Below are positions 1-64,000 of a DNA stretch of 64,000 bases, one piece after another. Location: positions 62,001-126,000 of the IMG/VR virus record IMGVR_UViG_3300027801_002517; one strand, written 5' to 3'. The notes beneath the pieces were generated by a model that did not search any database, was not told the origin of the DNA, and saw only the letters and a list, made by a program, of their open reading frames with translations. A program made the position numbers and the translations under genes. The DNA is from a virus. Each line of letters opens with the position of its first letter. Position 1 is the stretch's first letter.

Positions 1-392
1 AAAATATCCAATCCTGGTAGTATGTTAATCAATTTGGTCTGTGATTTATTTAATGGACTCATTAACTCGTGAGTGTTTGTAAACAATAATTTTGATTTAA
101 TTTTTCTTGATGTAAATTCTTGTTCAATCTGATTAATCATTTGATTATCTGCACCTGTGATATTCAAAACCACCTCAATATTACTGCCACTTAAATATTT
201 CATAATGTCTTGTGTAATGAACCGAAAGTGAGTCAGGAAAACATCTGGGCTGGTGGCATCGAAAATATCAAATGTACTAATATTCTTATCAGCCCAAAAC
301 ACTGCATCACATTTAGACTCAACCATACACCTATGTAAATACAATGATTCAGTAGAAAGAGGTGTTGAATAATTTTGTAGTAACATTTTCAT
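1..392 (-). CDS. hypothetical protein, 3' end outside window
   Basis: The first roughly 130 residues of a minus-strand protein are visible and the frame stays open to the window edge. It begins MKMLLQ at an ATG that overlaps the stop of the upstream nucleotidyltransferase gene (ATGA), so it is translationally coupled to it. I see a Rossmann-like alternation of beta strands and helices but no diagnostic motif. Its place at the end of a glycosyltransferase and nucleotidyltransferase operon suggests a role in glycan or nucleotide-sugar metabolism. That is inference from context only. Confidence 0.7.
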   Translation of the reverse strand, partial: MKMLLQNYSTPLSTESLYLHRCMVESKCDAVFWADKNISTFDIFDATSPDVFLTHFRFITQDIMKYLSGSNIEVVLNITGADNQMINQIEQEFTSRKIKSKLLFTNTHELMSPLNKSQTKLINILPGLDI

Positions 393-1138
393 AATTTTGT
401 GGTCTTTCTTAAAACCTTGATGTTATCAATTTTTCTTATTGGTTTATTTACAGTATTTGGTTGAATATTTAAAGTCTTTTTTTTACATAATTCATTAATT
501 GCCTCAAACATAAACTTGTTTTTATATTCTGTTGTAGATACAATTTTGTAAAAGGCATCTATTAAATTTAAATCGTTCAGATATAGAATTTCCGTCCAAT
601 ATTTACTCTTTATTCCTAACGACAATCTTTGTAACTTTTGTTGTCTTTCTTCTATAATTCCTATTTCGAAGTTGGAATCATCTATTTGATTTTGTACAAC
701 AACACAAGAACTGTTTAAATCCATCATATCTAAATGTGATGAATAAAACAAAACTCCTCCACCAAAAAAAATAATCTTATCATTCATTATTGTATTCAAG
801 CACAGTCTGATACTTTCGCAACAATTCGAGTTGTAATACATTTGATTTTCAACAACTTTGATATTTACATTTGAGAATTTGCTTTTCAAAAAATGTACAA
901 TTTTTATAGATTCAAATCCAACACAAACAATAATTTCAAAATTCTGGAAGCTCGCTTTAATGCTTTCTATTTGTTTCTCTAGAACTGTTTTTCCGTTCTC
1001 CATCTTTAGCATAGAGATTGGTCCATAACTTTTCATCCTATATCCATGATTTTCACCCAGCAAGACTACGGTCATAAAGTCTTTTTTCTTGGCAGTCTTC
1101 CCTTTTTTCGGACTAGTAATGAAATTCTTATTTCTCAT
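389..1138 (-). CDS. MobA/GlmU-like NTP-transferase domain protein
   Basis: This 249-residue protein has a lysine-rich N-terminus and then a nucleotidyltransferase-like Rossmann fold. The strand TVVLLGENHGYRM at about residues 23-35 is in the place of the usual LAAGxGxRM loop. It is followed by SMLKMENGKTVLEKQIESI, matching the 'P-K-x-L ... G-K-x-x-L' region, and by the FEIIVCVGFES strand. The glycine loop is degenerate, so catalytic competence is uncertain. Family members activate sugars with CTP or UTP. It overlaps its neighbours on both sides by 4 bp within a glycosyltransferase operon, which fits a nucleotide-sugar role. Confidence 0.6.
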   Translation of the reverse strand: MRNKNFITSPKKGKTAKKKDFMTVVLLGENHGYRMKSYGPISMLKMENGKTVLEKQIESIKASFQNFEIIVCVGFESIKIVHFLKSKFSNVNIKVVENQMYYNSNCCESIRLCLNTIMNDKIIFFGGGVLFYSSHLDMMDLNSSCVVVQNQIDDSNFEIGIIEERQQKLQRLSLGIKSKYWTEILYLNDLNLIDAFYKIVSTTEYKNKFMFEAINELCKKKTLNIQPNTVNKPIRKIDNIKVLRKTTKL

Positions 1139-1896
1139 AAATTTTTAACCATATTATTCAATTCAGCGATAGTTTCAATTTCTTGAATTGTCTTGTTGAA
1201 ATCATTGTGTTTTAAATACTCATTATTAATAGCTGAAAATAACGAACAAGTTATATTCCCCTGTTTGAAGATTATATTCTTATCTAAATCATAATTAAGT
1301 GATGTATCTATTTTAGAGAATAGATCAGGATTGATAATGTCTCCAGCATGTAGTTTACTTAAATAGTTACTACCATACAAATTGGAAAAACAACTGAAAT
1401 CACGAACTCGTGCTTCTTTAACCCCTGTCAAAACTAATCGAGAATTTTTAAATCCATTATTAATTAATGCGTTAGTAAGATGTGCCATTTTTGATACATC
1501 TTTAGTTGTGAATGAACTGATAATTACTTTTATTTTATCGGGTGGATATTGAGTGTCTAAAATTGAGCTGATAGTTTTTTCTACTTTATCGGGAGTACCT
1601 TCGTCGTATATGGCTATCCCGAAAGTAGGCTTAATTTCATTCTGTGCCTCTTCAAGTGTAATTTCAGTGTCTTCATCCCTATATAGATTACAAAGCCGTG
1701 TGAGTCCATATAGTGTGCCTGTGGCTTCTCTAACAACCAAGCACTCTTGACGTTCTTTAAAACTTTTTATTCTTTTACCCCTACAACCTATCTGTAAATT
1801 ACCAATATGCTCACCTTCAAGTTTTTTAGCAAATTTACAACCCTTACAGGTCATAGCCACTTTATCGTTCTGCGGTGATTTCATAATATATACCAT
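1135..1896 (-). CDS. GT2-like protein with N-terminal Cys cluster
   Basis: The 253-residue product begins with a cysteine-rich segment (CKGCKF at about 17-22, then single Cys residues near 38, 52 and 69) that could bind zinc or a cluster. A glycosyltransferase-2-like half follows: FGIAIYDEGTPDKVEKTISS and the strand KVIISSF resemble the nucleotide-binding start of GT-A folds. No clear DxD metal motif is visible, so it may be inactive or divergent. A second start four codons in (MKSPQN) is equally possible because neither ATG has a strong ribosome site. The 5' end overlaps the upstream gene. Confidence 0.5.
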   Translation of the reverse strand: MVYIMKSPQNDKVAMTCKGCKFAKKLEGEHIGNLQIGCRGKRIKSFKERQECLVVREATGTLYGLTRLCNLYRDEDTEITLEEAQNEIKPTFGIAIYDEGTPDKVEKTISSILDTQYPPDKIKVIISSFTTKDVSKMAHLTNALINNGFKNSRLVLTGVKEARVRDFSCFSNLYGSNYLSKLHAGDIINPDLFSKIDTSLNYDLDKNIIFKQGNITCSLFSAINNEYLKHNDFNKTIQEIETIAELNNMVKNL

Positions 1897-2275
1897 TAAT
1901 TTGAGTAGTTATAACTTTTAAATCAAGTTGGGATATCATATCTGCAGTTTGTGTTACATCTGACATAGACTTACAATTTGCAACTACTTCGGATGCATCT
2001 TCAAGGGAAATAAGGTTATTAATAACACTCGTATTAAACATTCTTAAATCAACACCTCCAATTACTATTTTACCACCTATTCTTATCTTTTTTCTTAAAC
2101 TTGATAGACAAACGGTAATATTCCTATATTCAAATTGATTGAGGATTTTACTTGCCAATATAAATTCACATTCATTATCTGACATATCAGCAAAATCAAT
2201 CCCTTGATCTTTCACTAAAATTTTTCTATATCCTTCTAATGCCTCTTCAGATTCTGATACGATATTAATTTTCAT
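1862..2275 (-). CDS. methyltransferase-like Rossmann protein
   Basis: A 137-residue protein that looks like a stripped-down SAM-methyltransferase fold. The segment NECEFILASKILNQF resembles the 'asp-x-ile-hydrophobic' region after the SAM-binding strand. LRKKIRIGGKIVIGGVDLR resembles the 'l-k-pGG-l-v-i' strand typical of class I methyltransferases, and LKVITTQINGIYYEI the C-terminal beta hairpin. The usual glycine-rich SAM loop is not evident, so it may be a pseudoenzyme. Such short methyltransferase-like proteins often sit in phage glycosyltransferase operons. The stop overlaps the next gene by 35 bp. Confidence 0.45.
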   Translation of the reverse strand: MKINIVSESEEALEGYRKILVKDQGIDFADMSDNECEFILASKILNQFEYRNITVCLSSLRKKIRIGGKIVIGGVDLRMFNTSVINNLISLEDASEVVANCKSMSDVTQTADMISQLDLKVITTQINGIYYEITAER

Positions 2276-3282
2276 TATTTTATAACTCCATAAGCTACAT
2301 CAAAAACTTCATTCCAGTTGTTAATAAACTTTTGTTCCGAGAAATTTGTTAGTATAGTACCACGAGCTTCAGCACCCATTTTATTTCTAAGCTCTTCATC
2401 CTCTAACAATTGCTTACAATATCCTCTTAGTTCTTCTTCGTCGTTAGACATAAATCCATTGACACCATGTTCTATAATTTCTGGAATCATACATGTAGCC
2501 GTTGTTACAATTGCACAACCACAAGACATAGCTTCTAACAACGCCGTTGGAACTGGACTGATAGTCGATGTGTTTAAGAATACCTGAGAGGTAGCATATT
2601 CTTTAGCTAACTCTTTTACTGAAGGTGCAGGCTCACTCAAACCTTCTGTTTTACCAACAATTTTAGTTTGAAATGCTCGACCTTCATCGGTAATTCTGAC
2701 ATAACCTTGCCAGTTACAACAATAATCTCTATTGATCCAATCATTAACAACACTCAGTACATGCGGTTGTTTTTTTTGTTCATCAGATTGGTTTGGGTGA
2801 AACAAATCAGTATCAACTGAATGATGAATAACACGAGTACTTACTGCGTCCATATTCCATTTGTTAACAGAATAATCAGAAATGAAAACATTTATATCAC
2901 CTTGTTGTTTTTTAAATGCTTCCAGTTGTTCATTGGGCCAACTCGGAATTGGTAGAGTGTGCTCTAAAGAAACTAACGGTAACTTGAATATTGAATTAAT
3001 ATTTTGAGATATACCAAATTGACCAAATTTGCTTTGAGAAATTATAAAATCATAATCAATTCCAGCTTGTATAGAATTTTGTGGCATTACATAGTGATTG
3101 TCCGGCATATCTCCATAAGATTTATCCCACTCTTTTCCACCATCATGTCTAAAGATGTAAAAGTTATGACCTGTCTTTGCCAGTTGGGTCTGATACCTTT
3201 CATGTGTATCAAACGTGATGATATTATATTTATCTTTCTTTTTGATGGACTTATTGATAAATTGTAATGTTTGATTACTCAC
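2275..3282 (-). CDS. GT4-family glycosyltransferase
   Basis: A 335-residue GT-B fold glycosyltransferase. The C-terminal donor-binding half contains the characteristic ALLEAMSCGCAIVTTATC with the E-x7-E type signature at about residue 248, followed by PEIIEHGVNGFM. This is the group-1 (GT4) motif that contacts the nucleotide-sugar. The N-terminal acceptor half is shorter than in free-living bacteria. It overlaps the next upstream gene by 8 bp and abuts the methyltransferase-like gene at a shared A. Role inferred: glycosylation of phage DNA, virion or host surface glycan. Confidence 0.8.
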   Translation of the reverse strand: MSNQTLQFINKSIKKKDKYNIITFDTHERYQTQLAKTGHNFYIFRHDGGKEWDKSYGDMPDNHYVMPQNSIQAGIDYDFIISQSKFGQFGISQNINSIFKLPLVSLEHTLPIPSWPNEQLEAFKKQQGDINVFISDYSVNKWNMDAVSTRVIHHSVDTDLFHPNQSDEQKKQPHVLSVVNDWINRDYCCNWQGYVRITDEGRAFQTKIVGKTEGLSEPAPSVKELAKEYATSQVFLNTSTISPVPTALLEAMSCGCAIVTTATCMIPEIIEHGVNGFMSNDEEELRGYCKQLLEDEELRNKMGAEARGTILTNFSEQKFINNWNEVFDVAYGVIK

Positions 3283-4405
3283 TTAACAGTCCTTTCATTT
3301 GCTGACCAATTTTCTCATAAGAGAACAGTTTAACTTGCTCTAACCCAGCGAGTTTCCACTTTCTTTTAGTTCCGATAGGATCTTCTTTATGTTCTTCGTA
3401 TTTACTTCTCATTGCTTGTCGTGTCTGCATTTCGCATGGTTGGAACCAGTACTCTCTGCCTGTAAATAAATCTGGGAATGCTGCATCAGAACATTTACAA
3501 ACAGAGTAAGATCCACCAACCAGTGTGCCAGAATCTTCATTTATAAATTCTTTAGGTCCACCATAATCACTACAGATAGGACTAGAGCCAAATCCCATAG
3601 CATCAAATGATGGCAATGACCATGCTTCCCCATGACTAGGACAAACAAAACAATCAGCATATTGGTGTAAGGCACAAATATGATCGTCGTCTATATTATC
3701 TGAAATAATGATGTTTGTATGGTACTGAGATGGATGGGCATACATTCTAAGGTCTTGTTGTACCTTGCCTATAATACCATCAATTACTTCTTTGCATTGA
3801 TCAGGATTGTGTCCAAACTTTTTAACCTTTAAAATTAATGATACAGGTTCTGATCTATCAAATTCACTATGAAAACAAGTGATAATTGATTCTAAATTTT
3901 TTCTGTCATTAATATCGCCAATATAATAAAACTTAAATGTGCTTTCTGGAATAGGCAAATTAAGCTCTTGATATTTTTTTGTATATCTGGATGCAGAACA
4001 TGGATGTGGTACTACATGTATATCGGTAGTTATTCCATCATTAATGAGAGATTTTTTCAAATCATTGTTAGGCACCCATAATTCGTCCATCTGTTTTAAT
4101 TGCTGTAGCCAACCGATATATTTTAGGCTTGTTGATTCTGAAACAAAATAGGCGATGCTCTTCTTAAAAGCTTTACCTCCAACTAAATGGTGAGGTAAAA
4201 CATGTTGAATACAAATATCACATCCACTACTATCCTTCTGTTCCAATTCAAGTAATCTGGGATGTATATTAGGATTGTCTTGAGTTAGCGTGACGTTGCG
4301 ACAAACAACATCGACTCCAGCATTATCCAGAGCCAATACATGCTCTTTCGCTGCAACTGACCATCCGCTGTTTTCTTTGTAGTGTGCAATATATAAAATT
4401 TTCAT
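3275..4405 (-). CDS. GT-B glycosyltransferase
   Basis: This 376-residue protein starts with the strand MKILYIAHYKENSGWS typical of GT-B acceptor domains. It carries the donor-site signature SHGEAWSLPSFDAMGFGSSP with E/D in the E-x7-E positions at about residues 260-276, followed by YGGPKEFI. These features place it in the GT1/GT4-like superfamily. A Cys pair at CKC near residue 305 is unusual. It is coupled to the flanking glycosyltransferases by 4-8 bp overlaps, so three successive transferases are probably made together. Confidence 0.75.
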   Translation of the reverse strand: MKILYIAHYKENSGWSVAAKEHVLALDNAGVDVVCRNVTLTQDNPNIHPRLLELEQKDSSGCDICIQHVLPHHLVGGKAFKKSIAYFVSESTSLKYIGWLQQLKQMDELWVPNNDLKKSLINDGITTDIHVVPHPCSASRYTKKYQELNLPIPESTFKFYYIGDINDRKNLESIITCFHSEFDRSEPVSLILKVKKFGHNPDQCKEVIDGIIGKVQQDLRMYAHPSQYHTNIIISDNIDDDHICALHQYADCFVCPSHGEAWSLPSFDAMGFGSSPICSDYGGPKEFINEDSGTLVGGSYSVCKCSDAAFPDLFTGREYWFQPCEMQTRQAMRSKYEEHKEDPIGTKRKWKLAGLEQVKLFSYEKIGQQMKGLLSE

Positions 4406-6096
4406 TCTTTTATAATACCTCTCTGTTTCATTGCGTCAAATCTCCTGTGTTCCCATTGATTTCTTCTATTGCATTGTCCTTTCATTTGGTCATATGCTAT
4501 ATTGAAATCAAATGATTCTCTAGCACCTGTTCCAGCAAATGCTTGTGAAGATTCATTGAAGTACATACCACCAGTAGAGGCAGTTGAAGATTTATACATC
4601 AAATCTCTTGTTAATCTGGCTTCAAAGAAAGTATTAAGTTTTGATGGATCACCTAAGACCTCAACAATTAACCATCGAGCAAGTTCTGCGTGGGGGATTT
4701 GCGGGACTTGTTCTGGTTTTGGTTTGGACTCATGTATTTTTGGTTGTGATGCCCATGTAGCTTCAATTGGTAGTAATTCAACACTATCAAAATACGCTTC
4801 CCATTTAGCTCCGCTTAGATGCCACTGATAATGTTTTTCAAAATTTTCTCTGATTTTAGTGCCTATGGCAACTCTTTCTTCTTCACTTTTCTCAAAGAAT
4901 TCTTCAAACATTTGTGCTGCCAAATCATTATCTGGAACTGCTCTTAAGCAACCAGTTTCCAATTCCTTATAAAGAGCGGCTGGCTTAATAGGAAAGCCTT
5001 CCAGCTTACGTAGTACCGACTCCATAGCAGAATAATCTGTACCCATAACGGGAACACCACAAGCAGCAGCTTCGACTTGTGGTAAACCAAATCCTTCACA
5101 ATTTGCATACTGCACATAAAGATCAAAATAATTCATAATCTGTGATAGATCTTCATACGAAGCACCATTTTTCACGTTAGATAATGTTGCTCCCCATTTT
5201 TTAGTATACGGAGATTGGGCGATGGCACCTTTAAAAACAGATGGGAATGGCTTCTTCGTGTCAGGGCATATGTACGTAAATAGTACATGAGAAGCCAATT
5301 CATACTGCTGAAGCAATTCTGGAATATCCCATCCTAAATCTGGATAGGAAGTATGACAATACAAATAGCATGGGTCTGTATATCCTTTGGCTACTTGTAA
5401 ATCTAAAAACTTCCTAAACGCAGCAAAAAGGTCCGGGTATAATTTCCTCCGTTGATTTCGCATCACTGTGCCGATAATCTTAGAACTAACGTCTAGACCA
5501 TTATCTAGTCTAAGTTGACGTTTGTCCTCAAAGGGCTTATAAGCCGGGTGTGCGGATGGAGGAGCACTGCCAAGATAATTAATCTTTCCTCCGGACTGAT
5601 CTTTTAAGATACCACCTGCCCAATCCGAATACGTAAAACATGCATCTGCATTTTCATAACTAGCAATCCATTGTCTAGCCTGGGGTCTTGCGTCTACTGT
5701 AGGCATAATAGCCCACTTAAAATAATCCCTGAAAGGAGACCTTTCAGCAAAATCTAACATCCAAAAATCTCGAATGTCACAAACAACATCTGGCAAAAAA
5801 TCTAAACACACATGTTCAAATATCCATTCACCAAATTGATTGACTCCATTAGAATTATATGCATCTATTTCTTCTTGAGCCGCTTTTGGTTCTGATTGTT
5901 GGTTTGGCATAACGCCATAATATTGCCAAGGTATATTTGCAGAACGGGGATCATTACGCTCACCGTAAGCAGCCATCTCTGCAATCTCATACTTGCCTGT
6001 GCCATGCAAATAATTCAATATTTCTCTTGTATATGTAGCATAACCAGTATTTAAAAATGTAGCTTCACTACAAAACAAAATTCTTTTTTTTCTCAT
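4402..6096 (-). CDS. large GT-B glycosyltransferase with C-terminal extension
   Basis: The longest of the glycosyltransferases at 564 residues. The GT4 signature NCEGFGLPQVEAAACGVPVM lies at about residue 336, and GTDYSAMESVL follows. The last 110 residues after a Pro/Lys-rich linker (KPKPEQVPQIPHA) form an additional segment with NESSQAFAGTGARESFDF that I do not recognise. I chose the ATG three codons inside a TTG-initiated reading because AGGATTG lies just upstream. It overlaps the SSB-like gene by no coding sequence and the next transferase by 4 bp. Confidence 0.75.
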   Translation of the reverse strand: MRKKRILFCSEATFLNTGYATYTREILNYLHGTGKYEIAEMAAYGERNDPRSANIPWQYYGVMPNQQSEPKAAQEEIDAYNSNGVNQFGEWIFEHVCLDFLPDVVCDIRDFWMLDFAERSPFRDYFKWAIMPTVDARPQARQWIASYENADACFTYSDWAGGILKDQSGGKINYLGSAPPSAHPAYKPFEDKRQLRLDNGLDVSSKIIGTVMRNQRRKLYPDLFAAFRKFLDLQVAKGYTDPCYLYCHTSYPDLGWDIPELLQQYELASHVLFTYICPDTKKPFPSVFKGAIAQSPYTKKWGATLSNVKNGASYEDLSQIMNYFDLYVQYANCEGFGLPQVEAAACGVPVMGTDYSAMESVLRKLEGFPIKPAALYKELETGCLRAVPDNDLAAQMFEEFFEKSEEERVAIGTKIRENFEKHYQWHLSGAKWEAYFDSVELLPIEATWASQPKIHESKPKPEQVPQIPHAELARWLIVEVLGDPSKLNTFFEARLTRDLMYKSSTASTGGMYFNESSQAFAGTGARESFDFNIAYDQMKGQCNRRNQWEHRRFDAMKQRGIIKE

Positions 6097-6098
6097 AT

Positions 6099-6410
6099 TC
6101 AATCCTGATCAAGACATGCAAAGTCAAATTCATTAATCCTAAATACTATAAAATCATCGTCTCCTGAAACATGTCTAGCAGAGCAATTGACAGTAATTTT
6201 TGTGTCTTTTTTGCCGAGTTTAGCAATTGTTTCGGCACCAGTGTGCCATGCTTCGCAATCAAGATAAACAGGAGTCCTATTCTTTTCCCCGGTACTCTTA
6301 CTTCTTCTGTAGTTATATACCACGATTCTCAGATCTAAAAAGCTAATACCATCAACGCTTCCTAATACTGGATCATCAGTGATATATCCAGTAAATGTAC
6401 ATATATTCAT
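6099..6410 (-). CDS. SSB-like OB-fold protein
   Basis: A 103-residue protein with the beginning of an SSB OB-fold: MNICTFTGYITDDPVL (N-x-hydrophobic-x-G-x-hydrophobic-x-x-D-P), then FLDLRIVVYN, and YLDCEAW at residues 49-55 matching the 'F-h-x-C-x-x-F/W' strand of bacterial SSB. It lacks the acidic C-terminal tail, although it ends in DFACLDQD. A second SSB-like protein is encoded at 35.5 kb. The start has a strong GGGGGAG site. It lies between the glycosyltransferase and polymerase blocks, so it probably belongs to replication. Confidence 0.65.
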   Translation of the reverse strand: MNICTFTGYITDDPVLGSVDGISFLDLRIVVYNYRRSKSTGEKNRTPVYLDCEAWHTGAETIAKLGKKDTKITVNCSARHVSGDDDFIVFRINEFDFACLDQD

Positions 6411-6456
6411 ATCTCCCCCTTTAGTCTATTATAGATTTCAAATCCTGAATTAGCAA

Positions 6457-8028
6457 TTAAATTTCATGAATTTTATCGATAATAAAGGAATTATCTTTGT
6501 TATCTATTTTTCCGTGAAACAGAAGGTTATTTCCCTCATAAAGTATAAACTGGTATTTGTCTCTTGCTTCTGGAAATACAATGACATTATCCATTAAGCA
6601 AGACTCATCTTCTATACTAAGGAAACACATTGTTTTACCTTCTGATTTACCCTTTTTGATTGTATGATTATTCAGCCTATTGATATTTGCCGCAATAGAA
6701 ATATCTTTACCAGTTTTCCCGTTGAGAATATCTTTACAACTTGTATTACCCAAGGATGTATCAGACGACTCTACTTTAGATAGTGATATCGGACATCCCA
6801 AAAACTTAATCTCTTGCTCAATGATCCAACTTGGATCATCCGCTAAATCATATGGAGGATTTATAAGAAGTTCAATTTCACCCTCAACGATTTGGCTTCT
6901 ATTCATATTATGGCATCCACCACCATTCTTTTTTGTCGGATGTAACTCCTTAAAGCACTGACTTAAAGTCTTCCAGTGTTTCCGCTCATAATTTGTAGTT
7001 ACCCACTTCATTTCTGACTTAGTTAATTCTTTATAGATCAGATACTCATACAATGCCCTGTTTCTTGATACTCCAGTGGATTTCATAGAGAAAAACCCAA
7101 TAGAACATAAAGATTTAAATGCAGTAGAATTTATTTTACCAGCTATATAAATAAGGACATCCATCCAAGTGAATTGTTTTACAGATTTTCCACTTTCTTC
7201 TTCAGCTTGCTTTATACATTCAATAACTTTATCACCTGTAACACCTGTTAGAGACTTGATATCTTTAATTCCAAAGTAAATATATTTTCCATCTATATTA
7301 AACTTTGAGCTAAACTTTGATAAGTTTGGCAACTTGATTTCAATATTGAACAACTTAGCTTCTGAAATTAATTCATACACTTCTTCATGAGGATCTTGTT
7401 TTTCCGAAGCATAAAACAGATATGACAGGAAAAATTCTTTAGTATAATTTGCTTTATACCAAGCACTCTCATAAGCATTGATAGCATATGATACAGCATG
7501 AGATTTATTAAATGAATATCGTGCGGACTTTTCAATCCATCCAAATATCTCCTTAGCAGATTCTTCACTGACCATACCTACTTCTTTACAACCATCCATA
7601 AACTTGACACGAACCTTTGCCATCAAGTCTGCCTTCTTCTTACCGATAGCCTTACGTAAGTCGTCAGCTTCTTGTAGATTGAACCCAGCGAGCTTTTGGG
7701 CTATTCTCATCGCTTGTTCTTGATACACCAGAACACCATGAGTAGAACCAAGAATACTTTCTAATGCATCATCAATATACGATACTTTATCCTTACCCTT
7801 CTTGCGATCAACATAGTGCTGAGTCATGGATTTGCCCTCAGACATAGCCTTAAGGGTTCCGGGACGAATGATACTAATCAATGCTGCTAACTCTTCAATA
7901 TTAGTTGGCTCAAGACGCTTAGACCATGATCGTCCCAGTTGACTTTCTAACTGGAAGATACCCTTAGTATATCCATCTTTAAATAGATTCCAAGTTTTTT
8001 CATCTTTGTAATCGACTTCAATTGACAT
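6457..8028 (-). CDS. dnaE: DNA polymerase III alpha subunit, C-terminal part (split)
   Basis: A 523-residue protein corresponding to the part of DnaE after the third catalytic aspartate. It opens with TWNLFKDGYTKGIFQLES, the conserved 'GxTxGVFQLES' entry to the fingers. It then has the dNTP-binding fingers region including QEQAMRIAQKLAGF and RYSFNKSHAVSYA, a helix-hairpin-helix-like part, and a C-terminal OB segment. The catalytic acidic triad is in the partner gene about 650 bp upstream, with an exonuclease gene between. I place the start at the ATG (MSIEVD) preceded by GGAGA seven bases upstream; it overlaps the exonuclease stop by 11 bp. No intein motif is present at the break, so the halves must associate non-covalently. 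Confidence 0.88.
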   Translation of the reverse strand: MSIEVDYKDEKTWNLFKDGYTKGIFQLESQLGRSWSKRLEPTNIEELAALISIIRPGTLKAMSEGKSMTQHYVDRKKGKDKVSYIDDALESILGSTHGVLVYQEQAMRIAQKLAGFNLQEADDLRKAIGKKKADLMAKVRVKFMDGCKEVGMVSEESAKEIFGWIEKSARYSFNKSHAVSYAINAYESAWYKANYTKEFFLSYLFYASEKQDPHEEVYELISEAKLFNIEIKLPNLSKFSSKFNIDGKYIYFGIKDIKSLTGVTGDKVIECIKQAEEESGKSVKQFTWMDVLIYIAGKINSTAFKSLCSIGFFSMKSTGVSRNRALYEYLIYKELTKSEMKWVTTNYERKHWKTLSQCFKELHPTKKNGGGCHNMNRSQIVEGEIELLINPPYDLADDPSWIIEQEIKFLGCPISLSKVESSDTSLGNTSCKDILNGKTGKDISIAANINRLNNHTIKKGKSEGKTMCFLSIEDESCLMDNVIVFPEARDKYQFILYEGNNLLFHGKIDNKDNSFIIDKIHEI

Positions 8029-8698
8029 ACAGGTCTCCATCGGCAAATGCTTGCTCAATCTTTAAATTACGATAAACAGCACGGTGAGTTTTCATAAACT
8101 TAATCATAATGTTAGCAGTATCTTTAACGTCTTGTAAGGCATCGTGAGAATTTTCTGAAGATAGTCCCATTCTTTCTCTCATCGCATCCATACTAATAGA
8201 CTTAATACTAGGGTCACCTTCAGTCCACATCCACACATTATCCATTACATCAATTTTATATACCATACTAAACAGTTTTTGTTGTTCTCTTTTATCATCC
8301 CAAGGTCCGAACTCCTTACACAATCTATTAATAATGTGCATATCGTAACCGATAATATTAAATCCTGCTGGAATGGGTGCAAAGAATGGAGTACCCTTCC
8401 AGTTATACTTATCAACAAAGGCACAAAACTTTTTCCAAACAGTTTTCAGTTGTGGTGCTTTAGCAATTCCTTCTCGCGTCTTGCCGGTAACTTTTAGGGC
8501 ACCTTCTTCAATTGGTCCAAGACCTGCGGCAATAGCCTTGTCGTCATCCACAACTGCACGTATTTCACTATTGAATGTTCCTTTCAACTTCAGATTACGA
8601 CCATCAAGTGCGATGGCAGCGAGTTGTGTTGGCTGACAAGTATGTGGATTACGTCCACCTGTTTCAAAGTCATAGACGATGATATCGCGATTAGCCAT
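8018..8698 (-). CDS. DnaQ-like DEDDh 3'-5' exonuclease
   Basis: The 226-residue protein shows the proofreading exonuclease motifs in order: Exo I VYDFETGG (D-x-E), Exo II around AGFNIIGYDMHIINR, and Exo III SHDALQDVKDT (H-x4-D), which defines the DEDDh class like E. coli epsilon. It is encoded between the two halves of the polymerase and overlaps both, so equimolar synthesis of a three-chain polymerase is likely. There is no PolC-style fusion to the polymerase and no obvious clamp-binding tail. The start overlaps the upstream stop region by 8 bp and has AAGGAA nearby. Confidence 0.88.
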   Translation of the reverse strand: MANRDIIVYDFETGGRNPHTCQPTQLAAIALDGRNLKLKGTFNSEIRAVVDDDKAIAAGLGPIEEGALKVTGKTREGIAKAPQLKTVWKKFCAFVDKYNWKGTPFFAPIPAGFNIIGYDMHIINRLCKEFGPWDDKREQQKLFSMVYKIDVMDNVWMWTEGDPSIKSISMDAMRERMGLSSENSHDALQDVKDTANIMIKFMKTHRAVYRNLKIEQAFADGDLYVN

Positions 8699-10328
8699 TA
8701 ATTAATTCCTTAATTTTCATAAGTTTGTCTAGTAGGTTAATACCAAGAACATCAAATTTAACATGTCCCAATGCTTCAAGATCAGCCATTTCAAGACCAG
8801 CAATCTTTTCATCGCTACTCTTTTGATTCACCATCGGACATACACGGTTTAACTCTTCTTTAGATATTACAACGCCTGCTGCATGTTTACCTTGAGTTTT
8901 AAACGTACCTTCCATATCGATAGCTTGCTTAAAGTACTCAGCATAATCACCTTGTAATTCTCCAACATCATTAATAAAACAATAATCTCTTAATTCATTA
9001 GAGTTATTAATCAGTGCCCATTTAATAATAGATCTATCCTCATCATTCATCGCTGCTAATTGATCTGAAATATCTGCTTCATTTGGAATACTTTTAGTCA
9101 TTTCATTCATTAAACCAAAACCACAAACACCACTAACCCTCAAAACTTCTTTTAGTGCAGATCGACCTTGTAATCTACCAAATGTTAACATTTGACTAAC
9201 ATTACCATGACCGTAAGTGTCTTTTAGATAATTAATAATGTCATCCCTTTTATTTCCGGGAACATCCATATCAATATCTGGTAAAGAAATGTGATCACCA
9301 GTATTTCTACCGCTATTGTAGAATCTTTCGAACAGCAAATCAAACTCAATTGGGTCAATTTTTGTGATACCAATCATATATGATATTAAGCATCCAGCCG
9401 CAGAGCCTCGACCCGGACCTGAGATCCAACCATTACTCTCTACAAAATGTACAATATCTCTAACGATTAAAAAATAACCAAATAATTTTGCTTCTTCAAT
9501 AACACCAAATTCATGTAGGAACCTATGATAATACTTGTCCTTATCTTGCTGATCACTAACTTTACCTTCTTTTGCAAGAATGTTTCTCCAGCCATCGCGA
9601 CATAGTTCTTTCAGATATTCTTCCTCAGACTCACCACCTGGAGTTGGGAATATAGGCAGCATTGGTTTATTAAGTATATCGTATTCTTCACACTGATCAG
9701 AAATTTTATGCAGTACATTCGCATTTTCAATATCGTTTATAAGAATTTCAGAAAGTTCTTTACTGTTACGTAGATAAAAATCATCACATTCAAAAAACTC
9801 TTGATCATCGAATAATTTATCAGACCTTAACATCTCCCTAATTTTAGGCATAGTAGTTTTCATACCTGAACACAAAATAATTCTATGTAATGCAGCATGT
9901 TGTTTATCGGTGTAATATGTTGATCGCAAACATTCTGACACCATATAAAAATCATCACCCTTAATAGGTGAATTTGCTAAATTATTCGAAGTACAAATAA
10001 GGTTACCGGCTCGACATGCATCTTGAAGAATTCTTCCATCTGGATTACCATCCTCATTGATCGAAGAAACAATCTTAATAAGATCAAACCAACCATCTTT
10101 GTTTTTAGCAAATAATTCATAATTATCAAACGCACATCCAATTATAGGTTTTACATCATACTTGTGACAAGCCTGAAAGAAGGTGACTGCACCAGATATA
10201 GATTTGTAATCACAAATACCACAGGCTTTGTAGCCATTTTCGGAACATTTTTTAACTAACTCATCTGGTTTAGAAAATCCTTTTAGTAGTGAGTAATGAG
10301 TAAAATTTCTAAGCGGGAACCAATTCAT
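8691..10328 (-). CDS. dnaE: DNA polymerase III alpha subunit, N-terminal part (split)
   Basis: A 545-residue protein with an N-terminal PHP domain (NFTHYSLLKG, then YKACGICDYKSISGA) whose metal-binding residues look reduced. It continues through the palm, with GPGRGSAAGCLISY and the catalytic pair in SLPDIDMDVP. It ends just after ALGHVKFDVLGIN, which carries the third catalytic Asp. The protein then terminates at KIKELING where ordinary DnaE continues into the fingers. The remaining fingers are encoded by the separate gene downstream. The break is therefore between palm and fingers, unlike the intein-mediated cyanobacterial split, which lies further downstream. Confidence 0.88.
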   Translation of the reverse strand: MNWFPLRNFTHYSLLKGFSKPDELVKKCSENGYKACGICDYKSISGAVTFFQACHKYDVKPIIGCAFDNYELFAKNKDGWFDLIKIVSSINEDGNPDGRILQDACRAGNLICTSNNLANSPIKGDDFYMVSECLRSTYYTDKQHAALHRIILCSGMKTTMPKIREMLRSDKLFDDQEFFECDDFYLRNSKELSEILINDIENANVLHKISDQCEEYDILNKPMLPIFPTPGGESEEEYLKELCRDGWRNILAKEGKVSDQQDKDKYYHRFLHEFGVIEEAKLFGYFLIVRDIVHFVESNGWISGPGRGSAAGCLISYMIGITKIDPIEFDLLFERFYNSGRNTGDHISLPDIDMDVPGNKRDDIINYLKDTYGHGNVSQMLTFGRLQGRSALKEVLRVSGVCGFGLMNEMTKSIPNEADISDQLAAMNDEDRSIIKWALINNSNELRDYCFINDVGELQGDYAEYFKQAIDMEGTFKTQGKHAAGVVISKEELNRVCPMVNQKSSDEKIAGLEMADLEALGHVKFDVLGINLLDKLMKIKELING

Positions 10329-10339
10329 TTCCTATTTCC

Positions 10340-11380
10340 TTAACCGGGAGCTTCGTAATAGCCAATTGAAAAACCTTTTCGAGTACAATCCTTAACAGTC
10401 TTATCCATTCCATGTGTTTTTAGATTATCATGCACATATTCACACATACTCTTGTCTGAGCCTTCCCATTTATTTTTACAGAAATGGCATAGGCTTTTAC
10501 ACTTGAAACTTTTTCTATTTACATCTAATAACTTGGGATTTTGATTATTCTTAATCTCTTCAAATCTGTCTTTCAGCATACCCAAAAATCTTGTTTCATC
10601 TGATTTATCAAATGCTAAACTAAATGGATATGGATCAATCTTACCGTCTTTATCCTTACAGAAAAAGATACTCATAATTCTATTTGGAAACTCTGGATAT
10701 AATTTAGAGATAGCATAGAAGTATAAAAGCAACTGAGGATCATTTTGCATCTTCTTATAGTCTTTGACTTCCATAGTAGCCCAGTCAAGCCTGCGACCAG
10801 TCTTCCAGTCAATCACTTCTATTGTATCATCATTAACTTTAGTTACAAGGTCAATGGTGCCTTTAATTGCCAATTGCCCCTCAACTATTGTGCCATCTGC
10901 TGCTTTGAATGAAGTTTTCGCCCAGTCTTCTTCAATTGGAATGTCGAAGTGGGGTTCTGGATGGTGAATGTTTCTATTCCTTGGATCAAACTGACCATTA
11001 TTATGATTCAGCATAAGCCATGCTATTTTAGATATTTCTTTTCTATCGGCAGGTCGCCAAGGATGAACTGAATCTTTTTTGTATGCTTCAAGACTAAGAT
11101 CACAAAGTTCTTCTATCGTTTCATCTAAATAGAGTTTATCTTCATGAACCTTGATTTTGCCTGCGGCATCATCATCAACTAATAGATATTTCTTTTTTGG
11201 ATTATCTTGCTGAAACTTTTTTAGTCCAGCGAGAATCTCCATGACTTTATGTACCATAGTACCAAGTTCCGCCTTCTTACCAGAAGTTGACTGATGACCA
11301 AGCACGTATGTCATAAAATACTGCATCTCACAGTAACGCCAGTTATTATAGCTGGAACTTCTGAAATAACTTATTAACAT
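10340..11380 (-). CDS. Cas4/RecB-type PD-(D/E)XK exonuclease
   Basis: A 346-residue nuclease. N-terminal SYNNWRYCEMQYFM gives the first Cys of a likely iron-sulfur cluster and ELGTMVHKVME is the RecB motif I histidine region. IEVIDWKTGRR is the D-...-D/E-x-K core and PQLLLYFYA is the QxxxY motif. Three further cysteines follow near the C-terminus (CHFC and SMCEY), completing a Cas4/AddB-like 4Cys arrangement. Many phages use such enzymes for end resection in recombination, which fits the nearby RecA. It starts two genes upstream of the polymerase with a 6-bp overlap to the dNMP kinase. Confidence 0.8.
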   Translation of the reverse strand: MLISYFRSSSYNNWRYCEMQYFMTYVLGHQSTSGKKAELGTMVHKVMEILAGLKKFQQDNPKKKYLLVDDDAAGKIKVHEDKLYLDETIEELCDLSLEAYKKDSVHPWRPADRKEISKIAWLMLNHNNGQFDPRNRNIHHPEPHFDIPIEEDWAKTSFKAADGTIVEGQLAIKGTIDLVTKVNDDTIEVIDWKTGRRLDWATMEVKDYKKMQNDPQLLLYFYAISKLYPEFPNRIMSIFFCKDKDGKIDPYPFSLAFDKSDETRFLGMLKDRFEEIKNNQNPKLLDVNRKSFKCKSLCHFCKNKWEGSDKSMCEYVHDNLKTHGMDKTVKDCTRKGFSIGYYEAPG

Positions 11381-12120
11381 AGATTATCCTTATATAGGTC
11401 TTCGATAACGCTCTGTAATCTTTCAATTGTTCTGCCTTCACCCTGATTGTCTACAACATAGCTAAAATTCTTTTGATTATAATTTTTTGCATCTAACTGA
11501 GTTTCACTAGCATGTTCATCTTCAAACAAATCTCTATTTAACTTTATAACAATTCCACCAGCATCTTTAATAATATCAACCTCATTTGGAAATCTAACGT
11601 CAGCAACAATTGCTAATTGAGATTGTTCTGCAGCAATTCTATTAACTGTATTCTGACACCAAATTGGCTCCCACATTTTCCTCATAATGTCAGTACCAAA
11701 ATACTGCATAAATTCACGAGCTGTCATACTATCAACAAGTTTACTACTCCTCCATGTAGGCATATTGCACCATTTTAAATGGTCAATCTTTTCATTCTTT
11801 TGTTCATTTGTTCCGTATACATTTTCAAATGGAATATTAAACAAATCAATACATATCGTTTTCAAAGCGTCGGCAAAACTATACAGCTTAACGTATGGAT
11901 ACATAGCTCTTTCTGCGTAACTAATAAACTCATTGTCTTTTCTAGTGATATCAAACTCAGACCATTCTACAATTTCATCTGTTTTAATCAACAATTTACC
12001 ATCTGAAGAAATAGTATACTCAGATATCATTCCTTGTTCTTTTAACACAATACCATGTAAAATATTGGCAACAGTATTTTTTCCTGACTGTTTTTTACCT
12101 GCTATTCCTACAATCTTCAT
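11374..12120 (-). CDS. deoxynucleoside monophosphate kinase
   Basis: The 248-residue protein resembles T4 gp1-type dNMP kinases. MKIVGIAGKKQSGKNT is the P-loop, FMQYFGTDIMRKM the substrate region, LAIVADVRFPNEVDII the conserved 'DVRfpnE' motif, and NRDLFEDEHASETQ the LID region. The enzyme phosphorylates dNMPs to dNDPs, so it joins the NrdAB, ThyX, dUTPase and dCMP deaminase encoded elsewhere in the window. I use the ATG that overlaps the primase stop as ATGA; one codon upstream a TTG is also in frame. Confidence 0.82.
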   Translation of the reverse strand: MKIVGIAGKKQSGKNTVANILHGIVLKEQGMISEYTISSDGKLLIKTDEIVEWSEFDITRKDNEFISYAERAMYPYVKLYSFADALKTICIDLFNIPFENVYGTNEQKNEKIDHLKWCNMPTWRSSKLVDSMTAREFMQYFGTDIMRKMWEPIWCQNTVNRIAAEQSQLAIVADVRFPNEVDIIKDAGGIVIKLNRDLFEDEHASETQLDAKNYNQKNFSYVVDNQGEGRTIERLQSVIEDLYKDNLC

Positions 12121-13160
12121 CAATATAACCCTTTTAATTTAGAGGTGATTTCTTCTCGAATTGATTCAATAGACATATCTCCAATATCCTTCTTAGACAT
12201 TTTGGGAAACTTCAAAGTAAACAACCTGCTTAATTCTCTTTTAATTTTAATCTTAGCCTCCCTACCAGCTTGATCATTATCTGTCAACACAATTAATGTA
12301 GTCACTCCAGATTTTAATAGTTTATCTTTCTGATAATGTGATATATCTTTACCAAAAAGACCAACGCAATTTTCGACTCCAGTTTCATACATTTTCCATA
12401 CATCACCTTGACCTTCCGTTAAAAACAAACAGGATGTTTCTGTTGCTTTATCCATAGCTCGATGTTGATTATACAGATATTGTGATTTTTTAAATCCATC
12501 TGAGTATAAATATTTTGGTTTTACATAATCTTTATTTGACCGTGCTATAAATCCAATTTGTTTTCCGTATCGATTATGTGCTGGAATTATTGATCTTCCA
12601 TACATGTGAGATTTTTTATCTAAGCAATCGGTTATATTAAAATGTTTTAGTGTTGATGAAGAAAATCCTCTTTGCTTAAAATACTCTGACCCATTACTCG
12701 TTACAATGCTTGGAAAGGAAAGGTTAGTATATGTTTCTTGTTTTTTCTTATTGAAAATCTTTACCATTGTAGAAAATTCAGATTCTACTTTTTCTTCTGA
12801 TTCATCTGAGAATTCTTGATGTGAAATATTATATATCTTACATACAAACCTTAAAACATCACTGAATGATGCTTCATTTTCTTTCGATAGAACCCCGTTA
12901 ATAAATCCAAGTATGTCTGTATTATATTGTTCGTGACAACCTCTCGTCCAGCAACGCCAAGACATCTTGCTTTTTGATATTGATAGACCATGAGGATTAT
13001 CACTCGCCTCATGTATTGGACAACACATGAAGTAATTATCATCTTTCTTTTGGAAAGTTAATTCCAAATTTTGTAGTAACAATTCTATATCACGAAAAAT
13101 AATTTGTTTGACTTTATTTAAGTCTAATTTTTTATTTGCCGGTAGCTTTGTTGTATTCAT
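12120..13160 (-). CDS. DnaG-type primase
   Basis: A 346-residue primase. The N-terminal zinc-binding domain shows FMCCPIHE followed by WRCWTRGCHEQ at about residues 44-77. A TOPRIM-type core follows with CLFLTEGQGDVWKMYETG (the catalytic Glu of TOPRIM), VGLFGKD, and LIVLTDNDQAGREA (the D-x-D metal site). It is shorter than bacterial DnaG (about 580 residues) and lacks the C-terminal helicase-interaction domain, as is common in phages. The helicase gene lies immediately upstream in the same operon, separated only by a 53-codon membrane protein gene. Confidence 0.87.
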   Translation of the reverse strand: MNTTKLPANKKLDLNKVKQIIFRDIELLLQNLELTFQKKDDNYFMCCPIHEASDNPHGLSISKSKMSWRCWTRGCHEQYNTDILGFINGVLSKENEASFSDVLRFVCKIYNISHQEFSDESEEKVESEFSTMVKIFNKKKQETYTNLSFPSIVTSNGSEYFKQRGFSSSTLKHFNITDCLDKKSHMYGRSIIPAHNRYGKQIGFIARSNKDYVKPKYLYSDGFKKSQYLYNQHRAMDKATETSCLFLTEGQGDVWKMYETGVENCVGLFGKDISHYQKDKLLKSGVTTLIVLTDNDQAGREAKIKIKRELSRLFTLKFPKMSKKDIGDMSIESIREEITSKLKGLY

Positions 13161-13293
13161 ACCACAATAATCCTAAATTAGCTGTTGCATATGAAAACCA
13201 CATCAAACTGTGAGGATAATCTTTTTCTATGAGATTTCCTATACATACTATTACATAACAACATGTAGCTATAGCTATAGCAAAGATTGTCAT
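13132..13293 (-). CDS. small membrane protein (53 aa)
   Basis: A 53-residue ORF wedged between helicase and primase genes. It starts MTIFAIAIATCCYVIV, giving one clear hydrophobic segment, followed by a charged loop (EKDYPH) and a second, weaker hydrophobic stretch (WFSYATANLGLLW). It begins 2 bp after the helicase stop and runs 29 bp into the primase reading frame, so it sits in the operon without room for a separate promoter. No family recognised. The conserved packing supports it being real. Confidence 0.5.
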   Translation of the reverse strand: MTIFAIAIATCCYVIVCIGNLIEKDYPHSLMWFSYATANLGLLWYEYNKATGK

Positions 13294-13295
13294 AA

Positions 13296-14738
13296 TTACT
13301 CATCTTCCTCTATTGGAATTTCAGCACCTTCGATAGCACCTTCAGCACCTCCACCTGCTCTGAGTTCATCTCTGGTACGCAATTCTAATAGTTGAGCATG
13401 ATCTCCAATCATACGCATATTAATATAATTACCATCTAACAAACCAGAACCATGCCTAGTCTTTAGGGTGACTAGTTTTCTATTACCTGAGTTTGGACCA
13501 TCTTCAGCTAATTCTTCTGCTGACTTTGCTTTAAAAATAGAAAAAGATGTACATAACCAAATCAATCTATCAGACCCACTAACAGCATCTGTAGACTCTT
13601 TAGTTATACCATCTCTATTCAATTGTACAAACGATAAACATGGAAATTCATACTTAACAGCTAAATTATGTAACGATGTAATTTGAAATCCCAATGCTTG
13701 ATATTCTTGTATGTTATTACTGATAGATCCAGAACTCATCAATTTCAAATAGTCATAAACAACAAGGCATTTATTGGTTTTACCATTTTCATCTTGACCA
13801 ACCTCCTGCATAATCCATCGCTTAATTGTATTCATAATTTGCTCAAATGGAGCACCAGCGATTGTGACGTAGGTATAGGGAATATCTTTAATACGATCAA
13901 TCGCTTGCTTTACTTTGATGGTTTTGTCATCATCATCAGTAAATCGTCCAGTAGCTACCTCATTAATCGGAACACCACTAAGATTAGAAATAATACGATT
14001 AAGGTGGTCTTCTTTTGACATTTCAGTATCCAGCATTAACACTGGAATACCTTTAGTAGCTACGTTAATAGCGACATTATCGCCAAACACACTTTTACCA
14101 ACACCCGGACGAGCAGATACCAAATCGACACAACCCGGCCTTAGACCGCCTCCAATGGCTGCATCATATCTCGCAAATCCTGTTGGAATCCCAATTTGAT
14201 CACATTTATTCTCAACGAGAAACTCAAGATATTCCTCTATACCATCGCCAATCCTTTCCGGCTTGTTCCCAGTATCATCCTCTCTTAAAAAATCTGTAAT
14301 TGGATTTTCCAAGATACTGATAATTTCATCGATAGATTCATCACCATTTATATCATCAATATTCCTACCAATTTTATTGGTAAGTTTTTTGATCTTCCTT
14401 GCAAACTCAAATTTCTTTATTTGTGCTGCAAAGTAAAGTACATTATCCTGTTTAACCGGATATTCCATCAAAGAATTTATGTACTCTAATTCTTGATTGG
14501 AATTAATTATATCTTGTAAATCTAATTTCTTAGCTGCTGATAGCAAAGATGGCAAATCTATTTCTGCCCCATCCTTGATAATCTTTTCTATACATTTAAA
14601 AATAACCTGATTATTTTTATGAGAGAAGCTATCACTATCAATGACATCGCATACCTCAACATATGATTCTAAACCATATGACAAAATACCTGCTAGGACT
14701 GCTCTCTCAGCACCTAGATCCATCAGATTGTTAGACAT
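13296..14738 (-). CDS. replicative DNA helicase, DnaB family
   Basis: A 480-residue hexameric helicase. N-terminal DnaB-N-like helical domain (LGAERAVLAGIL at about residue 8). The RecA-like motor has GLRPGCVDLVSARPGVGKS as Walker A, then VLMLDTEMS with Walker-B-proximal Glu, CLVVYDYLKLM as Walker B, and LSFVQLNRDG as the H3-type motif. A Gly/Glu-rich tail (AGGGAEGAIEGAEIP) follows. It unwinds DNA ahead of the split polymerase and is made in one operon with the primase. Confidence 0.9.
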   Translation of the reverse strand: MSNNLMDLGAERAVLAGILSYGLESYVEVCDVIDSDSFSHKNNQVIFKCIEKIIKDGAEIDLPSLLSAAKKLDLQDIINSNQELEYINSLMEYPVKQDNVLYFAAQIKKFEFARKIKKLTNKIGRNIDDINGDESIDEIISILENPITDFLREDDTGNKPERIGDGIEEYLEFLVENKCDQIGIPTGFARYDAAIGGGLRPGCVDLVSARPGVGKSVFGDNVAINVATKGIPVLMLDTEMSKEDHLNRIISNLSGVPINEVATGRFTDDDDKTIKVKQAIDRIKDIPYTYVTIAGAPFEQIMNTIKRWIMQEVGQDENGKTNKCLVVYDYLKLMSSGSISNNIQEYQALGFQITSLHNLAVKYEFPCLSFVQLNRDGITKESTDAVSGSDRLIWLCTSFSIFKAKSAEELAEDGPNSGNRKLVTLKTRHGSGLLDGNYINMRMIGDHAQLLELRTRDELRAGGGAEGAIEGAEIPIEEDE

Positions 14739-14742
14739 TTAT

Positions 14743-15162
14743 TTATCCGGTACATTTGTTGCAGCGATGGTATTCACCAAATGCAAGCGTGGGGTTAACA
14801 GAAAAAGTTTTACCACAAACGTGACATTCTACTCTTTTCTTCCCTGGCTTAGAACGGTTTCTTGCAGTCCTTTTAACATCTGGAGTTTCAATATCCATAT
14901 GTTCAATACCATCATCTTCCCATCGGTTTTTTCTTGCTCTCACGGCTTGTCTCCCATTTTGTTGTTCCCCTCTAAAAACGGTAAAATCGTCGTTGACCCT
15001 TGTAGCGACTTTATTTTCTGGAGAATCAGAATAATCTACTAAACTATCATCTGGTGACGATGGAGCAATGAATTCTGATTCTTCCGTTGTATCTTCCATC
15101 AACATCTGCATCATTTTTTGTTTTTGTTCTGGACTCAATGATTTCAAGAAGTCTTCTATCAT
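14743..15162 (-). CDS. C-terminal zinc-ribbon protein
   Basis: A 139-residue protein with an acidic N-terminal half (LMEDTTEESEF), a basic middle (RKNRWEDD, KRTARNRSKPGKKR) and a C-terminal zinc ribbon formed by ECHVCGKTF and RCNKCTG. This layout suggests a nucleic-acid-binding accessory factor, possibly a helicase loader or transcription factor. Neither can be shown from sequence. It ends 5 bp before the helicase gene and overlaps the upstream ORF by 4 bp, so it is coexpressed with the replication genes. Confidence 0.6.
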   Translation of the reverse strand: MIEDFLKSLSPEQKQKMMQMLMEDTTEESEFIAPSSPDDSLVDYSDSPENKVATRVNDDFTVFRGEQQNGRQAVRARKNRWEDDGIEHMDIETPDVKRTARNRSKPGKKRVECHVCGKTFSVNPTLAFGEYHRCNKCTG

Positions 15163-15623
15163 AGCTTTCTTCCCTTTTCAAGTAAGCAATCTGCCTTTTT
15201 TCTAACATTAAATTCTTTGTTTTTCAAGGATAGAATCCTAGTTGCTGCTACAGACTTAAAGTCAACTAATTTTTGTGCCACACTATTTTCTTTAATAATC
15301 ATCTGAGTCTTTAAATCATTGTTAGCATAAACATTTTGAAAGTCCATAAAGTCTCTGGCTACTATCTGATTGATCCATTTGTCACAAAAATGTATTACGG
15401 ACTCCTGCCGTGATCTTTCACTGTTAATATGATCAGAGTAATGATATAGCATTAATGCATAGTTGAAACAATCATCTTGATTTAATTGCCTGATATTGTC
15501 AAGAGATAATCTTTCGGCTTCTCTAAAATCATCAGAATAGTTTAGGGGAGACAGATTTTTATTTTCAATGTATTCATCTATTCTGTCTAGGAATGTTTTG
15601 AGCTGTTCCTCACAATGACTCAA
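15159..15623 (-). CDS. hypothetical helical protein
   Basis: A predominantly helical protein of about 154 residues without a recognisable motif. It is rich in charged and Asn/Asp residues, including YALMLYHYSDHINSERSR. I place the start at a TTG (LSHCEEQ) because GGAGACAGCAAC provides a good ribosome site. An upstream in-frame TTG would lengthen it by seven residues. It overlaps the nuclease gene upstream by about 14 bp. Position between RecA and helicase genes suggests a recombination or loader accessory role; this is context only. Confidence 0.55.
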   Translation of the reverse strand: MSHCEEQLKTFLDRIDEYIENKNLSPLNYSDDFREAERLSLDNIRQLNQDDCFNYALMLYHYSDHINSERSRQESVIHFCDKWINQIVARDFMDFQNVYANNDLKTQMIIKENSVAQKLVDFKSVAATRILSLKNKEFNVRKKADCLLEKGRKL

Positions 15624-16032
15624 GTTGCTGTCTCCAATTTTCAATATCGTCAGAATATTTCAAAACGATTAAGTTAATATTGTTTAATTCACACCATTCC
15701 TCTTTTAAGGAATCTCTTTTTATCGCTTGTATATATTTAGCTTTAGTCTTATGGAAATATGGTACATACTCATAATGCTGTTTACCATGAACTTCTACGC
15801 CAATCATAAGGTTTGGTATGAAAAAGTCAAGGAATAATACAGATTTTAAATGAGGTTTTCTAGATCCGGGTAATTTTACTTCTTCTAAAATAGAATAACC
15901 AGCAAACATCTGGTGTAATAATTCTCTAGTCTTTAAATGGTACTGAGACTTCTTAGTAGAGTCATCCGCTCTAATGATATAATTATCAAGTTTTACATTG
16001 TATTGTCTACCATTGAACCCAACAAATTTCAT
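15610..16032 (-). CDS. Vsr/DUF559-like PD-(D/E)XK endonuclease
   Basis: A 140-residue protein with the compact nuclease core of very-short-patch-repair-like or phage homing-type endonucleases. KSVLFLDFFIPNLMIGVEVHGK contains the D and E-x-x-x-K-type residues (D at about 91, E at about 101), and IKRDSLKEEWCELNNINLIVLKY is the typical C-terminal 'R-D-x-x-K...' helix and strand. It is coupled by ATGA to the RecA gene, which suggests a role in DNA repair or recombination. Free-standing homing activity cannot be excluded. Confidence 0.6.
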   Translation of the reverse strand: MKFVGFNGRQYNVKLDNYIIRADDSTKKSQYHLKTRELLHQMFAGYSILEEVKLPGSRKPHLKSVLFLDFFIPNLMIGVEVHGKQHYEYVPYFHKTKAKYIQAIKRDSLKEEWCELNNINLIVLKYSDDIENWRQQLESL

Positions 16033-17132
16033 CCCAACATCATATCCTTAACTTCTTCGTATATAAAATCACAAACCTCGTGATTGCTTTCTAAAAATTC
16101 GCTTAAGTTTTGCATACCCTGAAATTTGAAAAACTTTTCTATACTTTCTACATCATCTTTTACATCGTTCTTAGTTAGAATATTTTTAATAATTGGATTA
16201 TCAACATTGTTAACACCAGTAGTTACTGTATACCACGCACCAGCCTTTTTAATCAAGCTTAGTTCGGAAGCAATTTGTGCAATTTCCTGAACATGATCAA
16301 TACCAACTCCGTATTTAATCCAACTGTCTGCCAATGAATTAGGAATTCCACCAGCGGCAGATGTCTTAATCTTCCAGTGTGCCACTTGTCCAATGTCATT
16401 GCCAGAAGATGACTCCCACTTACCACGGTGAGTAATTACCATATTGGTTCCTGCCTGATACTGGAGCATATTTCCTCCGTCAGACATCTTGTTAGGTGAA
16501 AATCTACTACCACCAGTATTAGCAATATTATGTGTAATGAAAATACAAATGGCACCTCTGCGAGCTACATCACCACTGATTCTTTTAAAGAACTGTGCTA
16601 ACAGTCTTGGTAATGCATTTCTAATTCCAGTTCTAATGTCACCGTCGAGTTCCTCTTGTGGCAACATGTTAGATGTGGAATCTACAATGGTTACAAGGTC
16701 ATCCTGCTGTTTGATTAGAGTTTCAAGAGTATTTAAATATTCTTCCGCAGAAATCACAGGTTTTGCTTCTGACGTACCAATAATCTTCACATTATCCGGA
16801 TTTAAACCTTTAATTGCGTCCAGATGATGCTTACTCAGTCTACCTTCAACATCAAAATAGAAAATCTTCTTTCCATGTTTTTGTGCCTGAGCAGCAAATG
16901 ACAATGCTGTAACTGTTTTGCCAGTCTTAGGATCGCCAGTCATAACAACAACATTACCTTCTCGTATGCCACCCCCAAGTGCAATATCTAAAGATGGTGA
17001 CATTGGTATGACTTTGTGGTTGGATATATCTTCAAGAACCTTACTTCCTTCTTGAATCAAATCACCCCACTTGTTAACAATTTGACTACAAACTGGATCA
17101 TCTTTGAATTTATCATTCTTCTTTTTTGCCAT
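16029..17132 (-). CDS. recA: RecA/UvsX-type recombinase
   Basis: A 367-residue recombinase. Walker A is VVMTGDPKTGKT at about residue 61. The catalytic Glu lies in FYFDVEGR, Walker B in LVTIVDSTSN, and L1/L2-like segments follow, with CIFITHNIANTGG and SDGGNMLQYQAGTNMV. It lacks the long bacterial C-terminal domain. RecA-type strand exchange supports phage recombination and replication restart together with the nearby Cas4-like nuclease and SSBs. It overlaps a basic hypothetical gene at its 5' end by 20 bp and is coupled to a nuclease gene at its 3' end. Confidence 0.88.
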   Translation of the reverse strand: MAKKKNDKFKDDPVCSQIVNKWGDLIQEGSKVLEDISNHKVIPMSPSLDIALGGGIREGNVVVMTGDPKTGKTVTALSFAAQAQKHGKKIFYFDVEGRLSKHHLDAIKGLNPDNVKIIGTSEAKPVISAEEYLNTLETLIKQQDDLVTIVDSTSNMLPQEELDGDIRTGIRNALPRLLAQFFKRISGDVARRGAICIFITHNIANTGGSRFSPNKMSDGGNMLQYQAGTNMVITHRGKWESSSGNDIGQVAHWKIKTSAAGGIPNSLADSWIKYGVGIDHVQEIAQIASELSLIKKAGAWYTVTTGVNNVDNPIIKNILTKNDVKDDVESIEKFFKFQGMQNLSEFLESNHEVCDFIYEEVKDMMLG

Positions 17133-17571
17133 CGAACTTTAAGCCTCTCAATTTATTCAATTTAGATTTTTTACCAAAACTTTTCTTGCGGGTCTCAGCA
17201 TCTTCTGTAATATCAAGCTTTTGAGCTTCTTGTTCTTTCTCCTTCTTGACAATGTTACTATACTTTTTGATAATAGGAATTGCTCTTTTATTCTTTAATG
17301 AAAAGATTTTTCCCCATTCTTTAGAGTTAATAGCTCTAACTACGGCTTCTTCACTATATTCATCAATTATTTTATTAGCAGCGATCAATTGTTTTTTAAA
17401 TGTCCAATCCCAAGGCTTTACACTCCAAAACTTAAATGGTAATGAACCGACATTTTTATATTCAGCATATTTCATGCACATAATTTCAGCGACGTATGCC
17501 GCACATGTACAATGATCACCAGTAGATTGATGTTTATACTTACTTCTTTCGGTTCTTTTTCTTTTAGGCAT
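17113..17571 (-). CDS. basic hypothetical protein
   Basis: A roughly 152-residue, strongly basic protein starting MPKRKRTERSKYKH. It has a Cys pair (CTCAAY), a Trp-rich middle (FWSVKPWDWTFKKQL) and a lysine-rich tail (KKSFGKKSKLNKLRGLK). I start at the internal ATG that overlaps the upstream stop rather than 13 codons further out. The composition and the place next to RecA suggest a DNA-binding accessory such as a mediator or helicase loader. There is no diagnostic motif. Confidence 0.55.
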   Translation of the reverse strand: MPKRKRTERSKYKHQSTGDHCTCAAYVAEIMCMKYAEYKNVGSLPFKFWSVKPWDWTFKKQLIAANKIIDEYSEEAVVRAINSKEWGKIFSLKNKRAIPIIKKYSNIVKKEKEQEAQKLDITEDAETRKKSFGKKSKLNKLRGLKFDGKKEE

Positions 17572-17965
17572 TACGTATGAGTGCTTCTTCGAAACAGTCT
17601 TCAATATCATCTTCTAATTCTTTCTCAACAATTAACTCTGGAACTAACCACATCTGTTTATGAACAATGCCGTCTTTAAGAATACCAGTTGTATAAAACT
17701 GTTTATTCTCGGAACCCATCTGACCCATAATTGATCGGATTAAATAGACACCTTCAGCATCTTCTAAATCAATTTCAATCTTATGAGAACGGAATTGTAG
17801 TTGTAATTCTTGAATAAATAATCCTTCAGAATCACATTTCTCCTTTACAGATTGCCATCCTGCAAACTCATCATAATAAAATTCCTCACCATTTGTAAGT
17901 TGAATTTTTATCCAAACCGCTTGTTTATTTCCCCTATAAGATTTTAACCATTGCTCATCATTCAT
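17564..17965 (-). CDS. hypothetical acidic protein
   Basis: A 133-residue acidic protein with beta-rich segments (VWIKIQLTNGEEFYYDEF, QLQFRSHKIEIDLED) and a C-terminal acidic helix (EKELEDDIEDCFEEALI). AGGATAAAAGA precedes the start. It overlaps its downstream neighbour by 8 bp and its upstream neighbour by 4 bp. No family recognised. Confidence 0.55.
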   Translation of the reverse strand: MNDEQWLKSYRGNKQAVWIKIQLTNGEEFYYDEFAGWQSVKEKCDSEGLFIQELQLQFRSHKIEIDLEDAEGVYLIRSIMGQMGSENKQFYTTGILKDGIVHKQMWLVPELIVEKELEDDIEDCFEEALIRNA

Positions 17966-18264
17966 TCTTTTATCCTAGTCACACAATGTTCTTGTCTTGA
18001 TGTAGAATGATTATTTTGTCTAGCTACATCAGATAGCTCTGAAGCATTCTGTGTCATCACTGTGGCACCACCTTGATGTGCAAATTGACTACCAGCAGTC
18101 AATACAGAATCACTTTCCTCTTTATCTTTACATTTAGTTACACATCTTTTTACAAGACTTTTCGCTCTATCAAGCTCCTTACATATCTCATCTATTTCCA
18201 TTGTCTTATGATGATGTTGAATATAAAACTCTTCAGCTTTTCCTAATGGTCCTTTTTTAGTCAT
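17962..18264 (-). CDS. possible HTH-containing small protein
   Basis: A 100-residue protein whose N-terminal third (EEFYIQHHHKTMEIDEICKE followed by LDRAKSLVKRCV) could form a helix-turn-helix like those of small phage transcription or terminase regulators. The rest is polar, Gln/Ser/Thr-rich and probably disordered. The HTH is a weak visual match. It is coupled to its neighbours by short overlaps. Confidence 0.45.
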   Translation of the reverse strand: MTKKGPLGKAEEFYIQHHHKTMEIDEICKELDRAKSLVKRCVTKCKDKEESDSVLTAGSQFAHQGGATVMTQNASELSDVARQNNHSTSRQEHCVTRIKE

Positions 18265-18592
18265 TTAAAAATCCTCTCTGAGCTTTAGTCATATATAAGC
18301 TATTTTTACTAGATAAATACATCATATAGAAATCAAATGTATTTTTGGAAACACTTTTTAAATCAATAGGCAAAGCTCTTTCTCTTCGACCATATATTCC
18401 GTTAGGGTCAAATGGAGAGCTACTATACACTCTTATATAATAGTAGGCACGACCATTTTTTACCACACTTTTTGCATAAAATCTTTCATTTTCACCAGAA
18501 ATTTCTTGGCCATCTTTGTTAAACCACATTTCTTCTTGTTTTTGGGATTGCGGTAGTTCTTCTATCTCTTCTTCGCTGTCAATATATCTCAT
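18257..18592 (-). CDS. hypothetical protein
   Basis: A 111-residue protein with an acidic N-terminus (IDSEEEIEELPQ) and a beta-rich centre (FYAKSVVKNGRAYYYIRVY). The C-terminal region has several Tyr and Lys residues (FYMMYLSSKNSLYMTKAQ). No family recognised. It is translationally coupled upstream through an ATGA overlap with the zinc-ribbon gene. Confidence 0.5.
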   Translation of the reverse strand: MRYIDSEEEIEELPQSQKQEEMWFNKDGQEISGENERFYAKSVVKNGRAYYYIRVYSSSPFDPNGIYGRRERALPIDLKSVSKNTFDFYMMYLSSKNSLYMTKAQRGFLND

Positions 18593-18930
18593 TGTCTTCC
18601 TTCCATAATATATTTTTGCTTTTGTTTTGGCGTCATTTGATTGATCTGTGTCTTCGTGGCAGACCCTTTATGCCAAAGAGTATTATCTTTTTTGTTTTTA
18701 CTTTGCTCTTCATTTATAAATGATTTGTGTTTTTTAGTATTTTTATCGGCTAACTGACCAATAGTTGTGACATCTCCACGAACTGAAACATGACAACCAC
18801 CATAAATAACTCTTTCAAGTTTATACTTATTACAATTAGGACATTTTACGAGAGGCTTATCTTTAATGGATTGTTCTATATCATTGATCTCATGGAAACA
18901 ATCTTCACAGATATAATCATACGTCGGCAT
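18589..18930 (-). CDS. FmdB-type zinc-ribbon protein
   Basis: The first 45 residues match the FmdB/CxxC_CxxC_SSSS regulatory zinc ribbon: MPTYDYICEDCFHEIN followed by PLVKCPNCNKYKLERVIYG. The remainder is Lys/Gln/Asn-rich and probably unstructured. In bacteria such proteins are putative regulators. Phages often encode them near replication or late-gene control genes. The start overlaps the PhoH gene by 14 bp. Confidence 0.7.
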   Translation of the reverse strand: MPTYDYICEDCFHEINDIEQSIKDKPLVKCPNCNKYKLERVIYGGCHVSVRGDVTTIGQLADKNTKKHKSFINEEQSKNKKDNTLWHKGSATKTQINQMTPKQKQKYIMEGRQ

Positions 18931-19606
18931 CTTCTTTCTCCAATGCTGTTAAAATATCACCTAAAATTCCATTCCTTTGAATATCTGAATAAGTCAAATT
19001 ACAAATTGAAACTCCATTAATTCCTTCAAGCTTTTGGATGCATCTACTTAACCCACTATTGTTTTTGATGTCAGTTTGATTAGTATCACCATTGATTAAA
19101 ACTTTAGAATTCTCGCCCATTCTAGTGATAAACATTTTTATTTGTTCAAATGTACAGTTTTGAGCTTCATCTAAAATCATATAGCAATTATGAAAAGTAG
19201 ATCCTCTCATCACTTCTAATGGTTGATAACTAATTTTACCATCGTTATAGTAGTGACCATAATATGCTTGTCCTAAAAAATACCTAAAGTTTTCTTGCAT
19301 CGGTATTAAGTATGGAGCTATTTTATCTAATAATTCTCCGGGTAACGAACCAATGTCTTTACCAGCACATACTAATGGTCTCGTAATTATTATTTTGTCA
19401 ATATCTCCATCTCCACGATGAAGATGTTCAGCGGAAATACCAGCGGCTATAAATGATTTACCACAACCAGATGGGCCAGAACAAAAAATAACATCATTTT
19501 CTATAATAGATTTAATATATTCTTTCTGATTATTTGTTTTGGCTTCTACAGTTTTAATTTTTTGGAAATTATCTTTTACACGACTACTACTTCTTCTCTT
19601 TGCCAT
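18917..19606 (-). CDS. phoH: PhoH-like ATPase
   Basis: A 229-residue P-loop ATPase with VIFCSGPSGCGKS as Walker A (about residue 39-51), YMILDEAQNCT as Walker B with the adjacent Gln, and KVLINGDTNQTDI as the sensor-like GDxxQ motif. These are signatures of PhoH. PhoH-like genes are widespread in marine phages, and their exact function during infection remains unclear. It is the first gene of this part of the operon after a 29-bp gap to dut. Confidence 0.85.
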   Translation of the reverse strand: MAKRRSSSRVKDNFQKIKTVEAKTNNQKEYIKSIIENDVIFCSGPSGCGKSFIAAGISAEHLHRGDGDIDKIIITRPLVCAGKDIGSLPGELLDKIAPYLIPMQENFRYFLGQAYYGHYYNDGKISYQPLEVMRGSTFHNCYMILDEAQNCTFEQIKMFITRMGENSKVLINGDTNQTDIKNNSGLSRCIQKLEGINGVSICNLTYSDIQRNGILGDILTALEKEDADV

Positions 19607-19635
19607 TAATTTAAAACCTCTTATATTAAGTTATG

Positions 19636-20247
19636 TTATACTCCTGAGCTACCGAACCCTCCTGCATTCCTATCCGTTTCATTCAAGTCTGTAATTTCAA
19701 CTAATTTAAATTTTGGAACTTCTTGGAATAAAATTTGGGCTATTCTGTCTCCAGTATCGATGGTTACTGGCACTTGACCAGTATTTAATAAGCAAACTTT
19801 TACCTCACCCCTATAACCAGAATCAATTACTCCAGCTAATATATCAATACCCTTTTTAACTGCCATACCAGATCTGGGCCAAATTAAACCCACAAATGAA
19901 TTGGGTATAGCTAACGATATACCAGTGTTAATTGTCGCTCTTTCACTTGGTAATATAGTTTTTGGTTCGCAGCTATATAAATCCCAACCAGCATCTGATG
20001 CATGTGCTTGGGTGGGCTGAACAGCATTTGGCTGGGTTCTTGTTAGATTGATCGTCCAGAAGCCACTCATCACTTGATCAATACACTCCAAGTGTCTACC
20101 AACAGTGTTTGAGCTTTCTCCTACTGGATACTTATCAGGATTACAAAACACATCAAAGAAAAGTTCTTGCGGCATACTTCTATGCTGCGTCTTAGTTCTT
20201 TCGTGCATATCTGATAATTGCTTTTTTCTTGCTTCATGATCATTCAT
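19636..20247 (-). CDS. dut: dUTPase (dUTP diphosphatase)
   Basis: A 203-residue trimeric-type dUTPase with all five motifs: ASDAGWDLYS, WPRSGMAVKKG, GVIDSGYRGEV, GDRIAQILF and RNAGGFGSSG. It hydrolyses dUTP to dUMP, keeping uracil out of DNA and supplying ThyX. An extra N-terminal segment of about 65 residues (MNDHEARKKQLSDMHERTKT onwards) is not part of the usual 150-residue enzyme. It contains FFDVFCNPDKYP, which I do not recognise. Its own start has AAGGACTG upstream. Confidence 0.92.
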   Translation of the reverse strand: MNDHEARKKQLSDMHERTKTQHRSMPQELFFDVFCNPDKYPVGESSNTVGRHLECIDQVMSGFWTINLTRTQPNAVQPTQAHASDAGWDLYSCEPKTILPSERATINTGISLAIPNSFVGLIWPRSGMAVKKGIDILAGVIDSGYRGEVKVCLLNTGQVPVTIDTGDRIAQILFQEVPKFKLVEITDLNETDRNAGGFGSSGV

Positions 20248-20276
20248 AATCAGTCCTTCTATTTATATTTATAATA

Positions 20277-20438
20277 TTAGCCCCGTCTTTCAATAGCACT
20301 ATTAACAATAGAGTTAGCACCCTTCTCTGAGCTGGCATAGCCTACATGTTTCTTCTGATCGTCGATAACAACATAACAGTCCCATCGCCGTTCTTTTTCG
20401 TTTTCCTCGACAAATCCACCAGTAGGTTTGCTTGCCAT
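20277..20438 (-). CDS. hypothetical small protein
   Basis: A 53-residue protein (MASKPTGGFVEENEKE start) with a small beta-rich core around RRWDCYVVIDDQKKHVGYAS. AAAGGCGAG lies upstream of this ATG. An in-frame GTG 20 codons earlier has no good ribosome site. It follows the Fe-S carrier gene. No family recognised. Confidence 0.5.
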   Translation of the reverse strand: MASKPTGGFVEENEKERRWDCYVVIDDQKKHVGYASSEKGANSIVNSAIERRG

Positions 20439-20506
20439 GTCTGCTCGCCTTTCTATCCGACTATATAGAGTAAGACAAATCTTGTATACACTTACCACGG
20501 ACTGTG

Positions 20507-20839
20507 TTACGCGGAAAAACTACTACCACAACCACAAGATTTGACGGCATTTGGATTATCGAACTGAAAGCCTCGCTTGTCAAGTCCTGAGTAGAAGTCA
20601 ACGGTTGTGCCATCCAGAAACAGATCGCTTTTCTTATCCACAACAACACCAACACCATACTGTTCCCGAAACACATCTGTTTTGACATCGTATCGATCAG
20701 TAAAGTCAAAGGCATACTGGAAGCCACTGCATCCACCACCGACCACACCGACACGGACATATTTTAGTTCCTCGCGGTTCTGATCTTCAATAATACTCTG
20801 GATTTCAATTGCAGCGGCTTCAGTAAGTTGAACTGTCAT
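20507..20839 (-). CDS. A-type iron-sulfur carrier (IscA/ErpA family)
   Basis: A 110-residue HesB/IscA-like protein carrying the three essential cysteines in the expected places: GGGCSGFQY at about residue 35-43 and SCGCGSSF near the C-terminus. The strand DGTTVDFYSG is also typical. A-type carriers deliver Fe-S clusters to apo-proteins. Here likely clients are the Cas4-like nuclease or host enzymes, but this is inference. Related hesB genes occur in some marine phages. GC content is higher than in the neighbouring replication genes, consistent with acquisition from a host. Confidence 0.9.
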   Translation of the reverse strand: MTVQLTEAAAIEIQSIIEDQNREELKYVRVGVVGGGCSGFQYAFDFTDRYDVKTDVFREQYGVGVVVDKKSDLFLDGTTVDFYSGLDKRGFQFDNPNAVKSCGCGSSFSA

Positions 20840-20859
20840 TTACTTTTCCTTTTAATCGT

Positions 20860-21045
20860 TTAATCGTTTAACTTGTATTCCAGAATATCCCAAATTTCAT
20901 CACCGCCGACATACTTACGGTCTTCTTCTTGAGATTTTTCCTTGGCCTTTTCCGCACCATCCATTGTCTTATGGATTGATACTATATGATGATCTCCATC
21001 GTCTCTCCATCCGTATTCCCTGTAGTATACTACGTATGTTTTCAT
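20860..21045 (-). CDS. hypothetical small protein
   Basis: A 61-residue protein beginning MKTYVVYYREYGWRDDGDHH. It alternates beta strands and a charged helix (DGAEKAKEKSQEEDRKY), a layout seen in many small phage proteins of the 'WGR-like' or DUF type. No family is assigned. It is encoded between the Fe-S carrier and an exported protein. Confidence 0.5.
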   Translation of the reverse strand: MKTYVVYYREYGWRDDGDHHIVSIHKTMDGAEKAKEKSQEEDRKYVGGDEIWDILEYKLND

Positions 21046-21057
21046 TTGTGCAGTCTT

Positions 21058-21396
21058 TTAATCGTTGTTGCGTCGGTTACTACGTCGTTCACCACGTCGC
21101 TCATTATCACGTCTGTGACGGCGACGACCTCTATTGGATTCATATGTAAAACCAAATCCACCACGAGAGAAGTTAAGACCAAATCCTCTACTGGGACGAC
21201 GACCCCTATAATAGCCAAAATTCCACGGTGCAGGTCGATAAAACCCATAATCATAATGTTCAGGATACGCATTAGGATATGCGTTAATGAAGAATCCACC
21301 ACGAAATCTTGGATGTGCAGATGCAGGAGATGATGCAGTAATAAATAGTGTCACTACAATCGCTATTAGAGTAAAGTGTTTAAAAAATTTCATCAT
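21058..21396 (-). CDS. exported Arg/Gly/Tyr-rich protein
   Basis: The N-terminus is a classical signal peptide (two Met, KFFKH, then HFTLIAIVVTLFITA and the cleavage-like SPASAHP). The mature part is low-complexity, rich in Tyr, Pro, Gly and Arg (FYRPAPWNFGYYRGRRPSRG), and ends in an Arg/Asn/Glu-rich tail. Similar short Tyr/Arg-rich exported proteins are common in planctomycetes. It may alter the host envelope or bind anionic polymers. It lies directly downstream of the DUF1501 gene. Confidence 0.6.
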   Translation of the reverse strand: MMKFFKHFTLIAIVVTLFITASSPASAHPRFRGGFFINAYPNAYPEHYDYGFYRPAPWNFGYYRGRRPSRGFGLNFSRGGFGFTYESNRGRRRHRRDNERRGERRSNRRNND

Positions 21397-21404
21397 TGTT
21401 CCCC

Positions 21405-22694
21405 TTAAAATAATTCTTTTATACGCTTACCACCATTGACCATACCAAACGGTCTACCTTCAGCGGAATGAAGTTCTTGGTGAGTATTAATATTTAAAGA
21501 TGTTAAAACAGTTTCCGCTAAATCTTCTGGAGTATAACAACCTCCCACACACGACATTCCAGTTCTATCGGTTTCGCCCACGCACATTCCTGAATTTAAT
21601 CCACCACCACTCAGTAATAAACTAAATGCTGCCGGGAAATGTCCACGTCCCCCGGCACCTGCATCAATCTTTGGAGTCCTACCAAATTCCCCAGTGACTA
21701 ATACCAAGGTTTTATCTGACAACCCACGATCTGCAAGATCAGCAAACAAAGTAGAGATGGCAGAATCTAATGGTGGTAGTAATTCATCTTTAAGTAATCG
21801 GAAGTTCTCATCATGAGTATCCCAGTCAGTATGCTGAATAGTCACACACCTCACACCAGCTTCTACTAAACGGCGAGCCATTAAACAACTCTGACCTAGT
21901 GTACTTCTACCATACTGTTCTCTAATTTTAGCTGGTTCACGATCAATGTCAAATGCCGCCTTGGCTTCTGCTGATAGCATTAGAGTTTTGGCAGACTCTC
22001 TAAATGCATTAAAACTATTTGCTTTACGATTTGATCTAACTGAAACTTCCTTCGTTCCTTCAAACTTAGATAGCTGACGCCTCAGCTTTTCCCTAATTGC
22101 TATTCTATCATCGGGCAAATCAAACGGTGGCACAAGATCTGGTACAGAAAAACTTGGTGAATTAGGATCTGCCGCAATGACAAATGGAGCATATGATGAT
22201 CCTAGATATGCAGAACTACCACTCCTATGCATAGTAGGTAAACAAATATAAGGAGGCACAGATCCGATACCACCTTTTTCGTGAGCAATAATAGACCCAA
22301 AGGATGGATTGTGATTATTTGGCATCTGTTTAGACTGAAATGTTGGATTGGGCTTGTACCCAGTCAATATATAATGATCACCAGAACCATGATTAGAGTC
22401 ACTATGTGACATAGATCTAACTATTGAGAACTTGTCTTGCTGTTGTGCGAGCAAAGGAAGATGTTCTGTTATATGTATGTCTGGCACACATGTTGAAATT
22501 GGTGAAAATTCTCCACGATATTCAAGAGGAGCATTCGGTTTCATATCAAACATGTCGATACTACTGGGACCACCTTTTAGAAATACAATAATGAGAGACT
22601 TATCAGAAGCTTCAGCCACCTCAGAAGCATACGAACTCATAGGCAAAAACAATGAAGCCGCTCCACCCTTCAAAAATTTTCGTCTGGTAGTCAT
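21405..22694 (-). CDS. DUF1501 protein with Tat signal
   Basis: A 429-residue alkaline-phosphatase-superfamily (sulfatase-like) DUF1501 protein. It begins with a twin-arginine signal (MTTRRKFLKGGAASLFLP). Diagnostic strings follow: IIVFLKGGPSSIDMFDMKP, SDSNHGSGDHYILTGY, QHTDWDTHDENF, LVTGEFGRTPKIDAGAGGRG and HFPAAFSLLLSGGG. DUF1501 proteins are abundant in planctomycetes, and their substrate is unknown. Finding one inside an operon with phage nucleotide-reductase genes is unusual and points to acquisition from a planctomycete host. The start overlaps nrdB by 4 bp and has GGAG upstream, so expression is coupled. Confidence 0.9.
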   Translation of the reverse strand: MTTRRKFLKGGAASLFLPMSSYASEVAEASDKSLIIVFLKGGPSSIDMFDMKPNAPLEYRGEFSPISTCVPDIHITEHLPLLAQQQDKFSIVRSMSHSDSNHGSGDHYILTGYKPNPTFQSKQMPNNHNPSFGSIIAHEKGGIGSVPPYICLPTMHRSGSSAYLGSSYAPFVIAADPNSPSFSVPDLVPPFDLPDDRIAIREKLRRQLSKFEGTKEVSVRSNRKANSFNAFRESAKTLMLSAEAKAAFDIDREPAKIREQYGRSTLGQSCLMARRLVEAGVRCVTIQHTDWDTHDENFRLLKDELLPPLDSAISTLFADLADRGLSDKTLVLVTGEFGRTPKIDAGAGGRGHFPAAFSLLLSGGGLNSGMCVGETDRTGMSCVGGCYTPEDLAETVLTSLNINTHQELHSAEGRPFGMVNGGKRIKELF

Positions 22695-23755
22695 AATAGA
22701 TCTCCAAAATCTACATCTTCTAAATCATTTTTACTCGCACCAATTTTATAGCTGGTAATTTCGTGTTCTTGTGGTGCCACCTGAACAGATTCACTTTTCA
22801 TCCAAGGATCTGTCCAACCAGCAACAGGATTCTTACCAACTTTTTCATATGGTAATCCTATCGCCTTCCTTCTTGACATACACAACCAATCAATATATTG
22901 ATGTAATACTACTTCATTTAAACCAATAATTGATCCGTCTTTGAATAGGTATGACGCCCATTCTTTTTCTTCTTGAGCAGCCCTATTAAACATTTCTACG
23001 GCAGCATCTTGGCACTGTTCCGCCACTTTAACAAACCCTTCACTCTCCTCCTTATGAAGAATTTTGAGTATTTCTTGGGTATTAGACAGGTGCAGAGCCT
23101 CATCTCTTTTAATAAGCTTAATAATATCAGCATTACCAACCATCTTTTTATTTTCTGCGAAGGCAAACGAACAGATGAAACTGACATAAAATCTTATAGC
23201 TTCAAGGATATTGATGCTTATAATCGTCATATAGATTTGTTTTTTAATATCCGCTGTTTTGCTATCAGCCATACCCATAAGATTATTATAATCTTCAATA
23301 GCACTGGATGCTCGTTTCATAATCTCGTTGTCGGTATAAATACCATCAAACACTTCCGTGGGATCTGCATAAACATTCTGAATAATATAAGAGTAGCTGA
23401 AACTATGAATCGACTCAAAAAACATCCATGTTATCAAACATTTCTCTAACTCAGTATTAGACACATATCCCAATAATGTGGGAACACCACGACAAATAAC
23501 ACTATCAAGCATAGTCTGATACTTAAGATTAGAAGTAAAGATAAACTTCTCGTTATCAGACATTTCTTTAAAATCAGACCTATCCTTCTTTAGTTCTATT
23601 TCCTTTGGTTGCCAGAAAAATTCCATCATCTTATTATCCAGATTAGTAAACACTGGATATTTAATCATATCAAATCTCTGAACACCCAAATCTTTACCTA
23701 AAAAGAGGGGTTGACTCAAAATATCTACCTTTTTAGTATTGAAGATAGTTTTCAT
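22691..23755 (-). CDS. nrdB: class I ribonucleotide reductase beta subunit
   Basis: A 354-residue NrdB with the expected metal ligands: LKYQTMLDS (Asp), MFFESIHS (Glu and His), EAIRFYVSF (Glu) and RDEALHLSN (Glu, His). The radical tyrosine position is filled by Tyr in FSYSYI. It generates the radical for NrdA. I use the ATG that overlaps the nrdA stop as ATGA, three codons inside a longer reading. The C-terminus DLEDVDFGDLL is the peptide that docks into NrdA. Confidence 0.93.
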   Translation of the reverse strand: MKTIFNTKKVDILSQPLFLGKDLGVQRFDMIKYPVFTNLDNKMMEFFWQPKEIELKKDRSDFKEMSDNEKFIFTSNLKYQTMLDSVICRGVPTLLGYVSNTELEKCLITWMFFESIHSFSYSYIIQNVYADPTEVFDGIYTDNEIMKRASSAIEDYNNLMGMADSKTADIKKQIYMTIISINILEAIRFYVSFICSFAFAENKKMVGNADIIKLIKRDEALHLSNTQEILKILHKEESEGFVKVAEQCQDAAVEMFNRAAQEEKEWASYLFKDGSIIGLNEVVLHQYIDWLCMSRRKAIGLPYEKVGKNPVAGWTDPWMKSESVQVAPQEHEITSYKIGASKNDLEDVDFGDLL

Positions 23756-25980
23756 ATTGCACAAGCCCCGCCTTCGCAGTTTAGATCTGCTTCAGTTTCG
23801 CCATCTCCATCTGGAGTATTCGCATAGTAGAAGTTCTTCAGCCCATACTTATAACCATAGATCTGATCTTTAATTAGGATGCTCAAGGGGATATTACCAT
23901 CCTCATAATGAGCATAATTGTAATAGAGATTTGTACTCATGCTCATATCTACAAACTTCTGAATAACAGCAGCAGTATTAAGCATAGCTTCATTATCCCG
24001 CATTTCCCAAGCTTTAGTATAATAATTCTTGCGATTATAATAATTTGGCACCAGTTGTTTCAAGATACCATTCTTTGCCTTCTTGTAAAGTAGAAGGTTT
24101 CTGACTGGCTCAATACCATTTGTACTGTTCTGAATAACACTGGATGATTCACAGGGCATAACTGCGGATAAGGTAGAATGCCTTAATCCAAATTCTTTAA
24201 CTCTGTTTCTTAAACCCTTCCAGTCCATATTATACTTAGGCTTAACCAATTTGTCAACCGACTTTTTATACCAATCAATCGGCAAAAGTCCCTTAGAGTA
24301 TTTAGTGTCTTCAAACTTCTCACATGGTCCCAGCTTCTCAGCAAGTTTACAAGATTCATTAATCAAATTCCACTGAATTTTCTCCATTGTCTCATGGATC
24401 AGTACTAATGCTTCAGGATCTCCATAGAACATCTTATTCTTTGCCAAAAATCCTGCAAGGTTTGTGATACCAATACCCAAAGATCTTCTGTTCTTGGTAA
24501 AGTTTTCACCAGCCAACACAGGATAATCTTGATAATCGATAATTGCCTCAAGGGTATTAACAGCAACTTCGCAAGTCTTTTGAATATCTTCATCTGAATT
24601 TAGTTCAAGGAGATTTAAAGCAGATAAAATACAGATACCAATTTCACCGTCTGGATCATTGATATCTTTGATTGGCACAGTGGGATGAATAATCTCTTGA
24701 CATAGATTTGACATCTTAACAGGAATATCCCACGACCCGTGTTCATTGGCTGTATCGATATTCATAGAGTAAATACGTCCAGTCTCAAGCCGCTCTCTTG
24801 CGAATACCTCCGCGAGCTTCCTTGCTGAGATTTTCTTCTTAAACTTAATACTACGAGCATTCTCGTATTTCTTATATAGCTCTTCAAACTTTTCATTATC
24901 ACCAAAGGCTTCATACAAGCCTTTAGTCTCATGAGGATTAAATAATGTAATCTCTTCATTAGCTATAAGGCGTTCATAGAACAGTTTGCAAAATTGAACT
25001 GAGTAATCCAGCTTTCTAACTCTATTATCATCTGTGCCAGCATTGTTCTTGAGAACAAGGACATCTTCTATTTCATAGTGCCAAAAGGGTACATGTACTG
25101 TAGCAGATCCTCCCCTGATGCCGTTCTGGCTCGTTGACTTAACAGCCGACTCAAAGTTCTTTAGATATGGAATGATGCCTGTGTGAATGACCTCGCCGCC
25201 TCTGATAGGGGCGTTGATGGGTCTGATACGTCCCATATTCAAACCAATACCAGCACGTCTAGCAGTATACTTACCAACAGCGTGTACTGATGCAAAAATA
25301 CTGTCAAGATCATCATCGACATCTACCAAGACACATGAAGCAAATTGCTTAATAGTGGTTCTAACGCCAGCCATAATCGGTGTAGGTAAATTAATCTTAA
25401 ATGTAGAGTATGCATCGTAGGCTTTTTTAACTTCAGCAACATCATCAAACAGACACATAGCGATAAGCATATATGCAAACTGTGGAGTTTCAAATATTTC
25501 CCCAGTTGATCTATTCTTAACAAGATACTTATCTATTAATTGCTGTAATCCAGCATAAGTAAATAAATCATCTCGTGAATGATTGATATAGGATTCAAAT
25601 TTTTCTATATCTTCTTTATACCATTTTTCTAAAATAGCTGGATCATAAACGCCGTTATCAACTCTTATAGCAATGAAATCAAAAAATTCTGGAGGTTTCT
25701 TACCACTAGCCCAAACATCTTTCCTAAGCTGCATATTTAACAATCGGGAAGCACAATACTGATAATTTGGGGCTGATTCTGAAATTAGATCATTAGCAGA
25801 TTTAATTAGGATTTGTTGTATCTCTGAAGTAGGTATACCATCATACAGAGATAGATTAGCATTCATCTCAATATCAGAAAGAGATACACCATTTAGATCC
25901 TCCGTTGCCCATTGTACAACTTGGTGAATTTTTTCGACATTATAGTCTTCCGATTGACCATTCCGTTTAGTTACACGCAT
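23752..25980 (-). CDS. nrdA: class I ribonucleotide reductase alpha subunit
   Basis: A 742-residue NrdA beginning with an ATP-cone-like region (TKRNGQSEDYNVEKIHQVV). The active-site cysteines are visible: FASCVLVDVDDDLDS, SNLCQEIIHPT with the catalytic Glu, and the C-terminal redox pair in CEGGACAI. MPCESSSVIQNSTNGIEP is the phosphate-binding loop. It reduces ribonucleoside diphosphates to deoxyribonucleotides. The gene is transcribed toward nrdB and is followed upstream by a strong intrinsic terminator of the preceding unit. Confidence 0.95.
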   Translation of the reverse strand: MRVTKRNGQSEDYNVEKIHQVVQWATEDLNGVSLSDIEMNANLSLYDGIPTSEIQQILIKSANDLISESAPNYQYCASRLLNMQLRKDVWASGKKPPEFFDFIAIRVDNGVYDPAILEKWYKEDIEKFESYINHSRDDLFTYAGLQQLIDKYLVKNRSTGEIFETPQFAYMLIAMCLFDDVAEVKKAYDAYSTFKINLPTPIMAGVRTTIKQFASCVLVDVDDDLDSIFASVHAVGKYTARRAGIGLNMGRIRPINAPIRGGEVIHTGIIPYLKNFESAVKSTSQNGIRGGSATVHVPFWHYEIEDVLVLKNNAGTDDNRVRKLDYSVQFCKLFYERLIANEEITLFNPHETKGLYEAFGDNEKFEELYKKYENARSIKFKKKISARKLAEVFARERLETGRIYSMNIDTANEHGSWDIPVKMSNLCQEIIHPTVPIKDINDPDGEIGICILSALNLLELNSDEDIQKTCEVAVNTLEAIIDYQDYPVLAGENFTKNRRSLGIGITNLAGFLAKNKMFYGDPEALVLIHETMEKIQWNLINESCKLAEKLGPCEKFEDTKYSKGLLPIDWYKKSVDKLVKPKYNMDWKGLRNRVKEFGLRHSTLSAVMPCESSSVIQNSTNGIEPVRNLLLYKKAKNGILKQLVPNYYNRKNYYTKAWEMRDNEAMLNTAAVIQKFVDMSMSTNLYYNYAHYEDGNIPLSILIKDQIYGYKYGLKNFYYANTPDGDGETEADLNCEGGACAI

Positions 25981-26002
25981 TTCTGAATTATTCCTTATAC
26001 AT

Positions 26003-26044
26003 CAAAAGATAAATATAGCCACCAATTTACAAAGGTGGCTATAA
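26003..26044 (-). terminator. intrinsic terminator
   Basis: A perfect 10-bp stem (TATAGCCACC / GGTGGCTATA) with a 10-nt loop is followed on the minus strand by a T-rich run (TTTATCTTTTG). It ends the unit coming from the small membrane protein genes and precedes nrdA. Confidence 0.75.
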
Positions 26045-26050
26045 ATTCAA

Positions 26051-26296
26051 CTATCTAACAATTTTTACTTGTACATTTTTACCAACATTTACATAAACAA
26101 CATCTTTACCATCTTCCTTGGTAAATTCGAGCATATCAATTACTTCTCGTGCTTTATCAATATGAGACTGTTCAAGGTTAACCTTCTTCAATGCTTTCTT
26201 AATTAGCGTATCAGTAATATCAATATCAAATAGCCCACCATACTCACCACTTTCATTACCACTAATTACAACATCTTCTTGCTTAAAATCACTCAT
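26051..26296 (-). CDS. hypothetical small protein
   Basis: An 81-residue acidic protein with a Gly/Ser/Glu start (SGNESGEYGGLF) and a helix (IKKALKKVNLEQSHIDKARE) followed by beta strands (VVYVNVGKNVQVKIV). It is coupled to the membrane protein gene upstream by an ATGA overlap and is last in its transcription unit. No family recognised. Confidence 0.55.
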   Translation of the reverse strand: MSDFKQEDVVISGNESGEYGGLFDIDITDTLIKKALKKVNLEQSHIDKAREVIDMLEFTKEDGKDVVYVNVGKNVQVKIVR

Positions 26297-26796
26297 TGAT
26301 TAAAACTCCAAGCTATAGCGTCTAAAACATTAACTAAACTAGTTCTTGCTTCTGGTGTAAAATCTGCATTTTCTTTACCAAGGGTCGCTATAATAATTTC
26401 ATCTATTGATTCACCAAGATTAGTATATTTATCTTTTAAGTCAAGTCCAGTAAAGTTTAATTGTCCTGCAATTGAATTAAAATTCTTAAATTGTCCTGTT
26501 GTTTGGATCAATCCCGGCTCCGTCTCGACTACATCTGACAATGTATAAAAATAATCTCTCAGTTGAGTTTTATCCTTTTTATTGATATCTAATAGTATCA
26601 GTTCTTCAACTAATGTCTTATTTGTTAATGATGGCTCAACAACTTCTGGTTTATTATCTACTGGCGTTATTTCTGTACTCTGTAATGCTTCAATAATCGG
26701 TTGACCAACAAGAGACACAAACACCAAAACTACAACAATAATAATCTTTGAGGTTTTATCGTTCCAAATTTCTAATATTTTATCACTATTTATCAT
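26293..26796 (-). CDS. membrane-anchored hypothetical protein
   Basis: A 167-residue protein with one N-terminal transmembrane segment (IIIVVVLVFVSLVG at about residues 18-31), then a long extracytoplasmic-looking helical domain containing DINKKDKTQLRDYFYTL. It has no Cys and no enzymatic motif. It belongs to a run of four overlapping membrane-protein genes ending in an exported thioredoxin, which suggests an envelope-directed function. Confidence 0.6.
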   Translation of the reverse strand: MINSDKILEIWNDKTSKIIIVVVLVFVSLVGQPIIEALQSTEITPVDNKPEVVEPSLTNKTLVEELILLDINKKDKTQLRDYFYTLSDVVETEPGLIQTTGQFKNFNSIAGQLNFTGLDLKDKYTNLGESIDEIIIATLGKENADFTPEARTSLVNVLDAIAWSFNQ

Positions 26797-27134
26797 ACTA
26801 CAACGTCCTTTCTATCAATATCAACGTCAGATTCATCTTCTTTGGATATTTGATCCGTATGATCACCTCGATCAGAAATAATCAATAGTGGAAAAATTGC
26901 ATCTACTTTATTAGAGGCTTCAGTAAGTCCGGCATCTACACATTCTTTTTTAAAGGATGACCACGCAGATACAATACGAATAATATCTTCATCATAAAAG
27001 GTGGCTTGCGGTTTAGCGTTTGATCTTAGTTTTGGCTTTGTGACATCACCATTAAAAAATATGCTAATTAAAACGGCAGCAGCTACACCAAGTAAAACTA
27101 ATTGCCATACTTCAATTCCCAATTGATCTATCAT
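26793..27134 (-). CDS. membrane-anchored hypothetical protein
   Basis: A 113-residue protein with a single N-terminal transmembrane helix (VLLGVAAAVLISIFF) and a soluble part ending in an acidic tail (DESDVDIDRKDVVV). A WSSFKKECVDAG segment carries the only Cys. It is coupled by ATGA-type overlaps at both ends to the flanking membrane proteins. Confidence 0.6.
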   Translation of the reverse strand: MIDQLGIEVWQLVLLGVAAAVLISIFFNGDVTKPKLRSNAKPQATFYDEDIIRIVSAWSSFKKECVDAGLTEASNKVDAIFPLLIISDRGDHTDQISKEDESDVDIDRKDVVV

Positions 27135-27559
27135 TGTTCATCTCCTGTAAATAGTCCATGACGTTTATAAATACCAAGTATGTTCTCTATGTCTCCTGCA
27201 CTCATATTATTTGACTGATCTACTATAGACGAATAAAGATCTTTTTGTATCTTAGACTTTGAAGGCATAGTACTATGAGTCCGATAGTATGCAAAGTTTT
27301 TTCTAATGTCTCTTTTAATAAAGAAACGCTGTAAAAGACCCGGTTTTTGTATAGAGGACAAAGCTCTCTCCGCATTACTACTGTAGCATACATATATTAG
27401 TCTTATAACGCTGATTATGCAGTTGCAAATTGCAACAATGGTTATAATATCAAAAAAATAAATATCTTTACCATGCATCTTGTCTACTACTTCGTCGGCA
27501 ATTTTTCTTACATCAGGATGTAAATTATCTAAATTATCCCGTGTTACATACTTAGTCAT
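27131..27559 (-). CDS. membrane protein, hypothetical
   Basis: A 142-residue protein with a central transmembrane helix (FDIITIVAICNCIISVIRLI at about residues 36-55) and basic cytoplasmic-like flanks (FFIKRDIRKNFAYYRTH). The C-terminus contains a helical DIENILGIYKRHG region. It overlaps the thioredoxin gene upstream by 8 bp. No family recognised. Confidence 0.55.
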   Translation of the reverse strand: MTKYVTRDNLDNLHPDVRKIADEVVDKMHGKDIYFFDIITIVAICNCIISVIRLIYVCYSSNAERALSSIQKPGLLQRFFIKRDIRKNFAYYRTHSTMPSKSKIQKDLYSSIVDQSNNMSAGDIENILGIYKRHGLFTGDEQ

Positions 27560-28259
27560 TCGTATTATCCTTTATCTTTTTTAATAAGATATTTTTACCA
27601 ACATATCCTGTATAGTGAACTAATTTTTTAGTAGTATCTTTTTTTACCAGTATTGTTTGTGGAAGTGTTCTTACCCTGTATTTATTGAAAAGTTCTCTAT
27701 GATCTTTAGTATCCCAATCAAGCTTGGTAAGTTTGATATTACGATCTTTCAATAGTTCATACAATTCATTATTCTTTTTATTCCAAACATTTGCTTTCAT
27801 TTGCCTACATGGGCCACACCAAGTAGCCCCAAAGTAATACAAATGATAATCAACTTCTGCCTTCTTTTCAACTGTATTAGATATCAGTTGAATTTTTCCA
27901 TCGACCCCTGTGGTTGGGGGAGTACAAGCTTGCCCGCTACGACATTGACAATTACCTCCACACTTACCAGTACAAGTATCTTTTGTGCATCCAGTTTCTT
28001 CATTCTTCCCATGATGAGGACATTTAGTTTCATGTCCATCGCCTTGTTTGATTATACCAGTACCTTTACAGATACATTTATCTGCATCTGGATGTGGACC
28101 TTCTGGTTCTGGTATAGGTTTTGGTGTAGGCTTCGGTGTATTATCTACACCATCAGTCACTAAAACCTTAGCAATATCTACTGATATTTTAGGTCTATAA
28201 TTCGTCTCTGTACCTAATACCATAACAATCATTGTCGCGGCAAGCAATCCAAACTTCAT
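27552..28259 (-). CDS. exported thioredoxin-fold protein with Cys/Pro-rich linker
   Basis: A 235-residue protein with a signal-like N-terminus (FGLLAATMIVMVLGT), a Pro/Lys-rich linker (TPKPTPKPIPEPEGP) and a Cys-rich segment with CICKGTGIIKQGD and repeated CxxxC-type pairs. The C-terminal thioredoxin domain has the active site GATWCGPCRQM. TLPQTILVKK is the cis-Pro region. The zinc-finger-like CXXCXGXG parts recall DnaJ-type clusters. It probably acts on disulfides outside the cytoplasm. A 42-bp stretch of this gene is repeated at 40.4 kb in another reading frame. Confidence 0.8.
   Translation of the reverse strand: MKFGLLAATMIVMVLGTETNYRPKISVDIAKVLVTDGVDNTPKPTPKPIPEPEGPHPDADKCICKGTGIIKQGDGHETKCPHHGKNEETGCTKDTCTGKCGGNCQCRSGQACTPPTTGVDGKIQLISNTVEKKAEVDYHLYYFGATWCGPCRQMKANVWNKKNNELYELLKDRNIKLTKLDWDTKDHRELFNKYRVRTLPQTILVKKDTTKKLVHYTGYVGKNILLKKIKDNTND
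27904..27945. repeat. 42-bp dispersed repeat, copy 1
   Basis: This stretch inside the thioredoxin gene is 39 of 42 bases identical to one inside a hypothetical gene at 40.4 kb, in the same orientation. The two copies are read in different frames, so the match is at DNA rather than protein level. Core words are TGTGGTTGGGGGAGTACAA and CTACGACAT. Confidence 0.85.
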
Positions 28260-28268
28260 TTCTTTCTC

Positions 28269-29198
28269 CTATAGAAAATCTATCATACCGTAATCTGGTA
28301 ACTCTCTAGCAGGAAAACCCTGTACGTCACTAAATACCCAAGAACCACGACCAGCCAACATAGCTCGTGCATCGCTTTCACGAATCCAAAAACTACCATC
28401 TGGTTGTCCATGTGTCTTAGGACCAGAATTCCATCGTCCCCAGCTATTTTGCACTAAGAACAATGTTTCTCTATGTACTTTTCTAGTGTCGTCGCAAGCA
28501 ATCCAAGCCATAGCATGGCTCCATCCTTTACCACGTTTAGCAATTCCATTCACATCTCTTCTTGAGCTAAAACCATAACCACTACAAACAGATATACCAT
28601 ACCCATTAGCTAAAGCATCTCTTGCTTCTTCTATTGTTGTAACCATAGAGACGGTTTTAACTCGATGCTTATTTGCTTCATCGACATATATCTGCATGGG
28701 AATTAAGTGATTTGCACCAATTTTAGAATTATATACAGATAAATCTATTGATCCATAATCTTTTCTAAGGAGAATACCACCTTTTTGGTGTGCATATCTT
28801 GCGGCAATTGAACAAGACATTCCTTGACGTTTATGTCCACGAGATTGATATATGCCTTCTGTAGCACTTCTGGTCAAAAAACTCTCTGGTTCTTTTTTTA
28901 CGTCAATCTCAACAGCCCGTGTGAGATCAATTGCATTTCTTGTAGAATGAGAAACACAATCACCAGTAGTTTGACGCTCCGATGGACCAAACCCTTTATC
29001 GAATTTCAGCAAAGACTTATAAGGTAGTGAGAGCTTCCCTTCTCCACTACCATATAAACTATATGCCGCTGCACCAAATAAAGGGGTTTTTAACTTACCT
29101 AAAAGATCAGCAACATCTTCGTCATCACATATTGTTCCAACGAATCCGTCCTGATAGGTTTTTAGGGTTTTGCGTGGTGTGGTAAAATCTTCAGTCAT
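28269..29198 (-). CDS. papain-like (C1) cysteine protease
   Basis: A 309-residue protein with the catalytic landmarks of papain-family peptidases: RQTTGDCVSHSTRNAID (oxyanion Gln-equivalent region and nucleophile Cys), GKGWSHAMAWIACDD (His) and FLVQNSWGRWN (Asn in the N-S-W-G motif). GSFWI follows as in C1A enzymes. There is no signal peptide and no obvious long propeptide. C1 proteases are uncommon in tailed phages. It could mature virion proteins or act on host proteins, and its place next to holin-like genes also allows a lysis or envelope role. Confidence 0.78.
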   Translation of the reverse strand: MTEDFTTPRKTLKTYQDGFVGTICDDEDVADLLGKLKTPLFGAAAYSLYGSGEGKLSLPYKSLLKFDKGFGPSERQTTGDCVSHSTRNAIDLTRAVEIDVKKEPESFLTRSATEGIYQSRGHKRQGMSCSIAARYAHQKGGILLRKDYGSIDLSVYNSKIGANHLIPMQIYVDEANKHRVKTVSMVTTIEEARDALANGYGISVCSGYGFSSRRDVNGIAKRGKGWSHAMAWIACDDTRKVHRETLFLVQNSWGRWNSGPKTHGQPDGSFWIRESDARAMLAGRGSWVFSDVQGFPARELPDYGMIDFL

Positions 29199-29199
29199 A

Positions 29200-29406
29200 T
29201 TACTTCGTATTATCTCTAATCCAAGTAATTAGTGACTGTAGACCAACAGTGACCACAGGTACTATTAGTGGACCAAAAGCACCAAGATCGATATTAATCA
29301 AATTCTCGGACACAAAGGCTAATCCAGCAGCCGCACCTACAAGTAAACCTGTTTTCAATACTAAAATAACTTCAGCACCATTTAACTTAAAACTTTCAGA
29401 ACCCAT
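29200..29406 (-). CDS. small two-helix membrane protein, holin-like
   Basis: A 68-residue protein with two hydrophobic segments (VLKTGLLVGAAAGLAF and LGAFGPLIVPVVTVG) separated by a short loop with SENLIN, and a charged C-terminus (WIRDNTK). Size, topology and charged tail are typical of small phage holins. No lysis gene is proven next to it, so the call stays tentative. Confidence 0.5.
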   Translation of the reverse strand: MGSESFKLNGAEVILVLKTGLLVGAAAGLAFVSENLINIDLGAFGPLIVPVVTVGLQSLITWIRDNTK

Positions 29407-29419
29407 AATTAGACCTTTC

Positions 29420-29719
29420 TTAATTTAGTAAAACAACAACCTTGTCACTAAGTGACTTTAAATCTTCTCTAGCTTGTTCATGACCCTCCATTAATCCCTC
29501 TAATCTACCGACTTTCTCACTCATTGAGACCGCCCACATGTCACGGTCAACATGTCTATCTTCACATTCTTGTAATTTTTTACTGACTCTTTTTTCAGTA
29601 CTCACCATTTGCCGGTGCATTGATTTCCATAACACGGTTATAGCAGCAGCTAAACCACCAATAATTGGTGTACAAAGTTTTAAAATGAATTCGATATTTA
29701 ACTGAAAATCAGAAGACAT
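29420..29719 (-). CDS. membrane protein with coiled coil
   Basis: A roughly 99-residue protein (start MSSDFQLNIEF, favoured over an ATG 17 codons upstream that lies inside a terminator hairpin). One transmembrane segment (PIIGGLAAAITVLW) precedes a long charged coiled coil (MHRQMVSTEKRVSKKLQE, then VGRLEGLMEGHEQAREDL). The topology resembles phage holin/antiholin or spanin-like helpers. It lies next to the holin-like gene. Confidence 0.5.
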   Translation of the reverse strand: MSSDFQLNIEFILKLCTPIIGGLAAAITVLWKSMHRQMVSTEKRVSKKLQECEDRHVDRDMWAVSMSEKVGRLEGLMEGHEQAREDLKSLSDKVVVLLN

Positions 29720-29749
29720 AAAAACTCCAATCGTCAAACAGTCATATGC

Positions 29750-29783
29750 AATAAAAAGCCTCACCCCCATATGAGGATGAGGC
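29750..29783 (-). terminator. intrinsic terminator
   Basis: On the minus strand the stem GCCTCATCC / GGGGTGAGGC (one wobble) with loop TCATATG is followed by TTTTTATTG. It closes the unit of the upstream virion-like gene. Confidence 0.8.
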
Positions 29784-29813
29784 TGCTTAATCCTTTAAGC
29801 TACAAGAATCCTA

Positions 29814-30467
29814 TCAGGATTCAAATGTATCTTTAGCCTTATATTCATCTGTTGTAGGTGCCGCCAAACCACCGAAGTGGTATGTAAGTTCACCCGGAAC
29901 AGATCTGGATGTAGAAGCAGCATTATCAATTGCCGCGTGACCACCCGTTCCAGAAGGAGCTACATAATTTACAACAGTACCAGCACCAGCACCCTTGGTA
30001 AAGTTAGGTGTAATTTGAGTGCTTGGTACAGCATAGATATCGAATGTACCACCACCCGTACCAAGTTGTCGAGTAGTTATCAGTTCATGAACACCGTCAC
30101 GAACAACACCCTTCCAGTCTGCTGCCGTCGTATCGAGTGCGGTAGTAGCTACATTAGATAATGTACTTGTAACTCCTCCACCTCTCATTATCCACTGAGT
30201 AGCAGTAGATTCATAAGCTAATGTACCACCACTAAGTGCTTTAGCAACACCTACTCTATCAGTTGTTGCAGCACCAGTACCGTCATTAGCTACTACTTTA
30301 GAACCCACATCTCTTAAATCATCAACAGTACCAACGATTGTTACTGCATTACTAATTGGACCCGTGGTAGTATCAGCATTACCAGCCTGAAAAATAGAAC
30401 CACCATCTTTAACTTCACCAGTGCCAACTGCGACATCACCAGCACCCGAGGGTCTTACTGTAGACAT
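29814..30467 (-). CDS. putative virion decoration/tail protein
   Basis: A 217-residue Gly/Thr/Ala-rich protein with no Cys, low charge and many beta-prone repeats (GTGEVKDGGSIFQAG, AVTIVGTVDDLRDVGSK, TLSNVATTALDTTAADW). This composition is characteristic of phage decoration, head-fibre or tail-fibre proteins. It is isolated between a terminator and its own AAGGAGACGC ribosome site, which fits a strongly expressed structural gene. No specific family could be recognised. Confidence 0.55.
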   Translation of the reverse strand: MSTVRPSGAGDVAVGTGEVKDGGSIFQAGNADTTTGPISNAVTIVGTVDDLRDVGSKVVANDGTGAATTDRVGVAKALSGGTLAYESTATQWIMRGGGVTSTLSNVATTALDTTAADWKGVVRDGVHELITTRQLGTGGGTFDIYAVPSTQITPNFTKGAGAGTVVNYVAPSGTGGHAAIDNAASTSRSVPGELTYHFGGLAAPTTDEYKAKDTFES

Positions 30468-30548
30468 TTTGCGTCTCCTTCATAAAATAAAACAAAATAA
30501 ACAATAAACAAAATCCAGATCCGCAAAAAAGTCCAATAGTCCAATCTA

Positions 30549-31034
30549 TTATACACTCTCGACCAAATTTCTCTTCATTATTTTCAGGTTTTTATTAATT
30601 TTTCTCCTAACTAATTCTCTGGAAATATTATTAGTTTTTGCAATCTCTTTGATCGTCATATTATTGTAAAACCTATCAAAAATTATTGATGGATCTTCAC
30701 AATTATTGATTTCATCTAACATATCGACTCTATCATTATATGGATCATATGATTTGTTATGTTTTACAGATCCTCTTAAACCCGAGAATACTCTTTTCTC
30801 GCTTGATCTCTTAAAACTCATACATTCCATAACGACGCCTCGATAAAGATAACTAGAAAATTTACAGTTGTTTAATTCTGCATCATATTTATCGTATGCC
30901 CTCCATATAGCATGGTAAATACAATTTTCTATTTCATCTTCAGTTAAAGAATAACGAAAAGAAGATGCTGCTGCTTTTGTTAATCTTGAAATTTCCTCAT
31001 CCTGTATCAATGTCTTAATCCTATCATCAATCAT
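30549..31034 (-). CDS. sigma-70-like factor (ECF-sized)
   Basis: A roughly 161-residue protein with sigma region-2-like sequence (LTEDEIENCIYHAIWRAYDK, then FSSYLYRGVVMECMSF) and a C-terminal region-4 helix-turn-helix (MTIKEIAKTNNISRELVRRK). This is the domain order of small sigma factors. I choose the ATG at MIDDRIK with AAGGAT upstream; a longer reading adds ten residues. It is likely to redirect host RNA polymerase to a phage promoter class. A second, different sigma-like protein is encoded at 62.6 kb. Confidence 0.65.
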   Translation of the reverse strand: MIDDRIKTLIQDEEISRLTKAAASSFRYSLTEDEIENCIYHAIWRAYDKYDAELNNCKFSSYLYRGVVMECMSFKRSSEKRVFSGLRGSVKHNKSYDPYNDRVDMLDEINNCEDPSIIFDRFYNNMTIKEIAKTNNISRELVRRKINKNLKIMKRNLVESV

Positions 31035-31044
31035 TATATTATCC

Positions 31045-31464
31045 TTATATAAAACTTTCTTCAATTTCTTTTCTTACATTAGAAAAGTCAAACATTCTAC
31101 CAACCCCAATAAAAAATCTATACCTACTACAAATTTTTAATACTTCAACCCCTCTTATATTTTCTAATCTATCTTTAAGTGATTTAGTAATATTGAAATT
31201 AGTATGTCCCAACCAACAGTCAAAATTCGTTATCATTTGTATCTCATTAGATAAATCCTCTGGCATTGCTGAAAATGCAGATGACATATCTGATTCTTGG
31301 TATTCTTCTTGTCCTTTCTCATATTCAAGAGGGTAATCTATTTCTTTATTTATAGAGATGGGCTTCAATATTGAAGCAGCTATCATGTCTATTAAAGGCG
31401 AATTTATTTGTTTCTCTAAAAGATCCTCATATTTTTGCCAACCAATTTTATTTTTTTTAGACAT
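31045..31464 (-). CDS. hypothetical protein
   Basis: A roughly 139-residue protein (start MSKKNKIGWQ, with AAAGGTG upstream). It has an amphipathic helix region and a C-terminal part (LKICSRYRFFIGVGRMFDF). No family recognised. It lies between the sigma-like gene and a small hypothetical gene in one unit. Confidence 0.5.
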   Translation of the reverse strand: MSKKNKIGWQKYEDLLEKQINSPLIDMIAASILKPISINKEIDYPLEYEKGQEEYQESDMSSAFSAMPEDLSNEIQMITNFDCWLGHTNFNITKSLKDRLENIRGVEVLKICSRYRFFIGVGRMFDFSNVRKEIEESFI

Positions 31465-31476
31465 AATAATCACCTT

Positions 31477-31863
31477 TCATGGTAACATTTCAGAAGGATT
31501 TATGTATGGAGTACTATCTGCCTCCTTTCTATCTGTAAGCTCTTGAGCTTCATTTGTTTTGAGATCTATGTATAATTGTATAAAATCATCGTGTAACTGT
31601 TTTAGATCTTGATCTAACAAATTACTTTGAATTAATTCTAAAGTATCCATTTGACCACGAAAAGAACTAACATAATTAATCAATGTGGCTAATTCAACAG
31701 CTTCAAATGGTCTATTTGAATTTTCTAAATCAATAAATAAAGTACCTTGTGTAGTCAGTAGAAAATTAATATTAATTAGAGGTTTACCGTCTTCTGTATT
31801 CTCTTCTATTTGTTCTTCAGACTTTGTGTTATAATTAAAATAATTTTTTATAAATTTAAACAT
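31477..31863 (-). CDS. hypothetical protein
   Basis: A 128-residue acidic protein with a Tyr/Asn/Phe-rich start (FKFIKNYFNYN) and a helix (LIQSNLLDQDLKQLHDD) near the middle. It overlaps the glycosyltransferase gene upstream by 8 bp. The pattern NINFLLTTQGTLFIDLE is seen in some phage structural or neck-associated proteins, but I cannot assign it. Confidence 0.5.
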   Translation of the reverse strand: MFKFIKNYFNYNTKSEEQIEENTEDGKPLININFLLTTQGTLFIDLENSNRPFEAVELATLINYVSSFRGQMDTLELIQSNLLDQDLKQLHDDFIQLYIDLKTNEAQELTDRKEADSTPYINPSEMLP

Positions 31864-32899
31864 ACTTTATAATTTCTTGTGTTGTGTGTGACCAAGTGAA
31901 TTTTTTAGAAGTTTCTATACCCGTTTGATTAAATGTGCGATGATCAGACAACGCAAAATCTTGCATGTATTTAGATAATATCTGTATGGTTGAATCTTCT
32001 ATCTTACCCCAATTACCTTGACCAAAGAACCATTTATCATCAAATGCAGGCTCCATACTACTTATCGGGATTAAATCAGAGTTTTCTTTAGTACAAAATT
32101 CAGTATGAGCTGAATAATCTGTAGTTATAATATGCTTTCCACATGCCATCAACTCCAATACCTCTAAATTCCATCCTTCTGCCCTAGATGGAAAGACTCC
32201 ACAATCCACTTCAGCCATAATATTATACACATCTACCTGCGTATTAACCCTTGGTATAAGTTTAACATTAGGGCGATCATATAGATTTCTCCAATAATTC
32301 GCCTCATTAAGAGAATTAAAAGGATTCTCACACATCATCCATAATTCAACATTATCTTGATCTATCATATCCCAAGCTTTGATTAGGATATCATGACCCT
32401 TACGAACTTCCCATTTACCACAGTTAAAGAAGATAGTTTTACTTCTATACTGATCTACTTTGGTTGGGACAAATATATCTAAATCTACACCAAGTGGAGC
32501 TACACTGACTGGCACAGTGATACCATTCTGCTCCACAATTTCTTTAGCCCACTCTGAACATACTATAAGATGATCAACTGAATTTAATTCATTAACTTCT
32601 TGATCTGTAAATGTATCCAACTCAAAAATTGGGAATCCAAATGTTTTACCAGTGAGAGCTTCAGGTATTCTCATATCATGCTGGTGCCAGATCTTTAAGA
32701 CGGGAGCATCCTCAAAACCTGATTTATTCATATTGTTAGCAAGTTTTTTACATACCTCAAAATCCCCAAGATTACTACACTGAATTTCTCCAATAGGCCA
32801 CAATGCTACATCAGCAATTTTATTAAATTCTTTTACAATATTTAATGAAGCAATGCCGTATCCTAATTGATTGATAGGCCCGATGATATTTATCTTCAT
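31856..32899 (-). CDS. GT4-family glycosyltransferase
   Basis: A 347-residue GT-B glycosyltransferase with the start MKINIIGPINQLGYGIAS (nucleotide-free acceptor fold) and the donor motif SRAEGWNLEVLELMACGKHI (E-x7-E) followed by TTDYSAHTEF. FFNCGKWEVRKGHDILIKAW is the conserved 'GR-x-x-x-K-G' region. It is encoded apart from the 0-6 kb glycosyltransferase cluster, so it may act on a different acceptor. A GT paralogue relation to the 566-residue enzyme is possible because both share TDYSA after the motif. Confidence 0.8.
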   Translation of the reverse strand: MKINIIGPINQLGYGIASLNIVKEFNKIADVALWPIGEIQCSNLGDFEVCKKLANNMNKSGFEDAPVLKIWHQHDMRIPEALTGKTFGFPIFELDTFTDQEVNELNSVDHLIVCSEWAKEIVEQNGITVPVSVAPLGVDLDIFVPTKVDQYRSKTIFFNCGKWEVRKGHDILIKAWDMIDQDNVELWMMCENPFNSLNEANYWRNLYDRPNVKLIPRVNTQVDVYNIMAEVDCGVFPSRAEGWNLEVLELMACGKHIITTDYSAHTEFCTKENSDLIPISSMEPAFDDKWFFGQGNWGKIEDSTIQILSKYMQDFALSDHRTFNQTGIETSKKFTWSHTTQEIIKYV

Positions 32900-32910
32900 A
32901 TATCATTTCC

Positions 32911-33108
32911 TTATTCGCGTGGCACATCATGACTATAAAATAGCTTATGTCTTTGTGTACCATCAGTCTTACTAATTATTCTATCGTCTAAATATCCTTC
33001 TTGGATCAATTTTTTTGCAATAGTACTCTCAATTTCAGTTAAATCTTCTAAATCTTTTTTATTAAACTGTAAGGCAATCCATTCTGTTGTTGTATACCAA
33101 GTTAACAT
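32911..33108 (-). CDS. small protein, paralogue of the 42.9-kb ORF
   Basis: A 65-residue protein with TTEWIALQF, then DLTEIESTIAKKLIQEGYLD. It aligns by eye with the 66-residue ORF at 42.9 kb (W-I-A-x-[QR]-F, D-L-x-x-I-E, L-I-x-E-G-Y-L in register), so the two are a duplicated pair. No known function. Confidence 0.55.
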   Translation of the reverse strand: MLTWYTTTEWIALQFNKKDLEDLTEIESTIAKKLIQEGYLDDRIISKTDGTQRHKLFYSHDVPRE

Positions 33109-33120
33109 AAATAATCCCCT

Positions 33121-33366
33121 CTAATTATTATGGAGAGAAACCTCATCAGGTTTGTTTCTGAATCTCTTAAGTGTCTCCAGCCTATCTTCAGCATCTGCTA
33201 AATTTGCCAAGGATTCTTGTAGGTTGTTGTGTAGATCTCCTGTACTATGGTCACCAATACCTGCTGGATGATCCAGCAACATATGTAGACTTGCTTCAGC
33301 CTTTACTTTGTCAGTAATAGCCTGATGGTACAAAGAATCTAATGCTAATTCACGATAACTACTCAT
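33121..33366 (-). CDS. hypothetical helical protein
   Basis: An 81-residue, mostly helical protein (YRELALDSLYHQAITDKVKA, then LQESLANLADAEDRLETLK). It overlaps thyX by 4 bp and is probably cotranscribed. No family recognised. Confidence 0.5.
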   Translation of the reverse strand: MSSYRELALDSLYHQAITDKVKAEASLHMLLDHPAGIGDHSTGDLHNNLQESLANLADAEDRLETLKRFRNKPDEVSLHNN

Positions 33367-34043
33367 AGTTCAAATGCCTCCAAGGTTAATTTAAATGGAT
33401 TTCCCTCTATACTTTTCACTTGCTCCAACATTGTAGCAGCAATCTCGCGAATTTCAAGTTGAGCATCAGGTTTATTTCGAAGATTTAAGAAATGTGCGAA
33501 CGATCTCCAGTTGAACATGATATCAGCAGTAATTTGACTGTTGTATGTCTTGAAGAATCTGGCTGATTCTTTTGCTCTCTTGCGTCCCATCCAAGGTTCG
33601 AGGTCTGCTATACATTGATGGTAAAGTTCATTACCTAGATTCGTGTACTTCTCTAAAATGTCCACCCATTCATCGTGAGGTTCAGCAAACGCTGTTGGAA
33701 AATCATCTGCGATATATGCAGTACATTCAGTCTCACCCCAATCTTCCGGTAGGTAATACTTATCTTCCTGCAATTCCTTATAACGAGCAGACTCAGCATT
33801 GACACTGACTCCCACTCTATGCTTTAAAATCTGAATATGTGAGGCAATATCCGTAGTTACTAAGAAATGTATAGAAGATTTCTCAAACGGAGTATGATGT
33901 CCCGCTTCAGCCAACATAGTAAGGAGCCTACCTATGCGTTTTTCCTTGTCTTCAGTAAATTCTCTGGAAGTAGAAGTCCAAGCAGAAAGTGCGTGACTTT
34001 TATCGCCACCATAATAACCAATCAATTCAACTTCGTTTTTCAT
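33363..34043 (-). CDS. thyX: flavin-dependent thymidylate synthase
   Basis: A 226-residue ThyX. The signature KHRVGVSVNAESARY corresponds to R-H-R-x7-S with Lys in the first position. HHTPFEKSSIHF is the substrate/flavin region and RFFKTYNSQI, NWRSFAHFLNLRN match the C-terminal conserved helices. It makes dTMP from dUMP using methylene-tetrahydrofolate and FAD/NADPH. The phage also encodes dUTPase, dCMP deaminase and a folate enzyme that would support it. Confidence 0.93.
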   Translation of the reverse strand: MKNEVELIGYYGGDKSHALSAWTSTSREFTEDKEKRIGRLLTMLAEAGHHTPFEKSSIHFLVTTDIASHIQILKHRVGVSVNAESARYKELQEDKYYLPEDWGETECTAYIADDFPTAFAEPHDEWVDILEKYTNLGNELYHQCIADLEPWMGRKRAKESARFFKTYNSQITADIMFNWRSFAHFLNLRNKPDAQLEIREIAATMLEQVKSIEGNPFKLTLEAFEL

Positions 34044-34059
34044 AACTATCCTTCAATAT

Positions 34060-35010
34060 CTACCAGTTTTTACAAGACCAATATCGAGCCTTCCACTTTG
34101 GACCCGGAGTTTCACATTTGTGTCTTGCCCTAAAGCTTTTTCGTCGTGCAGGATTATCCTTCTTGATCTCCATATTTGGATCACCAAAGTTTACCTTAAC
34201 TACATTACCCTTTTCATTCTTAACATAGACTGAAAACTTCTTGGGACCATCTGGAGTTCTAAAAGGTTTATTTATCTTGACCTTTCTGCCTTGATATTCC
34301 GATGCACGAACTGGGATAAGAGTTCTACCGCCCTTCTTGTAGATACCTTTTCTCTCGTACTCATATACTTCACCAGTCTTAGGGTCTTTGTATTTAAAGC
34401 TACCCTTACTATCTTCTCCTTCATGCTTTTTGTACCAAGTCTGGAATTCTTTCATATTTTTACCGGGCATCCATAATGTTTTATTGTCTCCACTCTTGTG
34501 AGAATGAACACCAGATAGACCAATCTTTTCAGCCATTTTTTCAGCAGCTTCCTTAGAATCAAATACATAATCTTGCATTGGGCCAGCTTTATGTGCTACT
34601 GATTCCTGAGCTTTTTTGTAAGATTCTGGATCTGGACGGTCAGGATCTCCGGGTTTAGCTGGCTTATATTTCTTACCTTCACGTTCCTTCTTCTTACGGA
34701 TATTTTCCCATAATCCCGGTCTATCGGCTGCAATATCCCATTCTTCAATATCTTCATCCGCCTCAATATAATCATTTTCTTCTGGGACTACAAAATTATC
34801 TTCATTGATTTCTTCTTCAAAACCATAAGCTTCATATGAGAAACTAAAGTCAGCGGCTTCCATATAATCAAGAGATTCAGCGGCTTTACTTAAGCAAACA
34901 GCAGTTCTTTGTTTATTAGATGGATATTCTTCTTTTAACTGGTTATCACTCATACATCGTGACATAAAGTCATTGGGTTTTTCACCTTCTTTTTTACTTG
35001 GGATTGGCAT
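34060..35010 (-). CDS. phage core/capsid-assembly-like protein
   Basis: A 316-residue protein with two phage-associated ends. The start MPIPSKKEGEKPNDFMSRCM with KQRTAVCLS is a motif found in many phage proteins of the prohead-core or internal-head type. The C-terminus NFGDPNMEIKKDNPARRK followed by HKCETPGPKWKARYWSC is a conserved phage C-terminal domain. An acidic middle (DEDIEEWDIAADRP) links them. I infer a role in head assembly or packaging. Overlaps the upstream membrane-protein gene by 17 bp. Confidence 0.6.
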   Translation of the reverse strand: MPIPSKKEGEKPNDFMSRCMSDNQLKEEYPSNKQRTAVCLSKAAESLDYMEAADFSFSYEAYGFEEEINEDNFVVPEENDYIEADEDIEEWDIAADRPGLWENIRKKKEREGKKYKPAKPGDPDRPDPESYKKAQESVAHKAGPMQDYVFDSKEAAEKMAEKIGLSGVHSHKSGDNKTLWMPGKNMKEFQTWYKKHEGEDSKGSFKYKDPKTGEVYEYERKGIYKKGGRTLIPVRASEYQGRKVKINKPFRTPDGPKKFSVYVKNEKGNVVKVNFGDPNMEIKKDNPARRKSFRARHKCETPGPKWKARYWSCKNW

Positions 35011-35419
35011 AAATAACTCCTAAAAAATGTTCTATAGATGTTATAGTGTGATTATTGAATATATCGTTAACAAGTTTTTTCGCTTGTGTCTTTTTTTCTC
35101 CAAGGGAGGTTAAAGTTAAAATACAATCTTGTTGCAATTTAGAAGGTTGTTTTTTCTTCGTAACCTTCTTTTTAACTTTTTTCTTCTTGGGAGCAGCCTT
35201 ATACTTAGGTTTAGGCTTAAGCTTAGGTTTAGGTTCAATATCTGTGACGACAACAGGGCTTTGAGGTACTTCAGTTTCAAATTCTGCAATTTTTATTTCG
35301 CTAAAATTTGGAAGCCTAATAGATAGTACACCAAAACCATACAAAACACTTAAAATCATACAACCAACCGCAAAAATGATGGAGGTTTGATCAACTACTT
35401 CATCCCAATGCGTTATCAT
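34994..35419 (-). CDS. membrane protein with Lys-rich linker and C-terminal helical domain
   Basis: A 141-residue protein with one transmembrane segment (SIIFAVGCMILSVLYGFGVL), an extremely Lys/Pro-rich linker (PKPKLKPKPKYKAAPKKKK) and a C-terminal helical domain (LTSLGEKKTQAKKLVNDIF). The last part resembles the RuvA C-terminal type helix bundle seen in phage proteins. A membrane-to-DNA tether is a possible role. The linker codons are highly repetitive. Confidence 0.6.
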   Translation of the reverse strand: MITHWDEVVDQTSIIFAVGCMILSVLYGFGVLSIRLPNFSEIKIAEFETEVPQSPVVVTDIEPKPKLKPKPKYKAAPKKKKVKKKVTKKKQPSKLQQDCILTLTSLGEKKTQAKKLVNDIFNNHTITSIEHFLGVIYANPK

Positions 35420-35427
35420 TTTTATAT

Positions 35428-35457
35428 CCTAAAAGCCGGTTTTGGTGAGATCCGGCA
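35428..35457 (-). terminator. probable intrinsic terminator
   Basis: Stem GCCGG / CCGGC with a 12-nt loop, followed by TTTTAGG on the minus strand. It lies just after the SSB gene stop region. The short stem makes it weaker than the other terminators. Confidence 0.5.
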
Positions 35458-35471
35458 ACTCATGTGAAAAT

Positions 35472-35789
35472 TTAATTAGGGCTTGGGCCTAAAGAAATCT
35501 TATCAGCAAAAATACTGCATGAGGTACGCATGTTGCTTTCGCTATCTTCATATTCTTCCACCTTAAGAGGACCAAGAACTGAAACAATACGACCCTTAGT
35601 CAGCTTATCATTCAGATTCTCTGCCATCTTACCAAAACACAACACATTTAGGAAGGTGGTTTCTTCCTCTTGTCCACGATAGCTATTAATAGCTATTCGA
35701 AATTTGGACATTGCAACACCCTTTTGAGTCTGAGAATACTCAGCGTCACGGGTCAACCGTCCACAACCATTAAAACAATTTACATTCAT
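35472..35789 (-). CDS. ssb: single-stranded DNA-binding protein (OB fold)
   Basis: A 105-residue SSB-like protein: MNVNCFNGCGRLTRDAEY is the first OB strand, KFRIAINSYRG the second, TFLNVLCFGKMAENL the third with the conserved aromatic region, KGRIVSVLGPLKVEEYED the fourth. It has no acidic C-terminal tail. It differs from the shorter SSB-like protein at 6.1 kb, so the phage has two OB-fold ssDNA-binding candidates. Confidence 0.8.
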   Translation of the reverse strand: MNVNCFNGCGRLTRDAEYSQTQKGVAMSKFRIAINSYRGQEEETTFLNVLCFGKMAENLNDKLTKGRIVSVLGPLKVEEYEDSESNMRTSCSIFADKISLGPSPN

Positions 35790-35809
35790 TCCTAGCTCTC
35801 CTAATCAAT

Positions 35810-36130
35810 CTAGCGGCTATTAACATTCGACAAGATTCTACCACGGACAACCTGAGCATTACCACGATTGGTACGGCTATGCGTTGCATCATACACATGC
35901 TGAGTAAAACTTCGAGGAAGACCAAGTGCTGAACCAGCCTTCATGGTTTCCTTCTTGTTATTACTGAAAGTCCCAAGACCCTTCTTGTGAGCTACAGCAG
36001 TAACAGGATTAAAAGTTTCACCCCTATCATTACCACGAGTTTTCGTAGCAGTAATAGTTGAATCTTCCATACCCCAACGATAACACTGAGGAAGATTGTT
36101 CAGTGTTTCATAAAAATCGCTTCTATCCAT
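35810..36130 (-). CDS. hypothetical basic protein
   Basis: A 106-residue protein (start MDRSDFYETLNN, with AGGAGAG upstream). It is rich in Arg, Thr and Gly (TATKTRGNDRGETFNPVTAV) and ends with RTNRGNAQVVRGRIL. A longer in-frame reading upstream would cross a terminator hairpin, so I reject it. Possibly a nucleic-acid-binding or packaged protein. Confidence 0.55.
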   Translation of the reverse strand: MDRSDFYETLNNLPQCYRWGMEDSTITATKTRGNDRGETFNPVTAVAHKKGLGTFSNNKKETMKAGSALGLPRSFTQHVYDATHSRTNRGNAQVVRGRILSNVNSR

Positions 36131-36144
36131 CTTAACTCTCCTAA

Positions 36145-36180
36145 CAAAAAACATTAAAAACAAACTCCCACAGTGGGAAT
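36145..36180 (-). terminator. probable intrinsic terminator
   Basis: A short palindrome TCCCACTGTGGGA is followed on the minus strand by GTTTGTTTTTAATG and a further T run. It lies just after the stop of the coiled-coil gene. Confidence 0.5.
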
Positions 36181-36182
36181 TA

Positions 36183-36374
36183 TCATTCAGACTCAGCACC
36201 TTCAACTACCTCCTCATTTGTTTGGTCAGCTTGCAAGGTCTGCAATCCTTCATTTAAGTATTCAACCATTCTTTCTTTTTCTGAATTCAATTCAGCAATC
36301 TTCTGGTCAATTACTTGAACTTCTCTTTGCACATTCAACAGGTGGGCTTCCGCCATTTCTCGTTCGCTTGGCAT
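36183..36374 (-). CDS. small coiled-coil protein
   Basis: A 63-residue protein dominated by a coiled coil (LLNVQREVQVIDQKIAELNS) with an acidic C-terminus (QTNEEVVEGAESE). AAGGAGAAG precedes the ATG. It could be a scaffold or adaptor. No family recognised. Confidence 0.55.
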   Translation of the reverse strand: MPSEREMAEAHLLNVQREVQVIDQKIAELNSEKERMVEYLNEGLQTLQADQTNEEVVEGAESE

Positions 36375-36402
36375 TTCTTCTCCTTAGTGAGGTAGTATAC
36401 TA

Positions 36403-36431
36403 ATTATAGCACACTGGAACAATAAAGTTAA
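36403..36431 (-). promoter_or_regulatory. sigma-70-like promoter candidate
   Basis: A TATAAT -10 hexamer is separated by 17 bp from TTAACT on the minus strand, 28 bp upstream of the coiled-coil gene. The -35 match is only moderate. Confidence 0.45.
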
Positions 36432-36482
36432 GTACTTTATTTAAGATTATTTGTAATTTGATAAAATATTCAACCATTGTGG

Positions 36483-36920
36483 TTAGGGTGATACATCATA
36501 TTCTATGACATACACTTCTGCTTCTTCAAACATCTTGCGAGATATCTCAAAGTCTTCCTGCCATCTCTTGTTATCTGATTTAAAAGAAATCACCCTACTG
36601 ATGCCAGATTGAATAATCATACCAGCACATACAGAACAAGGCAAGAAAGGATAAGTATAAATATGACAATGTTTAACATCTGTATTAGCAAAAAGCAAGG
36701 CATTTCTTTCCGCATGTACAATCATTTTGTATTTTTCTTCTCGATCATCCAACCTTTCGTCGTCTGCTACGCCTTTTGGGAAACCATTGTATCCCACAGA
36801 TACAACACGTTTATCATCATCCACAATTATAGCACCAACTTTAGTCGAAGGATCTTTAGACCAAGTAGAAGCATTCTGAGCCATTTCTAAGAATCTCATA
36901 TCCCATCTCTTAAGAATCAT
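36483..36920 (-). CDS. dCMP deaminase
   Basis: A 145-residue zinc deaminase. VHAERNALLFA holds the zinc-binding His and catalytic Glu, and PFLPCSVCAGMIIQSG the PCxxC zinc cysteines. DPSTKVGAIIVDDD and SVGYNGFPKGV are conserved N-terminal regions of dCMP deaminases. It converts dCMP to dUMP, the substrate for ThyX. The stop is followed by a strong leftward gene arrangement with the cytidylyltransferase gene overlapping by 4 bp. Confidence 0.92.
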   Translation of the reverse strand: MILKRWDMRFLEMAQNASTWSKDPSTKVGAIIVDDDKRVVSVGYNGFPKGVADDERLDDREEKYKMIVHAERNALLFANTDVKHCHIYTYPFLPCSVCAGMIIQSGISRVISFKSDNKRWQEDFEISRKMFEEAEVYVIEYDVSP

Positions 36921-37420
36921 AGTTTAAATTCCTTGAGAACTTTATCAATTTTCTTAAGCTCATCTTGTGACTCTCTTTGCATTTTTGCAGCATTGTTAAT
37001 CAGAACACTGGATGACTCCGCCTTGCTTCCACCAACATTATACTCACTGGTTAACTGATGATTATTTTTAGAACAAAATTTTTCTTCTGGAGTATTGCTA
37101 TCACCTCTGTCTCCACCATTACAAAACATGAAATGATTTCTACCATTTGCTTGATTTTGAATTATAACATGCTTCAATGTTTCTAAAACACTGGAATCTT
37201 TATCACGAGATAAAACAACTTTATCAACACATCGTAAAGCAGAAACAATTCTAATTCTATCTTCTTCACTCATAAATGGGGTGCTACGCTTGACTGCAAC
37301 CTGATGATCATTATTTATAATAACAATTAACTTATCGGCTATTTTTTTCGCTGCCTCCATGTAATCTAAATGACCAACATGTAAAGGATTAAAATACCCA
37401 GATATAATTGCTATTTTCAT
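36917..37420 (-). CDS. cytidylyltransferase-like nucleotidyltransferase
   Basis: A 167-residue HxGH-superfamily nucleotidyltransferase: YFNPLHVGHLDYMEAAK carries the H-x-G-H signature, followed by KLIVIINND. RTPFMSEEDRI is replaced here by KRSTPFMSEEDRI, the equivalent of the R-x-x-x-x-x-E-R region. It resembles RfaE/HldE-C and glycerol-3-phosphate cytidylyltransferases. Candidate role: activating a sugar or polyol for the phage glycosyltransferases. Substrate unknown. Confidence 0.75.
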   Translation of the reverse strand: MKIAIISGYFNPLHVGHLDYMEAAKKIADKLIVIINNDHQVAVKRSTPFMSEEDRIRIVSALRCVDKVVLSRDKDSSVLETLKHVIIQNQANGRNHFMFCNGGDRGDSNTPEEKFCSKNNHQLTSEYNVGGSKAESSSVLINNAAKMQRESQDELKKIDKVLKEFKL

Positions 37421-37662
37421 TTTTTCTTCTTTCTTTTACCAGATTGTTCAATCTTACCAATGAAACAATAGTAACATAAAGGCTCAGGTAAGAAATCGAA
37501 AACTCTTTTAAAATGTCTTACAGTACCATTCCTATCTCTTAGCATATAATGTTCTACTTCTCTACCTTTAGCACCTAATTCAGAACCATGAGTAAAAATT
37601 TCTCCACCGTATCGAAGCTTAAGAATAAAAGCCCAACAATAACAATTCCCAACGCAGTACAT
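37417..37662 (-). CDS. hypothetical Cys-rich small protein
   Basis: A roughly 81-residue protein (start MYCVGNCYCW with GGAG upstream). It has two Cys clusters (CVGNCYCW and LCYYCF), a His motif EVEHYMLRDR and a basic tail KRKKKK. It overlaps the cytidylyltransferase gene by 4 bp. Possibly metal-binding; no family recognised. Confidence 0.5.
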   Translation of the reverse strand: MYCVGNCYCWAFILKLRYGGEIFTHGSELGAKGREVEHYMLRDRNGTVRHFKRVFDFLPEPLCYYCFIGKIEQSGKRKKKK

Positions 37663-37663
37663 C

Positions 37664-37909
37664 CTATGTATCTCCATCCAAATATTCGTAGAATCGATCC
37701 ATGAGTCTATCGTAAGTATTAGAGTTCCTCAAGCTCCCTGCTATAGTCTTGTAAAGTTTCTTAGGGAATAAGATCATACCATGTTGCTCAAACTTGTCAA
37801 TAGGTATTTGCTTTATTTCTTGAGAATCTTTACACACAACCATCTTTTTGATTTTTGGTTTTAGCTGAACTGTCCAATCTTCAATGCTAACCTTAAATCC
37901 TTTAGCCAT
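37664..37909 (-). CDS. hypothetical protein
   Basis: An 81-residue basic protein (MAKGFKVSIEDW start, AGGGGAG site). It contains KPKIKKMVVCKD and a C-terminal helical part (NTYDRLMDRFYEYLDG). A longer reading frame upstream of this ATG would overlap the small membrane protein gene and is less likely. Confidence 0.5.
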   Translation of the reverse strand: MAKGFKVSIEDWTVQLKPKIKKMVVCKDSQEIKQIPIDKFEQHGMILFPKKLYKTIAGSLRNSNTYDRLMDRFYEYLDGDT

Positions 37910-37920
37910 ACACTCCCCTG

Positions 37921-38055
37921 TTAACCATATAAATAAGTAATTACCAATGCAATTCCACAAATAATAAAAGTAAATGTGATACCAATCCCCAACCCAAATA
38001 TCATCATCATAATATATTGATCAAGTATTCTTTGTATCTTTTCTGGCTTTGGCAT
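37921..38055 (-). CDS. small membrane protein (44 aa)
   Basis: A 44-residue protein beginning MPKPEKIQRILDQY, then a single long hydrophobic helix (MMMIFGLGIGITFTFIICGI). The in-frame extension upstream runs into the tmRNA, so this ATG (26 codons in) is the only sensible start. The position just downstream of the tmRNA gene is tight, about 20 bp. Confidence 0.5.
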   Translation of the reverse strand: MPKPEKIQRILDQYIMMMIFGLGIGITFTFIICGIALVITYLYG

Positions 38056-38074
38056 ATTAGGCTCCCGTAAAGAG

Positions 38075-38341
38075 TGGAGATGGGGGGAATCGAACCCCCG
38101 TCCTGTATAACCACAAATAATAATCTCATTCACATGTTTAGCCTCTAAGAGGCGATCTCAGCTTATACGACAGTATATCCAGCTTGGGTTTACAGGGTGC
38201 TAGACAACCCCTACTGCTACGCAGCGAGTGCAAAACTAGTAGTTTTAGCATCTATTGTTTAGTCAGCTTTTTACGAGGCCCACTGACCAACCTCGACATG
38301 CGATCATTACCATTAATTATCAGTCAATTCCAGTCATCCCC
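38075..38341 (-). ncRNA. ssrA: transfer-messenger RNA (tmRNA)
   Basis: A 267-nt tmRNA. The 5' GGGGATGACTGG and 3' CATCTCCA ends form the acceptor stem, with a T arm GGACGGGGGTTCGATTCCCC typical of tmRNA. The tag reading frame runs from a GCT resume codon at 38249 to TAG at 38217 and encodes AKTTSFALAA, ending in the ALAA degradation signal. AATAGAT precedes the resume codon as in known tmRNAs. The 3' CCA is not encoded. The tmRNA tags nascent peptides on stalled ribosomes for proteolysis. Pseudoknot regions downstream of the tag contain AACATGTGAATG and paired stems. Phage tmRNAs are rare but documented. Confidence 0.95.
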
Positions 38342-38342
38342 A

Positions 38343-38960
38343 TTATAATTGTTCTTGTTTAAACCATAAATCAAAATCTTGTTGTTTTAAAATGATTCCG
38401 GGTTTTCCTCCCATATATGGAATCTTCTGGATATTTCCCATATCCATATTTGTCTGTAGGAATACATCTACTGTATCAGGCCACATAATTCCCCATTTTA
38501 GTTGATTCGCTTTTGATTCAATCAACTCAATATAGTTTTCTAAATTATAATCTTTTGGTTTTTTAAGGTTTGTACCACAATTGACAGAATTATAAATAAA
38601 GAGAATAGCGGCATCTTCTTTAATGTATGCTTTTAGGTCATTAACCTTGAGCGTAAATTTCCCTGCCGTTGGAACCCACTTCATTTCTAAGGGTAAGTCT
38701 TTAACAGCAACGCGATTGAAATGATGAACCGCCAAATCGATATCAACCATGAAGTCAGCACCAGCAGTATTGGTGCCTGTCTCTACATATTCACCATCAT
38801 TACCGATACCATTATCTCTTACGTTAGATAATACAATATCATTGCGACTATTGCAAATAGAAACCCATTTATCGAAGAAATATTTTTCAACCATTGTACC
38901 AAACTTGATGTCCTTTTTGAAGGTACTCTTGGTTCTGTTATCAAATCTTTTATCTGTCAT
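38343..38960 (-). CDS. putative PD-(D/E)XK endonuclease
   Basis: A roughly 205-residue protein (start MTDKRFDNRTKS just after a terminator). GADFMVDIDLAVHHF and LPLEMKWVP at about residues 75-115 could be the D-...-E-x-K core of a nuclease; KFTLKVNDLKAYIKED follows as in small restriction-like folds. C-terminal region contains WGIMWPDTVDVF. The call rests on these motifs alone. It lies beside the tmRNA. Confidence 0.45.
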   Translation of the reverse strand: MTDKRFDNRTKSTFKKDIKFGTMVEKYFFDKWVSICNSRNDIVLSNVRDNGIGNDGEYVETGTNTAGADFMVDIDLAVHHFNRVAVKDLPLEMKWVPTAGKFTLKVNDLKAYIKEDAAILFIYNSVNCGTNLKKPKDYNLENYIELIESKANQLKWGIMWPDTVDVFLQTNMDMGNIQKIPYMGGKPGIILKQQDFDLWFKQEQL

Positions 38961-38988
38961 AATCAAAAGCCGGGCCGAAGCCCGGCTC
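38961..38988 (-). terminator. intrinsic terminator with UUCG-type loop
   Basis: AGCCGGGC-TTCG-GCCCGGCT forms an eight-bp GC-rich stem with a very stable tetraloop, followed by TTTGATT on the minus strand. It ends the unit of the exported protein gene. Confidence 0.88.
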
Positions 38989-38999
38989 AACTCCTTTAA

Positions 39000-39350
39000 C
39001 TATCTAATACGGCGATAAAAACCAGGACGATAATACCAACGAGGTCGTCGGTATTCATAAGTACGAGGCTCTGGGAGACAAATGGGAGTCTTGAATGGAG
39101 CTGCTACAGCAGAACCGATTCCATGTACTATACCTGAAGTAGTATTGTACACATAATCTCCTGTCGCCCTAAAGATATCGCATGGAGCAATACAATGGAA
39201 TCTCCTAACTCGTGGTCCACAACAATCCGTTGGTGCAGCAATTTCTGTAAATGCAGGATCTGGATATGGCTCTAGAGTCGGCTCTGCCGATTCTCCCGCC
39301 ATAACTGATGACCCCACAACACAACACAACGCGAAAATACAGTTTCTCAT
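39000..39350 (-). CDS. exported Cys/Tyr/Arg-rich protein
   Basis: A 116-residue exported protein: MRNCIFALCCVVGSSVMAGE is signal-like, and the mature part has cysteine pairs (DCCGPRVRRFHC, CIAPCDIF) and a basic aromatic C-terminus (YRRPRWYYRPGFYRR). Related composition appears in the exported proteins at 21.1, 43.5 and 57.7 kb. It starts immediately after the nuclease stop, on the same strand. Confidence 0.6.
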   Translation of the reverse strand: MRNCIFALCCVVGSSVMAGESAEPTLEPYPDPAFTEIAAPTDCCGPRVRRFHCIAPCDIFRATGDYVYNTTSGIVHGIGSAVAAPFKTPICLPEPRTYEYRRPRWYYRPGFYRRIR

Positions 39351-39812
39351 TTACTTACCTTTCTTGGTCTTAGTAGCGAAACCTTCCTGTACCATAACTT
39401 CTGATACATTTTCTAATTTACCATCCCCATCCAGATCTTTCCAAAGGAAAGCAAGAACCCGTCCAAAGGTAAAGGAATCTTGAATTCTCTCTGTCATAGG
39501 AATTTCTATAATTATTTTATCGTCTTCGGCGAGCAAAGACTTTAGATATTCTTTAGATTTTAAACCAAGTTCCTTTTCTTCTATATCCTTGGTGCGTACC
39601 TCTGGTGCCCAACAGTCAAGCATTCGTACACGGATTTGTTTTTGAATACTAACCACTACTGTATCACCATCATAAACTTCTTCAACTACAGCACTTGTAG
39701 TTAAATTTTGTTCAGGTTGATTACTCGCAGCAGCTATAACCCAAAATAAATTAGTTGCTACTAATGTAATTAATATACTTAATTGATTTTTTCTATCAAA
39801 GAATTTTTTCAT
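39351..39812 (-). CDS. staphylococcal-nuclease-like (SNase) membrane-anchored nuclease
   Basis: A roughly 153-residue protein with one N-terminal hydrophobic segment (LSILITLVATNLFWVIAAA) and an SNase domain: VYDGDTVVV (first Asp), VRMLDCWAPEVR (Arg and Glu of the active site region) and FTFGRVLAFLW (second Arg region). The DLDGDG segment may bind calcium. Anchored or exported phage nucleases may degrade host or competitor DNA at the envelope. I use the ATG overlapping the upstream stop as ATGA. Confidence 0.8.
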   Translation of the reverse strand: MKKFFDRKNQLSILITLVATNLFWVIAAASNQPEQNLTTSAVVEEVYDGDTVVVSIQKQIRVRMLDCWAPEVRTKDIEEKELGLKSKEYLKSLLAEDDKIIIEIPMTERIQDSFTFGRVLAFLWKDLDGDGKLENVSEVMVQEGFATKTKKGK

Positions 39813-40195
39813 GATGTCCAATACTGATAATAAAAGTCTATAACTGATTTAAATATATTTGCTCGAAAGCCTCCTGCAGATGGACCCCCTGAATATGTTA
39901 TATAGTAAAAGAGCCATAACTGAAAAAAGAAAATAAAAGGTATAACTACCCTGAATTTATTTTTGACCAAAAAACACATTAATAATACAGATAATAGCGT
40001 ACCAATCATTTTAGCCTTGATGAAGCTATAAACACCATAATTATTGATTATATACAATCCCATAGGATTTTGTTCTGATTCAGGTAGTAACTCTGCGTGG
40101 ATAAGACTTAAAGTATTATCATAAGCTGAAATTATACCTATAGCTAATATCATACTCAAATATACCAACTTGGTGCTGGTATCGTTAGTATTCAT
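39809..40195 (-). CDS. polytopic membrane protein
   Basis: A 128-residue membrane protein with about three hydrophobic segments (KLVYLSMILAIGIISAY, then MIGTLLSVLLMCFLV and VVIPFIFFFQLWLFYYI). A Pro/Glu loop (LLPESEQNPMGLYI) separates the first two. No transporter motif seen. It is coupled to the SNase gene. Confidence 0.6.
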   Translation of the reverse strand: MNTNDTSTKLVYLSMILAIGIISAYDNTLSLIHAELLPESEQNPMGLYIINNYGVYSFIKAKMIGTLLSVLLMCFLVKNKFRVVIPFIFFFQLWLFYYITYSGGPSAGGFRANIFKSVIDFYYQYWTS

Positions 40196-40243
40196 TATGT
40201 ACCCCCAAGTGTTAAAAAATGATTTACACTTGGTTTATACACT

Positions 40244-40450
40244 TCATTCATCTTCCCAATCAAACTCTGCGAGCTGTTCATTACTAGCATTATATGTTTC
40301 AATAACATTAAAATCCTCTTCCTCCCACCACGATGTGTGTTCAGGATAGTAGTCCTCTGTGAGATCAAAATCCTCAATCAACCCTTGTGGTTGGGGGAGT
40401 ACAAACTTGCCCACTACGACATGAGAATCATTAATTGCATTAAAAGACAT
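40244..40450 (-). CDS. acidic small hypothetical protein
   Basis: A 68-residue acidic protein (MSFNAINDSHV start; an ATG nine codons upstream is possible). Its DEWEE-type C-terminus (FDWEDE) and aromatic acidic core (YYPEHTSWWEEEDF) are unusual. Its first 18 codons contain the second copy of the 42-bp repeat, read as VVVGKFVLPQPQGLI, whereas the thioredoxin gene reads the same DNA in another frame. Confidence 0.45.
   Translation of the reverse strand: MSFNAINDSHVVVGKFVLPQPQGLIEDFDLTEDYYPEHTSWWEEEDFNVIETYNASNEQLAEFDWEDE
40381..40422. repeat. 42-bp dispersed repeat, copy 2
   Basis: Partner of the copy inside the thioredoxin gene at 27.9 kb; three mismatches over 42 bp and same orientation. 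The codon frame differs between the copies. Confidence 0.85.
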
Positions 40451-40494
40451 AAGTAAAAACTCTTCCTGTAAATTCATTATAAAACCTAAAACAA

Positions 40495-40566
40495 TGGGAA
40501 TGCCCAGATTCGAACTGGAATCAAATGTTTAGAAGACATTTATGTTATCCGTTACACTACATTCCC
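40495..40566 (-). tRNA. tRNA-Arg (UCU)
   Basis: Cloverleaf: acceptor GGGAATG/CATTCCC, anticodon stem AATGT/ACATT with loop CTTCTAA (anticodon TCT), T arm around TTCGAAT. Discriminator A and no encoded CCA. It reads AGA codons, which suit the AT-rich coding of this phage. Confidence 0.9.
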
Positions 40567-40605
40567 CAATTAATATTATAGTTGAGTCATTGGTAATGTG
40601 AAGGG

Positions 40606-41550
40606 TTATTCTGAAAAATCTCCATAAAATGTGGTAACATTTTTTTGCCAATATTGATTTAAACCAGTTACATCACGGGAATCATCTAAGGGACAGTAAA
40701 CATTCCCTAAAAAATTAATATATTCCTGAATATCTTCAGTGTCTCCACCGTGTTGTTCATATCTATCCCAGTTTTTCTGTACAGTGGCGGCACACCAACC
40801 AGCCTGAGATCTATATGTAGGATCTACATCGGGATGTAAAATACCATACTCTCTACCTTCAGCACCATTTTCTGCATACCTAATAGCCGCCACAAGAGGT
40901 GCTAATTTAGTATGGAGATCTGGTCTAATATTTGATTCAATAGCTTCACAGAAATCTCCTAAGCCATCTGTGCCATCCTTGTCTTGCAATTTTTGTTCAA
41001 ATGTTACTAATATTGAATTTGGACTAGGAAGTTTTACTTTAGGTTTATCTTCTGTGCCTTCATCTTCATCTGCATATCTCATCTTCAGTAATGTATATTT
41101 TAACTTGTCGTGCTGAATTGTTAGACCATAAGTAAGTCTTTTAATCTGCGTGGCAATTTCTTTTGCATCATAAATAGCATCTGATATTTGATATACTGTA
41201 TCCTCATCAGGTAAATCTATCCAATCAGGATTTTTTTCTCTTTCAAGAGGCCAAAGGGAAGTACACTCAGGACAAAGAAATCCCTGTTTGTCATCTGAGT
41301 TATGACTGTCTTGATAGTGGGTAAATCTCATAAGCAAATCTGAATTATAAAAAATCACATTAGTGGCATTTTCAAGTTCTTTATAGATCTGTTCATTACC
41401 ATCGTGTAAGGATTGCTGGTTAACATACCTGTCATCACATCTTTGTAAAAAGAGATAGAGATTTACAAGGATCATAATCAATAATGATAACTGCAAACAT
41501 CTAAATTCAACTTTATGTCGGCCTGTTTTAGTTTCTTGTTCTTTAGTCAT
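40606..41550 (-). CDS. membrane-anchored lysozyme-like protein
   Basis: A 314-residue protein with one N-terminal transmembrane segment (LQLSLLIMILVNLYLFLQ) and a C-terminal muramidase-like domain: VAAIRYAENGAEGREYGILH with the catalytic-type Glu, AGWCAATVQKNWDRY, INFLGNVYC. The middle holds a charged helical region and CPECTSLWP, a possible zinc or disulfide motif. It is a candidate for host-cell lysis or for a cell-wall enzyme acting from the membrane. The start MTKEQETKTG is preferred to an upstream ATG. Confidence 0.6.
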   Translation of the reverse strand: MTKEQETKTGRHKVEFRCLQLSLLIMILVNLYLFLQRCDDRYVNQQSLHDGNEQIYKELENATNVIFYNSDLLMRFTHYQDSHNSDDKQGFLCPECTSLWPLEREKNPDWIDLPDEDTVYQISDAIYDAKEIATQIKRLTYGLTIQHDKLKYTLLKMRYADEDEGTEDKPKVKLPSPNSILVTFEQKLQDKDGTDGLGDFCEAIESNIRPDLHTKLAPLVAAIRYAENGAEGREYGILHPDVDPTYRSQAGWCAATVQKNWDRYEQHGGDTEDIQEYINFLGNVYCPLDDSRDVTGLNQYWQKNVTTFYGDFSE

Positions 41551-41569
41551 AATTCCTCTTTCTATATAA

Positions 41570-41920
41570 TTATCGTCCATATTTATCTGAAAGTCTTACG
41601 ATGTCCCCTTCGTCACATTTTCCTCCTTGTATTTCATAAATTTCAAGAGCTTCGTCTCCAGTATTCTTCACCATGTGTGTTTCAGTGGGTAGAATAACAA
41701 TGTGGTCACCTTCGGAAATAGATAGTTCGGAATTATCAATAGTAATAACACCTTCTCCCGATGCAATAAACCAAAATTCCATACGTTCTTTATGATATTG
41801 TTCGGATAATTGCTGGTCGGGATCTACTATAATTCTTTTAAATACAACTTTTTTATGCTCTGGTCGATAAATATCAATATAATACCCCCAAGGCTTCTCA
41901 ATTAACTTATGCGTTGGCAC
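41570..41920 (-). CDS. cupin sugar isomerase-like protein
   Basis: A 116-residue cupin resembling the C-terminal half of mannose-6-phosphate isomerase/GDP-mannose pyrophosphorylase type II: EKPWGYYIDIY, EQYHKERMEFWFIASGEGVI (metal His/Glu), GDHIVILPTETHMVKNTG and LEIYEIQGG. I choose a GTG start (VPTHKL) with GAGGAG upstream because the ATG-initiated reading would run through the preceding gene. Probably acts on nucleotide-sugar precursors for the glycosyltransferases. Confidence 0.75.
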   Translation of the reverse strand: MPTHKLIEKPWGYYIDIYRPEHKKVVFKRIIVDPDQQLSEQYHKERMEFWFIASGEGVITIDNSELSISEGDHIVILPTETHMVKNTGDEALEIYEIQGGKCDEGDIVRLSDKYGR

Positions 41921-41921
41921 C

Positions 41922-42263
41922 TTACAACTCCTCAATACGTTTAGCCTTGTCATCAACAACAAGATCAAAATGTGGCTTTTCATCACCAACTTTTAACTCA
42001 TGAAACTTACAACCCCAACTGTTCAATTGAGTCAATGTGTGATTGCGATAATTCTTGCCAGAAGTTGAACCACGAGCTGTCCAATAAATAATTTTCCATC
42101 CCTCATCATATAGATTATTAATTTTTGCTATATTATCATGACTTGGTTCTGATAAATCATAGCGACGTTCACCAGAATAAAAACAAATTGTTTCATCAAT
42201 ATCTATAAATGCAACTTTTTGTTTGCCTTCCGGGCTAAATCTTGCTGCCTCATGAAATTCCAT
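41922..42263 (-). CDS. HAD-family hydrolase
   Basis: A 113-residue HAD-like phosphatase: KVAFIDIDETICFYSG is motif I (DxD), WKIIYWTARGS motif II and KPHFDLVVDDKAKRI motif IV. Small HADs of this type occur in capsule biosynthesis loci. Adjacent to the cupin enzyme, it suggests sugar-phosphate processing. Confidence 0.75.
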   Translation of the reverse strand: MEFHEAARFSPEGKQKVAFIDIDETICFYSGERRYDLSEPSHDNIAKINNLYDEGWKIIYWTARGSTSGKNYRNHTLTQLNSWGCKFHELKVGDEKPHFDLVVDDKAKRIEEL

Positions 42264-42264
42264 A

Positions 42265-42570
42265 TTAATCCCTTCTAATAGTTAAATCTATAATTTCTCC
42301 ACTTTCAGTTAATTCCACGAAGAAAGAATCGCTTAAATTGATAGTGGGTACTACTTTATCTTCTTGAGTATATAAAGTCCAAACATCTATTCTAAAATTA
42401 TTCTGAAAAACATTTTTAGCGTCTATTTTGAATTTATTTTTAAGAATATTTTCAGATACATTGTTAGAAATAAATTCATGCAACAATTCAGAATCTATAT
42501 TCTTGTATACTTTTTCTGGTGTATTTTTTTTATTAATTGTCTTCTTAGGTTTTTTAGGATTCTTCAACAC
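42265..42570 (-). CDS. hypothetical basic protein
   Basis: A 101-residue protein with a strongly basic start (LKNPKKPKKTINKKN) and a beta-rich C-terminal half (NNFRIDVWTLYTQEDKVV, FFVELTESGEI). It ends a few bases before the HAD gene. No family recognised. Confidence 0.5.
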   Translation of the reverse strand: MLKNPKKPKKTINKKNTPEKVYKNIDSELLHEFISNNVSENILKNKFKIDAKNVFQNNFRIDVWTLYTQEDKVVPTINLSDSFFVELTESGEIIDLTIRRD

Positions 42571-42582
42571 TTTATTTCCTTT

Positions 42583-42831
42583 TTAAGATTTATTTTTTTT
42601 CCATGAAAAAAGATTGTTCAGATATTTTTTTCGTTTGGAACAATTACATTCTTGTAATCCAAACCAATTTTTAAATCTTTCCTCGGTAATTCCAAACCTC
42701 GTAAGAGTTTCCTCTAATGCATCACCCAGTCCTGTTACTTCATTCTCTTTAGAGTTAAACTTTACACCTTTAGCATTTAATTCATTTATAACTAAATCCA
42801 TTTCGTGTCTAATTTGATTTTGGTCGCTCAT
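42583..42831 (-). CDS. small phage protein with Cys-Lys motif
   Basis: An 82-residue protein ending in FGITEERFKNWFGLQECNCS and RKKYLNNLFSW. A C-terminal CxCxKR-type motif of this form is seen in numerous phage and bacterial small proteins of unknown function. The N-terminal half is helical and polar. Confidence 0.55.
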   Translation of the reverse strand: MSDQNQIRHEMDLVINELNAKGVKFNSKENEVTGLGDALEETLTRFGITEERFKNWFGLQECNCSKRKKYLNNLFSWKKNKS

Positions 42832-42852
42832 TTATTCTCCAATCTTTATAGA

Positions 42853-43053
42853 TTAGGATGGACAGTACTCTGTATTTTGCTGGTAAATTAATTCATAATA
42901 CAGGACTTGGTTTTCCTCTTCAGAAAAAACAGCTTCTCCGTATAAATATCCTTCATCTATTAATCTATCAACAACTTCACGCTCAATATCATTTAAGTCA
43001 CTGATATCCATACCTTCAAATCTCTTCGCTATCCAATCCAATGTCGTCATCAT
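42853..43053 (-). CDS. small protein, paralogue of the 32.9-kb ORF
   Basis: A 66-residue protein (TTLDWIAKRFEGMDISDLND, then VDRLIDEGYLYGEAVF) aligned by eye with the 65-residue ORF at 32.9 kb. The shared pattern is W-I-A, D-L-x-x-I-E and L-I-x-E-G-Y-L. It overlaps the next gene by 38 bp. Confidence 0.55.
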   Translation of the reverse strand: MMTTLDWIAKRFEGMDISDLNDIEREVVDRLIDEGYLYGEAVFSEEENQVLYYELIYQQNTEYCPS

Positions 43054-43345
43054 TTGTTATATTCCTATTCCTGAAGAAATCTAGTGCGTTTAGTATACCA
43101 TCTACCGCTATGATTAAATCCCTGACTTGATTTGGAGTCATTTCAATGCCGTGTAGTGCAAAGAAATCCCTTGTTTCATATTCATCTCCACTATTATATC
43201 TTAATTGTTCCTCTGTATTAACCAAAAAAGATACCCAATCTAAAAAAGCCAGTTTTGTCCTCTCATTTTGTATTATTGACTGAAGTTCGTCATTTAATTT
43301 TTGAAAAAGATATTCATCTTCATCTTCATCTTCGGAATAACTCAT
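43016..43345 (-). CDS. acidic hypothetical protein
   Basis: A 109-residue acidic protein with an Asp/Glu-rich N-terminus (SYSEDEDEDEYLFQKL) and helical regions (AFLDWVSFLVNTEEQLRYN). Its 3' part overlaps the paralogue gene. No family recognised. A -10-like TATAAT lies about 30 bp upstream but lacks a clear -35. Confidence 0.5.
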   Translation of the reverse strand: MSYSEDEDEDEYLFQKLNDELQSIIQNERTKLAFLDWVSFLVNTEEQLRYNSGDEYETRDFFALHGIEMTPNQVRDLIIAVDGILNALDFFRNRNITNDDDIGLDSEEI

Positions 43346-43408
43346 ATTAAATCTTTCTCATAGAGTATGATACTATGTAATTATACCCGAAATAGTATAT
43401 TATGATGG

Positions 43409-43451
43409 AAAAATAAGGATATGCTGATGAATTAATAGCAACATATCCTTA
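43409..43451 (-). terminator. intrinsic terminator
   Basis: AAGGATATG / CATATCCTT forms a 9-bp stem with an 18-nt loop, followed by ATTTTTCC on the minus strand, just after the exported-protein gene. Confidence 0.65.
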
Positions 43452-43458
43452 ATTTAGT

Positions 43459-43770
43459 TTATCTCCATAATCTTAAACGATAAGTTCCATATTTTCCAGT
43501 AGCAACTGCGTCTGCTACTAATCTCATTCTTCTTCTGGGTATGCAGGTGCCTAATGTTTTTGGGTTTCGACCCTTACGTCCCCATCCACATCCTTCAAAT
43601 CTGGCTCCATGTTTCCACGGACTACAAACTGAATAAGGAGGATGCCACCTGTAATTTTTATCGGCCATATACTGGACTCTGACTTGAGCTACCTCTTGTA
43701 AGGTCATTTCTTTCGGTTGATTTGCCAAGACAATTGATAGAACTAATGCAGTAAACACATATATCTCCAT
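43459..43770 (-). CDS. exported Cys/Trp/Arg-rich protein
   Basis: A 103-residue protein with a signal peptide (MEIYVFTALVLSIVLA) and a mature part with HGARFEGCGWGRKGRNP, PKTLGTCIP and a terminal YGTYRLRLWR. By recollection, the ARFEG-x-GW pattern and the RLWR ending resemble planctomycete exported proteins. It would be exposed to the periplasm or cell surface. Confidence 0.6.
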   Translation of the reverse strand: MEIYVFTALVLSIVLANQPKEMTLQEVAQVRVQYMADKNYRWHPPYSVCSPWKHGARFEGCGWGRKGRNPKTLGTCIPRRRMRLVADAVATGKYGTYRLRLWR

Positions 43771-43785
43771 ATAATGAAAAAAATA

Positions 43786-43881
43786 TCATCCTGATATTAA
43801 TACACTTATAACCCACACAAAAACAAAAGTCACAAGCAGTTCAATTGTAATAATTACTATGTCTTCTTTATTTAACTTCAT
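43786..43881 (-). CDS. transmembrane micropeptide (31 aa)
   Basis: A 31-residue ORF (MKLNKEDIVIITIELLVTF then VFVWVISVLISG) consisting of one transmembrane helix. Its start codon lies in the 3' end of the upstream gene, so it is translationally coupled. No known family. Confidence 0.4.
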   Translation of the reverse strand: MKLNKEDIVIITIELLVTFVFVWVISVLISG

Positions 43882-44092
43882 TATTGTCCATCATTATTAA
43901 AACTTGTTCTGCTCCGTACAAAGTAAACTCCTGACAGACATCACATCTACGTTCTTGAGCATCTGGTTCAATACCAAGGCTACTAGCCCCACAATCCACA
44001 TTGATACAGAATCCCTCATTCATATCACGAGCTACTGCATCAAATACTTCTTCAAAATCAAGAGTCCAATCTGGATGGTTTGGCTTAGACAT
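43868..44092 (-). CDS. small zinc-ribbon protein
   Basis: A 74-residue protein with FCINVDCGASS and RRCDVCQEF forming a probable CxxxxC...CxxC zinc ribbon. The start is MSKPNHPDW, two codons inside a longer reading, and it overlaps the 5-formyl-THF cyclo-ligase gene by 8 bp. No family beyond that. Confidence 0.55.
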   Translation of the reverse strand: MSKPNHPDWTLDFEEVFDAVARDMNEGFCINVDCGASSLGIEPDAQERRCDVCQEFTLYGAEQVLIMMDNNEVK

Positions 44093-44660
44093 TTCCATAT
44101 ATATTCCGTTCTGTAATAATCTTATCCATATAAATATCGTGAGATGCTACTGGAATCTCTTCAAACATTTGACATTCAAACGCCAAGGCCACTAATGGTG
44201 TACCCTGTCGAGCATTCTCCAGCAGCTTATCATAGTATCCTTTACCGTGACCCATCCTCGCACCAGTAGCATCAAACCCTACGCCCGGCACCATTATAAG
44301 ATCTAATTCTTTTATGTCAACCTGTTTCTGAGGAAGACCACGCAATTCTTGAGAAGGCTCTAAGATACCATACATACCTGTTTCTAATTCGTCCATACTC
44401 TCAAGATGGAAAAGCTCTAGCTCTCCATCGTCATTACACCAAGGCACCACTATATTTTTGCCACTACTAAGTGCCTCTGGTAGAGCATGACGAGTCCTGA
44501 CCTCACTCCTTACATCAATATAAAACATGACAGCAGATGCATCGGCATATTCATATAGAGACATGAAAGTATCTACAATCGAACGACTTAGTTTGTCTTT
44601 GTCTTCTTGTTTGTTTCGGTTGTCATGGGCAGTTCGCCTCAGTTCATTTTTATTTATCAT
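44085..44660 (-). CDS. 5-formyltetrahydrofolate cyclo-ligase
   Basis: A 191-residue enzyme with the family motifs: basic ATP-binding start KNELRRTAHDNRNKQEDKDK, SGKNIVVPWCNDDGELELF, YGILEPS, LDLIMVPGVGFDATGARMGH followed by GKGYYDKLL, and ALAFECQMFEEIP. It converts 5-formyl-THF to methenyl-THF, returning folate to one-carbon metabolism. That would support the phage ThyX. I start at MINKNELRR because a 22-codon extension has no ribosome site. It is an unusual auxiliary metabolic gene in a phage. Confidence 0.88.
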   Translation of the reverse strand: MINKNELRRTAHDNRNKQEDKDKLSRSIVDTFMSLYEYADASAVMFYIDVRSEVRTRHALPEALSSGKNIVVPWCNDDGELELFHLESMDELETGMYGILEPSQELRGLPQKQVDIKELDLIMVPGVGFDATGARMGHGKGYYDKLLENARQGTPLVALAFECQMFEEIPVASHDIYMDKIITERNIYGNV

Positions 44661-44685
44661 AGTATGGTACTCTTTGAATTCCTGT

Positions 44686-46110
44686 TTATACCGTTTGTAA
44701 AACTTTATTTGTATATTGTTCTTCAAACAATAGTTTTTGAGAATAGGTTTTTTTGTGACACTCTTTACACAACATTGTACAATTTTTCGGAACTGTTAAT
44801 CCTCCCTTACCATGAGGGATTATATGATGAGCATCCATATCATCTATGTCAAATTGCTCATCACAATCAGAACAGTATCCATCTTGTTTGTGGTATTGTT
44901 TTTTTCTATCTACTTCAGAAAATTTTCGAGATGGATCTTTATCTGTTTTGTCAGTACAACAATCAAGGTGATCGTGTAAAATTTTATTTTGTAGCCCTCT
45001 ATTGACTTTGGTATGCCCAGAAGTATTTACACGCAATGAGTATTCATCAAGATCATTTTTAACTTTGGTTGATTTTATCTCCGCTGCTGTCCTTATGTCT
45101 ACACTTAAGTCTTTTAGATGGTTTAGTAATTTTTCTTTATCAATTTCTCGACCTTCTAGTATCCAGTCAATAATTACAACATTTAATGCATAAAAATTTG
45201 AACCTTTTGCAAATCTAGTTGATTTAAGTCCTACTGTTTGATCAAAGAGAAATTTCATAATCTCTAAACTTTTCTTGATATTTTTTATAAGTTTGAACAT
45301 ATCTATATCTTCTTCATTGTTTTTAAAATATTTAAACACGTTCGCAACAGCCCACCCATTTAAATGTTCTTGATTATGAATGTAATATAAAAGTGCTGTT
45401 AAATATCTACCATCCCACTGTCGAATAACCGAGGATGTTGATGAGGCTTTAATAAGCATATCGGAATATGGTCCATCAACACCAGTAAATGGCCGGAGGA
45501 AATCCTTAACTAAGGGTGTATCTCTATATTTTGATCTTAGTTTTTCTTGATCATTAAGATTTTCGCTTTGATTATATGATTGAAATAAAGCATCGATAAG
45601 ATTTTTAATCTCAATCTCATTCACCCCATATGTTTCATATATAATTACAGTTATCTGCTTATCAAGAAAACTTTTTCGGTTCGACTCATTAACGTCTTCC
45701 CATTTCTTTGCTTCTAGTTTATCAATAAAAAGATCAGGTAGAGTCGATAACTCTTTAGATAAAGAATAAATGTTATGTATATAATCTTTTATACTAGAAG
45801 CTCTCTGTAGTCCATCAATTACTTCATAGTAAACTTCGCAAGCTTCCGGTAAAAGATTTTTGCGTATACCATACCAATTATCATCATATGGTTTTTTAGT
45901 TTCACTATCTCTATATCTTTTCACAAGATAAAGTGGGGGTATAGAAATTCCGCTCCAAATGGAGTTAATGAAAGCAATCTTTCTGTCGGCTGCCCATACT
46001 TCATCTCTTTGGTGATCAGGATTAAGAACATAGTCACCGCTATCTATCTTCTTTAATAGATTTTCAATAGAAATTTTTTCGTCTGAAAAATCATAGTTTG
46101 GGAGTTGCAT
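44686..46110 (-). CDS. DUF262 domain protein with C-terminal HNH nuclease
   Basis: A 474-residue protein. The N-terminal DUF262/ParB-like domain contains LNPDHQRDEVW and YEVIDGLQRASSI, the DGQQR-type nucleotide-binding motif of GmrSD-related proteins. The C-terminal HNH nuclease has CSDCDEQFDIDDMDAHHIIP and CTMLCKECHKKT. This layout occurs in type IV and other restriction enzymes that cut modified DNA. Here it is followed downstream of a cytosine methyltransferase gene, which suggests a restriction-modification module. A strong GGAAGGA ribosome site is present. Confidence 0.8.
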   Translation of the reverse strand: MQLPNYDFSDEKISIENLLKKIDSGDYVLNPDHQRDEVWAADRKIAFINSIWSGISIPPLYLVKRYRDSETKKPYDDNWYGIRKNLLPEACEVYYEVIDGLQRASSIKDYIHNIYSLSKELSTLPDLFIDKLEAKKWEDVNESNRKSFLDKQITVIIYETYGVNEIEIKNLIDALFQSYNQSENLNDQEKLRSKYRDTPLVKDFLRPFTGVDGPYSDMLIKASSTSSVIRQWDGRYLTALLYYIHNQEHLNGWAVANVFKYFKNNEEDIDMFKLIKNIKKSLEIMKFLFDQTVGLKSTRFAKGSNFYALNVVIIDWILEGREIDKEKLLNHLKDLSVDIRTAAEIKSTKVKNDLDEYSLRVNTSGHTKVNRGLQNKILHDHLDCCTDKTDKDPSRKFSEVDRKKQYHKQDGYCSDCDEQFDIDDMDAHHIIPHGKGGLTVPKNCTMLCKECHKKTYSQKLLFEEQYTNKVLQTV

Positions 46111-46123
46111 AATTCATCCTTCC

Positions 46124-47200
46124 TTAATTTTTATTTCTTAACATCTTTAAACAAGATTTACCAATGGCGGTGCCGAGGCCACAAGGAACGGCATTACCTA
46201 TCTGTTTGAACGCCTGTCCCTTTTTACACTTAAACATAAAAGTATCTGGAAAAGACTGTAGTCTAGCCAATTCCCTGACAGTCATATGTCTTCCTTTTTC
46301 ATAGTGGGTAAACACTGCACCATGATTTTCTTTAACTGTGTTACACGGTTTATCGGGATGACATTTCTGATTGGCCTCACCATATCCAGAATAACTATCA
46401 CCGTATTCAGTAGCCATAATTTTATCTGGGACCGATGGGTCAGTCTTATAAGCTCTGAACTCATGTGAAAATTCAATATCTTCCTCAATGTCTTTTAGGT
46501 CATCTATCGCATCTCTAACGGAAACCCATTTCTCCAAATCACCCGTACCAGACTCGTTGTGTGTCTCATCTGGAAAAAGAACCTTGTTCTTAGACGCTAT
46601 AATAATAACTCTCTCTCTGTGCTGCGGCACACCATAATTGGAAGCTTTTAATACTCTTGCTTCAGCGTTATAGCCTAAATCAACAAATAGGTCAACCCAT
46701 TTATCACAGACTGAGAATGTATATTCTTTATATTTTTTAAGTAACTTACCACTACTCAGCTTCTTTGAATCTTTATTGATCTGTTTAAAAGTATCATCTG
46801 GAATATCAGATTCAAAATGATACATAGAAGCAAGACCTTTGACGTTTTCAATAACGCAAACATCTGGATCTACTCTCTCCACAATATCAAAATAATCAAA
46901 ATACAATTGTCCCCGATCATCAAATGGATCTCGCTTACCAGCATTGCTAAATGCCTGACAAGGAATTCCACCAAGGATAACTTTTACTTCATTATCAATG
47001 CAGGCTTTTACAATAACATCTTTTATAGTTGGATCGGTAATACTTCCTTCGACTAAGTTACAATGAGGATGATTGAACCTGAATGTTGAACATGCTGGCC
47101 CATCAAACTCATTAGCGACTCTGACCTGTAAACCATCTACCTTATCCATACCATAAGACATACCCCCACAACCGGCGAATAAATCTAAAACGTTATACAT
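46124..47200 (-). CDS. DNA cytosine-5 methyltransferase
   Basis: A 358-residue Dcm-type enzyme with the C5-methyltransferase motifs in order: I DLFAGCGGMSYGMD, IV GGIPCQAFSNAG (catalytic Cys), VI ENVKGL, VIII QHRERVIIIA, IX RELARLQSFPDTF and X QIGNAVPCGLG. The target recognition region lies between VIII and IX. It modifies cytosine in a recognition sequence that cannot be predicted here. It is flanked by two nuclease-like genes on the same strand. Confidence 0.92.
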   Translation of the reverse strand: MYNVLDLFAGCGGMSYGMDKVDGLQVRVANEFDGPACSTFRFNHPHCNLVEGSITDPTIKDVIVKACIDNEVKVILGGIPCQAFSNAGKRDPFDDRGQLYFDYFDIVERVDPDVCVIENVKGLASMYHFESDIPDDTFKQINKDSKKLSSGKLLKKYKEYTFSVCDKWVDLFVDLGYNAEARVLKASNYGVPQHRERVIIIASKNKVLFPDETHNESGTGDLEKWVSVRDAIDDLKDIEEDIEFSHEFRAYKTDPSVPDKIMATEYGDSYSGYGEANQKCHPDKPCNTVKENHGAVFTHYEKGRHMTVRELARLQSFPDTFMFKCKKGQAFKQIGNAVPCGLGTAIGKSCLKMLRNKN

Positions 47201-47216
47201 AGTTAATCTTCCCCTT

Positions 47217-47948
47217 TTAAATTAATATCTTGATGTTAGGGTCACAAGCCCGACCATAAAAATAATCCTTTGGTAATTTTAGATCAGACTCAAGACGTCT
47301 TAGTTGTTCTAACCTCAGTGTGAATTCATTAAACGTCGGAACAATATTCTTTAATCTTGAATTACCAGCGTGTAGCATAATTCTACCAGTAATTTTTTTT
47401 GACTTTGTACTCCACTTTCTACCGTCTGTACGCACTGGCTCCATCAGTACATTATTCAAGCAGTAATAATCAAATGATAAGAATACGATCTCTTCTTTAT
47501 TATGATCAAGATCATATTCTATTGTATAGACATAGTAGAATACCGGCTTATCCTTGTTATGTTTTTCTAAGCAGTTCAATAGGTTGGAATAGGCAGCAAT
47601 CCCACTCTCACCAGCATTCTTGCCATTCCGCCTGACTCTCCGTACCTTGAGATTGATGAGGATAATACAATCCTCTGTTTCTATAGTAAAATCATAGGGA
47701 GATTTGTTGTTGGCTTCTCTGGTAATAGTTGCTTTCTCCGTGGCACCGGACTTGATCATAGCTGCCTCAAAAATACAACCGAAAACGGAAGCCGAATCAA
47801 GTGGAGTATCTTCAAATATTAAATCATAGGGGCCTAACTTCAAAGGCATTGGCTCATAAAAAGTAAGTTGGCAATATCCGTGAAGATCAGACATTCTGTC
47901 CATCGCATCTGCTTTGATTAACTCTTGATATTCCAAATCATCAGTCAT
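47217..47948 (-). CDS. putative restriction endonuclease-like protein
   Basis: A 243-residue protein with SPYDFTIETEDCIILINLKV at about residues 88-107, which looks like a PD-(D/E)XK-type core with Asp in YDF and a Lys in INLK. The middle acid is replaced or displaced, so catalysis is uncertain. It lies directly upstream of the C5-methyltransferase, a usual place for a type II endonuclease. The rest has no assigned domain. Confidence 0.5.
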   Translation of the reverse strand: MTDDLEYQELIKADAMDRMSDLHGYCQLTFYEPMPLKLGPYDLIFEDTPLDSASVFGCIFEAAMIKSGATEKATITREANNKSPYDFTIETEDCIILINLKVRRVRRNGKNAGESGIAAYSNLLNCLEKHNKDKPVFYYVYTIEYDLDHNKEEIVFLSFDYYCLNNVLMEPVRTDGRKWSTKSKKITGRIMLHAGNSRLKNIVPTFNEFTLRLEQLRRLESDLKLPKDYFYGRACDPNIKILI

Positions 47949-48178
47949 TTGTCAACTCCCTCACGTTCATTAACTTGAGCAATTACCAAAGCATCTAGCT
48001 CTGCAATAGAAAATTTTCCGTTTAGTTCAATACATTGTTCATTTTCTTTAGGGTTTGTTGTAATGATAGTCCTACCCATATGTTTTTCATGTAGAAACTT
48101 AATTAAATAATCAGTACACCACAAGTGTCGGCCAAACTTTTTTTGCATAGCGTTAATTAAAAAGTTACCATCTCTCAT
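47945..48178 (-). CDS. hypothetical small protein
   Basis: A 77-residue protein, basic at its N-terminus (MQKKFGRHLWCTDYLIKF) and acidic toward the C-terminus. It overlaps both the endonuclease-like gene and the next gene by 4 bp. No family recognised. Confidence 0.45.
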   Translation of the reverse strand: MRDGNFLINAMQKKFGRHLWCTDYLIKFLHEKHMGRTIITTNPKENEQCIELNGKFSIAELDALVIAQVNEREGVDK

Positions 48179-48456
48179 TTGTCAAGAGCCTCCATAATCT
48201 TTTCTGCTAAAAATTCTCGACCTGTCTCGCTACCGAGATTTATCTCCTTGTCGGCAACATCTTCTAATATTTTAATAATTCTATGATAGTAGGCCCAATC
48301 ATAGGTACGACTACACCCTACTCCTTTATCTGCGTTCTCTCTTTTTCGGTAATTGATCACGTTTATGTCTGCTGGGTAATGCTCACACCCAGTAATATAT
48401 CCACTAGGAGTATCATAACATATTGTTCCGCATTTTTCACATTCAAAGTTACTCAT
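48175..48456 (-). CDS. small zinc-binding-like protein
   Basis: A 93-residue protein starting FECEKCGTICYD with another Cys-His near GCEHYPA and CSRTYDW, a possible zinc ribbon. The C-terminal half is helical. Coupled to its neighbours by 4-bp overlaps. Confidence 0.5.
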   Translation of the reverse strand: MSNFECEKCGTICYDTPSGYITGCEHYPADINVINYRKRENADKGVGCSRTYDWAYYHRIIKILEDVADKEINLGSETGREFLAEKIMEALDK

Positions 48457-48851
48457 TCGTCAACTCCCTCAAAGATATTTCCTACAACCACTTTAGAATA
48501 TCGCCAATTACGCTCTGCCCCACCGTGACGATCAGGATCTTTTTTACCTAGAAACATAGCATCTTCTTCGCAGTAGGTTATTGTGAATCTTTCTTTTCTG
48601 TCTCTGTATTGCCACTCTACAATATCCCCCTCATAAATCTCCTTACCATTCTTATCTTTCAATCCCGTATATTGCTGCACAAAGACTGTGGCATCAAAAA
48701 CATTTTCCCACAATGGCTTATCTTTTGTACCATAATTTTCATATACAGTTCCGTCAATGCCTATCATATACTTATCTGAATGTTCATCAGGATAGATTAT
48801 AGTTTTATCAGAATTTGTTTCGTGACATATGCGAAATTTAATCTCTCTCAT
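48453..48851 (-). CDS. YopX-like phage protein
   Basis: A 132-residue protein matching the YopX family: MREIKFRICHE, then QYTGLKDKNGKEIYEGDIVE, and a late WRYSKVVVGNIFE. YopX proteins occur in Bacillus phages and others, with function unknown. The phage operon here has no other Bacillus-like traits. Confidence 0.8.
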   Translation of the reverse strand: MREIKFRICHETNSDKTIIYPDEHSDKYMIGIDGTVYENYGTKDKPLWENVFDATVFVQQYTGLKDKNGKEIYEGDIVEWQYRDRKERFTITYCEEDAMFLGKKDPDRHGGAERNWRYSKVVVGNIFEGVDE

Positions 48852-48861
48852 TTGTCAAGTC

Positions 48862-49059
48862 CTATAAAGGTAAATAAGAGGGACTACTCACACCATGTGC
48901 TTCACATTCTTCAAGTAGTTCTTTCAATGCTAAATGGGCTTCAAGGTAAATCTGGTTTTCCATAGCAATTTTAATTTGCTTAACACTCGCTGGCAAAAAG
49001 AAATTCCTGATATTCATCCTCGTATTGGGATCATTACTTTTAATGTATGTATTACTCAT
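48862..49059 (-). CDS. hypothetical small protein
   Basis: A 65-residue protein with a helical C-terminal half (EAHLALKELLEECEAHG). It overlaps the next small ORF upstream by 8 bp. No family recognised. Confidence 0.45.
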   Translation of the reverse strand: MSNTYIKSNDPNTRMNIRNFFLPASVKQIKIAMENQIYLEAHLALKELLEECEAHGVSSPSYLPL

Positions 49060-49207
49060 CTTCCCACTCCTCAGTTATAATAAGCTCTGCTTCGCCTCGT
49101 TGTAACATCTCAATAAACTCTTGTTTAGCGTCTTCAAGAGCCTTTGCTTCTGAATCAGCAATAACGGCCCGCATACTGTCAACGCTTATGACGTAAGTCT
49201 TACTCAT
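49052..49207 (-). CDS. hypothetical small protein (51 aa)
   Basis: A 51-residue acidic ORF (MSKTYVISVDSMRAVIAD start), helical with EAKALEDAKQEFIEM. It fits the gap between two genes and overlaps the downstream one by 8 bp. No family recognised. Confidence 0.45.
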   Translation of the reverse strand: MSKTYVISVDSMRAVIADSEAKALEDAKQEFIEMLQRGEAELIITEEWEDE

Positions 49208-49216
49208 CTTCAACTC

Positions 49217-49747
49217 CTAAGTAGTTAGACAAACAGAATCAAGTCTATTATACCACCAATCGGGTGCTTGTCTACCTTTAATCCACTCGCATTGGATATT
49301 TTCCCGTTTATCGTAGAAATAATAATCACGATAGGCAGCAATAGAACAAGAGTTCTTGTATTCGTCTGGCATAGCTTGAGCAAATGGAGTCAGCTTACCC
49401 TCTGGAATAAGAGGGAACAGACTGCCAAGTACAGTAATTTGCCGCAGGCACGCATGTTCTTTCTTAAAGCGGAACTCAAACTCTTGACACAGAGCAATCC
49501 CATGCCAGAAAGACCACATATAATTCTCTCTGCTATCACCAACCCAGAGAGTTACCGGATGACGGTGGTAGCCCCCTTTGTGCGGCGTACCTGACTTGGT
49601 CAATGGCACTTGACTGTCTGTAGCACCATGACGACGAGCAGCACTAACCAACATCTGTGTAGCCTCTACACACATCTTGGGTACATGTTTGTCGCAATGC
49701 ATACGAGCAGCAATCTGAGGATCTTCATCTAATGCAAAGATGTTCAT
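49217..49747 (-). CDS. pyrimidine-dimer-glycosylase-like conserved phage protein
   Basis: A 176-residue protein whose start MNIFALDEDPQIAARMHCDK and HVPKMCVEATQMLVSA matches a widespread phage family. Other members of this family are often annotated as pyrimidine dimer DNA glycosylase-like or hypothetical. The Asp/His residues could be catalytic. HPVTLWVGDSRENYMW follows. I recognise the family by sequence, not its activity. Confidence 0.6.
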   Translation of the reverse strand: MNIFALDEDPQIAARMHCDKHVPKMCVEATQMLVSAARRHGATDSQVPLTKSGTPHKGGYHRHPVTLWVGDSRENYMWSFWHGIALCQEFEFRFKKEHACLRQITVLGSLFPLIPEGKLTPFAQAMPDEYKNSCSIAAYRDYYFYDKRENIQCEWIKGRQAPDWWYNRLDSVCLTT

Positions 49748-50052
49748 AGATCAAATTTTCCTAAATATGGATTTTTCTTCCAGTATTCAAAATCTTTGGC
49801 AGAGTCATCCCAAAGTTGTTTTTGTTTTTTGTCAGGACTATTTTTAACTTCATCCTGCTTCTTTGTCAACCACTCTTTTACAACATTTTGAAAGTTTGGA
49901 CTAAATCCACCTTGCTTGATCCAATCTGAGTAGTCGAAGACCGCATACTTTAAGTCCCACAACTCCTCACCTAAATCCCGCTTATCTAAATCGGAATTAC
50001 TCACTGCATCAAACAAATCAAGTATATTTTTCAAAGTTGCTTCAGGGTCCAT
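49744..50052 (-). CDS. hypothetical protein
   Basis: A 102-residue acidic-helical protein (LKNILDLFDAVSNSDLDKRD, ending in FEYWKKNPYLGKFDL). It is coupled to the conserved phage protein downstream by a 4-bp overlap. No family recognised. Confidence 0.45.
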   Translation of the reverse strand: MDPEATLKNILDLFDAVSNSDLDKRDLGEELWDLKYAVFDYSDWIKQGGFSPNFQNVVKEWLTKKQDEVKNSPDKKQKQLWDDSAKDFEYWKKNPYLGKFDL

Positions 50053-50246
50053 TAGTTATTCTCCTGTATTAGAGGATCAGTACGGTGATAATTTTGAATG
50101 CCAAGTGAAAATACACTTTGTTTAAACATCGGTTTTTCAAGGTTTTCAAGCTGTCGCTGTCTCCCTTCTTCAATGAGAGCAAGACCCATTAAAGAACACA
50201 GAACAATAAACATTATTGATAGAACCGTCTTTCCAATCTTATCCAT
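50052..50246 (-). CDS. small membrane protein
   Basis: A 64-residue protein with a single transmembrane segment (TVLSIMFIVLCSLMGLALI) and a polar C-terminus. No family recognised. It sits between tRNA-Leu and a hypothetical gene. Confidence 0.45.
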   Translation of the reverse strand: MDKIGKTVLSIMFIVLCSLMGLALIEEGRQRQLENLEKPMFKQSVFSLGIQNYHRTDPLIQENN

Positions 50247-50282
50247 TTGTCAACTCCTATTTATAATAAAACTTACTACAGT

Positions 50283-50365
50283 AGCCGAAGCGGGACTCGA
50301 ACCCGCACGCCCATTACGGGCACAGGATTTTAAGTCCTGAGTGTCTGCCTATTCCACCATCCGGC
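50283..50365 (-). tRNA. tRNA-Leu (UAA)
   Basis: A class II tRNA with a long variable arm (TGCCCGTAATGGGCG). The D arm region AATAGGCAGACAC is typical of Leu. Anticodon loop CTTAAAA gives anticodon TAA. One mismatch is at the last acceptor pair. It decodes UUA, a frequent codon in AT-rich phage genes. Confidence 0.9.
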
Positions 50366-50395
50366 CATTCGATCCGATCACATTGGGTTAGACAT

Positions 50396-50653
50396 TCAGT
50401 CTTCAACTGAATCAAGAAAATGCCCAATACCCTGATGTAGACCAATCTCATAAAAATCATCGAAACTACAATTTTTTCGGTGATGATATTCTTCACCAAG
50501 TTCATATCCTTCTGAGCCTGAATCCTCACAGATCCGTACTCCAAGAAATAAACCGCGACCATCACCATAATTATTCATAACAAACACCGCTGTTCCATAC
50601 TTAAACCAAGTATTCTTTTTAGCTATGTGCTGCCTGCCCCAGTGACTACTCAT
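50396..50653 (-). CDS. hypothetical protein
   Basis: An 85-residue protein with Gly-rich and acidic stretches (NNYGDGRGLFLGVRICEDSG, EEYHHRKNCSFDDFYE). It overlaps the next gene by 8 bp. No family recognised. Confidence 0.45.
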   Translation of the reverse strand: MSSHWGRQHIAKKNTWFKYGTAVFVMNNYGDGRGLFLGVRICEDSGSEGYELGEEYHHRKNCSFDDFYEIGLHQGIGHFLDSVED

Positions 50654-50846
50654 TGTAATCTACTCTATAGTCAGCGATAGCCTGAACTTCGCCGTTATCT
50701 TCAACTTTATATTTTGTTAACAGTTTATATTCCTCCCCGGAAATGTGATACTTTGTCAAATGTTGTAAGGCATCTTCTTTTGTGTTGCATCTAGGAGTTA
50801 CAGCCTCACATAACCCTGTGCTATTACAAATTACACCCTGCCACAT
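50646..50846 (-). CDS. hypothetical protein
   Basis: A 66-residue protein with a Cys-rich start (MWQGVICNSTGLCEAV, PRCNTKED) and a helical middle. No family recognised. It ends 14 bp before the next short gene. Confidence 0.4.
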   Translation of the reverse strand: MWQGVICNSTGLCEAVTPRCNTKEDALQHLTKYHISGEEYKLLTKYKVEDNGEVQAIADYRVDYNE

Positions 50847-50860
50847 TGTACTACCCTCCC

Positions 50861-51040
50861 CTATAGCATCACTAATTCAAAACCCTGATCTTTAATATAT
50901 GTCAAACACTCTTCTTCAACAGCGTCGGCGGTATCAGGATCATAATCATCATCCGTGCCATCAATATGGCTATCTTCCCATCCAAGAGATTCAGCCTTAC
51001 TTAAAACTTCTTCAAAACAACTATAGATAAAAGTTTGCAT
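50861..51040 (-). CDS. hypothetical acidic protein
   Basis: A 59-residue acidic protein (MQTFIYSCFEEVLSKAESL start) with a DGTDDDYDPDTADAVEEECL segment. The ATG shares one base with the upstream stop (TAATG). No family recognised. Confidence 0.45.
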   Translation of the reverse strand: MQTFIYSCFEEVLSKAESLGWEDSHIDGTDDDYDPDTADAVEEECLTYIKDQGFELVML

Positions 51041-51195
51041 TAATTTTTCCAATGTTTAACCATTTCTTTTCGCCAGCGTTCCACGTCGGTATCTGGCATC
51101 TTATTCTTTTTCTTCTTTGGTTCTGGTTCTGGTCTTGATTTACACCATGCTATGGTAAACAGTAGTGCCATTATTGTCAAGGACAATTTTATCAT
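51040..51195 (-). CDS. lipoprotein-like small protein
   Basis: A 51-residue protein with a hydrophobic start (IKLSLTIMALLFTIAW) followed by Cys (WCKSRP), resembling a lipobox-like region, and a Lys/Pro-rich segment (PEPEPKKKKNKM). The ATG overlaps the upstream stop as ATGA. Likely membrane-anchored. No family recognised. Confidence 0.4.
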   Translation of the reverse strand: MIKLSLTIMALLFTIAWCKSRPEPEPKKKKNKMPDTDVERWRKEMVKHWKN

Positions 51196-51383
51196 TGAGG
51201 AAAACAAACCTCCTGCCAATCCTGAAATTCTTTATCGTCTTCAGGCTCAACAAAGTATAGGCTATACTGATTGCAAAGTTCCACATAAGCCTCTGACTTG
51301 TCCATACTGGGATAAGTGGAAACTTCGCTGTTGTCAGAAATCTCTTCTAGTAGATTCTTAATCGCGTCTCTCAAGTCTTTCAT
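51192..51383 (-). CDS. hypothetical small acidic protein
   Basis: A 63-residue acidic protein (MKDLRDAIKNLLEEISDN start) with Cys in VELCNQYS and VCFPQ at the end. It is first in its unit, about 35 bp below a sigma-70 promoter candidate, and is coupled to the lipoprotein-like gene. No family recognised. Confidence 0.45.
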   Translation of the reverse strand: MKDLRDAIKNLLEEISDNSEVSTYPSMDKSEAYVELCNQYSLYFVEPEDDKEFQDWQEVCFPQ

Positions 51384-51418
51384 CTTAAATCTCCAAAAGG
51401 TTTGTTGTTTGTGTCTGT

Positions 51419-51446
51419 ATCATATCATCGACATCAACCCTGTCAA
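51419..51446 (-). promoter_or_regulatory. sigma-70-like promoter
   Basis: TTGACA and TATGAT with 16 bp between them on the minus strand, 36 bp upstream of the short acidic-protein gene. The sequence after the -10 is ACAGACACAAAC. Confidence 0.65.
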
Positions 51447-51449
51447 CCC

Positions 51450-51845
51450 TTAATTTGTTTTTTTAATAAATCGCTGATTTAATAGATCTGTTAATGAAGA
51501 TTCGTGATCAATAGGCTGACCATCCACACCATACAAGACCTCTACAATATCATATTCACTGCAAATCACATTCATTTTATCTGTCACCAACTCAACCATC
51601 TTTCTACCATCAAAATCCCCTGATGTCTCTAATAGCCAAATCTTTGCTATCTTTTTATCAGAGAAAATAGTAACAGCCATACATACTTCAAATCCACCAT
51701 CACTAAACAACCACAATTCATTATTGTAAATATTCCTAGACAATTTATTCAACAACGTAGATCTGAATTTTATATCAGTCTGTCGCATCTTTGACAATGC
51801 TAATAGAAAACTATTTACACTATTCTTGTCAATTTTCTTCCACAT
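51450..51845 (-). CDS. hypothetical protein, possible GNAT-like fold
   Basis: A roughly 131-residue protein (MWKKIDKNSVN start with GGGAGG upstream). Alternating beta and helix with IWLLETSGDFDGRKMVELVT suggests an acetyltransferase-like fold, which I cannot confirm. It is the first gene after the structured intergenic region. Confidence 0.4.
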   Translation of the reverse strand: MWKKIDKNSVNSFLLALSKMRQTDIKFRSTLLNKLSRNIYNNELWLFSDGGFEVCMAVTIFSDKKIAKIWLLETSGDFDGRKMVELVTDKMNVICSEYDIVEVLYGVDGQPIDHESSLTDLLNQRFIKKTN

Positions 51846-51889
51846 TCTAACCTCCCTAATATATAGGTATACCACGGTTTATAGGGTCA

Positions 51890-52255
51890 TATTAGAGCAT
51901 AGCCGTTAAGCTTACCCCTAAAGTCCCTTAGTAATTTATATAGATTAAAACTCAAGTAATAAAAATTTCAATTCGTCTTTCGACGTGACCCACCAAGTTA
52001 CTCCTCAGTAGAGCTTGGATTCCCTTGAAAACTAATTACTTACGGCAAAGCTTGTGAAGCTATCCGGTCATCCCTTAACATCTTTACAATGATAAGTTAT
52101 TATTCTGTTTGGTTACAGAATGGGCCTGAGTTCTACGTTACTGTTATAACGCCCCTGATCAGATCTAAATTCACATTAATGGCAAGGTGAAATCCAGACA
52201 GGCTCTTACGCTACTGCCCCGTACCCTTCTTTATAATGATCCAAAAGGTGATCAA
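51890..52255 (-). ncRNA. candidate large structured RNA, unidentified
   Basis: No gene occupies this 370-bp stretch. On the minus strand it forms many hairpins: CGTC-GAAA-GACG (51974-51985, a GNRA loop), CCAAG...CTTGG with inner TACT...AGTA (51993-52018), ATTCTGT...ACAGAAT (52102-52121), CGTTA...TAACG (52136-52151), TGATC...GATCA (52237-52254) and a closing TAGGG...CCCTA pair at 51892-51920. Such density and GNRA loops suggest a structured RNA of several hundred nucleotides, as in phage GOLLD or ROOL. I do not find their signatures. Confidence 0.4.
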
Positions 52256-52471
52256 TAAACTACATCTATCCAATGTATTATAGCTGCCTATTCACAAGAG
52301 TGATGGATTTATTGGTTTTTTCTGTGGTTTTCTTTTTTAATATTTTAATTGTGGGTTTTTCTCCCAATAGTGAGAATAATAGAAAACATTTCTGGGGATT
52401 ATTACCCAATATAGTTATACGTTTTATGGTTATTGTATGTCAAGGCTATCTTATCCTAAATATGCACTTTA

Positions 52472-52537
52472 TCAATGAAAACAAAGCCCTAATAATACTA
52501 CTAATATAATGACTAATACAAGGATTACTGTTGACAT
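52472..52537 (-). CDS. possible transmembrane micropeptide (21 aa)
   Basis: An ORF of 21 hydrophobic residues beginning MSTVILVLVIILVV and ending FH. It overlaps the end of the preceding short ORF by 13 bp. No Shine-Dalgarno sequence is evident. It may be chance coding. Confidence 0.25.
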   Translation of the reverse strand: MSTVILVLVIILVVLLGLCFH

Positions 52538-52710
52538 GAGGATTTTTTAAGTTGTGATAAGTTTATAATTTCAACCACGACCCCATACAGCAAGCCAAAA
52601 CCCAGTAAAAACATTGGTGGAATTGATATTTCGGCCTCACTCGACGCGGTCGAACCGTGTGCATGTGCGGCCCAAATACGGCCTCTAGACGGCTGATTCT
52701 GGTGATTCAT
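52525..52710 (-). CDS. possible small membrane protein (61 aa)
   Basis: A 61-residue ORF: MNHQNQPSRGRIWAAHAHGS, then one hydrophobic segment (PPMFLLGFGLLYGVVVEII) and a short polar tail. The N-terminal part is GC-rich and unlike the neighbours. I prefer the internal ATG to the much longer reading because the longer version runs through the repeat region. No ribosome site is clear. Confidence 0.3.
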   Translation of the reverse strand: MNHQNQPSRGRIWAAHAHGSTASSEAEISIPPMFLLGFGLLYGVVVEIINLSQLKKSSCQQ

Positions 52711-52839
52711 AAGACTCAAAAATGGGGCAAAAGTGTTTTTTTTTACGGGGAAACACTTCAACATTCTCGAAAAAGCCAGTGTTTTTGTCATTTTTGGGAA
52801 ATCGCTATATGAGACGATTAGCTGAGACACGGCCCAAAT

Positions 52840-53112
52840 GAGGCGAAATGGCCCTTTTCGCTGACTATACGTTATCGGGCGATGCTTATAGATTGACTGG
52901 GACATCACCCCCTTTTCGCTGACTGTCAAACAACTGGCGAGTATGATAGATTGGGCTTGACACAGCAATGTAAAAATGCTATAATTCAAATAGTCCCAAA
53001 TCTCGCTGACTGTTGAACACCTGGCGATGCTATAGGATCAGATGGGACAAATGGTCCAGTTTTCGCTGACTGTCTAACAAGTGGCGATGCCCGAGGATCG
53101 GGCGGGACAAAC
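52840..53112 (-). repeat. four tandem tRNA-proximal structured repeats
   Basis: Four imperfect copies of a roughly 55-60-bp unit are spaced 59, 87 and 60 bp apart just downstream of tRNA(CAU). On the minus strand each has a 5' C-rich block (such as GTCCC), then ATCGCC (ACTCGCC in one copy), about 13 variable bases, then AGTCAGCGA and a complementary G-rich block. GTCCCA/TGGGAC closes one unit and GTCC/GGAC another. GCCCGA/TCGGGC makes an extra hairpin in the copy nearest the tRNA. I find no coding potential that explains the conservation. Confidence 0.65.
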
Positions 53113-53116
53113 GAAA

Positions 53117-53189
53117 TGGGTCCAGTAGGACTCGAACCTACAACCAACGAATTATGAGTTCGCTGCTCTAACCATTGAGCTATGGACCC
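53117..53189 (-). tRNA. tRNA with CAU anticodon (Met or Ile2)
   Basis: Acceptor GGGTCCA/TGGACCC, D arm GCTCAATGGTTAGAGC, anticodon stem GCGAA/TTCGT with loop CTCATAA, T arm TAGGTTCGAGTCCTA. D-arm and anticodon-stem features resemble both elongator Met and lysidine-type Ile2 tRNAs, so the amino acid is undecided. No CCA encoded. Confidence 0.85.
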
Positions 53190-53198
53190 CAACCTGAA

Positions 53199-53273
53199 TG
53201 ACCCTAGCGGGATTTGAACCCGCGTTGCTGGAATGAAAATCCAGTGTCCTAGACCTAACTAGACGATAGGGCC
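53199..53273 (-). tRNA. tRNA-Glu (UUC)
   Basis: Acceptor GGCCCTA/TAGGGTC, anticodon stem CTGGA/TCCAG with loop TTTTCAT (anticodon TTC), T arm GCGGGTTCAAATCCCGC. Discriminator A. Confidence 0.9.
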
Positions 53274-53279
53274 GCATAA

Positions 53280-53353
<74 letters not shown>

Positions 53354-53397
53354 CGTGGCTTATTTGGTGACCACCTCTTTTTCTAGCTGAACACCAT

Positions 53398-53595
53398 TCA
53401 CCATCCCAACCAGTTAAGAATGTTCATCGCGAGGTAATTTCCATTACCGTCCGATTCCGCAATTATATCTTCTTCGTCTATGTCATACAACTCACCAGCC
53501 CCCAAAACTTCAACATTCTTGCGATGTGCTTCAAGTTCGGCAATTGCCTCGCCTTGTGATACTTCAGTTTCTTCGTCGATTTCGTCAAGTCTCAT
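53398..53595 (-). CDS. hypothetical acidic protein
   Basis: A 65-residue acidic protein (MRLDEIDEETEVSQGEAI start), with ELYDIDEEDIIAESDG. The start has GGAGAATTGAG upstream. It lies just upstream of the tRNA cluster in the transcription direction. No family recognised. Confidence 0.55.
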   Translation of the reverse strand: MRLDEIDEETEVSQGEAIAELEAHRKNVEVLGAGELYDIDEEDIIAESDGNGNYLAMNILNWLGW

Positions 53596-53639
53596 CTCAA
53601 TTCTCCACAGGATAAGGGGGATTTTCAAACAACACTCTA

Positions 53640-53867
53640 TCATTCTCTTTCTTCAATGTCTATTTCGAGATAATCCCCGTCAAGGGAATCTCGTTGGGCA
53701 TCGATCACATTATCAAGAATGTAATCCCCACGATCATCTTCGTCAAGTGCCAACCACTGTTTGCCGTCGATAGTTTCCGGTCCTTCACTATCACCAATCT
53801 TGAAAAACAAAGTCTTGTCAGGATCTGCCACGACCCAACCAGAGAACTCAACCACAATGTTACTCAT
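53640..53867 (-). CDS. hypothetical acidic protein
   Basis: A 75-residue acidic protein (MSNIVVEFSGWVVADPDKT start, GGAGATTTTGAG upstream) with KQWLALDEDDRGDYIL and EIDIEERE. It is the first gene after a promoter that lies beside copy 1 of the double-palindrome element. Probably an early gene. No family recognised. Confidence 0.6.
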   Translation of the reverse strand: MSNIVVEFSGWVVADPDKTLFFKIGDSEGPETIDGKQWLALDEDDRGDYILDNVIDAQRDSLDGDYLEIDIEERE

Positions 53868-53901
53868 CTCAAAATCTCCAATAGGGGTAAAGGGATACTC
53901 C

Positions 53902-53929
53902 ATTATATCATATATCGTCAATAGAGCAA
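53902..53929 (-). promoter_or_regulatory. sigma-70-like promoter (beside palindrome copy 1)
   Basis: TATAAT preceded by TTGCTC with 16 bp spacing on the minus strand, about 35 bp upstream of the following start codon. Double-palindrome copy 1 lies about 35 bp further upstream. Confidence 0.55.
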
Positions 53930-53963
53930 GCCCAACAGTACACTAATTAACAAGATAACACGA

Positions 53964-54054
53964 ATTGATGTAAGTCGTTTGGTGGTAAGGAGTTAGGGAA
54001 ATCGGGGCGGGCCGCGTCGGCCCTAAGTCCTTTGGTGGCAAGGGTTTAGGTCAA
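53964..54054 (-). repeat. double-palindrome element, copy 1
   Basis: Two palindromes with degenerate CTAAACCC...CTTAGG and CTAACTCC...GACTTAC arms lie either side of a GC-rich spacer (GGCCCGCCCC). It is the most diverged of the six copies. See the repeat family note in the findings. Confidence 0.7.
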
Positions 54055-54067
54055 TTACTATTTTAAA

Positions 54068-54111
54068 GAAATAAGAAAACCCCGCCCGGCGAACGACAAC
54101 CGGGCAGGGCA
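54068..54111 (-). terminator. intrinsic terminator
   Basis: CCTGCCCGG / CCGGGCGGG stem with a 10-nt loop, followed by TTTTCTTATTTC on the minus strand. It ends the DUF932 gene unit. Confidence 0.85.
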
Positions 54112-54124
54112 CCCCTATTCTCAA

Positions 54125-55015
54125 CTATGCGATCAGTTCCAGAGCCAGTTTCTCAGCTTTGTGAACAGCCTGAGAATTCCCAGCTTTGAGAACCCTGTCG
54201 AAATCATTGTTGAATGACTTGCGTCGAGTTGCATCGTGCTGCTCGTATCCCTGCACGGCATTGTATGCAAGCCATGCGTTGGGATTCCGCAGGTCGAAAT
54301 CGACGTTACTACGCCGCATCTCACCACTCAAACGCTTGAGAATCAATTCTGTACGATTCTTGTGAACCGTCACCGCACGTTTGCCAGCATCCTCGACAGG
54401 CTCTGGATAGATCTCATTCAAGAAATCTCGCATGTCAACTGTCTGTTGACTCATTTGCTTGATCATGGCAGTCAGATCGCACCACGATTCTTTGAGCATT
54501 GAGAATGCTCCGATCAGTTCATCCATTTGACCACGAAGACCAGAAGTGTGACGAATTGATCGAGAAAACGACTCGACAGATTTCATCATTGACAGATTCA
54601 AACACATGTCACGGAAGAATCCAATCTCAGCTTTGAAGCCTCGACCATCATAACCACCGTTGACCATGAATCGCGGGAAGATGTTGTCACCACCGGCAAC
54701 ATTGAACATATCACGACGATCCTCATTCGAAGGTGCAAATTGAACAAAATGACCATTGCGAAAGTGGCAACGGACATTTGTATCACCGTCGAACGCTTCG
54801 GCAGCGGCTTCAGTGATTGCCAAAATGTCATCCGTATTGTGCGGAACATATCGGGCAGAAACTGATTTGCCAACACATTCGCTGTTGTCAGATCGGAACA
54901 ATCCGAAATGAGGCGTTCGCATATTGTCGGGGCCGTACAGTGGAAACTTGTCAACCGAAAAGTTGAAAGTGTTCTGGACGGTTTCCAGTGCGGTGTCAGT
55001 TGTTAAAGTCGTCAT
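54125..55015 (-). CDS. DUF932 phage/plasmid-like protein
   Basis: A 296-residue protein (MTTLTTDTALETVQNTF start, GGAGAACGTAGA upstream) with features of the DUF932 family: CHFRNGHFVQFAPSNEDRR, GFKAEIGFFRDMCLNLSMMK, SIRHTSGLRGQMDE and AYNAVQGYEQHDATRRKSF. Function is unknown; members occur on phages and plasmids. It is the largest gene of this early region and carries its own promoter beside palindrome copy 2. Confidence 0.85.
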   Translation of the reverse strand: MTTLTTDTALETVQNTFNFSVDKFPLYGPDNMRTPHFGLFRSDNSECVGKSVSARYVPHNTDDILAITEAAAEAFDGDTNVRCHFRNGHFVQFAPSNEDRRDMFNVAGGDNIFPRFMVNGGYDGRGFKAEIGFFRDMCLNLSMMKSVESFSRSIRHTSGLRGQMDELIGAFSMLKESWCDLTAMIKQMSQQTVDMRDFLNEIYPEPVEDAGKRAVTVHKNRTELILKRLSGEMRRSNVDFDLRNPNAWLAYNAVQGYEQHDATRRKSFNNDFDRVLKAGNSQAVHKAEKLALELIA

Positions 55016-55069
55016 TCTACGTTCTCCAAAAAAGGGGTTGTTTGCGACTCGTTGTCGCGTCATACAGGT

Positions 55070-55098
55070 ATTATACCTTAATTATCGGCAGTTGTATA
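55070..55098 (-). promoter_or_regulatory. sigma-70-like promoter (beside palindrome copy 2)
   Basis: TATAAT with TATACA 17 bp upstream on the minus strand. An ATG begins 6 bp after the -10, but the better start is 16 codons further in. Confidence 0.6.
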
Positions 55099-55187
55099 GC
55101 TCAGCCTTAGTGATTAGGGCTTATTTCTCAAAGTTTTCCAAAGTATTTCGGCGGCAATCGGTAAAGATAGGGCAAGACATCCCAGAA

Positions 55188-55279
55188 TCGTCGTAAGTCG
55201 TTGGTATCAAAGGAGTTACGACGCTCGCAGCCCGCCCCCGGCGTCCTAACCCCTTGCGGGGTAAGGACTTACGGCGACG
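55188..55279 (-). repeat. double-palindrome element, copy 2
   Basis: Arms GTAAGTCC...GGACGCC and GTAACTCC...GACTTACGACG flank a GC-rich core (GGGGGCGGGC). One arm is replaced by CTTACCCCGCAAGGGGTTAGG, an additional stable hairpin. Confidence 0.75.
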
Positions 55280-55287
55280 TTTTGCTG

Positions 55288-55527
55288 TCATTCCTCCCAG
55301 ATTAAGTCATCGTCCGTAATTTCCCCATTCTCGTCATCCACCCCAAACAGAGTATCCCAACAATCCCCACAAGTTCCCGAAATTAGTAATTCCCTCTCAT
55401 CTTCAGTAAGATAATACAAAACATCCTGAATCAATTCACCCTCCTGCCATTCCTTGTAGTCCGATGGTTTTACCCGAATACTATGTGCATTCGAACATTT
55501 CCAACATTCTACTTTGACATTATCCAT
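55288..55527 (-). CDS. zinc-ribbon-like small protein
   Basis: A 79-residue protein (MDNVKVECWKCSNAHSI start, AGGTGATGCA upstream) with CWKC and CGDCWDTLFG, a possible zinc ribbon, and an acidic tail (DDLIWEE). It lies between two repeats, in the early region. No family recognised. Confidence 0.55.
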   Translation of the reverse strand: MDNVKVECWKCSNAHSIRVKPSDYKEWQEGELIQDVLYYLTEDERELLISGTCGDCWDTLFGVDDENGEITDDDLIWEE

Positions 55528-55629
55528 TGCATCACCTGTTTTATTCATTGTCAGAATCATTGTACTTTACTCCAAAAATTACCACTGCGAACATAATAAA
55601 AATACACAAAAACAAATCACCGGCATTTT

Positions 55630-56400
55630 TCATGCGGTTTGTGCCTTCCCATAGCTAAACCTCTTTCCATCTTTTTTGAGTTGCTTGATTGCGTCCGCTG
55701 CCTCAGATCCTTTCGGTTGAATGCCATGAATAATAAGGGCAAAATCATCATTTCCCCAAAACGGATTTGCTGCGTGTGTGTCATCGTGATCGACTTCCAA
55801 ACCCAGCATATCGGCTTCCTCATAAGAGAACACTACTTTCGCAGATCGTAGACCATAGTCTACAATCATATCGTCACGGCGTCCACCATAACTTGCGGTA
55901 AGAATCAGATTATCGGGAATAATTTCCAGATTATCAACCCAATAAGGTAAAGACTTAGTATAAGCATAGAACAATCGGTCTGGATTCATGATTGCCGTTC
56001 TAATCCATGCTTCAAAGTATGCCGGGCTGAAGAAATCACCAGCAACGTGAATTCGGCAGATTCCCAGATTCTTCGGCATCTGGTCACGAATAATCGAAAC
56101 CATCTCACCAGCAGACTTACCACGCAAATTGTCAAAATTCTTCTTGCGAGAATTGTACACGTTCGTATATGTGGCTTCCTGTGATGCACTGAAACAGCGA
56201 AATTCTGTTTTCTTGCCGTCCACAACTTTCCGCTTACCATCTACAATTTTTACCTTACTCAAACATTGTTCAGCAAACGGACACGAGTGACCAGACAATA
56301 GATCGAACGAATAAACTTTACGCTTATTCTCAAGATATACTTGCAGATCAGGATGATCGACCATTGCTTGCAATTTGTTGTTGGCTTTTGAGAATGACAT
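55630..56400 (-). CDS. Gp88-like phage protein
   Basis: A 256-residue protein of the 'gene product 88' phage family. Diagnostic stretches: YSFDLLSGHSCPFAEQCLSK, FRCFSASQEATYTNVYNSRK, RIHVAGDFFSPAYFEAWIRT and FYAYTKSLPYWV. The function of the family is unknown. Cys residues near the N-terminus could bind metal. It is preceded by a short gap with GGAGCGAC and lies in an early-looking unit. Confidence 0.8.
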   Translation of the reverse strand: MSFSKANNKLQAMVDHPDLQVYLENKRKVYSFDLLSGHSCPFAEQCLSKVKIVDGKRKVVDGKKTEFRCFSASQEATYTNVYNSRKKNFDNLRGKSAGEMVSIIRDQMPKNLGICRIHVAGDFFSPAYFEAWIRTAIMNPDRLFYAYTKSLPYWVDNLEIIPDNLILTASYGGRRDDMIVDYGLRSAKVVFSYEEADMLGLEVDHDDTHAANPFWGNDDFALIIHGIQPKGSEAADAIKQLKKDGKRFSYGKAQTA

Positions 56401-56427
56401 AGTCGCTCCTCCAATAGGGGAAAAGTG

Positions 56428-56886
56428 TTACGCGGTGAATTGTACCACAACTTCGGAACCATAGCAATGGCCAATGGCCATATCCACGAATTTTGCACGT
56501 TCTATAGGTTCTCCGTTCGTATTTGCCAACACAAACGAATCGTATTTGTACGGGTTATAGGTGACTGGCTTGAAAGGTAGCGGCAACCGATTTTCCCACT
56601 GCTGTTTTGGATCACACCAAAAACCACGAACAAACGCATGAACATTCTTTTGAGCATTCTTCAACACTCGCAAACGTCCGGCTTGTGACACTATAAACTC
56701 AGCATCCTGCAAACAAATGTAATCTGTGTGAAATTGAACAATTCTGTTCTGCCGGATTGACCAGCAATCTTTGTGGAGATTTTTGTAAACTTCAATCGGT
56801 TTACTGAAATCCAGTTTGGTGCGACATAACTCAGCAAGTCTAGAATCCGTCTTATGAACATTAATACAATGAGTTTTACGCGGCAT
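56428..56886 (-). CDS. hypothetical basic protein
   Basis: A 152-residue basic protein (MPRKTHCINVHKTDSRLAEL start) with a Cys at CRTKLD, SIRQNRIVQFHTDYICLQD and FVRGFWCDPKQQWE. It is preceded by a strong consensus promoter and probably is an early protein. No family recognised. Confidence 0.55.
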   Translation of the reverse strand: MPRKTHCINVHKTDSRLAELCRTKLDFSKPIEVYKNLHKDCWSIRQNRIVQFHTDYICLQDAEFIVSQAGRLRVLKNAQKNVHAFVRGFWCDPKQQWENRLPLPFKPVTYNPYKYDSFVLANTNGEPIERAKFVDMAIGHCYGSEVVVQFTA

Positions 56887-56918
56887 GGTCGTTCTCCGTT
56901 GAGGCTAAGATACTCCCC

Positions 56919-56947
56919 ATTATATCATATCGTCCATATGATGTCAA
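56919..56947 (-). promoter_or_regulatory. near-consensus sigma-70 promoter (beside palindrome copy 3)
   Basis: TTGACA and TATAAT spaced exactly 17 bp on the minus strand, with GGGGAG downstream. It drives the 152-residue protein gene. The double-palindrome copy 3 lies about 135 bp further upstream. Confidence 0.9.
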
Positions 56948-57080
56948 GGACTTTAGTCAAAATTGGCTAACTCGCTAACTCACTGGCTGTACTATAAAAA
57001 CGCAACCCTTTAGGGTTAGATGGGACATCCCACACAATAGCAGGTGTGGTGCGAATGCCCAAGTTCTCAAAAATAACAAT

Positions 57081-57171
57081 CGACGTAAGTGTATGGTATC
57101 AAAGGACTTACGACAAAACCGGCCCGCCCCGCCCGCCCTAACCCCTTACGGGGCAGGGACTTACGGCGACA
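57081..57171 (-). repeat. double-palindrome element, copy 3
   Basis: GTAAGTCCCTGCCCCGTAAG continuing GGGTTAGG, GC-rich core (GGGCGGGCGGGGCGGGCC) and GTAAGTCCTTTGATACCA... CACTTACGTCG on the minus strand. The second palindrome is nearly perfect. Confidence 0.8.
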
Positions 57172-57180
57172 CAACACAAT

Positions 57181-57375
57181 TTACATGTCAACAATTTTCT
57201 TGGTCGAGAAACAGCGGGTGCCACCCCGAACCTCGTCAACGGTCAGATATGGACCATTCGGCCCCTTACCCTTACCAACCACAACACCACTTACATTCCG
57301 AAGAATGTTAAACTTTCCATGTCGTGGATACATAAACTTTACAGTGCTACCAATTCGCTTGTGTGTCTTAATCAT
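57181..57375 (-). CDS. small SH3-like hypothetical protein
   Basis: A 64-residue basic protein with beta-strand periodicity (GSTVKFMYPRHGKFNILRN, VVVGKGKGPNGPYLTVDEVR) suggestive of an SH3-like barrel. The start overlaps the upstream stop as TAATG. No family recognised. Confidence 0.5.
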   Translation of the reverse strand: MIKTHKRIGSTVKFMYPRHGKFNILRNVSGVVVGKGKGPNGPYLTVDEVRGGTRCFSTKKIVDM

Positions 57376-57515
57376 TAAACTTCTCTTTCTACGGTTTTAA
57401 AAGATACTTTAAACTCATTTCCTGCCTTCTTAATCATAACACCGTCGTGCAGGATTTTAACAACGGTGCCAATCTCTAGCTCAGTTCCTACTTTAATTAT
57501 TGGTGTCTGATTCAA
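57375..57515 (-). CDS. hypothetical small protein (46 aa, TTG start)
   Basis: A 46-residue ORF starting at TTG (NQTPIIKVGTELEIGTVV) with GAGGAG five bases upstream. It is beta-rich and resembles its downstream neighbour in being a short barrel-like protein. It overlaps the upstream gene by 23 bp. TTG start makes the call moderate. Confidence 0.4.
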   Translation of the reverse strand: MNQTPIIKVGTELEIGTVVKILHDGVMIKKAGNEFKVSFKTVEREV

Positions 57516-57711
57516 ACTCACTCCTCATTAAAAATTGTGCTTGTTGTTCTTCCAATAACTCCATTGGAATAAAGTCCGGAAACATTTTTACCGCCCAATT
57601 TGCAGCCTCTGAGTTATCGACGAATAACCTTTCATCAAATGAGTCGCAAGGTGGCTTTACAAGTATTTCACTTCCCGTCGATGGTCGGATAAATTTGATA
57701 TGTGTATACAT
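57493..57711 (-). CDS. hypothetical small protein
   Basis: A 72-residue protein (MYTHIKFIRPSTGSEILVK start) with a helix AANWAVKMFPDFIPMELLEE. No family recognised. It overlaps the small TTG-start ORF. Confidence 0.5.
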   Translation of the reverse strand: MYTHIKFIRPSTGSEILVKPPCDSFDERLFVDNSEAANWAVKMFPDFIPMELLEEQQAQFLMRSEFESDTNN

Positions 57712-57720
57712 TCTGTAACC

Positions 57721-57960
57721 TTAAAAGTATTGTGGCAAATCGCCTAACATCATAGTTTTCTTTGGTTGTTCTTTTATAATGATTGTTGGCCAAACGTAGT
57801 ATGCTGGTCTGTGCATTCGGTATTGTGGAAAGTTAGTATAACCGCCGATCCAACTATAAAACACAGGCACAGGTTGAACATAGATCTTTTCAGGTTCTGC
57901 TGATTCAGCAATTCCACCCATGATACAAAACAAAGCAATAGAAAGCAAGAGATTTTTCAT
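57721..57960 (-). CDS. exported Tyr/Pro-rich protein
   Basis: A 79-residue exported protein: signal peptide MKNLLLSIALFCIMGGIAES, then an aromatic Pro/Tyr-rich mature part (KIYVQPVPVFYSWIGGYTNF, PAYYVWPTIIIKEQPKK). It belongs to the same style as the other exported proteins in this window. It is coupled by ATGA to a micropeptide gene. Confidence 0.6.
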   Translation of the reverse strand: MKNLLLSIALFCIMGGIAESAEPEKIYVQPVPVFYSWIGGYTNFPQYRMHRPAYYVWPTIIIKEQPKKTMMLGDLPQYF

Positions 57961-58028
57961 GGTTCGCGGGTTTCTCTAATAATGTACAGGAATGCCACTA
58001 GTGGCAGAAGTGAAAGCAAAACGGTCAT
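57957..58028 (-). CDS. transmembrane micropeptide (23 aa)
   Basis: A 23-residue ORF (MTVLLSLLPLVAFLYII then RETREP), one hydrophobic helix with a charged tail. Its stop overlaps the next start (ATGA), which supports translation. No family. Confidence 0.4.
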   Translation of the reverse strand: MTVLLSLLPLVAFLYIIRETREP

Positions 58029-58036
58029 AATAATAA

Positions 58037-58267
58037 TTATTCCTCATTTTCTTTTGCTTCAATCGCTTCCAAATCACTTTTCAGACTTTCCAACTCACGT
58101 TTCTTGTCGTTCTTGATTCGGTTCAGCAAACTATCAGCCAGAATCTGTTTGTCTGAAATTGACATAGGCACGATGACTGTACTGCCGTCTTCACAACAAA
58201 TCTCTAAGTTACTCCAACAAGTAATGTGCTTCACGTTTCCAACAGTGTACGTCGTTTCAATCTTCAT
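58037..58267 (-). CDS. hypothetical protein with C-terminal coiled coil
   Basis: A 76-residue protein (MKIETTYTVGNVKHITCW start, GGAGATTGAG upstream), beta-rich N-terminal half (LEICCEDGSTVIVPMSI) and a charged coiled coil at the end (NDKKRELESLKSDLEAIEAK). No family recognised. It is preceded by a perfect promoter. Confidence 0.55.
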   Translation of the reverse strand: MKIETTYTVGNVKHITCWSNLEICCEDGSTVIVPMSISDKQILADSLLNRIKNDKKRELESLKSDLEAIEAKENEE

Positions 58268-58302
58268 CTTCTCAATCTCCAAAGTAAGGTTTGTGAGTGT
58301 GT

Positions 58303-58331
58303 ATTGTAACACACTCAAAAGACAATGTCAA
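58303..58331 (-). promoter_or_regulatory. near-consensus sigma-70 promoter
   Basis: TTGACA and TACAAT spaced 17 bp on the minus strand, followed by ACACACTCACAAAC, the leader shared by several promoters in this region. It drives the 76-residue protein gene. Confidence 0.88.
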
Positions 58332-58374
58332 GTCTATTCCCAAAAGTTTCCAAGTTCAAATGAAAAACTAATCG

Positions 58375-58406
58375 AACCAAGAAAGACCCCCGAAGGGCGG
58401 GGTCTT
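58375..58406 (-). terminator. intrinsic terminator
   Basis: AAGACCCC / GGGGTCTT stem with a 7-nt loop (GCCCTTC plus G), followed by TCTTGG on the minus strand. It separates two early genes. Confidence 0.7.
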
Positions 58407-58425
58407 AATTGTAACACATCCAATC

Positions 58426-58593
58426 TCAAAAGTCAAGTTCAGCGGCCATCAAATCCGCCAGATTGTCAAGTTCTTCCTGAAATTCTCTTTTCCGTCCGTC
58501 TTCCCATTCCTGCATGAATGCCATTTCTTCCATGTTGAAACAAAGTTGCTCGTTTGGGGTTTCTTCGCACTGAATCTCATCAAAACTGTTCAT
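58426..58593 (-). CDS. hypothetical acidic protein (55 aa)
   Basis: A 55-residue acidic helical ORF (MNSFDEIQCEETPNEQLCF start, then MEEMAFMQEWEDGRKREF). It sits between a promoter and a terminator with GAAGGAT-type ribosome site. No family recognised. Confidence 0.5.
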   Translation of the reverse strand: MNSFDEIQCEETPNEQLCFNMEEMAFMQEWEDGRKREFQEELDNLADLMAAELDF

Positions 58594-58627
58594 CGTGTCA
58601 ATCCTTCAAGTTGAAAAGTGTCTGAGT

Positions 58628-58656
58628 ATTGTATCAGAACTCGCCTGATGTATCAA
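58628..58656 (-). promoter_or_regulatory. sigma-70 promoter
   Basis: TTGATA and TACAAT spaced 17 bp on the minus strand, followed by ACTCAGACAC. It drives the 55-residue acidic ORF. Confidence 0.8.
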
Positions 58657-58844
58657 GCCCGATCTGTGTATTTTTTCCAAACTTTCTTGATATATTTTTC
58701 AGAGCCGAAATGATGACATCCTACTGGCTCATCATTATGATTTATCCTGATGGCCCACTTTTTGCCGTAGTTGTAGAGTTTATAATCCCAGCCAGCGAGA
58801 TGATCTGGAGCCGTTGCGACGATTTTGGTTGTGTTGTTTTTCAT
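58653..58844 (-). CDS. hypothetical protein with probable leaderless mRNA
   Basis: A 63-residue basic protein (MKNNTTKIVATAPDHLAGWD start). Conserved-looking core YKLYNYGKKWAIRINHNDEP. The -10 element TATAAT lies only six bases before the ATG, so transcription is expected to begin at or within a base of the start codon. That leaves no room for a Shine-Dalgarno sequence. No family recognised. Confidence 0.6.
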   Translation of the reverse strand: MKNNTTKIVATAPDHLAGWDYKLYNYGKKWAIRINHNDEPVGCHHFGSEKYIKKVWKKYTDRA

Positions 58845-58850
58845 AGTTGT

Positions 58851-58879
58851 ATTATACTACTATTATCGTCCAAAGTCAA
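58851..58879 (-). promoter_or_regulatory. near-consensus promoter with predicted +1 at the ATG
   Basis: TTGACT and TATAAT spaced 17 bp on the minus strand, with ACAACT between the -10 and the ATG. Double-palindrome copy 4 begins about 47 bp further upstream. Confidence 0.85.
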
Positions 58880-58925
58880 TGCTGTTCATTACAAAAACAC
58901 ACAAATAATTAAAAGTTTTTAGATA

Positions 58926-59013
58926 TTGACGTAAGTCGTTACTACCAAAGGACTTAGGAATTTTGGGGCCGGGCTTCCTCGCCGTAAGTCGTTTGATACC
59001 AAGGGTTTACGTC
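58926..59013 (-). repeat. double-palindrome element, copy 4
   Basis: Two palindromes: GTAAACCCTTGGTATCAAAC GACTTACGGC and CTAAGTCCTTTGGTAGTAAC GACTTACGTC, separated by a GC-rich core (GGAAGCCCGGCCCC). This copy preserves both halves well. Confidence 0.85.
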
Positions 59014-59041
59014 AGCCGATCCGATTCCTTTAGGTGAGACA

Positions 59042-59155
59042 TTAGTGTAGGACAATTATTTCGAGAGCGATTCCAGCCAGTGCGATTGTAGCACCAGTCA
59101 GGAAGAATCCAACCGCAACCGATACGGCAAATACTAGGTCAGGACTGTTTTTCAT
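59042..59155 (-). CDS. transmembrane micropeptide (37 aa)
   Basis: A 37-residue ORF with AAAGGAAAAACAAA upstream, MKNSPDLVFAVSVAVGFFLT, then GATIALAGIALEIIVLH, predicting one or two membrane helices. It precedes palindrome copy 4. No family. Confidence 0.45.
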   Translation of the reverse strand: MKNSPDLVFAVSVAVGFFLTGATIALAGIALEIIVLH

Positions 59156-59224
59156 TTTGTTTTTCCTTTGAGGGTGTGTGGGGTGCCATTGTTATCCTGT
59201 CTGGCTTCAGGTGTTGGTCGAATG

Positions 59225-59461
59225 CTATTCGCAACCGTATCGGTCACATTGTCGTTGTACCATGTCAGAGTATTTCTTGCGGCCTGCGACCCACTCGGGA
59301 TCAGTACAACGCCAGCAACTAAACTCGTCATCGTAGGCGATTGCTTTAGCACCTTGCAGCCACATAAAAGCCAGCATTTCCCGAATGCTCAAGAAAACGC
59401 GGTTTCCGTCTTTGTTTGGGATTTCGCAGGAAAATCGGTCGTTCCAAGATACTCCAGCCAT
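59225..59461 (-). CDS. hypothetical Cys/Trp-containing protein
   Basis: A 78-residue protein (MAGVSWNDRFSCEIPNKDGN start) with SIREMLAFMWLQGAKAIAYD, then CWRCTDPEWVAGRKKYSD and a terminal CDRYGC. Several Cys residues may bind metal. No family recognised. Its promoter is about 45 bp upstream. Confidence 0.55.
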   Translation of the reverse strand: MAGVSWNDRFSCEIPNKDGNRVFLSIREMLAFMWLQGAKAIAYDDEFSCWRCTDPEWVAGRKKYSDMVQRQCDRYGCE

Positions 59462-59502
59462 TGTTCTACTTTCTGTTTTTCGTTCGTTGTTTGTGAGAGT
59501 GT

Positions 59503-59532
59503 ATTGTACCAGATAAGAGGTGGAAAATGCAA
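59503..59532 (-). promoter_or_regulatory. sigma-70-like promoter
   Basis: TTGCAT and TGG-TACAAT (extended -10 like) with 18 bp spacing on the minus strand, followed by the leader ACACTCTCACAAAC. Confidence 0.65.
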
Positions 59533-59545
59533 GGTCAATTGCAGG

Positions 59546-59818
59546 CTAATTATAAACATGGTCAAGAGAATCGGCGAATCCTGAGACTTCGTCGCCATCC
59601 TGATCGTTTCCGAAAAACTCGCCTGTAGTGGGATTGACTTCGTCAACGTGAATCCATCGGCCTTCGAAAACCGCATCCTGTCCAGCTTCAATACCCCAGT
59701 TCGGTGTAACTTCTTCGTTGGCCGTTTCGGCCTTCTTCGCTGTCCAGCGTGCTTGGCGACGTGCCCATTTACGGGCGGTTGCTTCTTTGATTTTGATTGC
59801 TTGCTCTTGACTTGTCAT
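59546..59818 (-). CDS. hypothetical protein
   Basis: A 90-residue protein (MTSQEQAIKIKEATARKWA start; AAAGGAAACAAG upstream), basic helical N-terminus and a Gly/Asp-rich C-terminal half (NPTTGEFFGNDQDGDEVSGF). No family recognised. It follows a promoter beside palindrome copy 5. Confidence 0.55.
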   Translation of the reverse strand: MTSQEQAIKIKEATARKWARRQARWTAKKAETANEEVTPNWGIEAGQDAVFEGRWIHVDEVNPTTGEFFGNDQDGDEVSGFADSLDHVYN

Positions 59819-59854
59819 CTTGTTTCCTTTTGTGTTGTTGTTTGTCATACGTGT

Positions 59855-59883
59855 ATTGTACTATAATTATCGACACACGTAAA
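59855..59883 (-). promoter_or_regulatory. sigma-70-like promoter (beside palindrome copy 5)
   Basis: TACAAT with TTTACG 17 bp upstream on the minus strand, followed by ACACGTATGACAAAC. Confidence 0.6.
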
Positions 59884-59959
59884 GCCTGTCATCAGCATAT
59901 GGGCGTTAATTTCCAAAGTATTCCAAAGTATTTATGGCATGGAATTTGCTTGCGGAAAA

Positions 59960-60049
59960 TTGACATAACCCGTTGCTACCAAAGGACTTACGTCGCCGGG
60001 GGCGGGCCTTCCGTGTCGTAAGTCGTTACTGTGTAAGGGTTTACGTCGG
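59960..60049 (-). repeat. double-palindrome element, copy 5
   Basis: GTAAACCCTTACACAGTAAC GACTTACGAC and GTAAGTCCTTTGGTAGCAAC with GGGTTATGTC, separated by GGAAGGCCCGCCCCCGG. The second palindrome's right arm is diverged. Confidence 0.8.
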
Positions 60050-60078
60050 CTTAGCTGATTCCTTTGGGTAGGACAGCT

Positions 60079-60165
60079 CTACCCTGTCGAGATAGTAGCG
60101 AAGATTATTGCAATTATTATTCCTGAGAATACAGCAATGGTTTCAATCCTGTTTTGCTTACTCAT
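60079..60165 (-). CDS. transmembrane micropeptide (28 aa)
   Basis: A 28-residue ORF (MSKQNRIETIAVFSGIIIAI then IFATISTG), one membrane helix. It overlaps nothing and lies next to palindrome copy 5. No family. Confidence 0.45.
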   Translation of the reverse strand: MSKQNRIETIAVFSGIIIAIIFATISTG

Positions 60166-60168
60166 ACC

Positions 60169-60384
60169 CTACTCCGCTGCTGTGCCGAATTGTTCACAGT
60201 AGCTGTCAAATGCTGCGAGGTATCCGGTGTCAACATTCTCAATGCTCTGGATTGGTTGAGCAGGATAAAAGGGATTGTAATTGAAAGTCTGATTGACAAA
60301 ATCAATCTGATCTTCCCGAACACTTTGGTGATTCATTACCTGATCAGTGTCGAGATACTTAGCAATTACGTTGAAGCGTTTCAT
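60169..60384 (-). CDS. hypothetical protein
   Basis: A 71-residue protein (MKRFNVIAKYLDTDQVMNHQ start, AAAGGAAATAAC upstream) with a Pro/Asn-rich middle (NYNPFYPAQP). It shares MKRF with the protein encoded just upstream. No family recognised. Confidence 0.55.
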   Translation of the reverse strand: MKRFNVIAKYLDTDQVMNHQSVREDQIDFVNQTFNYNPFYPAQPIQSIENVDTGYLAAFDSYCEQFGTAAE

Positions 60385-60419
60385 GTTATTTCCTTTGGTG
60401 GTGTGTTGTGTGAGAGTGT

Positions 60420-60448
60420 ATTCTACAGTTCAAAGCAGCGAATGTCAA
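60420..60448 (-). promoter_or_regulatory. near-consensus promoter inside an upstream gene end
   Basis: TTGACA and TAGAAT spaced 17 bp on the minus strand, followed by ACACTCTCACACAAC. The -35 and spacer lie inside the last codons of the 59-residue ORF upstream. Confidence 0.85.
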
Positions 60449-60602
60449 TCGCCTTGCCAAAAATCTTTGTGGTTTTTCGATGATGGTCGCGAGCGAAGAT
60501 GATAGCGATTTCTTCATTCTCAGCAGAGATGATGCCTGATGTAGAAACTTCGCTGTTACCTGAAAGCGGTACGATTGTGAAAGAGTAGTGAAAGCGTTTC
60601 AT
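60423..60602 (-). CDS. hypothetical protein (59 aa)
   Basis: A 59-residue ORF (MKRFHYSFTIVPLSGNSEVS start), alternating strands with EIAIIFARDHHRKTTKIFGK. Its end codes for the promoter of the following gene. No family recognised. Confidence 0.5.
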   Translation of the reverse strand: MKRFHYSFTIVPLSGNSEVSTSGIISAENEEIAIIFARDHHRKTTKIFGKAIDIRCFEL

Positions 60603-60641
60603 TGTGTTGCCTTGTGTGTTGTTTGTTGTTTGTGATAGTGT

Positions 60642-60670
60642 ATTGTACCATATGGTTCTGGTTGTTTCAA
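60642..60670 (-). promoter_or_regulatory. sigma-70 promoter
   Basis: TTGAAA and TACAAT spaced 17 bp on the minus strand (extended -10 TATGG), followed by ACACTATCACAAACAAC. Confidence 0.8.
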
Positions 60671-60672
60671 CC

Positions 60673-60828
60673 CTAATTCGTGTAGATTTCGTAAGTATTG
60701 CAGTTTTTGTGAGATTTCTTGTCTGATACGTTTACTGTGAGTTTGTGTGTTGGTTGGGGAAGAAACACAGGTTTGTCTGATGCATGTACTGTCAGTTTGT
60801 GTGTTGGTCGTGGTAGTGGATTGATCAT
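60673..60828 (-). CDS. small protein with an internal tandem duplication
   Basis: A 51-residue protein (MINPLPRPTHKLTVHASDK then PVFLPQPTHKLTVNVSDK). The PTHKLTV-x-x-SDK unit occurs twice. AAAGGAAACACA precedes the ATG. No family recognised. Confidence 0.5.
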   Translation of the reverse strand: MINPLPRPTHKLTVHASDKPVFLPQPTHKLTVNVSDKKSHKNCNTYEIYTN

Positions 60829-60871
60829 TGTGTTTCCTTTGTTGTGTTGTCTTTGTCTTGTGTCTCTAAGT

Positions 60872-60900
60872 ATTATATCGGCATCATTGCCGTTTGTCAA
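60872..60900 (-). promoter_or_regulatory. near-consensus sigma-70 promoter (beside palindrome copy 6)
   Basis: TTGACA and TATAAT spaced 17 bp on the minus strand, followed by ACTTAGAGACACAAG. Double-palindrome copy 6 lies about 37 bp further upstream. Confidence 0.9.
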
Positions 60901-60936
60901 TAGCTTTGCACAAGAAAATAAAAGATATTTCCCATA

Positions 60937-61022
60937 TTGACCTAAGTCATTGCTATCAAACGACTTACGTCGCCGAAAGCCCACTAGTATCGCTCTAAGT
61001 CTATACTGTACAACGACTTATA
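60937..61022 (-). repeat. double-palindrome element, copy 6
   Basis: ATAAGTCGTTGTACAGTATA with GACTTAGAG, and GTAAGTCGTTTGATAGCAAT with GACTTAGGTC, flank a core with GGGCTTTCGGCG. It is more diverged in its first half. It abuts the structured RNA region. Confidence 0.75.
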
Positions 61023-61189
61023 CAAATATAGTGGTAGGGGTTTTATCTTCAAAGATAGAATGGTGTCTTGCTGTGGAAAAAGCCAGGGTGGTGCAAACAT
61101 AATTCACCAGCACCAATATCAATGTCCTACCCAATCTTACCCCCTCGCCCCTATTTATTTCGCTTGGTGTTTAGGTAGAGTCAAGATAC

Positions 61190-61545
61190 AACCCGAGCAT
61201 ATAGCTACAACTGGTTACTACCAGTAGCTATTAACTTACCATCTGTGAGCGAACTGCAAAAGGATCATGATTACCACTTGATGTTTGGGAGGATGCTTAA
61301 ACCTCAACTCCTGAATTTTCAGTAAGTCCTCTGTCGCCAGAGCCTGATCCATTCTGTCCGATTGTTACTCTTATCGAGCAACGCTCGTAATTCTAATATG
61401 AGTACGGGTAATACTCATGCTAAACTCCAGACCATTCAGGTAATTTCTTTAAGCATTGCAGCTCGCCGGTCACACAACTGATTCGTCCACAGGACGAGAT
61501 ATTTGCCGGACATGGTTCAAAAAGAAATTTCCCTCTTGATAAGTC
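61190..61545 (-). ncRNA. candidate large structured RNA at the divergence point
   Basis: On the minus strand this non-coding stretch folds into TCGTCC-TGT-GGACGA (61483-61497), ATGAGTA...TACTCAT (61398-61418), CGAGC-GTT-GCTCG (61375-61387), CTCTG-GCGA-CAGAG (61329-61342, a GNRA loop), CTGAA-AA-TTCAG (61311-61322) and TAGCTAC...GTAGCTA (61202-61230). A long-range AATTTCTTT/AAAGAAATT helix pairs 61521-61529 with 61442-61450. No open frame explains it. The rest of the 61.03-61.65-kb gap has no recognised gene. RNA family unknown. Confidence 0.45.
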
Positions 61546-61665
61546 ACTATCTATAATATCCACAAGTAACAGTTTTACAATGATTTTTTATGAAAATTTA
61601 CCATTTTAGAATCTTTTATCCATCAAAACTACCATTTCGTGTATATTACTATTAGGAGGTACAAC

Positions 61666-61845
61666 ATGAAAAAAGACCCAGAAGAAATTACAACTATAAA
61701 AACCGTCGTTGTTGCGAGAGCCACTGCTGATCTCTGCGATGAAATTCTCGATGATTTACAAGTTCCTGATCCACCAGATAAATCTATGGCTTCCCTAGTC
61801 GATGAGGCTGACGAATCCAAATTATCGAGGAGGAACGACGAGTGA
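61666..61845 (+). CDS. hypothetical protein, first rightward gene
   Basis: A 59-residue acidic protein with AGGAGGTACAAC upstream of MKKDPEEITTIKTVVVARAT. A C-terminal helical DLQVPDPPDKSMASLVDEAD follows. It is the first plus-strand gene and is coupled to the next by a GTGA overlap. No family recognised. Confidence 0.55.
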   Translation: MKKDPEEITTIKTVVVARATADLCDEILDDLQVPDPPDKSMASLVDEADESKLSRRNDE

Positions 61846-62621
61846 AGAATAAACAAATCTATAATCATAGATCGCATTCACCAGCACGAGTCATTGATGA
61901 CGGTATTGAACTCATGTCACCTAAGAATGCTAATGACATAGCACCATCAGATATTGATTTTTTAAATAATTGTAATCTGTTAAGTGATACAATTCCTGCA
62001 GATACAAATTTTTTCTATTCGTTGCGATGTAATGATTCTACGACGGAAAAACTGCTTTTTCTTGAAACGGGCTTTGGGGAATTAAAACACAGAGACGGTA
62101 GAGTATTTCTACAACGAGAATATATTTTCACTGACTTTCACCCAGATTATAATGAAATCCCCGTCCCTACTAAGAATCATTTGAAGCCCCTGCCTGATTT
62201 TGTTAAAAACTGCATAATTTCCACACATTCACCAGCAGAATATCAAGAATTACTCATTGAAGAGCATTCTGTTGTATGTTCTATAGATAAATTTATCCCA
62301 ACAATAGTTCCCCTAGAGGAAGCCACCCTACTGGGTCGCCTTGATGGACGCATACAATCTATAGACAAAGATGAACTCAAGTTTATTCTGGGTGACAACA
62401 TTAAAATCGCCGTCGAGGAATCAAAAAGTCCCCTAAAGTTACAAACGGATGAATTTTCTGTAAATGGTAAGAATTCTATTATAATGACTGACCAAATTCA
62501 GTTAAGACCTATGAGATCAAGGCCAAAGCGATTTTCCGTAGGTTCCCTATATTACAATAGGGGTAAAAAGACATTTGAGTTTCATGACGGGGACAAATGG
62601 AGAACATTACTAACAGAATGA
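61842..62621 (+). CDS. putative phage structural/tail-associated protein
   Basis: A 259-residue protein that starts at a GTG with GAGGAGGAACGAC upstream (N-terminus MKNKQIYNHRSHSPARVIDD). The C-terminal part GSLYYNRGKKTFEFHDGDKW resembles the 'baseplate or tail-fibre connector' beta segments of many phages. The middle is beta-rich with charged loops. Structural role inferred. Start overlaps the previous gene's stop. Confidence 0.5.
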   Translation: MKNKQIYNHRSHSPARVIDDGIELMSPKNANDIAPSDIDFLNNCNLLSDTIPADTNFFYSLRCNDSTTEKLLFLETGFGELKHRDGRVFLQREYIFTDFHPDYNEIPVPTKNHLKPLPDFVKNCIISTHSPAEYQELLIEEHSVVCSIDKFIPTIVPLEEATLLGRLDGRIQSIDKDELKFILGDNIKIAVEESKSPLKLQTDEFSVNGKNSIIMTDQIQLRPMRSRPKRFSVGSLYYNRGKKTFEFHDGDKWRTLLTE

Positions 62622-62645
62622 TTTTTATCGAGGAGTTTACGACGA

Positions 62646-63155
62646 GTGCAAGTACCGGAAAACATGACAGAAGAAGAAACCGTTGAAATTATTCAGCGGG
62701 TTGTTGATCGCACAGCCCCTAAGTATACATTTCACGCATATACTATTGCGGATCTGAAGCAGGAGGCATTTATTATTTGTATGGAGGCATTGCCTCGTTA
62801 TGACGGGCTTCGACCACTGGAAAACTTTCTGGCCGTTCATCTTTCTAACAGAATGAAGAATTTTGTGAGGGACAACCACTTTACCCAAAGTGACGATCCT
62901 GTTCGTATTAATATAACGCAACCGGCTCAACTTGATGAATCTTATTATATGGAGTTTGATAAGAATAATATTACATATGAGGACATCGATTACCGCGACA
63001 TGGCAAAATTAATGGATATTCATATGCCGCCATCTATGCGGCTTGATTATCTAAAGATGATTAATGATGTCTATATTGCAAAGCCACGGCGGGATGAGAT
63101 TCAAATGATGATTGAGGATATATTAGAGGAGAATGGTTACTATGAAGAGGGGTAG
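62646..63155 (+). CDS. late sigma-like factor (T4 gp55-like)
   Basis: A 169-residue protein with sigma region-2 features: YTFHAYTIADLKQEAFIICM then EALPRYDGLRPLENFLAVHL, matching the 'AYxDLxQEgxigL' and 'kFxtyA' elements. RMKNFVRDNH follows as in gp55-like late-promoter specificity subunits. It lacks a recognisable region-4 HTH. It may direct late transcription. GTG start 24 bp after the previous stop, with GAGGAG upstream. Confidence 0.6.
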   Translation: MQVPENMTEEETVEIIQRVVDRTAPKYTFHAYTIADLKQEAFIICMEALPRYDGLRPLENFLAVHLSNRMKNFVRDNHFTQSDDPVRINITQPAQLDESYYMEFDKNNITYEDIDYRDMAKLMDIHMPPSMRLDYLKMINDVYIAKPRRDEIQMMIEDILEENGYYEEG

Positions 63156-63927
63156 GATATCTAAAGAAGAAGAAAAATTTATAGAATCAAGTATGGGCGT
63201 TATGTCTATAGTTGATATCTCGGAAAAATTAGATAGAGACCCAGATAGTGTTCAGCAATTTATTAAGCGGAAATTCAAGGTCGGACTTTCTGATGAGGAA
63301 GAAGCGGCGTATGATTTGGAGGAGCGTCCTTATTGGCATGACCTAAAACAGCAATTTACCGATGATGAGTTGGTAATGTTTAAATATCACTGGTCAAGAA
63401 TCATTTCTCAGTTTAAAGATGATGTAATACCCACGGAAGAATTACAGGTAATTGATTTAATTAAGCTCGATTTGTTAATGAATAGGTCTTTGAAGGCAAA
63501 TAAGGAAAATTTAAATCAAATCTCGGCTTTTGAGGCTTTAGTTCAAGAGGAGAGAGCTAAGGATTCTGATCAGCAGGACAGAGATCATATTTTTAACTTA
63601 GAAAGACAGTGTGCTTCGCTAAAAGCGTCGATGGAGTCACTAAACCGCGATTACCGCGACCTTCAGGATAAAAAGAACAAGATGTTGAAGGAGATGAAGG
63701 CTACTAGGGAGCAACGGGTCAAAAGATTAGAGGACAGTAGGCAATCTTTTACGGGTTGGCTAACATATCTTATTAGTAATCCCGAACTTAGTAGGCAATA
63801 TGGTATTCAGATGGAAAAAATGAGACTTGCAATGTCAAAAGAGAAAGAAAGGTTAAGTTCATACCATAAATATGGAGATGGGCAGGTAGATCAACCATTT
63901 TTAACACCGGATACCGTCAAGGAGTAA
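63142..63927 (+). CDS. HTH plus coiled-coil protein, possible terminase small subunit
   Basis: A 261-residue protein (start MKRGRISKEEEKF, with GAGGAG nine bases upstream). N-terminal helix-turn-helix-like region (MSIVDISEKLDRDPDSVQQF) is followed by a long charged coiled coil (HIFNLERQCASLKASMESLN, then DYRDLQDKKNKMLKEM). HTH plus coiled coil is the layout of phage terminase small subunits such as gp16. The call is tentative without the large subunit next to it. It overlaps the sigma-like gene by 14 bp. Confidence 0.5.
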   Translation: MKRGRISKEEEKFIESSMGVMSIVDISEKLDRDPDSVQQFIKRKFKVGLSDEEEAAYDLEERPYWHDLKQQFTDDELVMFKYHWSRIISQFKDDVIPTEELQVIDLIKLDLLMNRSLKANKENLNQISAFEALVQEERAKDSDQQDRDHIFNLERQCASLKASMESLNRDYRDLQDKKNKMLKEMKATREQRVKRLEDSRQSFTGWLTYLISNPELSRQYGIQMEKMRLAMSKEKERLSSYHKYGDGQVDQPFLTPDTVKE

Positions 63928-63929
63928 TT

Positions 63930-64000
63930 ATGTTTGTTGTGTGGTTGATACTGTGGTACTTTGTAATGTCTGTGTTGGAATATTCTATCCATAGATATAC
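63930..64000 (+). CDS. 5' end of a fatty-acid-hydroxylase/sterol-desaturase-like protein
   Basis: Only 23 residues lie in the window: MFVVWLILWYFVMSVLEYSI then HRY. The N-terminus is a membrane helix and LEYSIHRY matches the first histidine motif of the fatty-acid hydroxylase superfamily (E-Y-x-x-H-R). AAGGAG lies six bases upstream of the ATG. Whether downstream histidine motifs follow cannot be seen. Confidence 0.5.
   Translation, partial: MFVVWLILWYFVMSVLEYSIHRY

What the first reader, a model, noticed from the sequence alone, without database searches (positions are those of the whole stretch)
6457..10328. Polymerase III alpha split by an exonuclease gene
The palm with all three catalytic aspartates is in one gene, the fingers and remaining C-terminus in another, with a DEDDh exonuclease gene between. 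All three overlap or nearly overlap. Neither half carries intein sequences, unlike the cyanobacterial split DnaE. A three-subunit polymerase-exonuclease assembled non-covalently is suggested, in an arrangement unlike usual phage DNA polymerases.
Basis: partly seen in the sequence, partly recalled or inferred. Interest (0 to 1): 0.65.

Follow-up and report, generated by a model that had tools for sequence, protein, structure and literature searches.

The report
Three-piece phage DNA polymerase with proofreader
A large family of uncultured viruses of bacteria makes its main DNA-copying enzyme as two separate proteins, with the gene for a probable proofreading enzyme always lying between them, and nothing at that break appears to glue the two halves together.

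Summary
N (PHP + palm, all three catalytic Asp), E (DEDDh exonuclease) and C (fingers to OB fold) are three overlapping genes, all under strong purifying selection (dN/dS 0.03-0.07).

The same N-E-C order occurs in 183 distinct loci (window included): two deep viral clades plus five metagenome-assembled-genome contigs. None is fused. Active-site residues are invariant in 186 of 186 fetched copies. All 26 split sequences in a tree form one clade (SH-aLRT 100), so one ancient fission is simplest. None of 74 fetched fused-DnaE loci has E within the fetched flank. Sixteen long records, the window's included, show no PolA or PolB, so this is probably the sole replicase.

The break falls in the palm-fingers linker (E. 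coli alpha about 575-585). No intein fits there: N tails are at most 18 aa. Some relatives do carry split inteins, but at other sites inside N and C, which suggests covalent mending is needed inside domains and not at this boundary.

Best explanation: a non-covalent alpha-N/alpha-C replicase with E as its proofreader. Assembly and activity are inferred, not shown.

Verdict: new variant of a known kind (split replicative polymerases).

The parts
8691..10328 (-). N: PolIII alpha N-half (PHP + complete catalytic palm), 545 aa; catalytic Asp at residues 351, 353, 526
   Evidence: Pfam PF02811, PF07733; PDB profile alignment; residues invariant in 186/186; AF2 pLDDT 86, Foldseek to PolIII alpha
8018..8698 (-). 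E: DEDDh 3'-5' exonuclease, 226 aa, probable proofreading subunit
   Evidence: PF00929, phrog_192; D10, E12, D119, H185, D190 invariant in 186/186; always between N and C
6457..8028 (-). C: PolIII alpha C-half (fingers, HhH region, OB fold), 523 aa from ATG 8026-8028; the tau-binding C-terminal domain is absent
   Evidence: PF17657; PDB profile alignment starting at E. coli alpha about 585; AF2 pLDDT 82.8, Foldseek to PolIII alpha
8691..8698 (-). 8-nt overlap of the N stop and E start; Shine-Dalgarno-like AAGGA just upstream
   Evidence: sequence; SD-like motif at 133 of 182 E starts against 13.6% of internal ATGs
8018..8028 (-). 11-nt overlap of the E stop and C start; GGAG at 8035-8038
   Evidence: sequence
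6099..6410 (-). SSB-like protein, next gene downstream (context)
   Evidence: phrog_44; Pfam SSB just below its cut-off
10340..11380 (-). PD-(D/E)XK nuclease, next gene upstream (context)
   Evidence: PF12705
11374..12123 (-). deoxynucleotide monophosphate kinase (context)
   Evidence: PF21448, phrog_139
12120..13160 (-). DnaG-type primase (context)
   Evidence: Toprim, DNAG_N, phrog_47
13296..14738 (-). DnaB-type replicative helicase (context)
   Evidence: PF03796, PF00772

Best explanation
This phage lineage replicates its DNA with a C-family (DnaE-type PolIII alpha) polymerase made as two polypeptides that assemble without a peptide bond. Alpha-N carries the PHP domain and the complete catalytic palm; alpha-C carries the fingers, HhH region and OB fold. 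The gene between them, E, encodes the 3'-5' proofreading exonuclease. The three are translated in series from one message through overlapping or close frames with their own ribosome-binding sites, so the pieces appear together. The single-chain ancestor was broken once, in the palm-fingers linker, before the two present clades separated. Shown by sequence: anatomy, separate starts and stops, invariant active sites, recurrence, one clade, purifying selection, and no PolA or PolB in 16 long records. Inferred: non-covalent assembly, polymerase activity, and E acting as the proofreader.
For: All three genes in the same order in 183 distinct loci, none fused. Catalytic residues of N, E and C invariant in 186/186 copies. 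dN/dS 0.025-0.068 for each gene. Break at a domain boundary; each half modelled confidently and matching PolIII alpha. N tails at most 18 aa, so no intein fits; E start has its own SD. N-C and N-E distances correlate, r = 0.945 and 0.916 (expected for linked genes too). One clade in the tree. No PolA, PolB or beta clamp in the own record; no PolA or PolB and a single PolIII palm gene in 15 others. Precedent: T4-like 43A/43B co-purify and are active, and split Aeh1 NrdA works (PMC2988022).
Against: No biochemical evidence. No complex could be modelled here. No clamp-binding motif was recognised in E or C, and the tau-binding domain is missing, so processivity is unexplained. Records are uncultured and class as linear, so another polymerase could lie in missing sequence. 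N-terminal SD evidence at C starts is weaker family-wide (49 of 157).
Confidence: 0.72

Rival explanations
1. N and C are split as described, but E is not this polymerase's proofreader. It is a separate nuclease (recombination, repair or host-DNA degradation) whose gene settled in the break.
For: Other genes settle at the same junctions. E's distant homologues in Bacteroides and Chryseobacterium phages lie beside terminase or helicase genes, not polymerase genes. No classical clamp motif.
Against: E is present between N and C in all 183 loci while other inserts come and go; it is the most strongly constrained of the three (dN/dS about 0.026); phrog_192 is annotated as polymerase exonuclease subunit; the PHP metal site is degenerate in the window's clade.
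Confidence: 0.16
2. The two halves are rejoined covalently after all, by protein trans-splicing or by splicing of the message around E.
For: Split inteins do occur inside N and C of some relatives.
Against: N ends at a stop within 18 aa of the palm helix in every locus, E has its own start and SD, and C has no intein-like head in the window. No Rfam intron in seven relatives.
Confidence: 0.04
3. Assembly error, frameshift or decaying pseudogene.
For: None beyond the broken reading frame itself.
Against: 183 independent loci with intact halves and a full gene between; strong purifying selection.
Confidence: 0.005
4. The halves work, but not as the replicase: for example as a repair or specialised polymerase, or by pairing with host DnaE.
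For: A minimal split PolIII in jumbo phages co-occurs with PolB and was suggested to assist it (PMC7824862).
Against: No other PolA or PolB in 16 long records; the genes sit in a replication operon with helicase and primase; complete PHP-palm-fingers-OB set.
Confidence: 0.07

Closest known systems
Bacterial DnaE / PolIII alpha (E. coli 2hnh, 5fku; M. tuberculosis 7pu7; Taq 2hpi)
   Same: Same domains in the same order, all catalytic Asp, best structural matches of both halves
   Different: Two chains, with an exonuclease gene between; lacks the tau-binding C-terminal domain
Cyanobacterial split DnaE (split-intein joined)
   Same: DnaE encoded as two genes
   Different: Here no intein at the break, and the break is in the palm-fingers linker; comparison of break sites rests partly on my own knowledge
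Minimal split PolIII alpha of jumbo phages, group 2.2 (Iyer 2021, PMC7824862)
   Same: Phage C-family polymerase in two proteins
   Different: There: minimal catalytic part only, distantly located genes, PolB also present, NTP-binding and Mg-binding parts separated. Here: PHP to OB fold, adjacent overlapping genes, exonuclease between, no PolB, all Mg-binding Asp in one half
Split phage genes of T4 relatives (gene 43A/43B of phages 25 and 44RR; nrdA of Aeh1; PMC2988022)
   Same: Replication enzyme gene divided, halves assemble and work
   Different: There a homing endonuclease or untranslated stretch lies between, in single phages; here a proofreading-type exonuclease, clade-wide
'Fractured genes' with split inteins and endonucleases (Dassa 2009; seen here only as cited in PMC10448857)
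   Same: Gene in pieces with a nuclease gene between; present inside N and C of some relatives
   Different: The N/C break itself has no intein, and the nuclease is a DEDDh exonuclease, not a homing endonuclease
PolC of low-GC Gram-positives
   Same: C-family polymerase associated with a DEDDh exonuclease
   Different: In PolC the exonuclease is a domain inside the same chain; N and C resemble DnaE far more

Membership tests
C-family DNA polymerase, DnaE type | Palm with three catalytic Asp | tested here: met
   D351, D353, D526 invariant in 186/186
C-family DNA polymerase, DnaE type | PHP domain, fingers, HhH region, OB fold in DnaE order | tested here: met
C-family DNA polymerase, DnaE type | Single polypeptide | tested here: not met
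   N and C separate in all 183 loci
C-family DNA polymerase, DnaE type | Tau-binding C-terminal domain (as in E. coli) | tested here: not met
   C ends at about E. coli 1058
C-family DNA polymerase, DnaE type | Beta-clamp binding motif | tested here: inconclusive
   none recognised by eye in the C alignment; that region does not align to bacterial alpha
Cyanobacterial split DnaE | Split intein at the break | tested here: not met
   N tails at most 18 aa in all loci
Jumbo-phage minimal split PolIII | Minimal catalytic part, no other PolIII domains | tested here: not met
   PHP and OB fold present
Jumbo-phage minimal split PolIII | Halves encoded by distant genes | tested here: not met
   adjacent, overlapping
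Jumbo-phage minimal split PolIII | Co-occurrence with PolB | tested here: not met
   none in 16 records
Phage gene split by homing endonuclease | Homing endonuclease gene in the break | tested here: not met
   none in the window; variable in relatives
PolC | Exonuclease domain within the polymerase chain | tested here: not met
   E is a separate gene with its own start and stop
DEDDh proofreading exonuclease (epsilon-like) | DEDDh catalytic residues | tested here: met
   186/186
DEDDh proofreading exonuclease (epsilon-like) | Binding to the polymerase and a fidelity effect | not testable with these tools
   needs bench work or complex prediction; E's C-terminal tail is conserved to its end

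The most novel reading that the evidence does not exclude
A clade-wide viral replicase in which PolIII alpha works permanently as a non-covalent two-chain enzyme with its proofreader encoded between the chains. In it, inteins mend breaks inside domains while the palm-fingers boundary stays open, possibly giving a fingers module that can come on and off the palm.
Probability: 0.6. Interest if true: 0.75.

Novelty: new variant of a known kind. Interest (0 to 1): 0.63.

Why it matters
C-family replicases run bacterial chromosomes and are normally single chains (apart from intein-rejoined cyanobacterial ones). An ancient, intein-free two-chain form with a linked exonuclease would show that the palm-fingers linker is dispensable. 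It would give a natural system for testing how palm, fingers and proofreader assemble, and would let plain gene fission be compared with intein fracture within one enzyme. I found no phage isolate with this arrangement among about 50,000 records, so a replication system common in environmental viral contigs appears to lack a cultured model.

Tried and rejected
Group I introns: no Rfam match in seven relatives with internal breaks; the breaks at GPGRG|S and NK|SH proved to be inteins. Bacteroides DAC19 and Chryseobacterium MA9V-3 as cultured members: their E homologues sit beside terminase or helicase genes, no polymerase. Fused viral kin of marine DnaE L163: none found. Identity of the phage: no T4 Gp23 match, but the control rang nowhere, so uninformative; no PF04984 sheath; terminase only about 25% identical to isolates. 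Classical clamp motif in E (conserved Q-K-L/I-F): rejected because the first position of the pentapeptide is not Gln across the family. PolC ancestry: rejected. Papers: no description of this arrangement found in eight searches of open-licence PMC papers; Dassa 2009 was not held.

Full report
WHAT IS THERE. The window is bases 62,001-126,000 of a 157,369-base IMG/VR virus record. On the minus strand, in a run DnaB helicase - primase - dNMP kinase - PD-(D/E)XK nuclease - N - E - C - SSB-like, lie three genes. N (8691-10328, 545 aa) has PHP and palm domains. E (8018-8698, 226 aa) is a DEDDh exonuclease. C (6457-8028, 523 aa) has the fingers domain. N and E overlap by 8 nt and E and C by 11 nt, each start preceded by a Shine-Dalgarno-like sequence.

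MAPPING. Profiles of N and C were compared with solved structures. N covers E. coli alpha from residue 8 into the helix after catalytic D555, about 575. C begins at about 585 and ends in the OB fold at about 1058; the tau-binding C-terminal domain is absent. The break therefore lies in the palm-fingers linker. All three catalytic Asp (window D351, D353, D526) are in N. AF2 models of each half are confident (N pLDDT 86, pTM 0.83; C pLDDT 82.8, pTM 0.61), and their best structural matches are bacterial PolIII alpha.

CONSERVATION. Searching viral contigs with N gave 79 loci; those holding enough sequence have N-E-C. Searching with E gave 78 further loci, all N-E-C apart from extra breaks inside N or C. 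Genome contigs added a SAR202 MAG contig of 152,655 bases, a short Flavobacteriales contig, and a deeper lineage about 40% identical (Chitinophagia, Flavobacteriales and Alphaproteobacteria MAGs), all N-E-C. These may be viral contigs binned with the MAGs, so the host is not established. Searching with that deeper lineage gave 80 more loci, all N-E-C or with one further break. After removing duplicates there are 183 loci, none fused. None of 74 fetched fused-DnaE loci (mainly bacterial, some phage) has E in its flank. In a tree of 26 split and 23 fused sequences the split ones form one clade, SH-aLRT 100, one change. That tree is a quick search with some long branches and no bootstrap.

FUNCTIONALITY. 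The palm Asp, E's DEDDh residues and the fingers motif KAIGK are invariant in 186 of 186 copies, a few of which are the same contig fetched twice. dN/dS against relatives 91-96% identical in protein is 0.048-0.061 (N), 0.025-0.028 (E) and 0.047-0.068 (C). The own record lacks detectable PolA, PolB and beta clamp. Fifteen further records of 122-205 kb lack PolA and PolB, and each has a single PolIII palm gene, one of them in pieces. So the split enzyme is probably the sole viral replicase, leaning on the host clamp (inference).

NO MENDING AT THIS BREAK, BUT INTEINS ELSEWHERE. N has at most 18 residues after the last matched palm residue in any locus, too few for an intein N-part. Yet some relatives carry inteins inside the halves. 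In N they sit at the catalytic loop GPGRG|S (L155, L077, L079, L261, L267): a split intein (IntN CFLPDTRV..., IntC ...HTYNVEGLGVHN|S), usually with an endonuclease-like gene between its parts. In C they sit at NK|SH: split in L087 and L020, probably in L122 (truncated contig), and a single in-frame mini-intein in L077. Pfam finds Hint/Intein_splicing in the IntN pieces of L155 and L087 and a Vsr-like nuclease between the parts in L087; several of these matches are weak, below the curated cut-offs. My reading: breaks inside a domain are kept only with an intein, whereas the linker break needs none. That is indirect support for non-covalent assembly.

JUNCTIONS AS INSERTION SITES. The N/E and E/C junctions of relatives often hold extra genes: HNH, endonuclease VII-like, NaeI-like, FkbM methyltransferase, glycosyltransferase. 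L023, whose N is 93% identical to the window's, has an HNH-like gene of about 0.65 kb between N and E where the window has an 8-nt overlap. These come and go; E does not. Mobile-element insertion is a plausible origin of the first break, but no element common to all loci remains to prove it.

KNOWN KINDS. PolIII alpha split in two is described for jumbo phages, but in a minimal form from distant genes beside a PolB and divided at a different place (PMC7824862). T4-type gene 43 and Aeh1 nrdA show that split phage enzymes can work; 43A and 43B co-purify with polymerase activity (PMC2988022). Two surveys, of bacterial C-family polymerases and of phage polymerase swapping, do not mention this arrangement in the passages found (PMC3919608, PMC11348598). 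I therefore call it a new variant of a known kind. Most subscription literature was not searchable.

SHOWN AND NOT SHOWN. Shown: gene anatomy, recurrence, single clade, conserved active sites, selection, absence of an intein at the break, no other replicase detected. Not shown: physical assembly, polymerase activity, and E as proofreader (supported by position, DEDDh residues and the degenerate PHP metal site of the window's clade).

Noticed in passing
L155 2575-5342; L077 5962-8251; L261 2897-6027; L267 2951-6055; L087 6638-9527; L020 8473-12109: Split inteins with endonuclease-like genes between their parts interrupt N at GPGRG|S and C at NK|SH in some relatives, giving polymerases encoded in four or more pieces.
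   Followed up: partly
L077 9510-11504: Contiguous in-frame mini-intein at the same NK|SH site of C where other relatives have a split intein.
   Followed up: partly
window 38072-38341 (-): The phage encodes a tmRNA (Rfam RF00023, 119.8 bits; tag AKTTSFALAA), with five tRNAs elsewhere in the window.
   Followed up: partly
L034 7423-7647 and matching place in many relatives: A conserved small protein of about 75 aa lies between N and E in one marine subclade; a different one of about 60 aa lies there in the deeper clade. The window has neither.
   Followed up: no
L313-L320, start of C: C of the deeper clade has a conserved N-terminal extension with a CGC(K/R)F motif, absent in the window's clade.
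   Followed up: no
N residues 9-41, all loci: PHP metal-ligand positions look degenerate in the window's clade but partly intact in the deeper clade.
   Followed up: no
L164 3230-4420; L079 7290-8681: N is interrupted near the catalytic PDID motif, in L164 by a LAGLIDADG-like reading frame; whether intron or intein was not resolved.
   Followed up: no
L015 8395-9150: Insert between E and C codes for a 251-aa protein with a CxxCH motif and no Pfam match, odd for this position.
   Followed up: no
window 3275-6102 (-): Two adjacent long genes downstream of the SSB-like gene look like glycosyltransferases by eye.
   Followed up: no
L322 2038-5642 (MH884512): Bacillus phage vB_BpsS-140: the PolIII region carries no annotated gene in the deposited record.
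   Followed up: no
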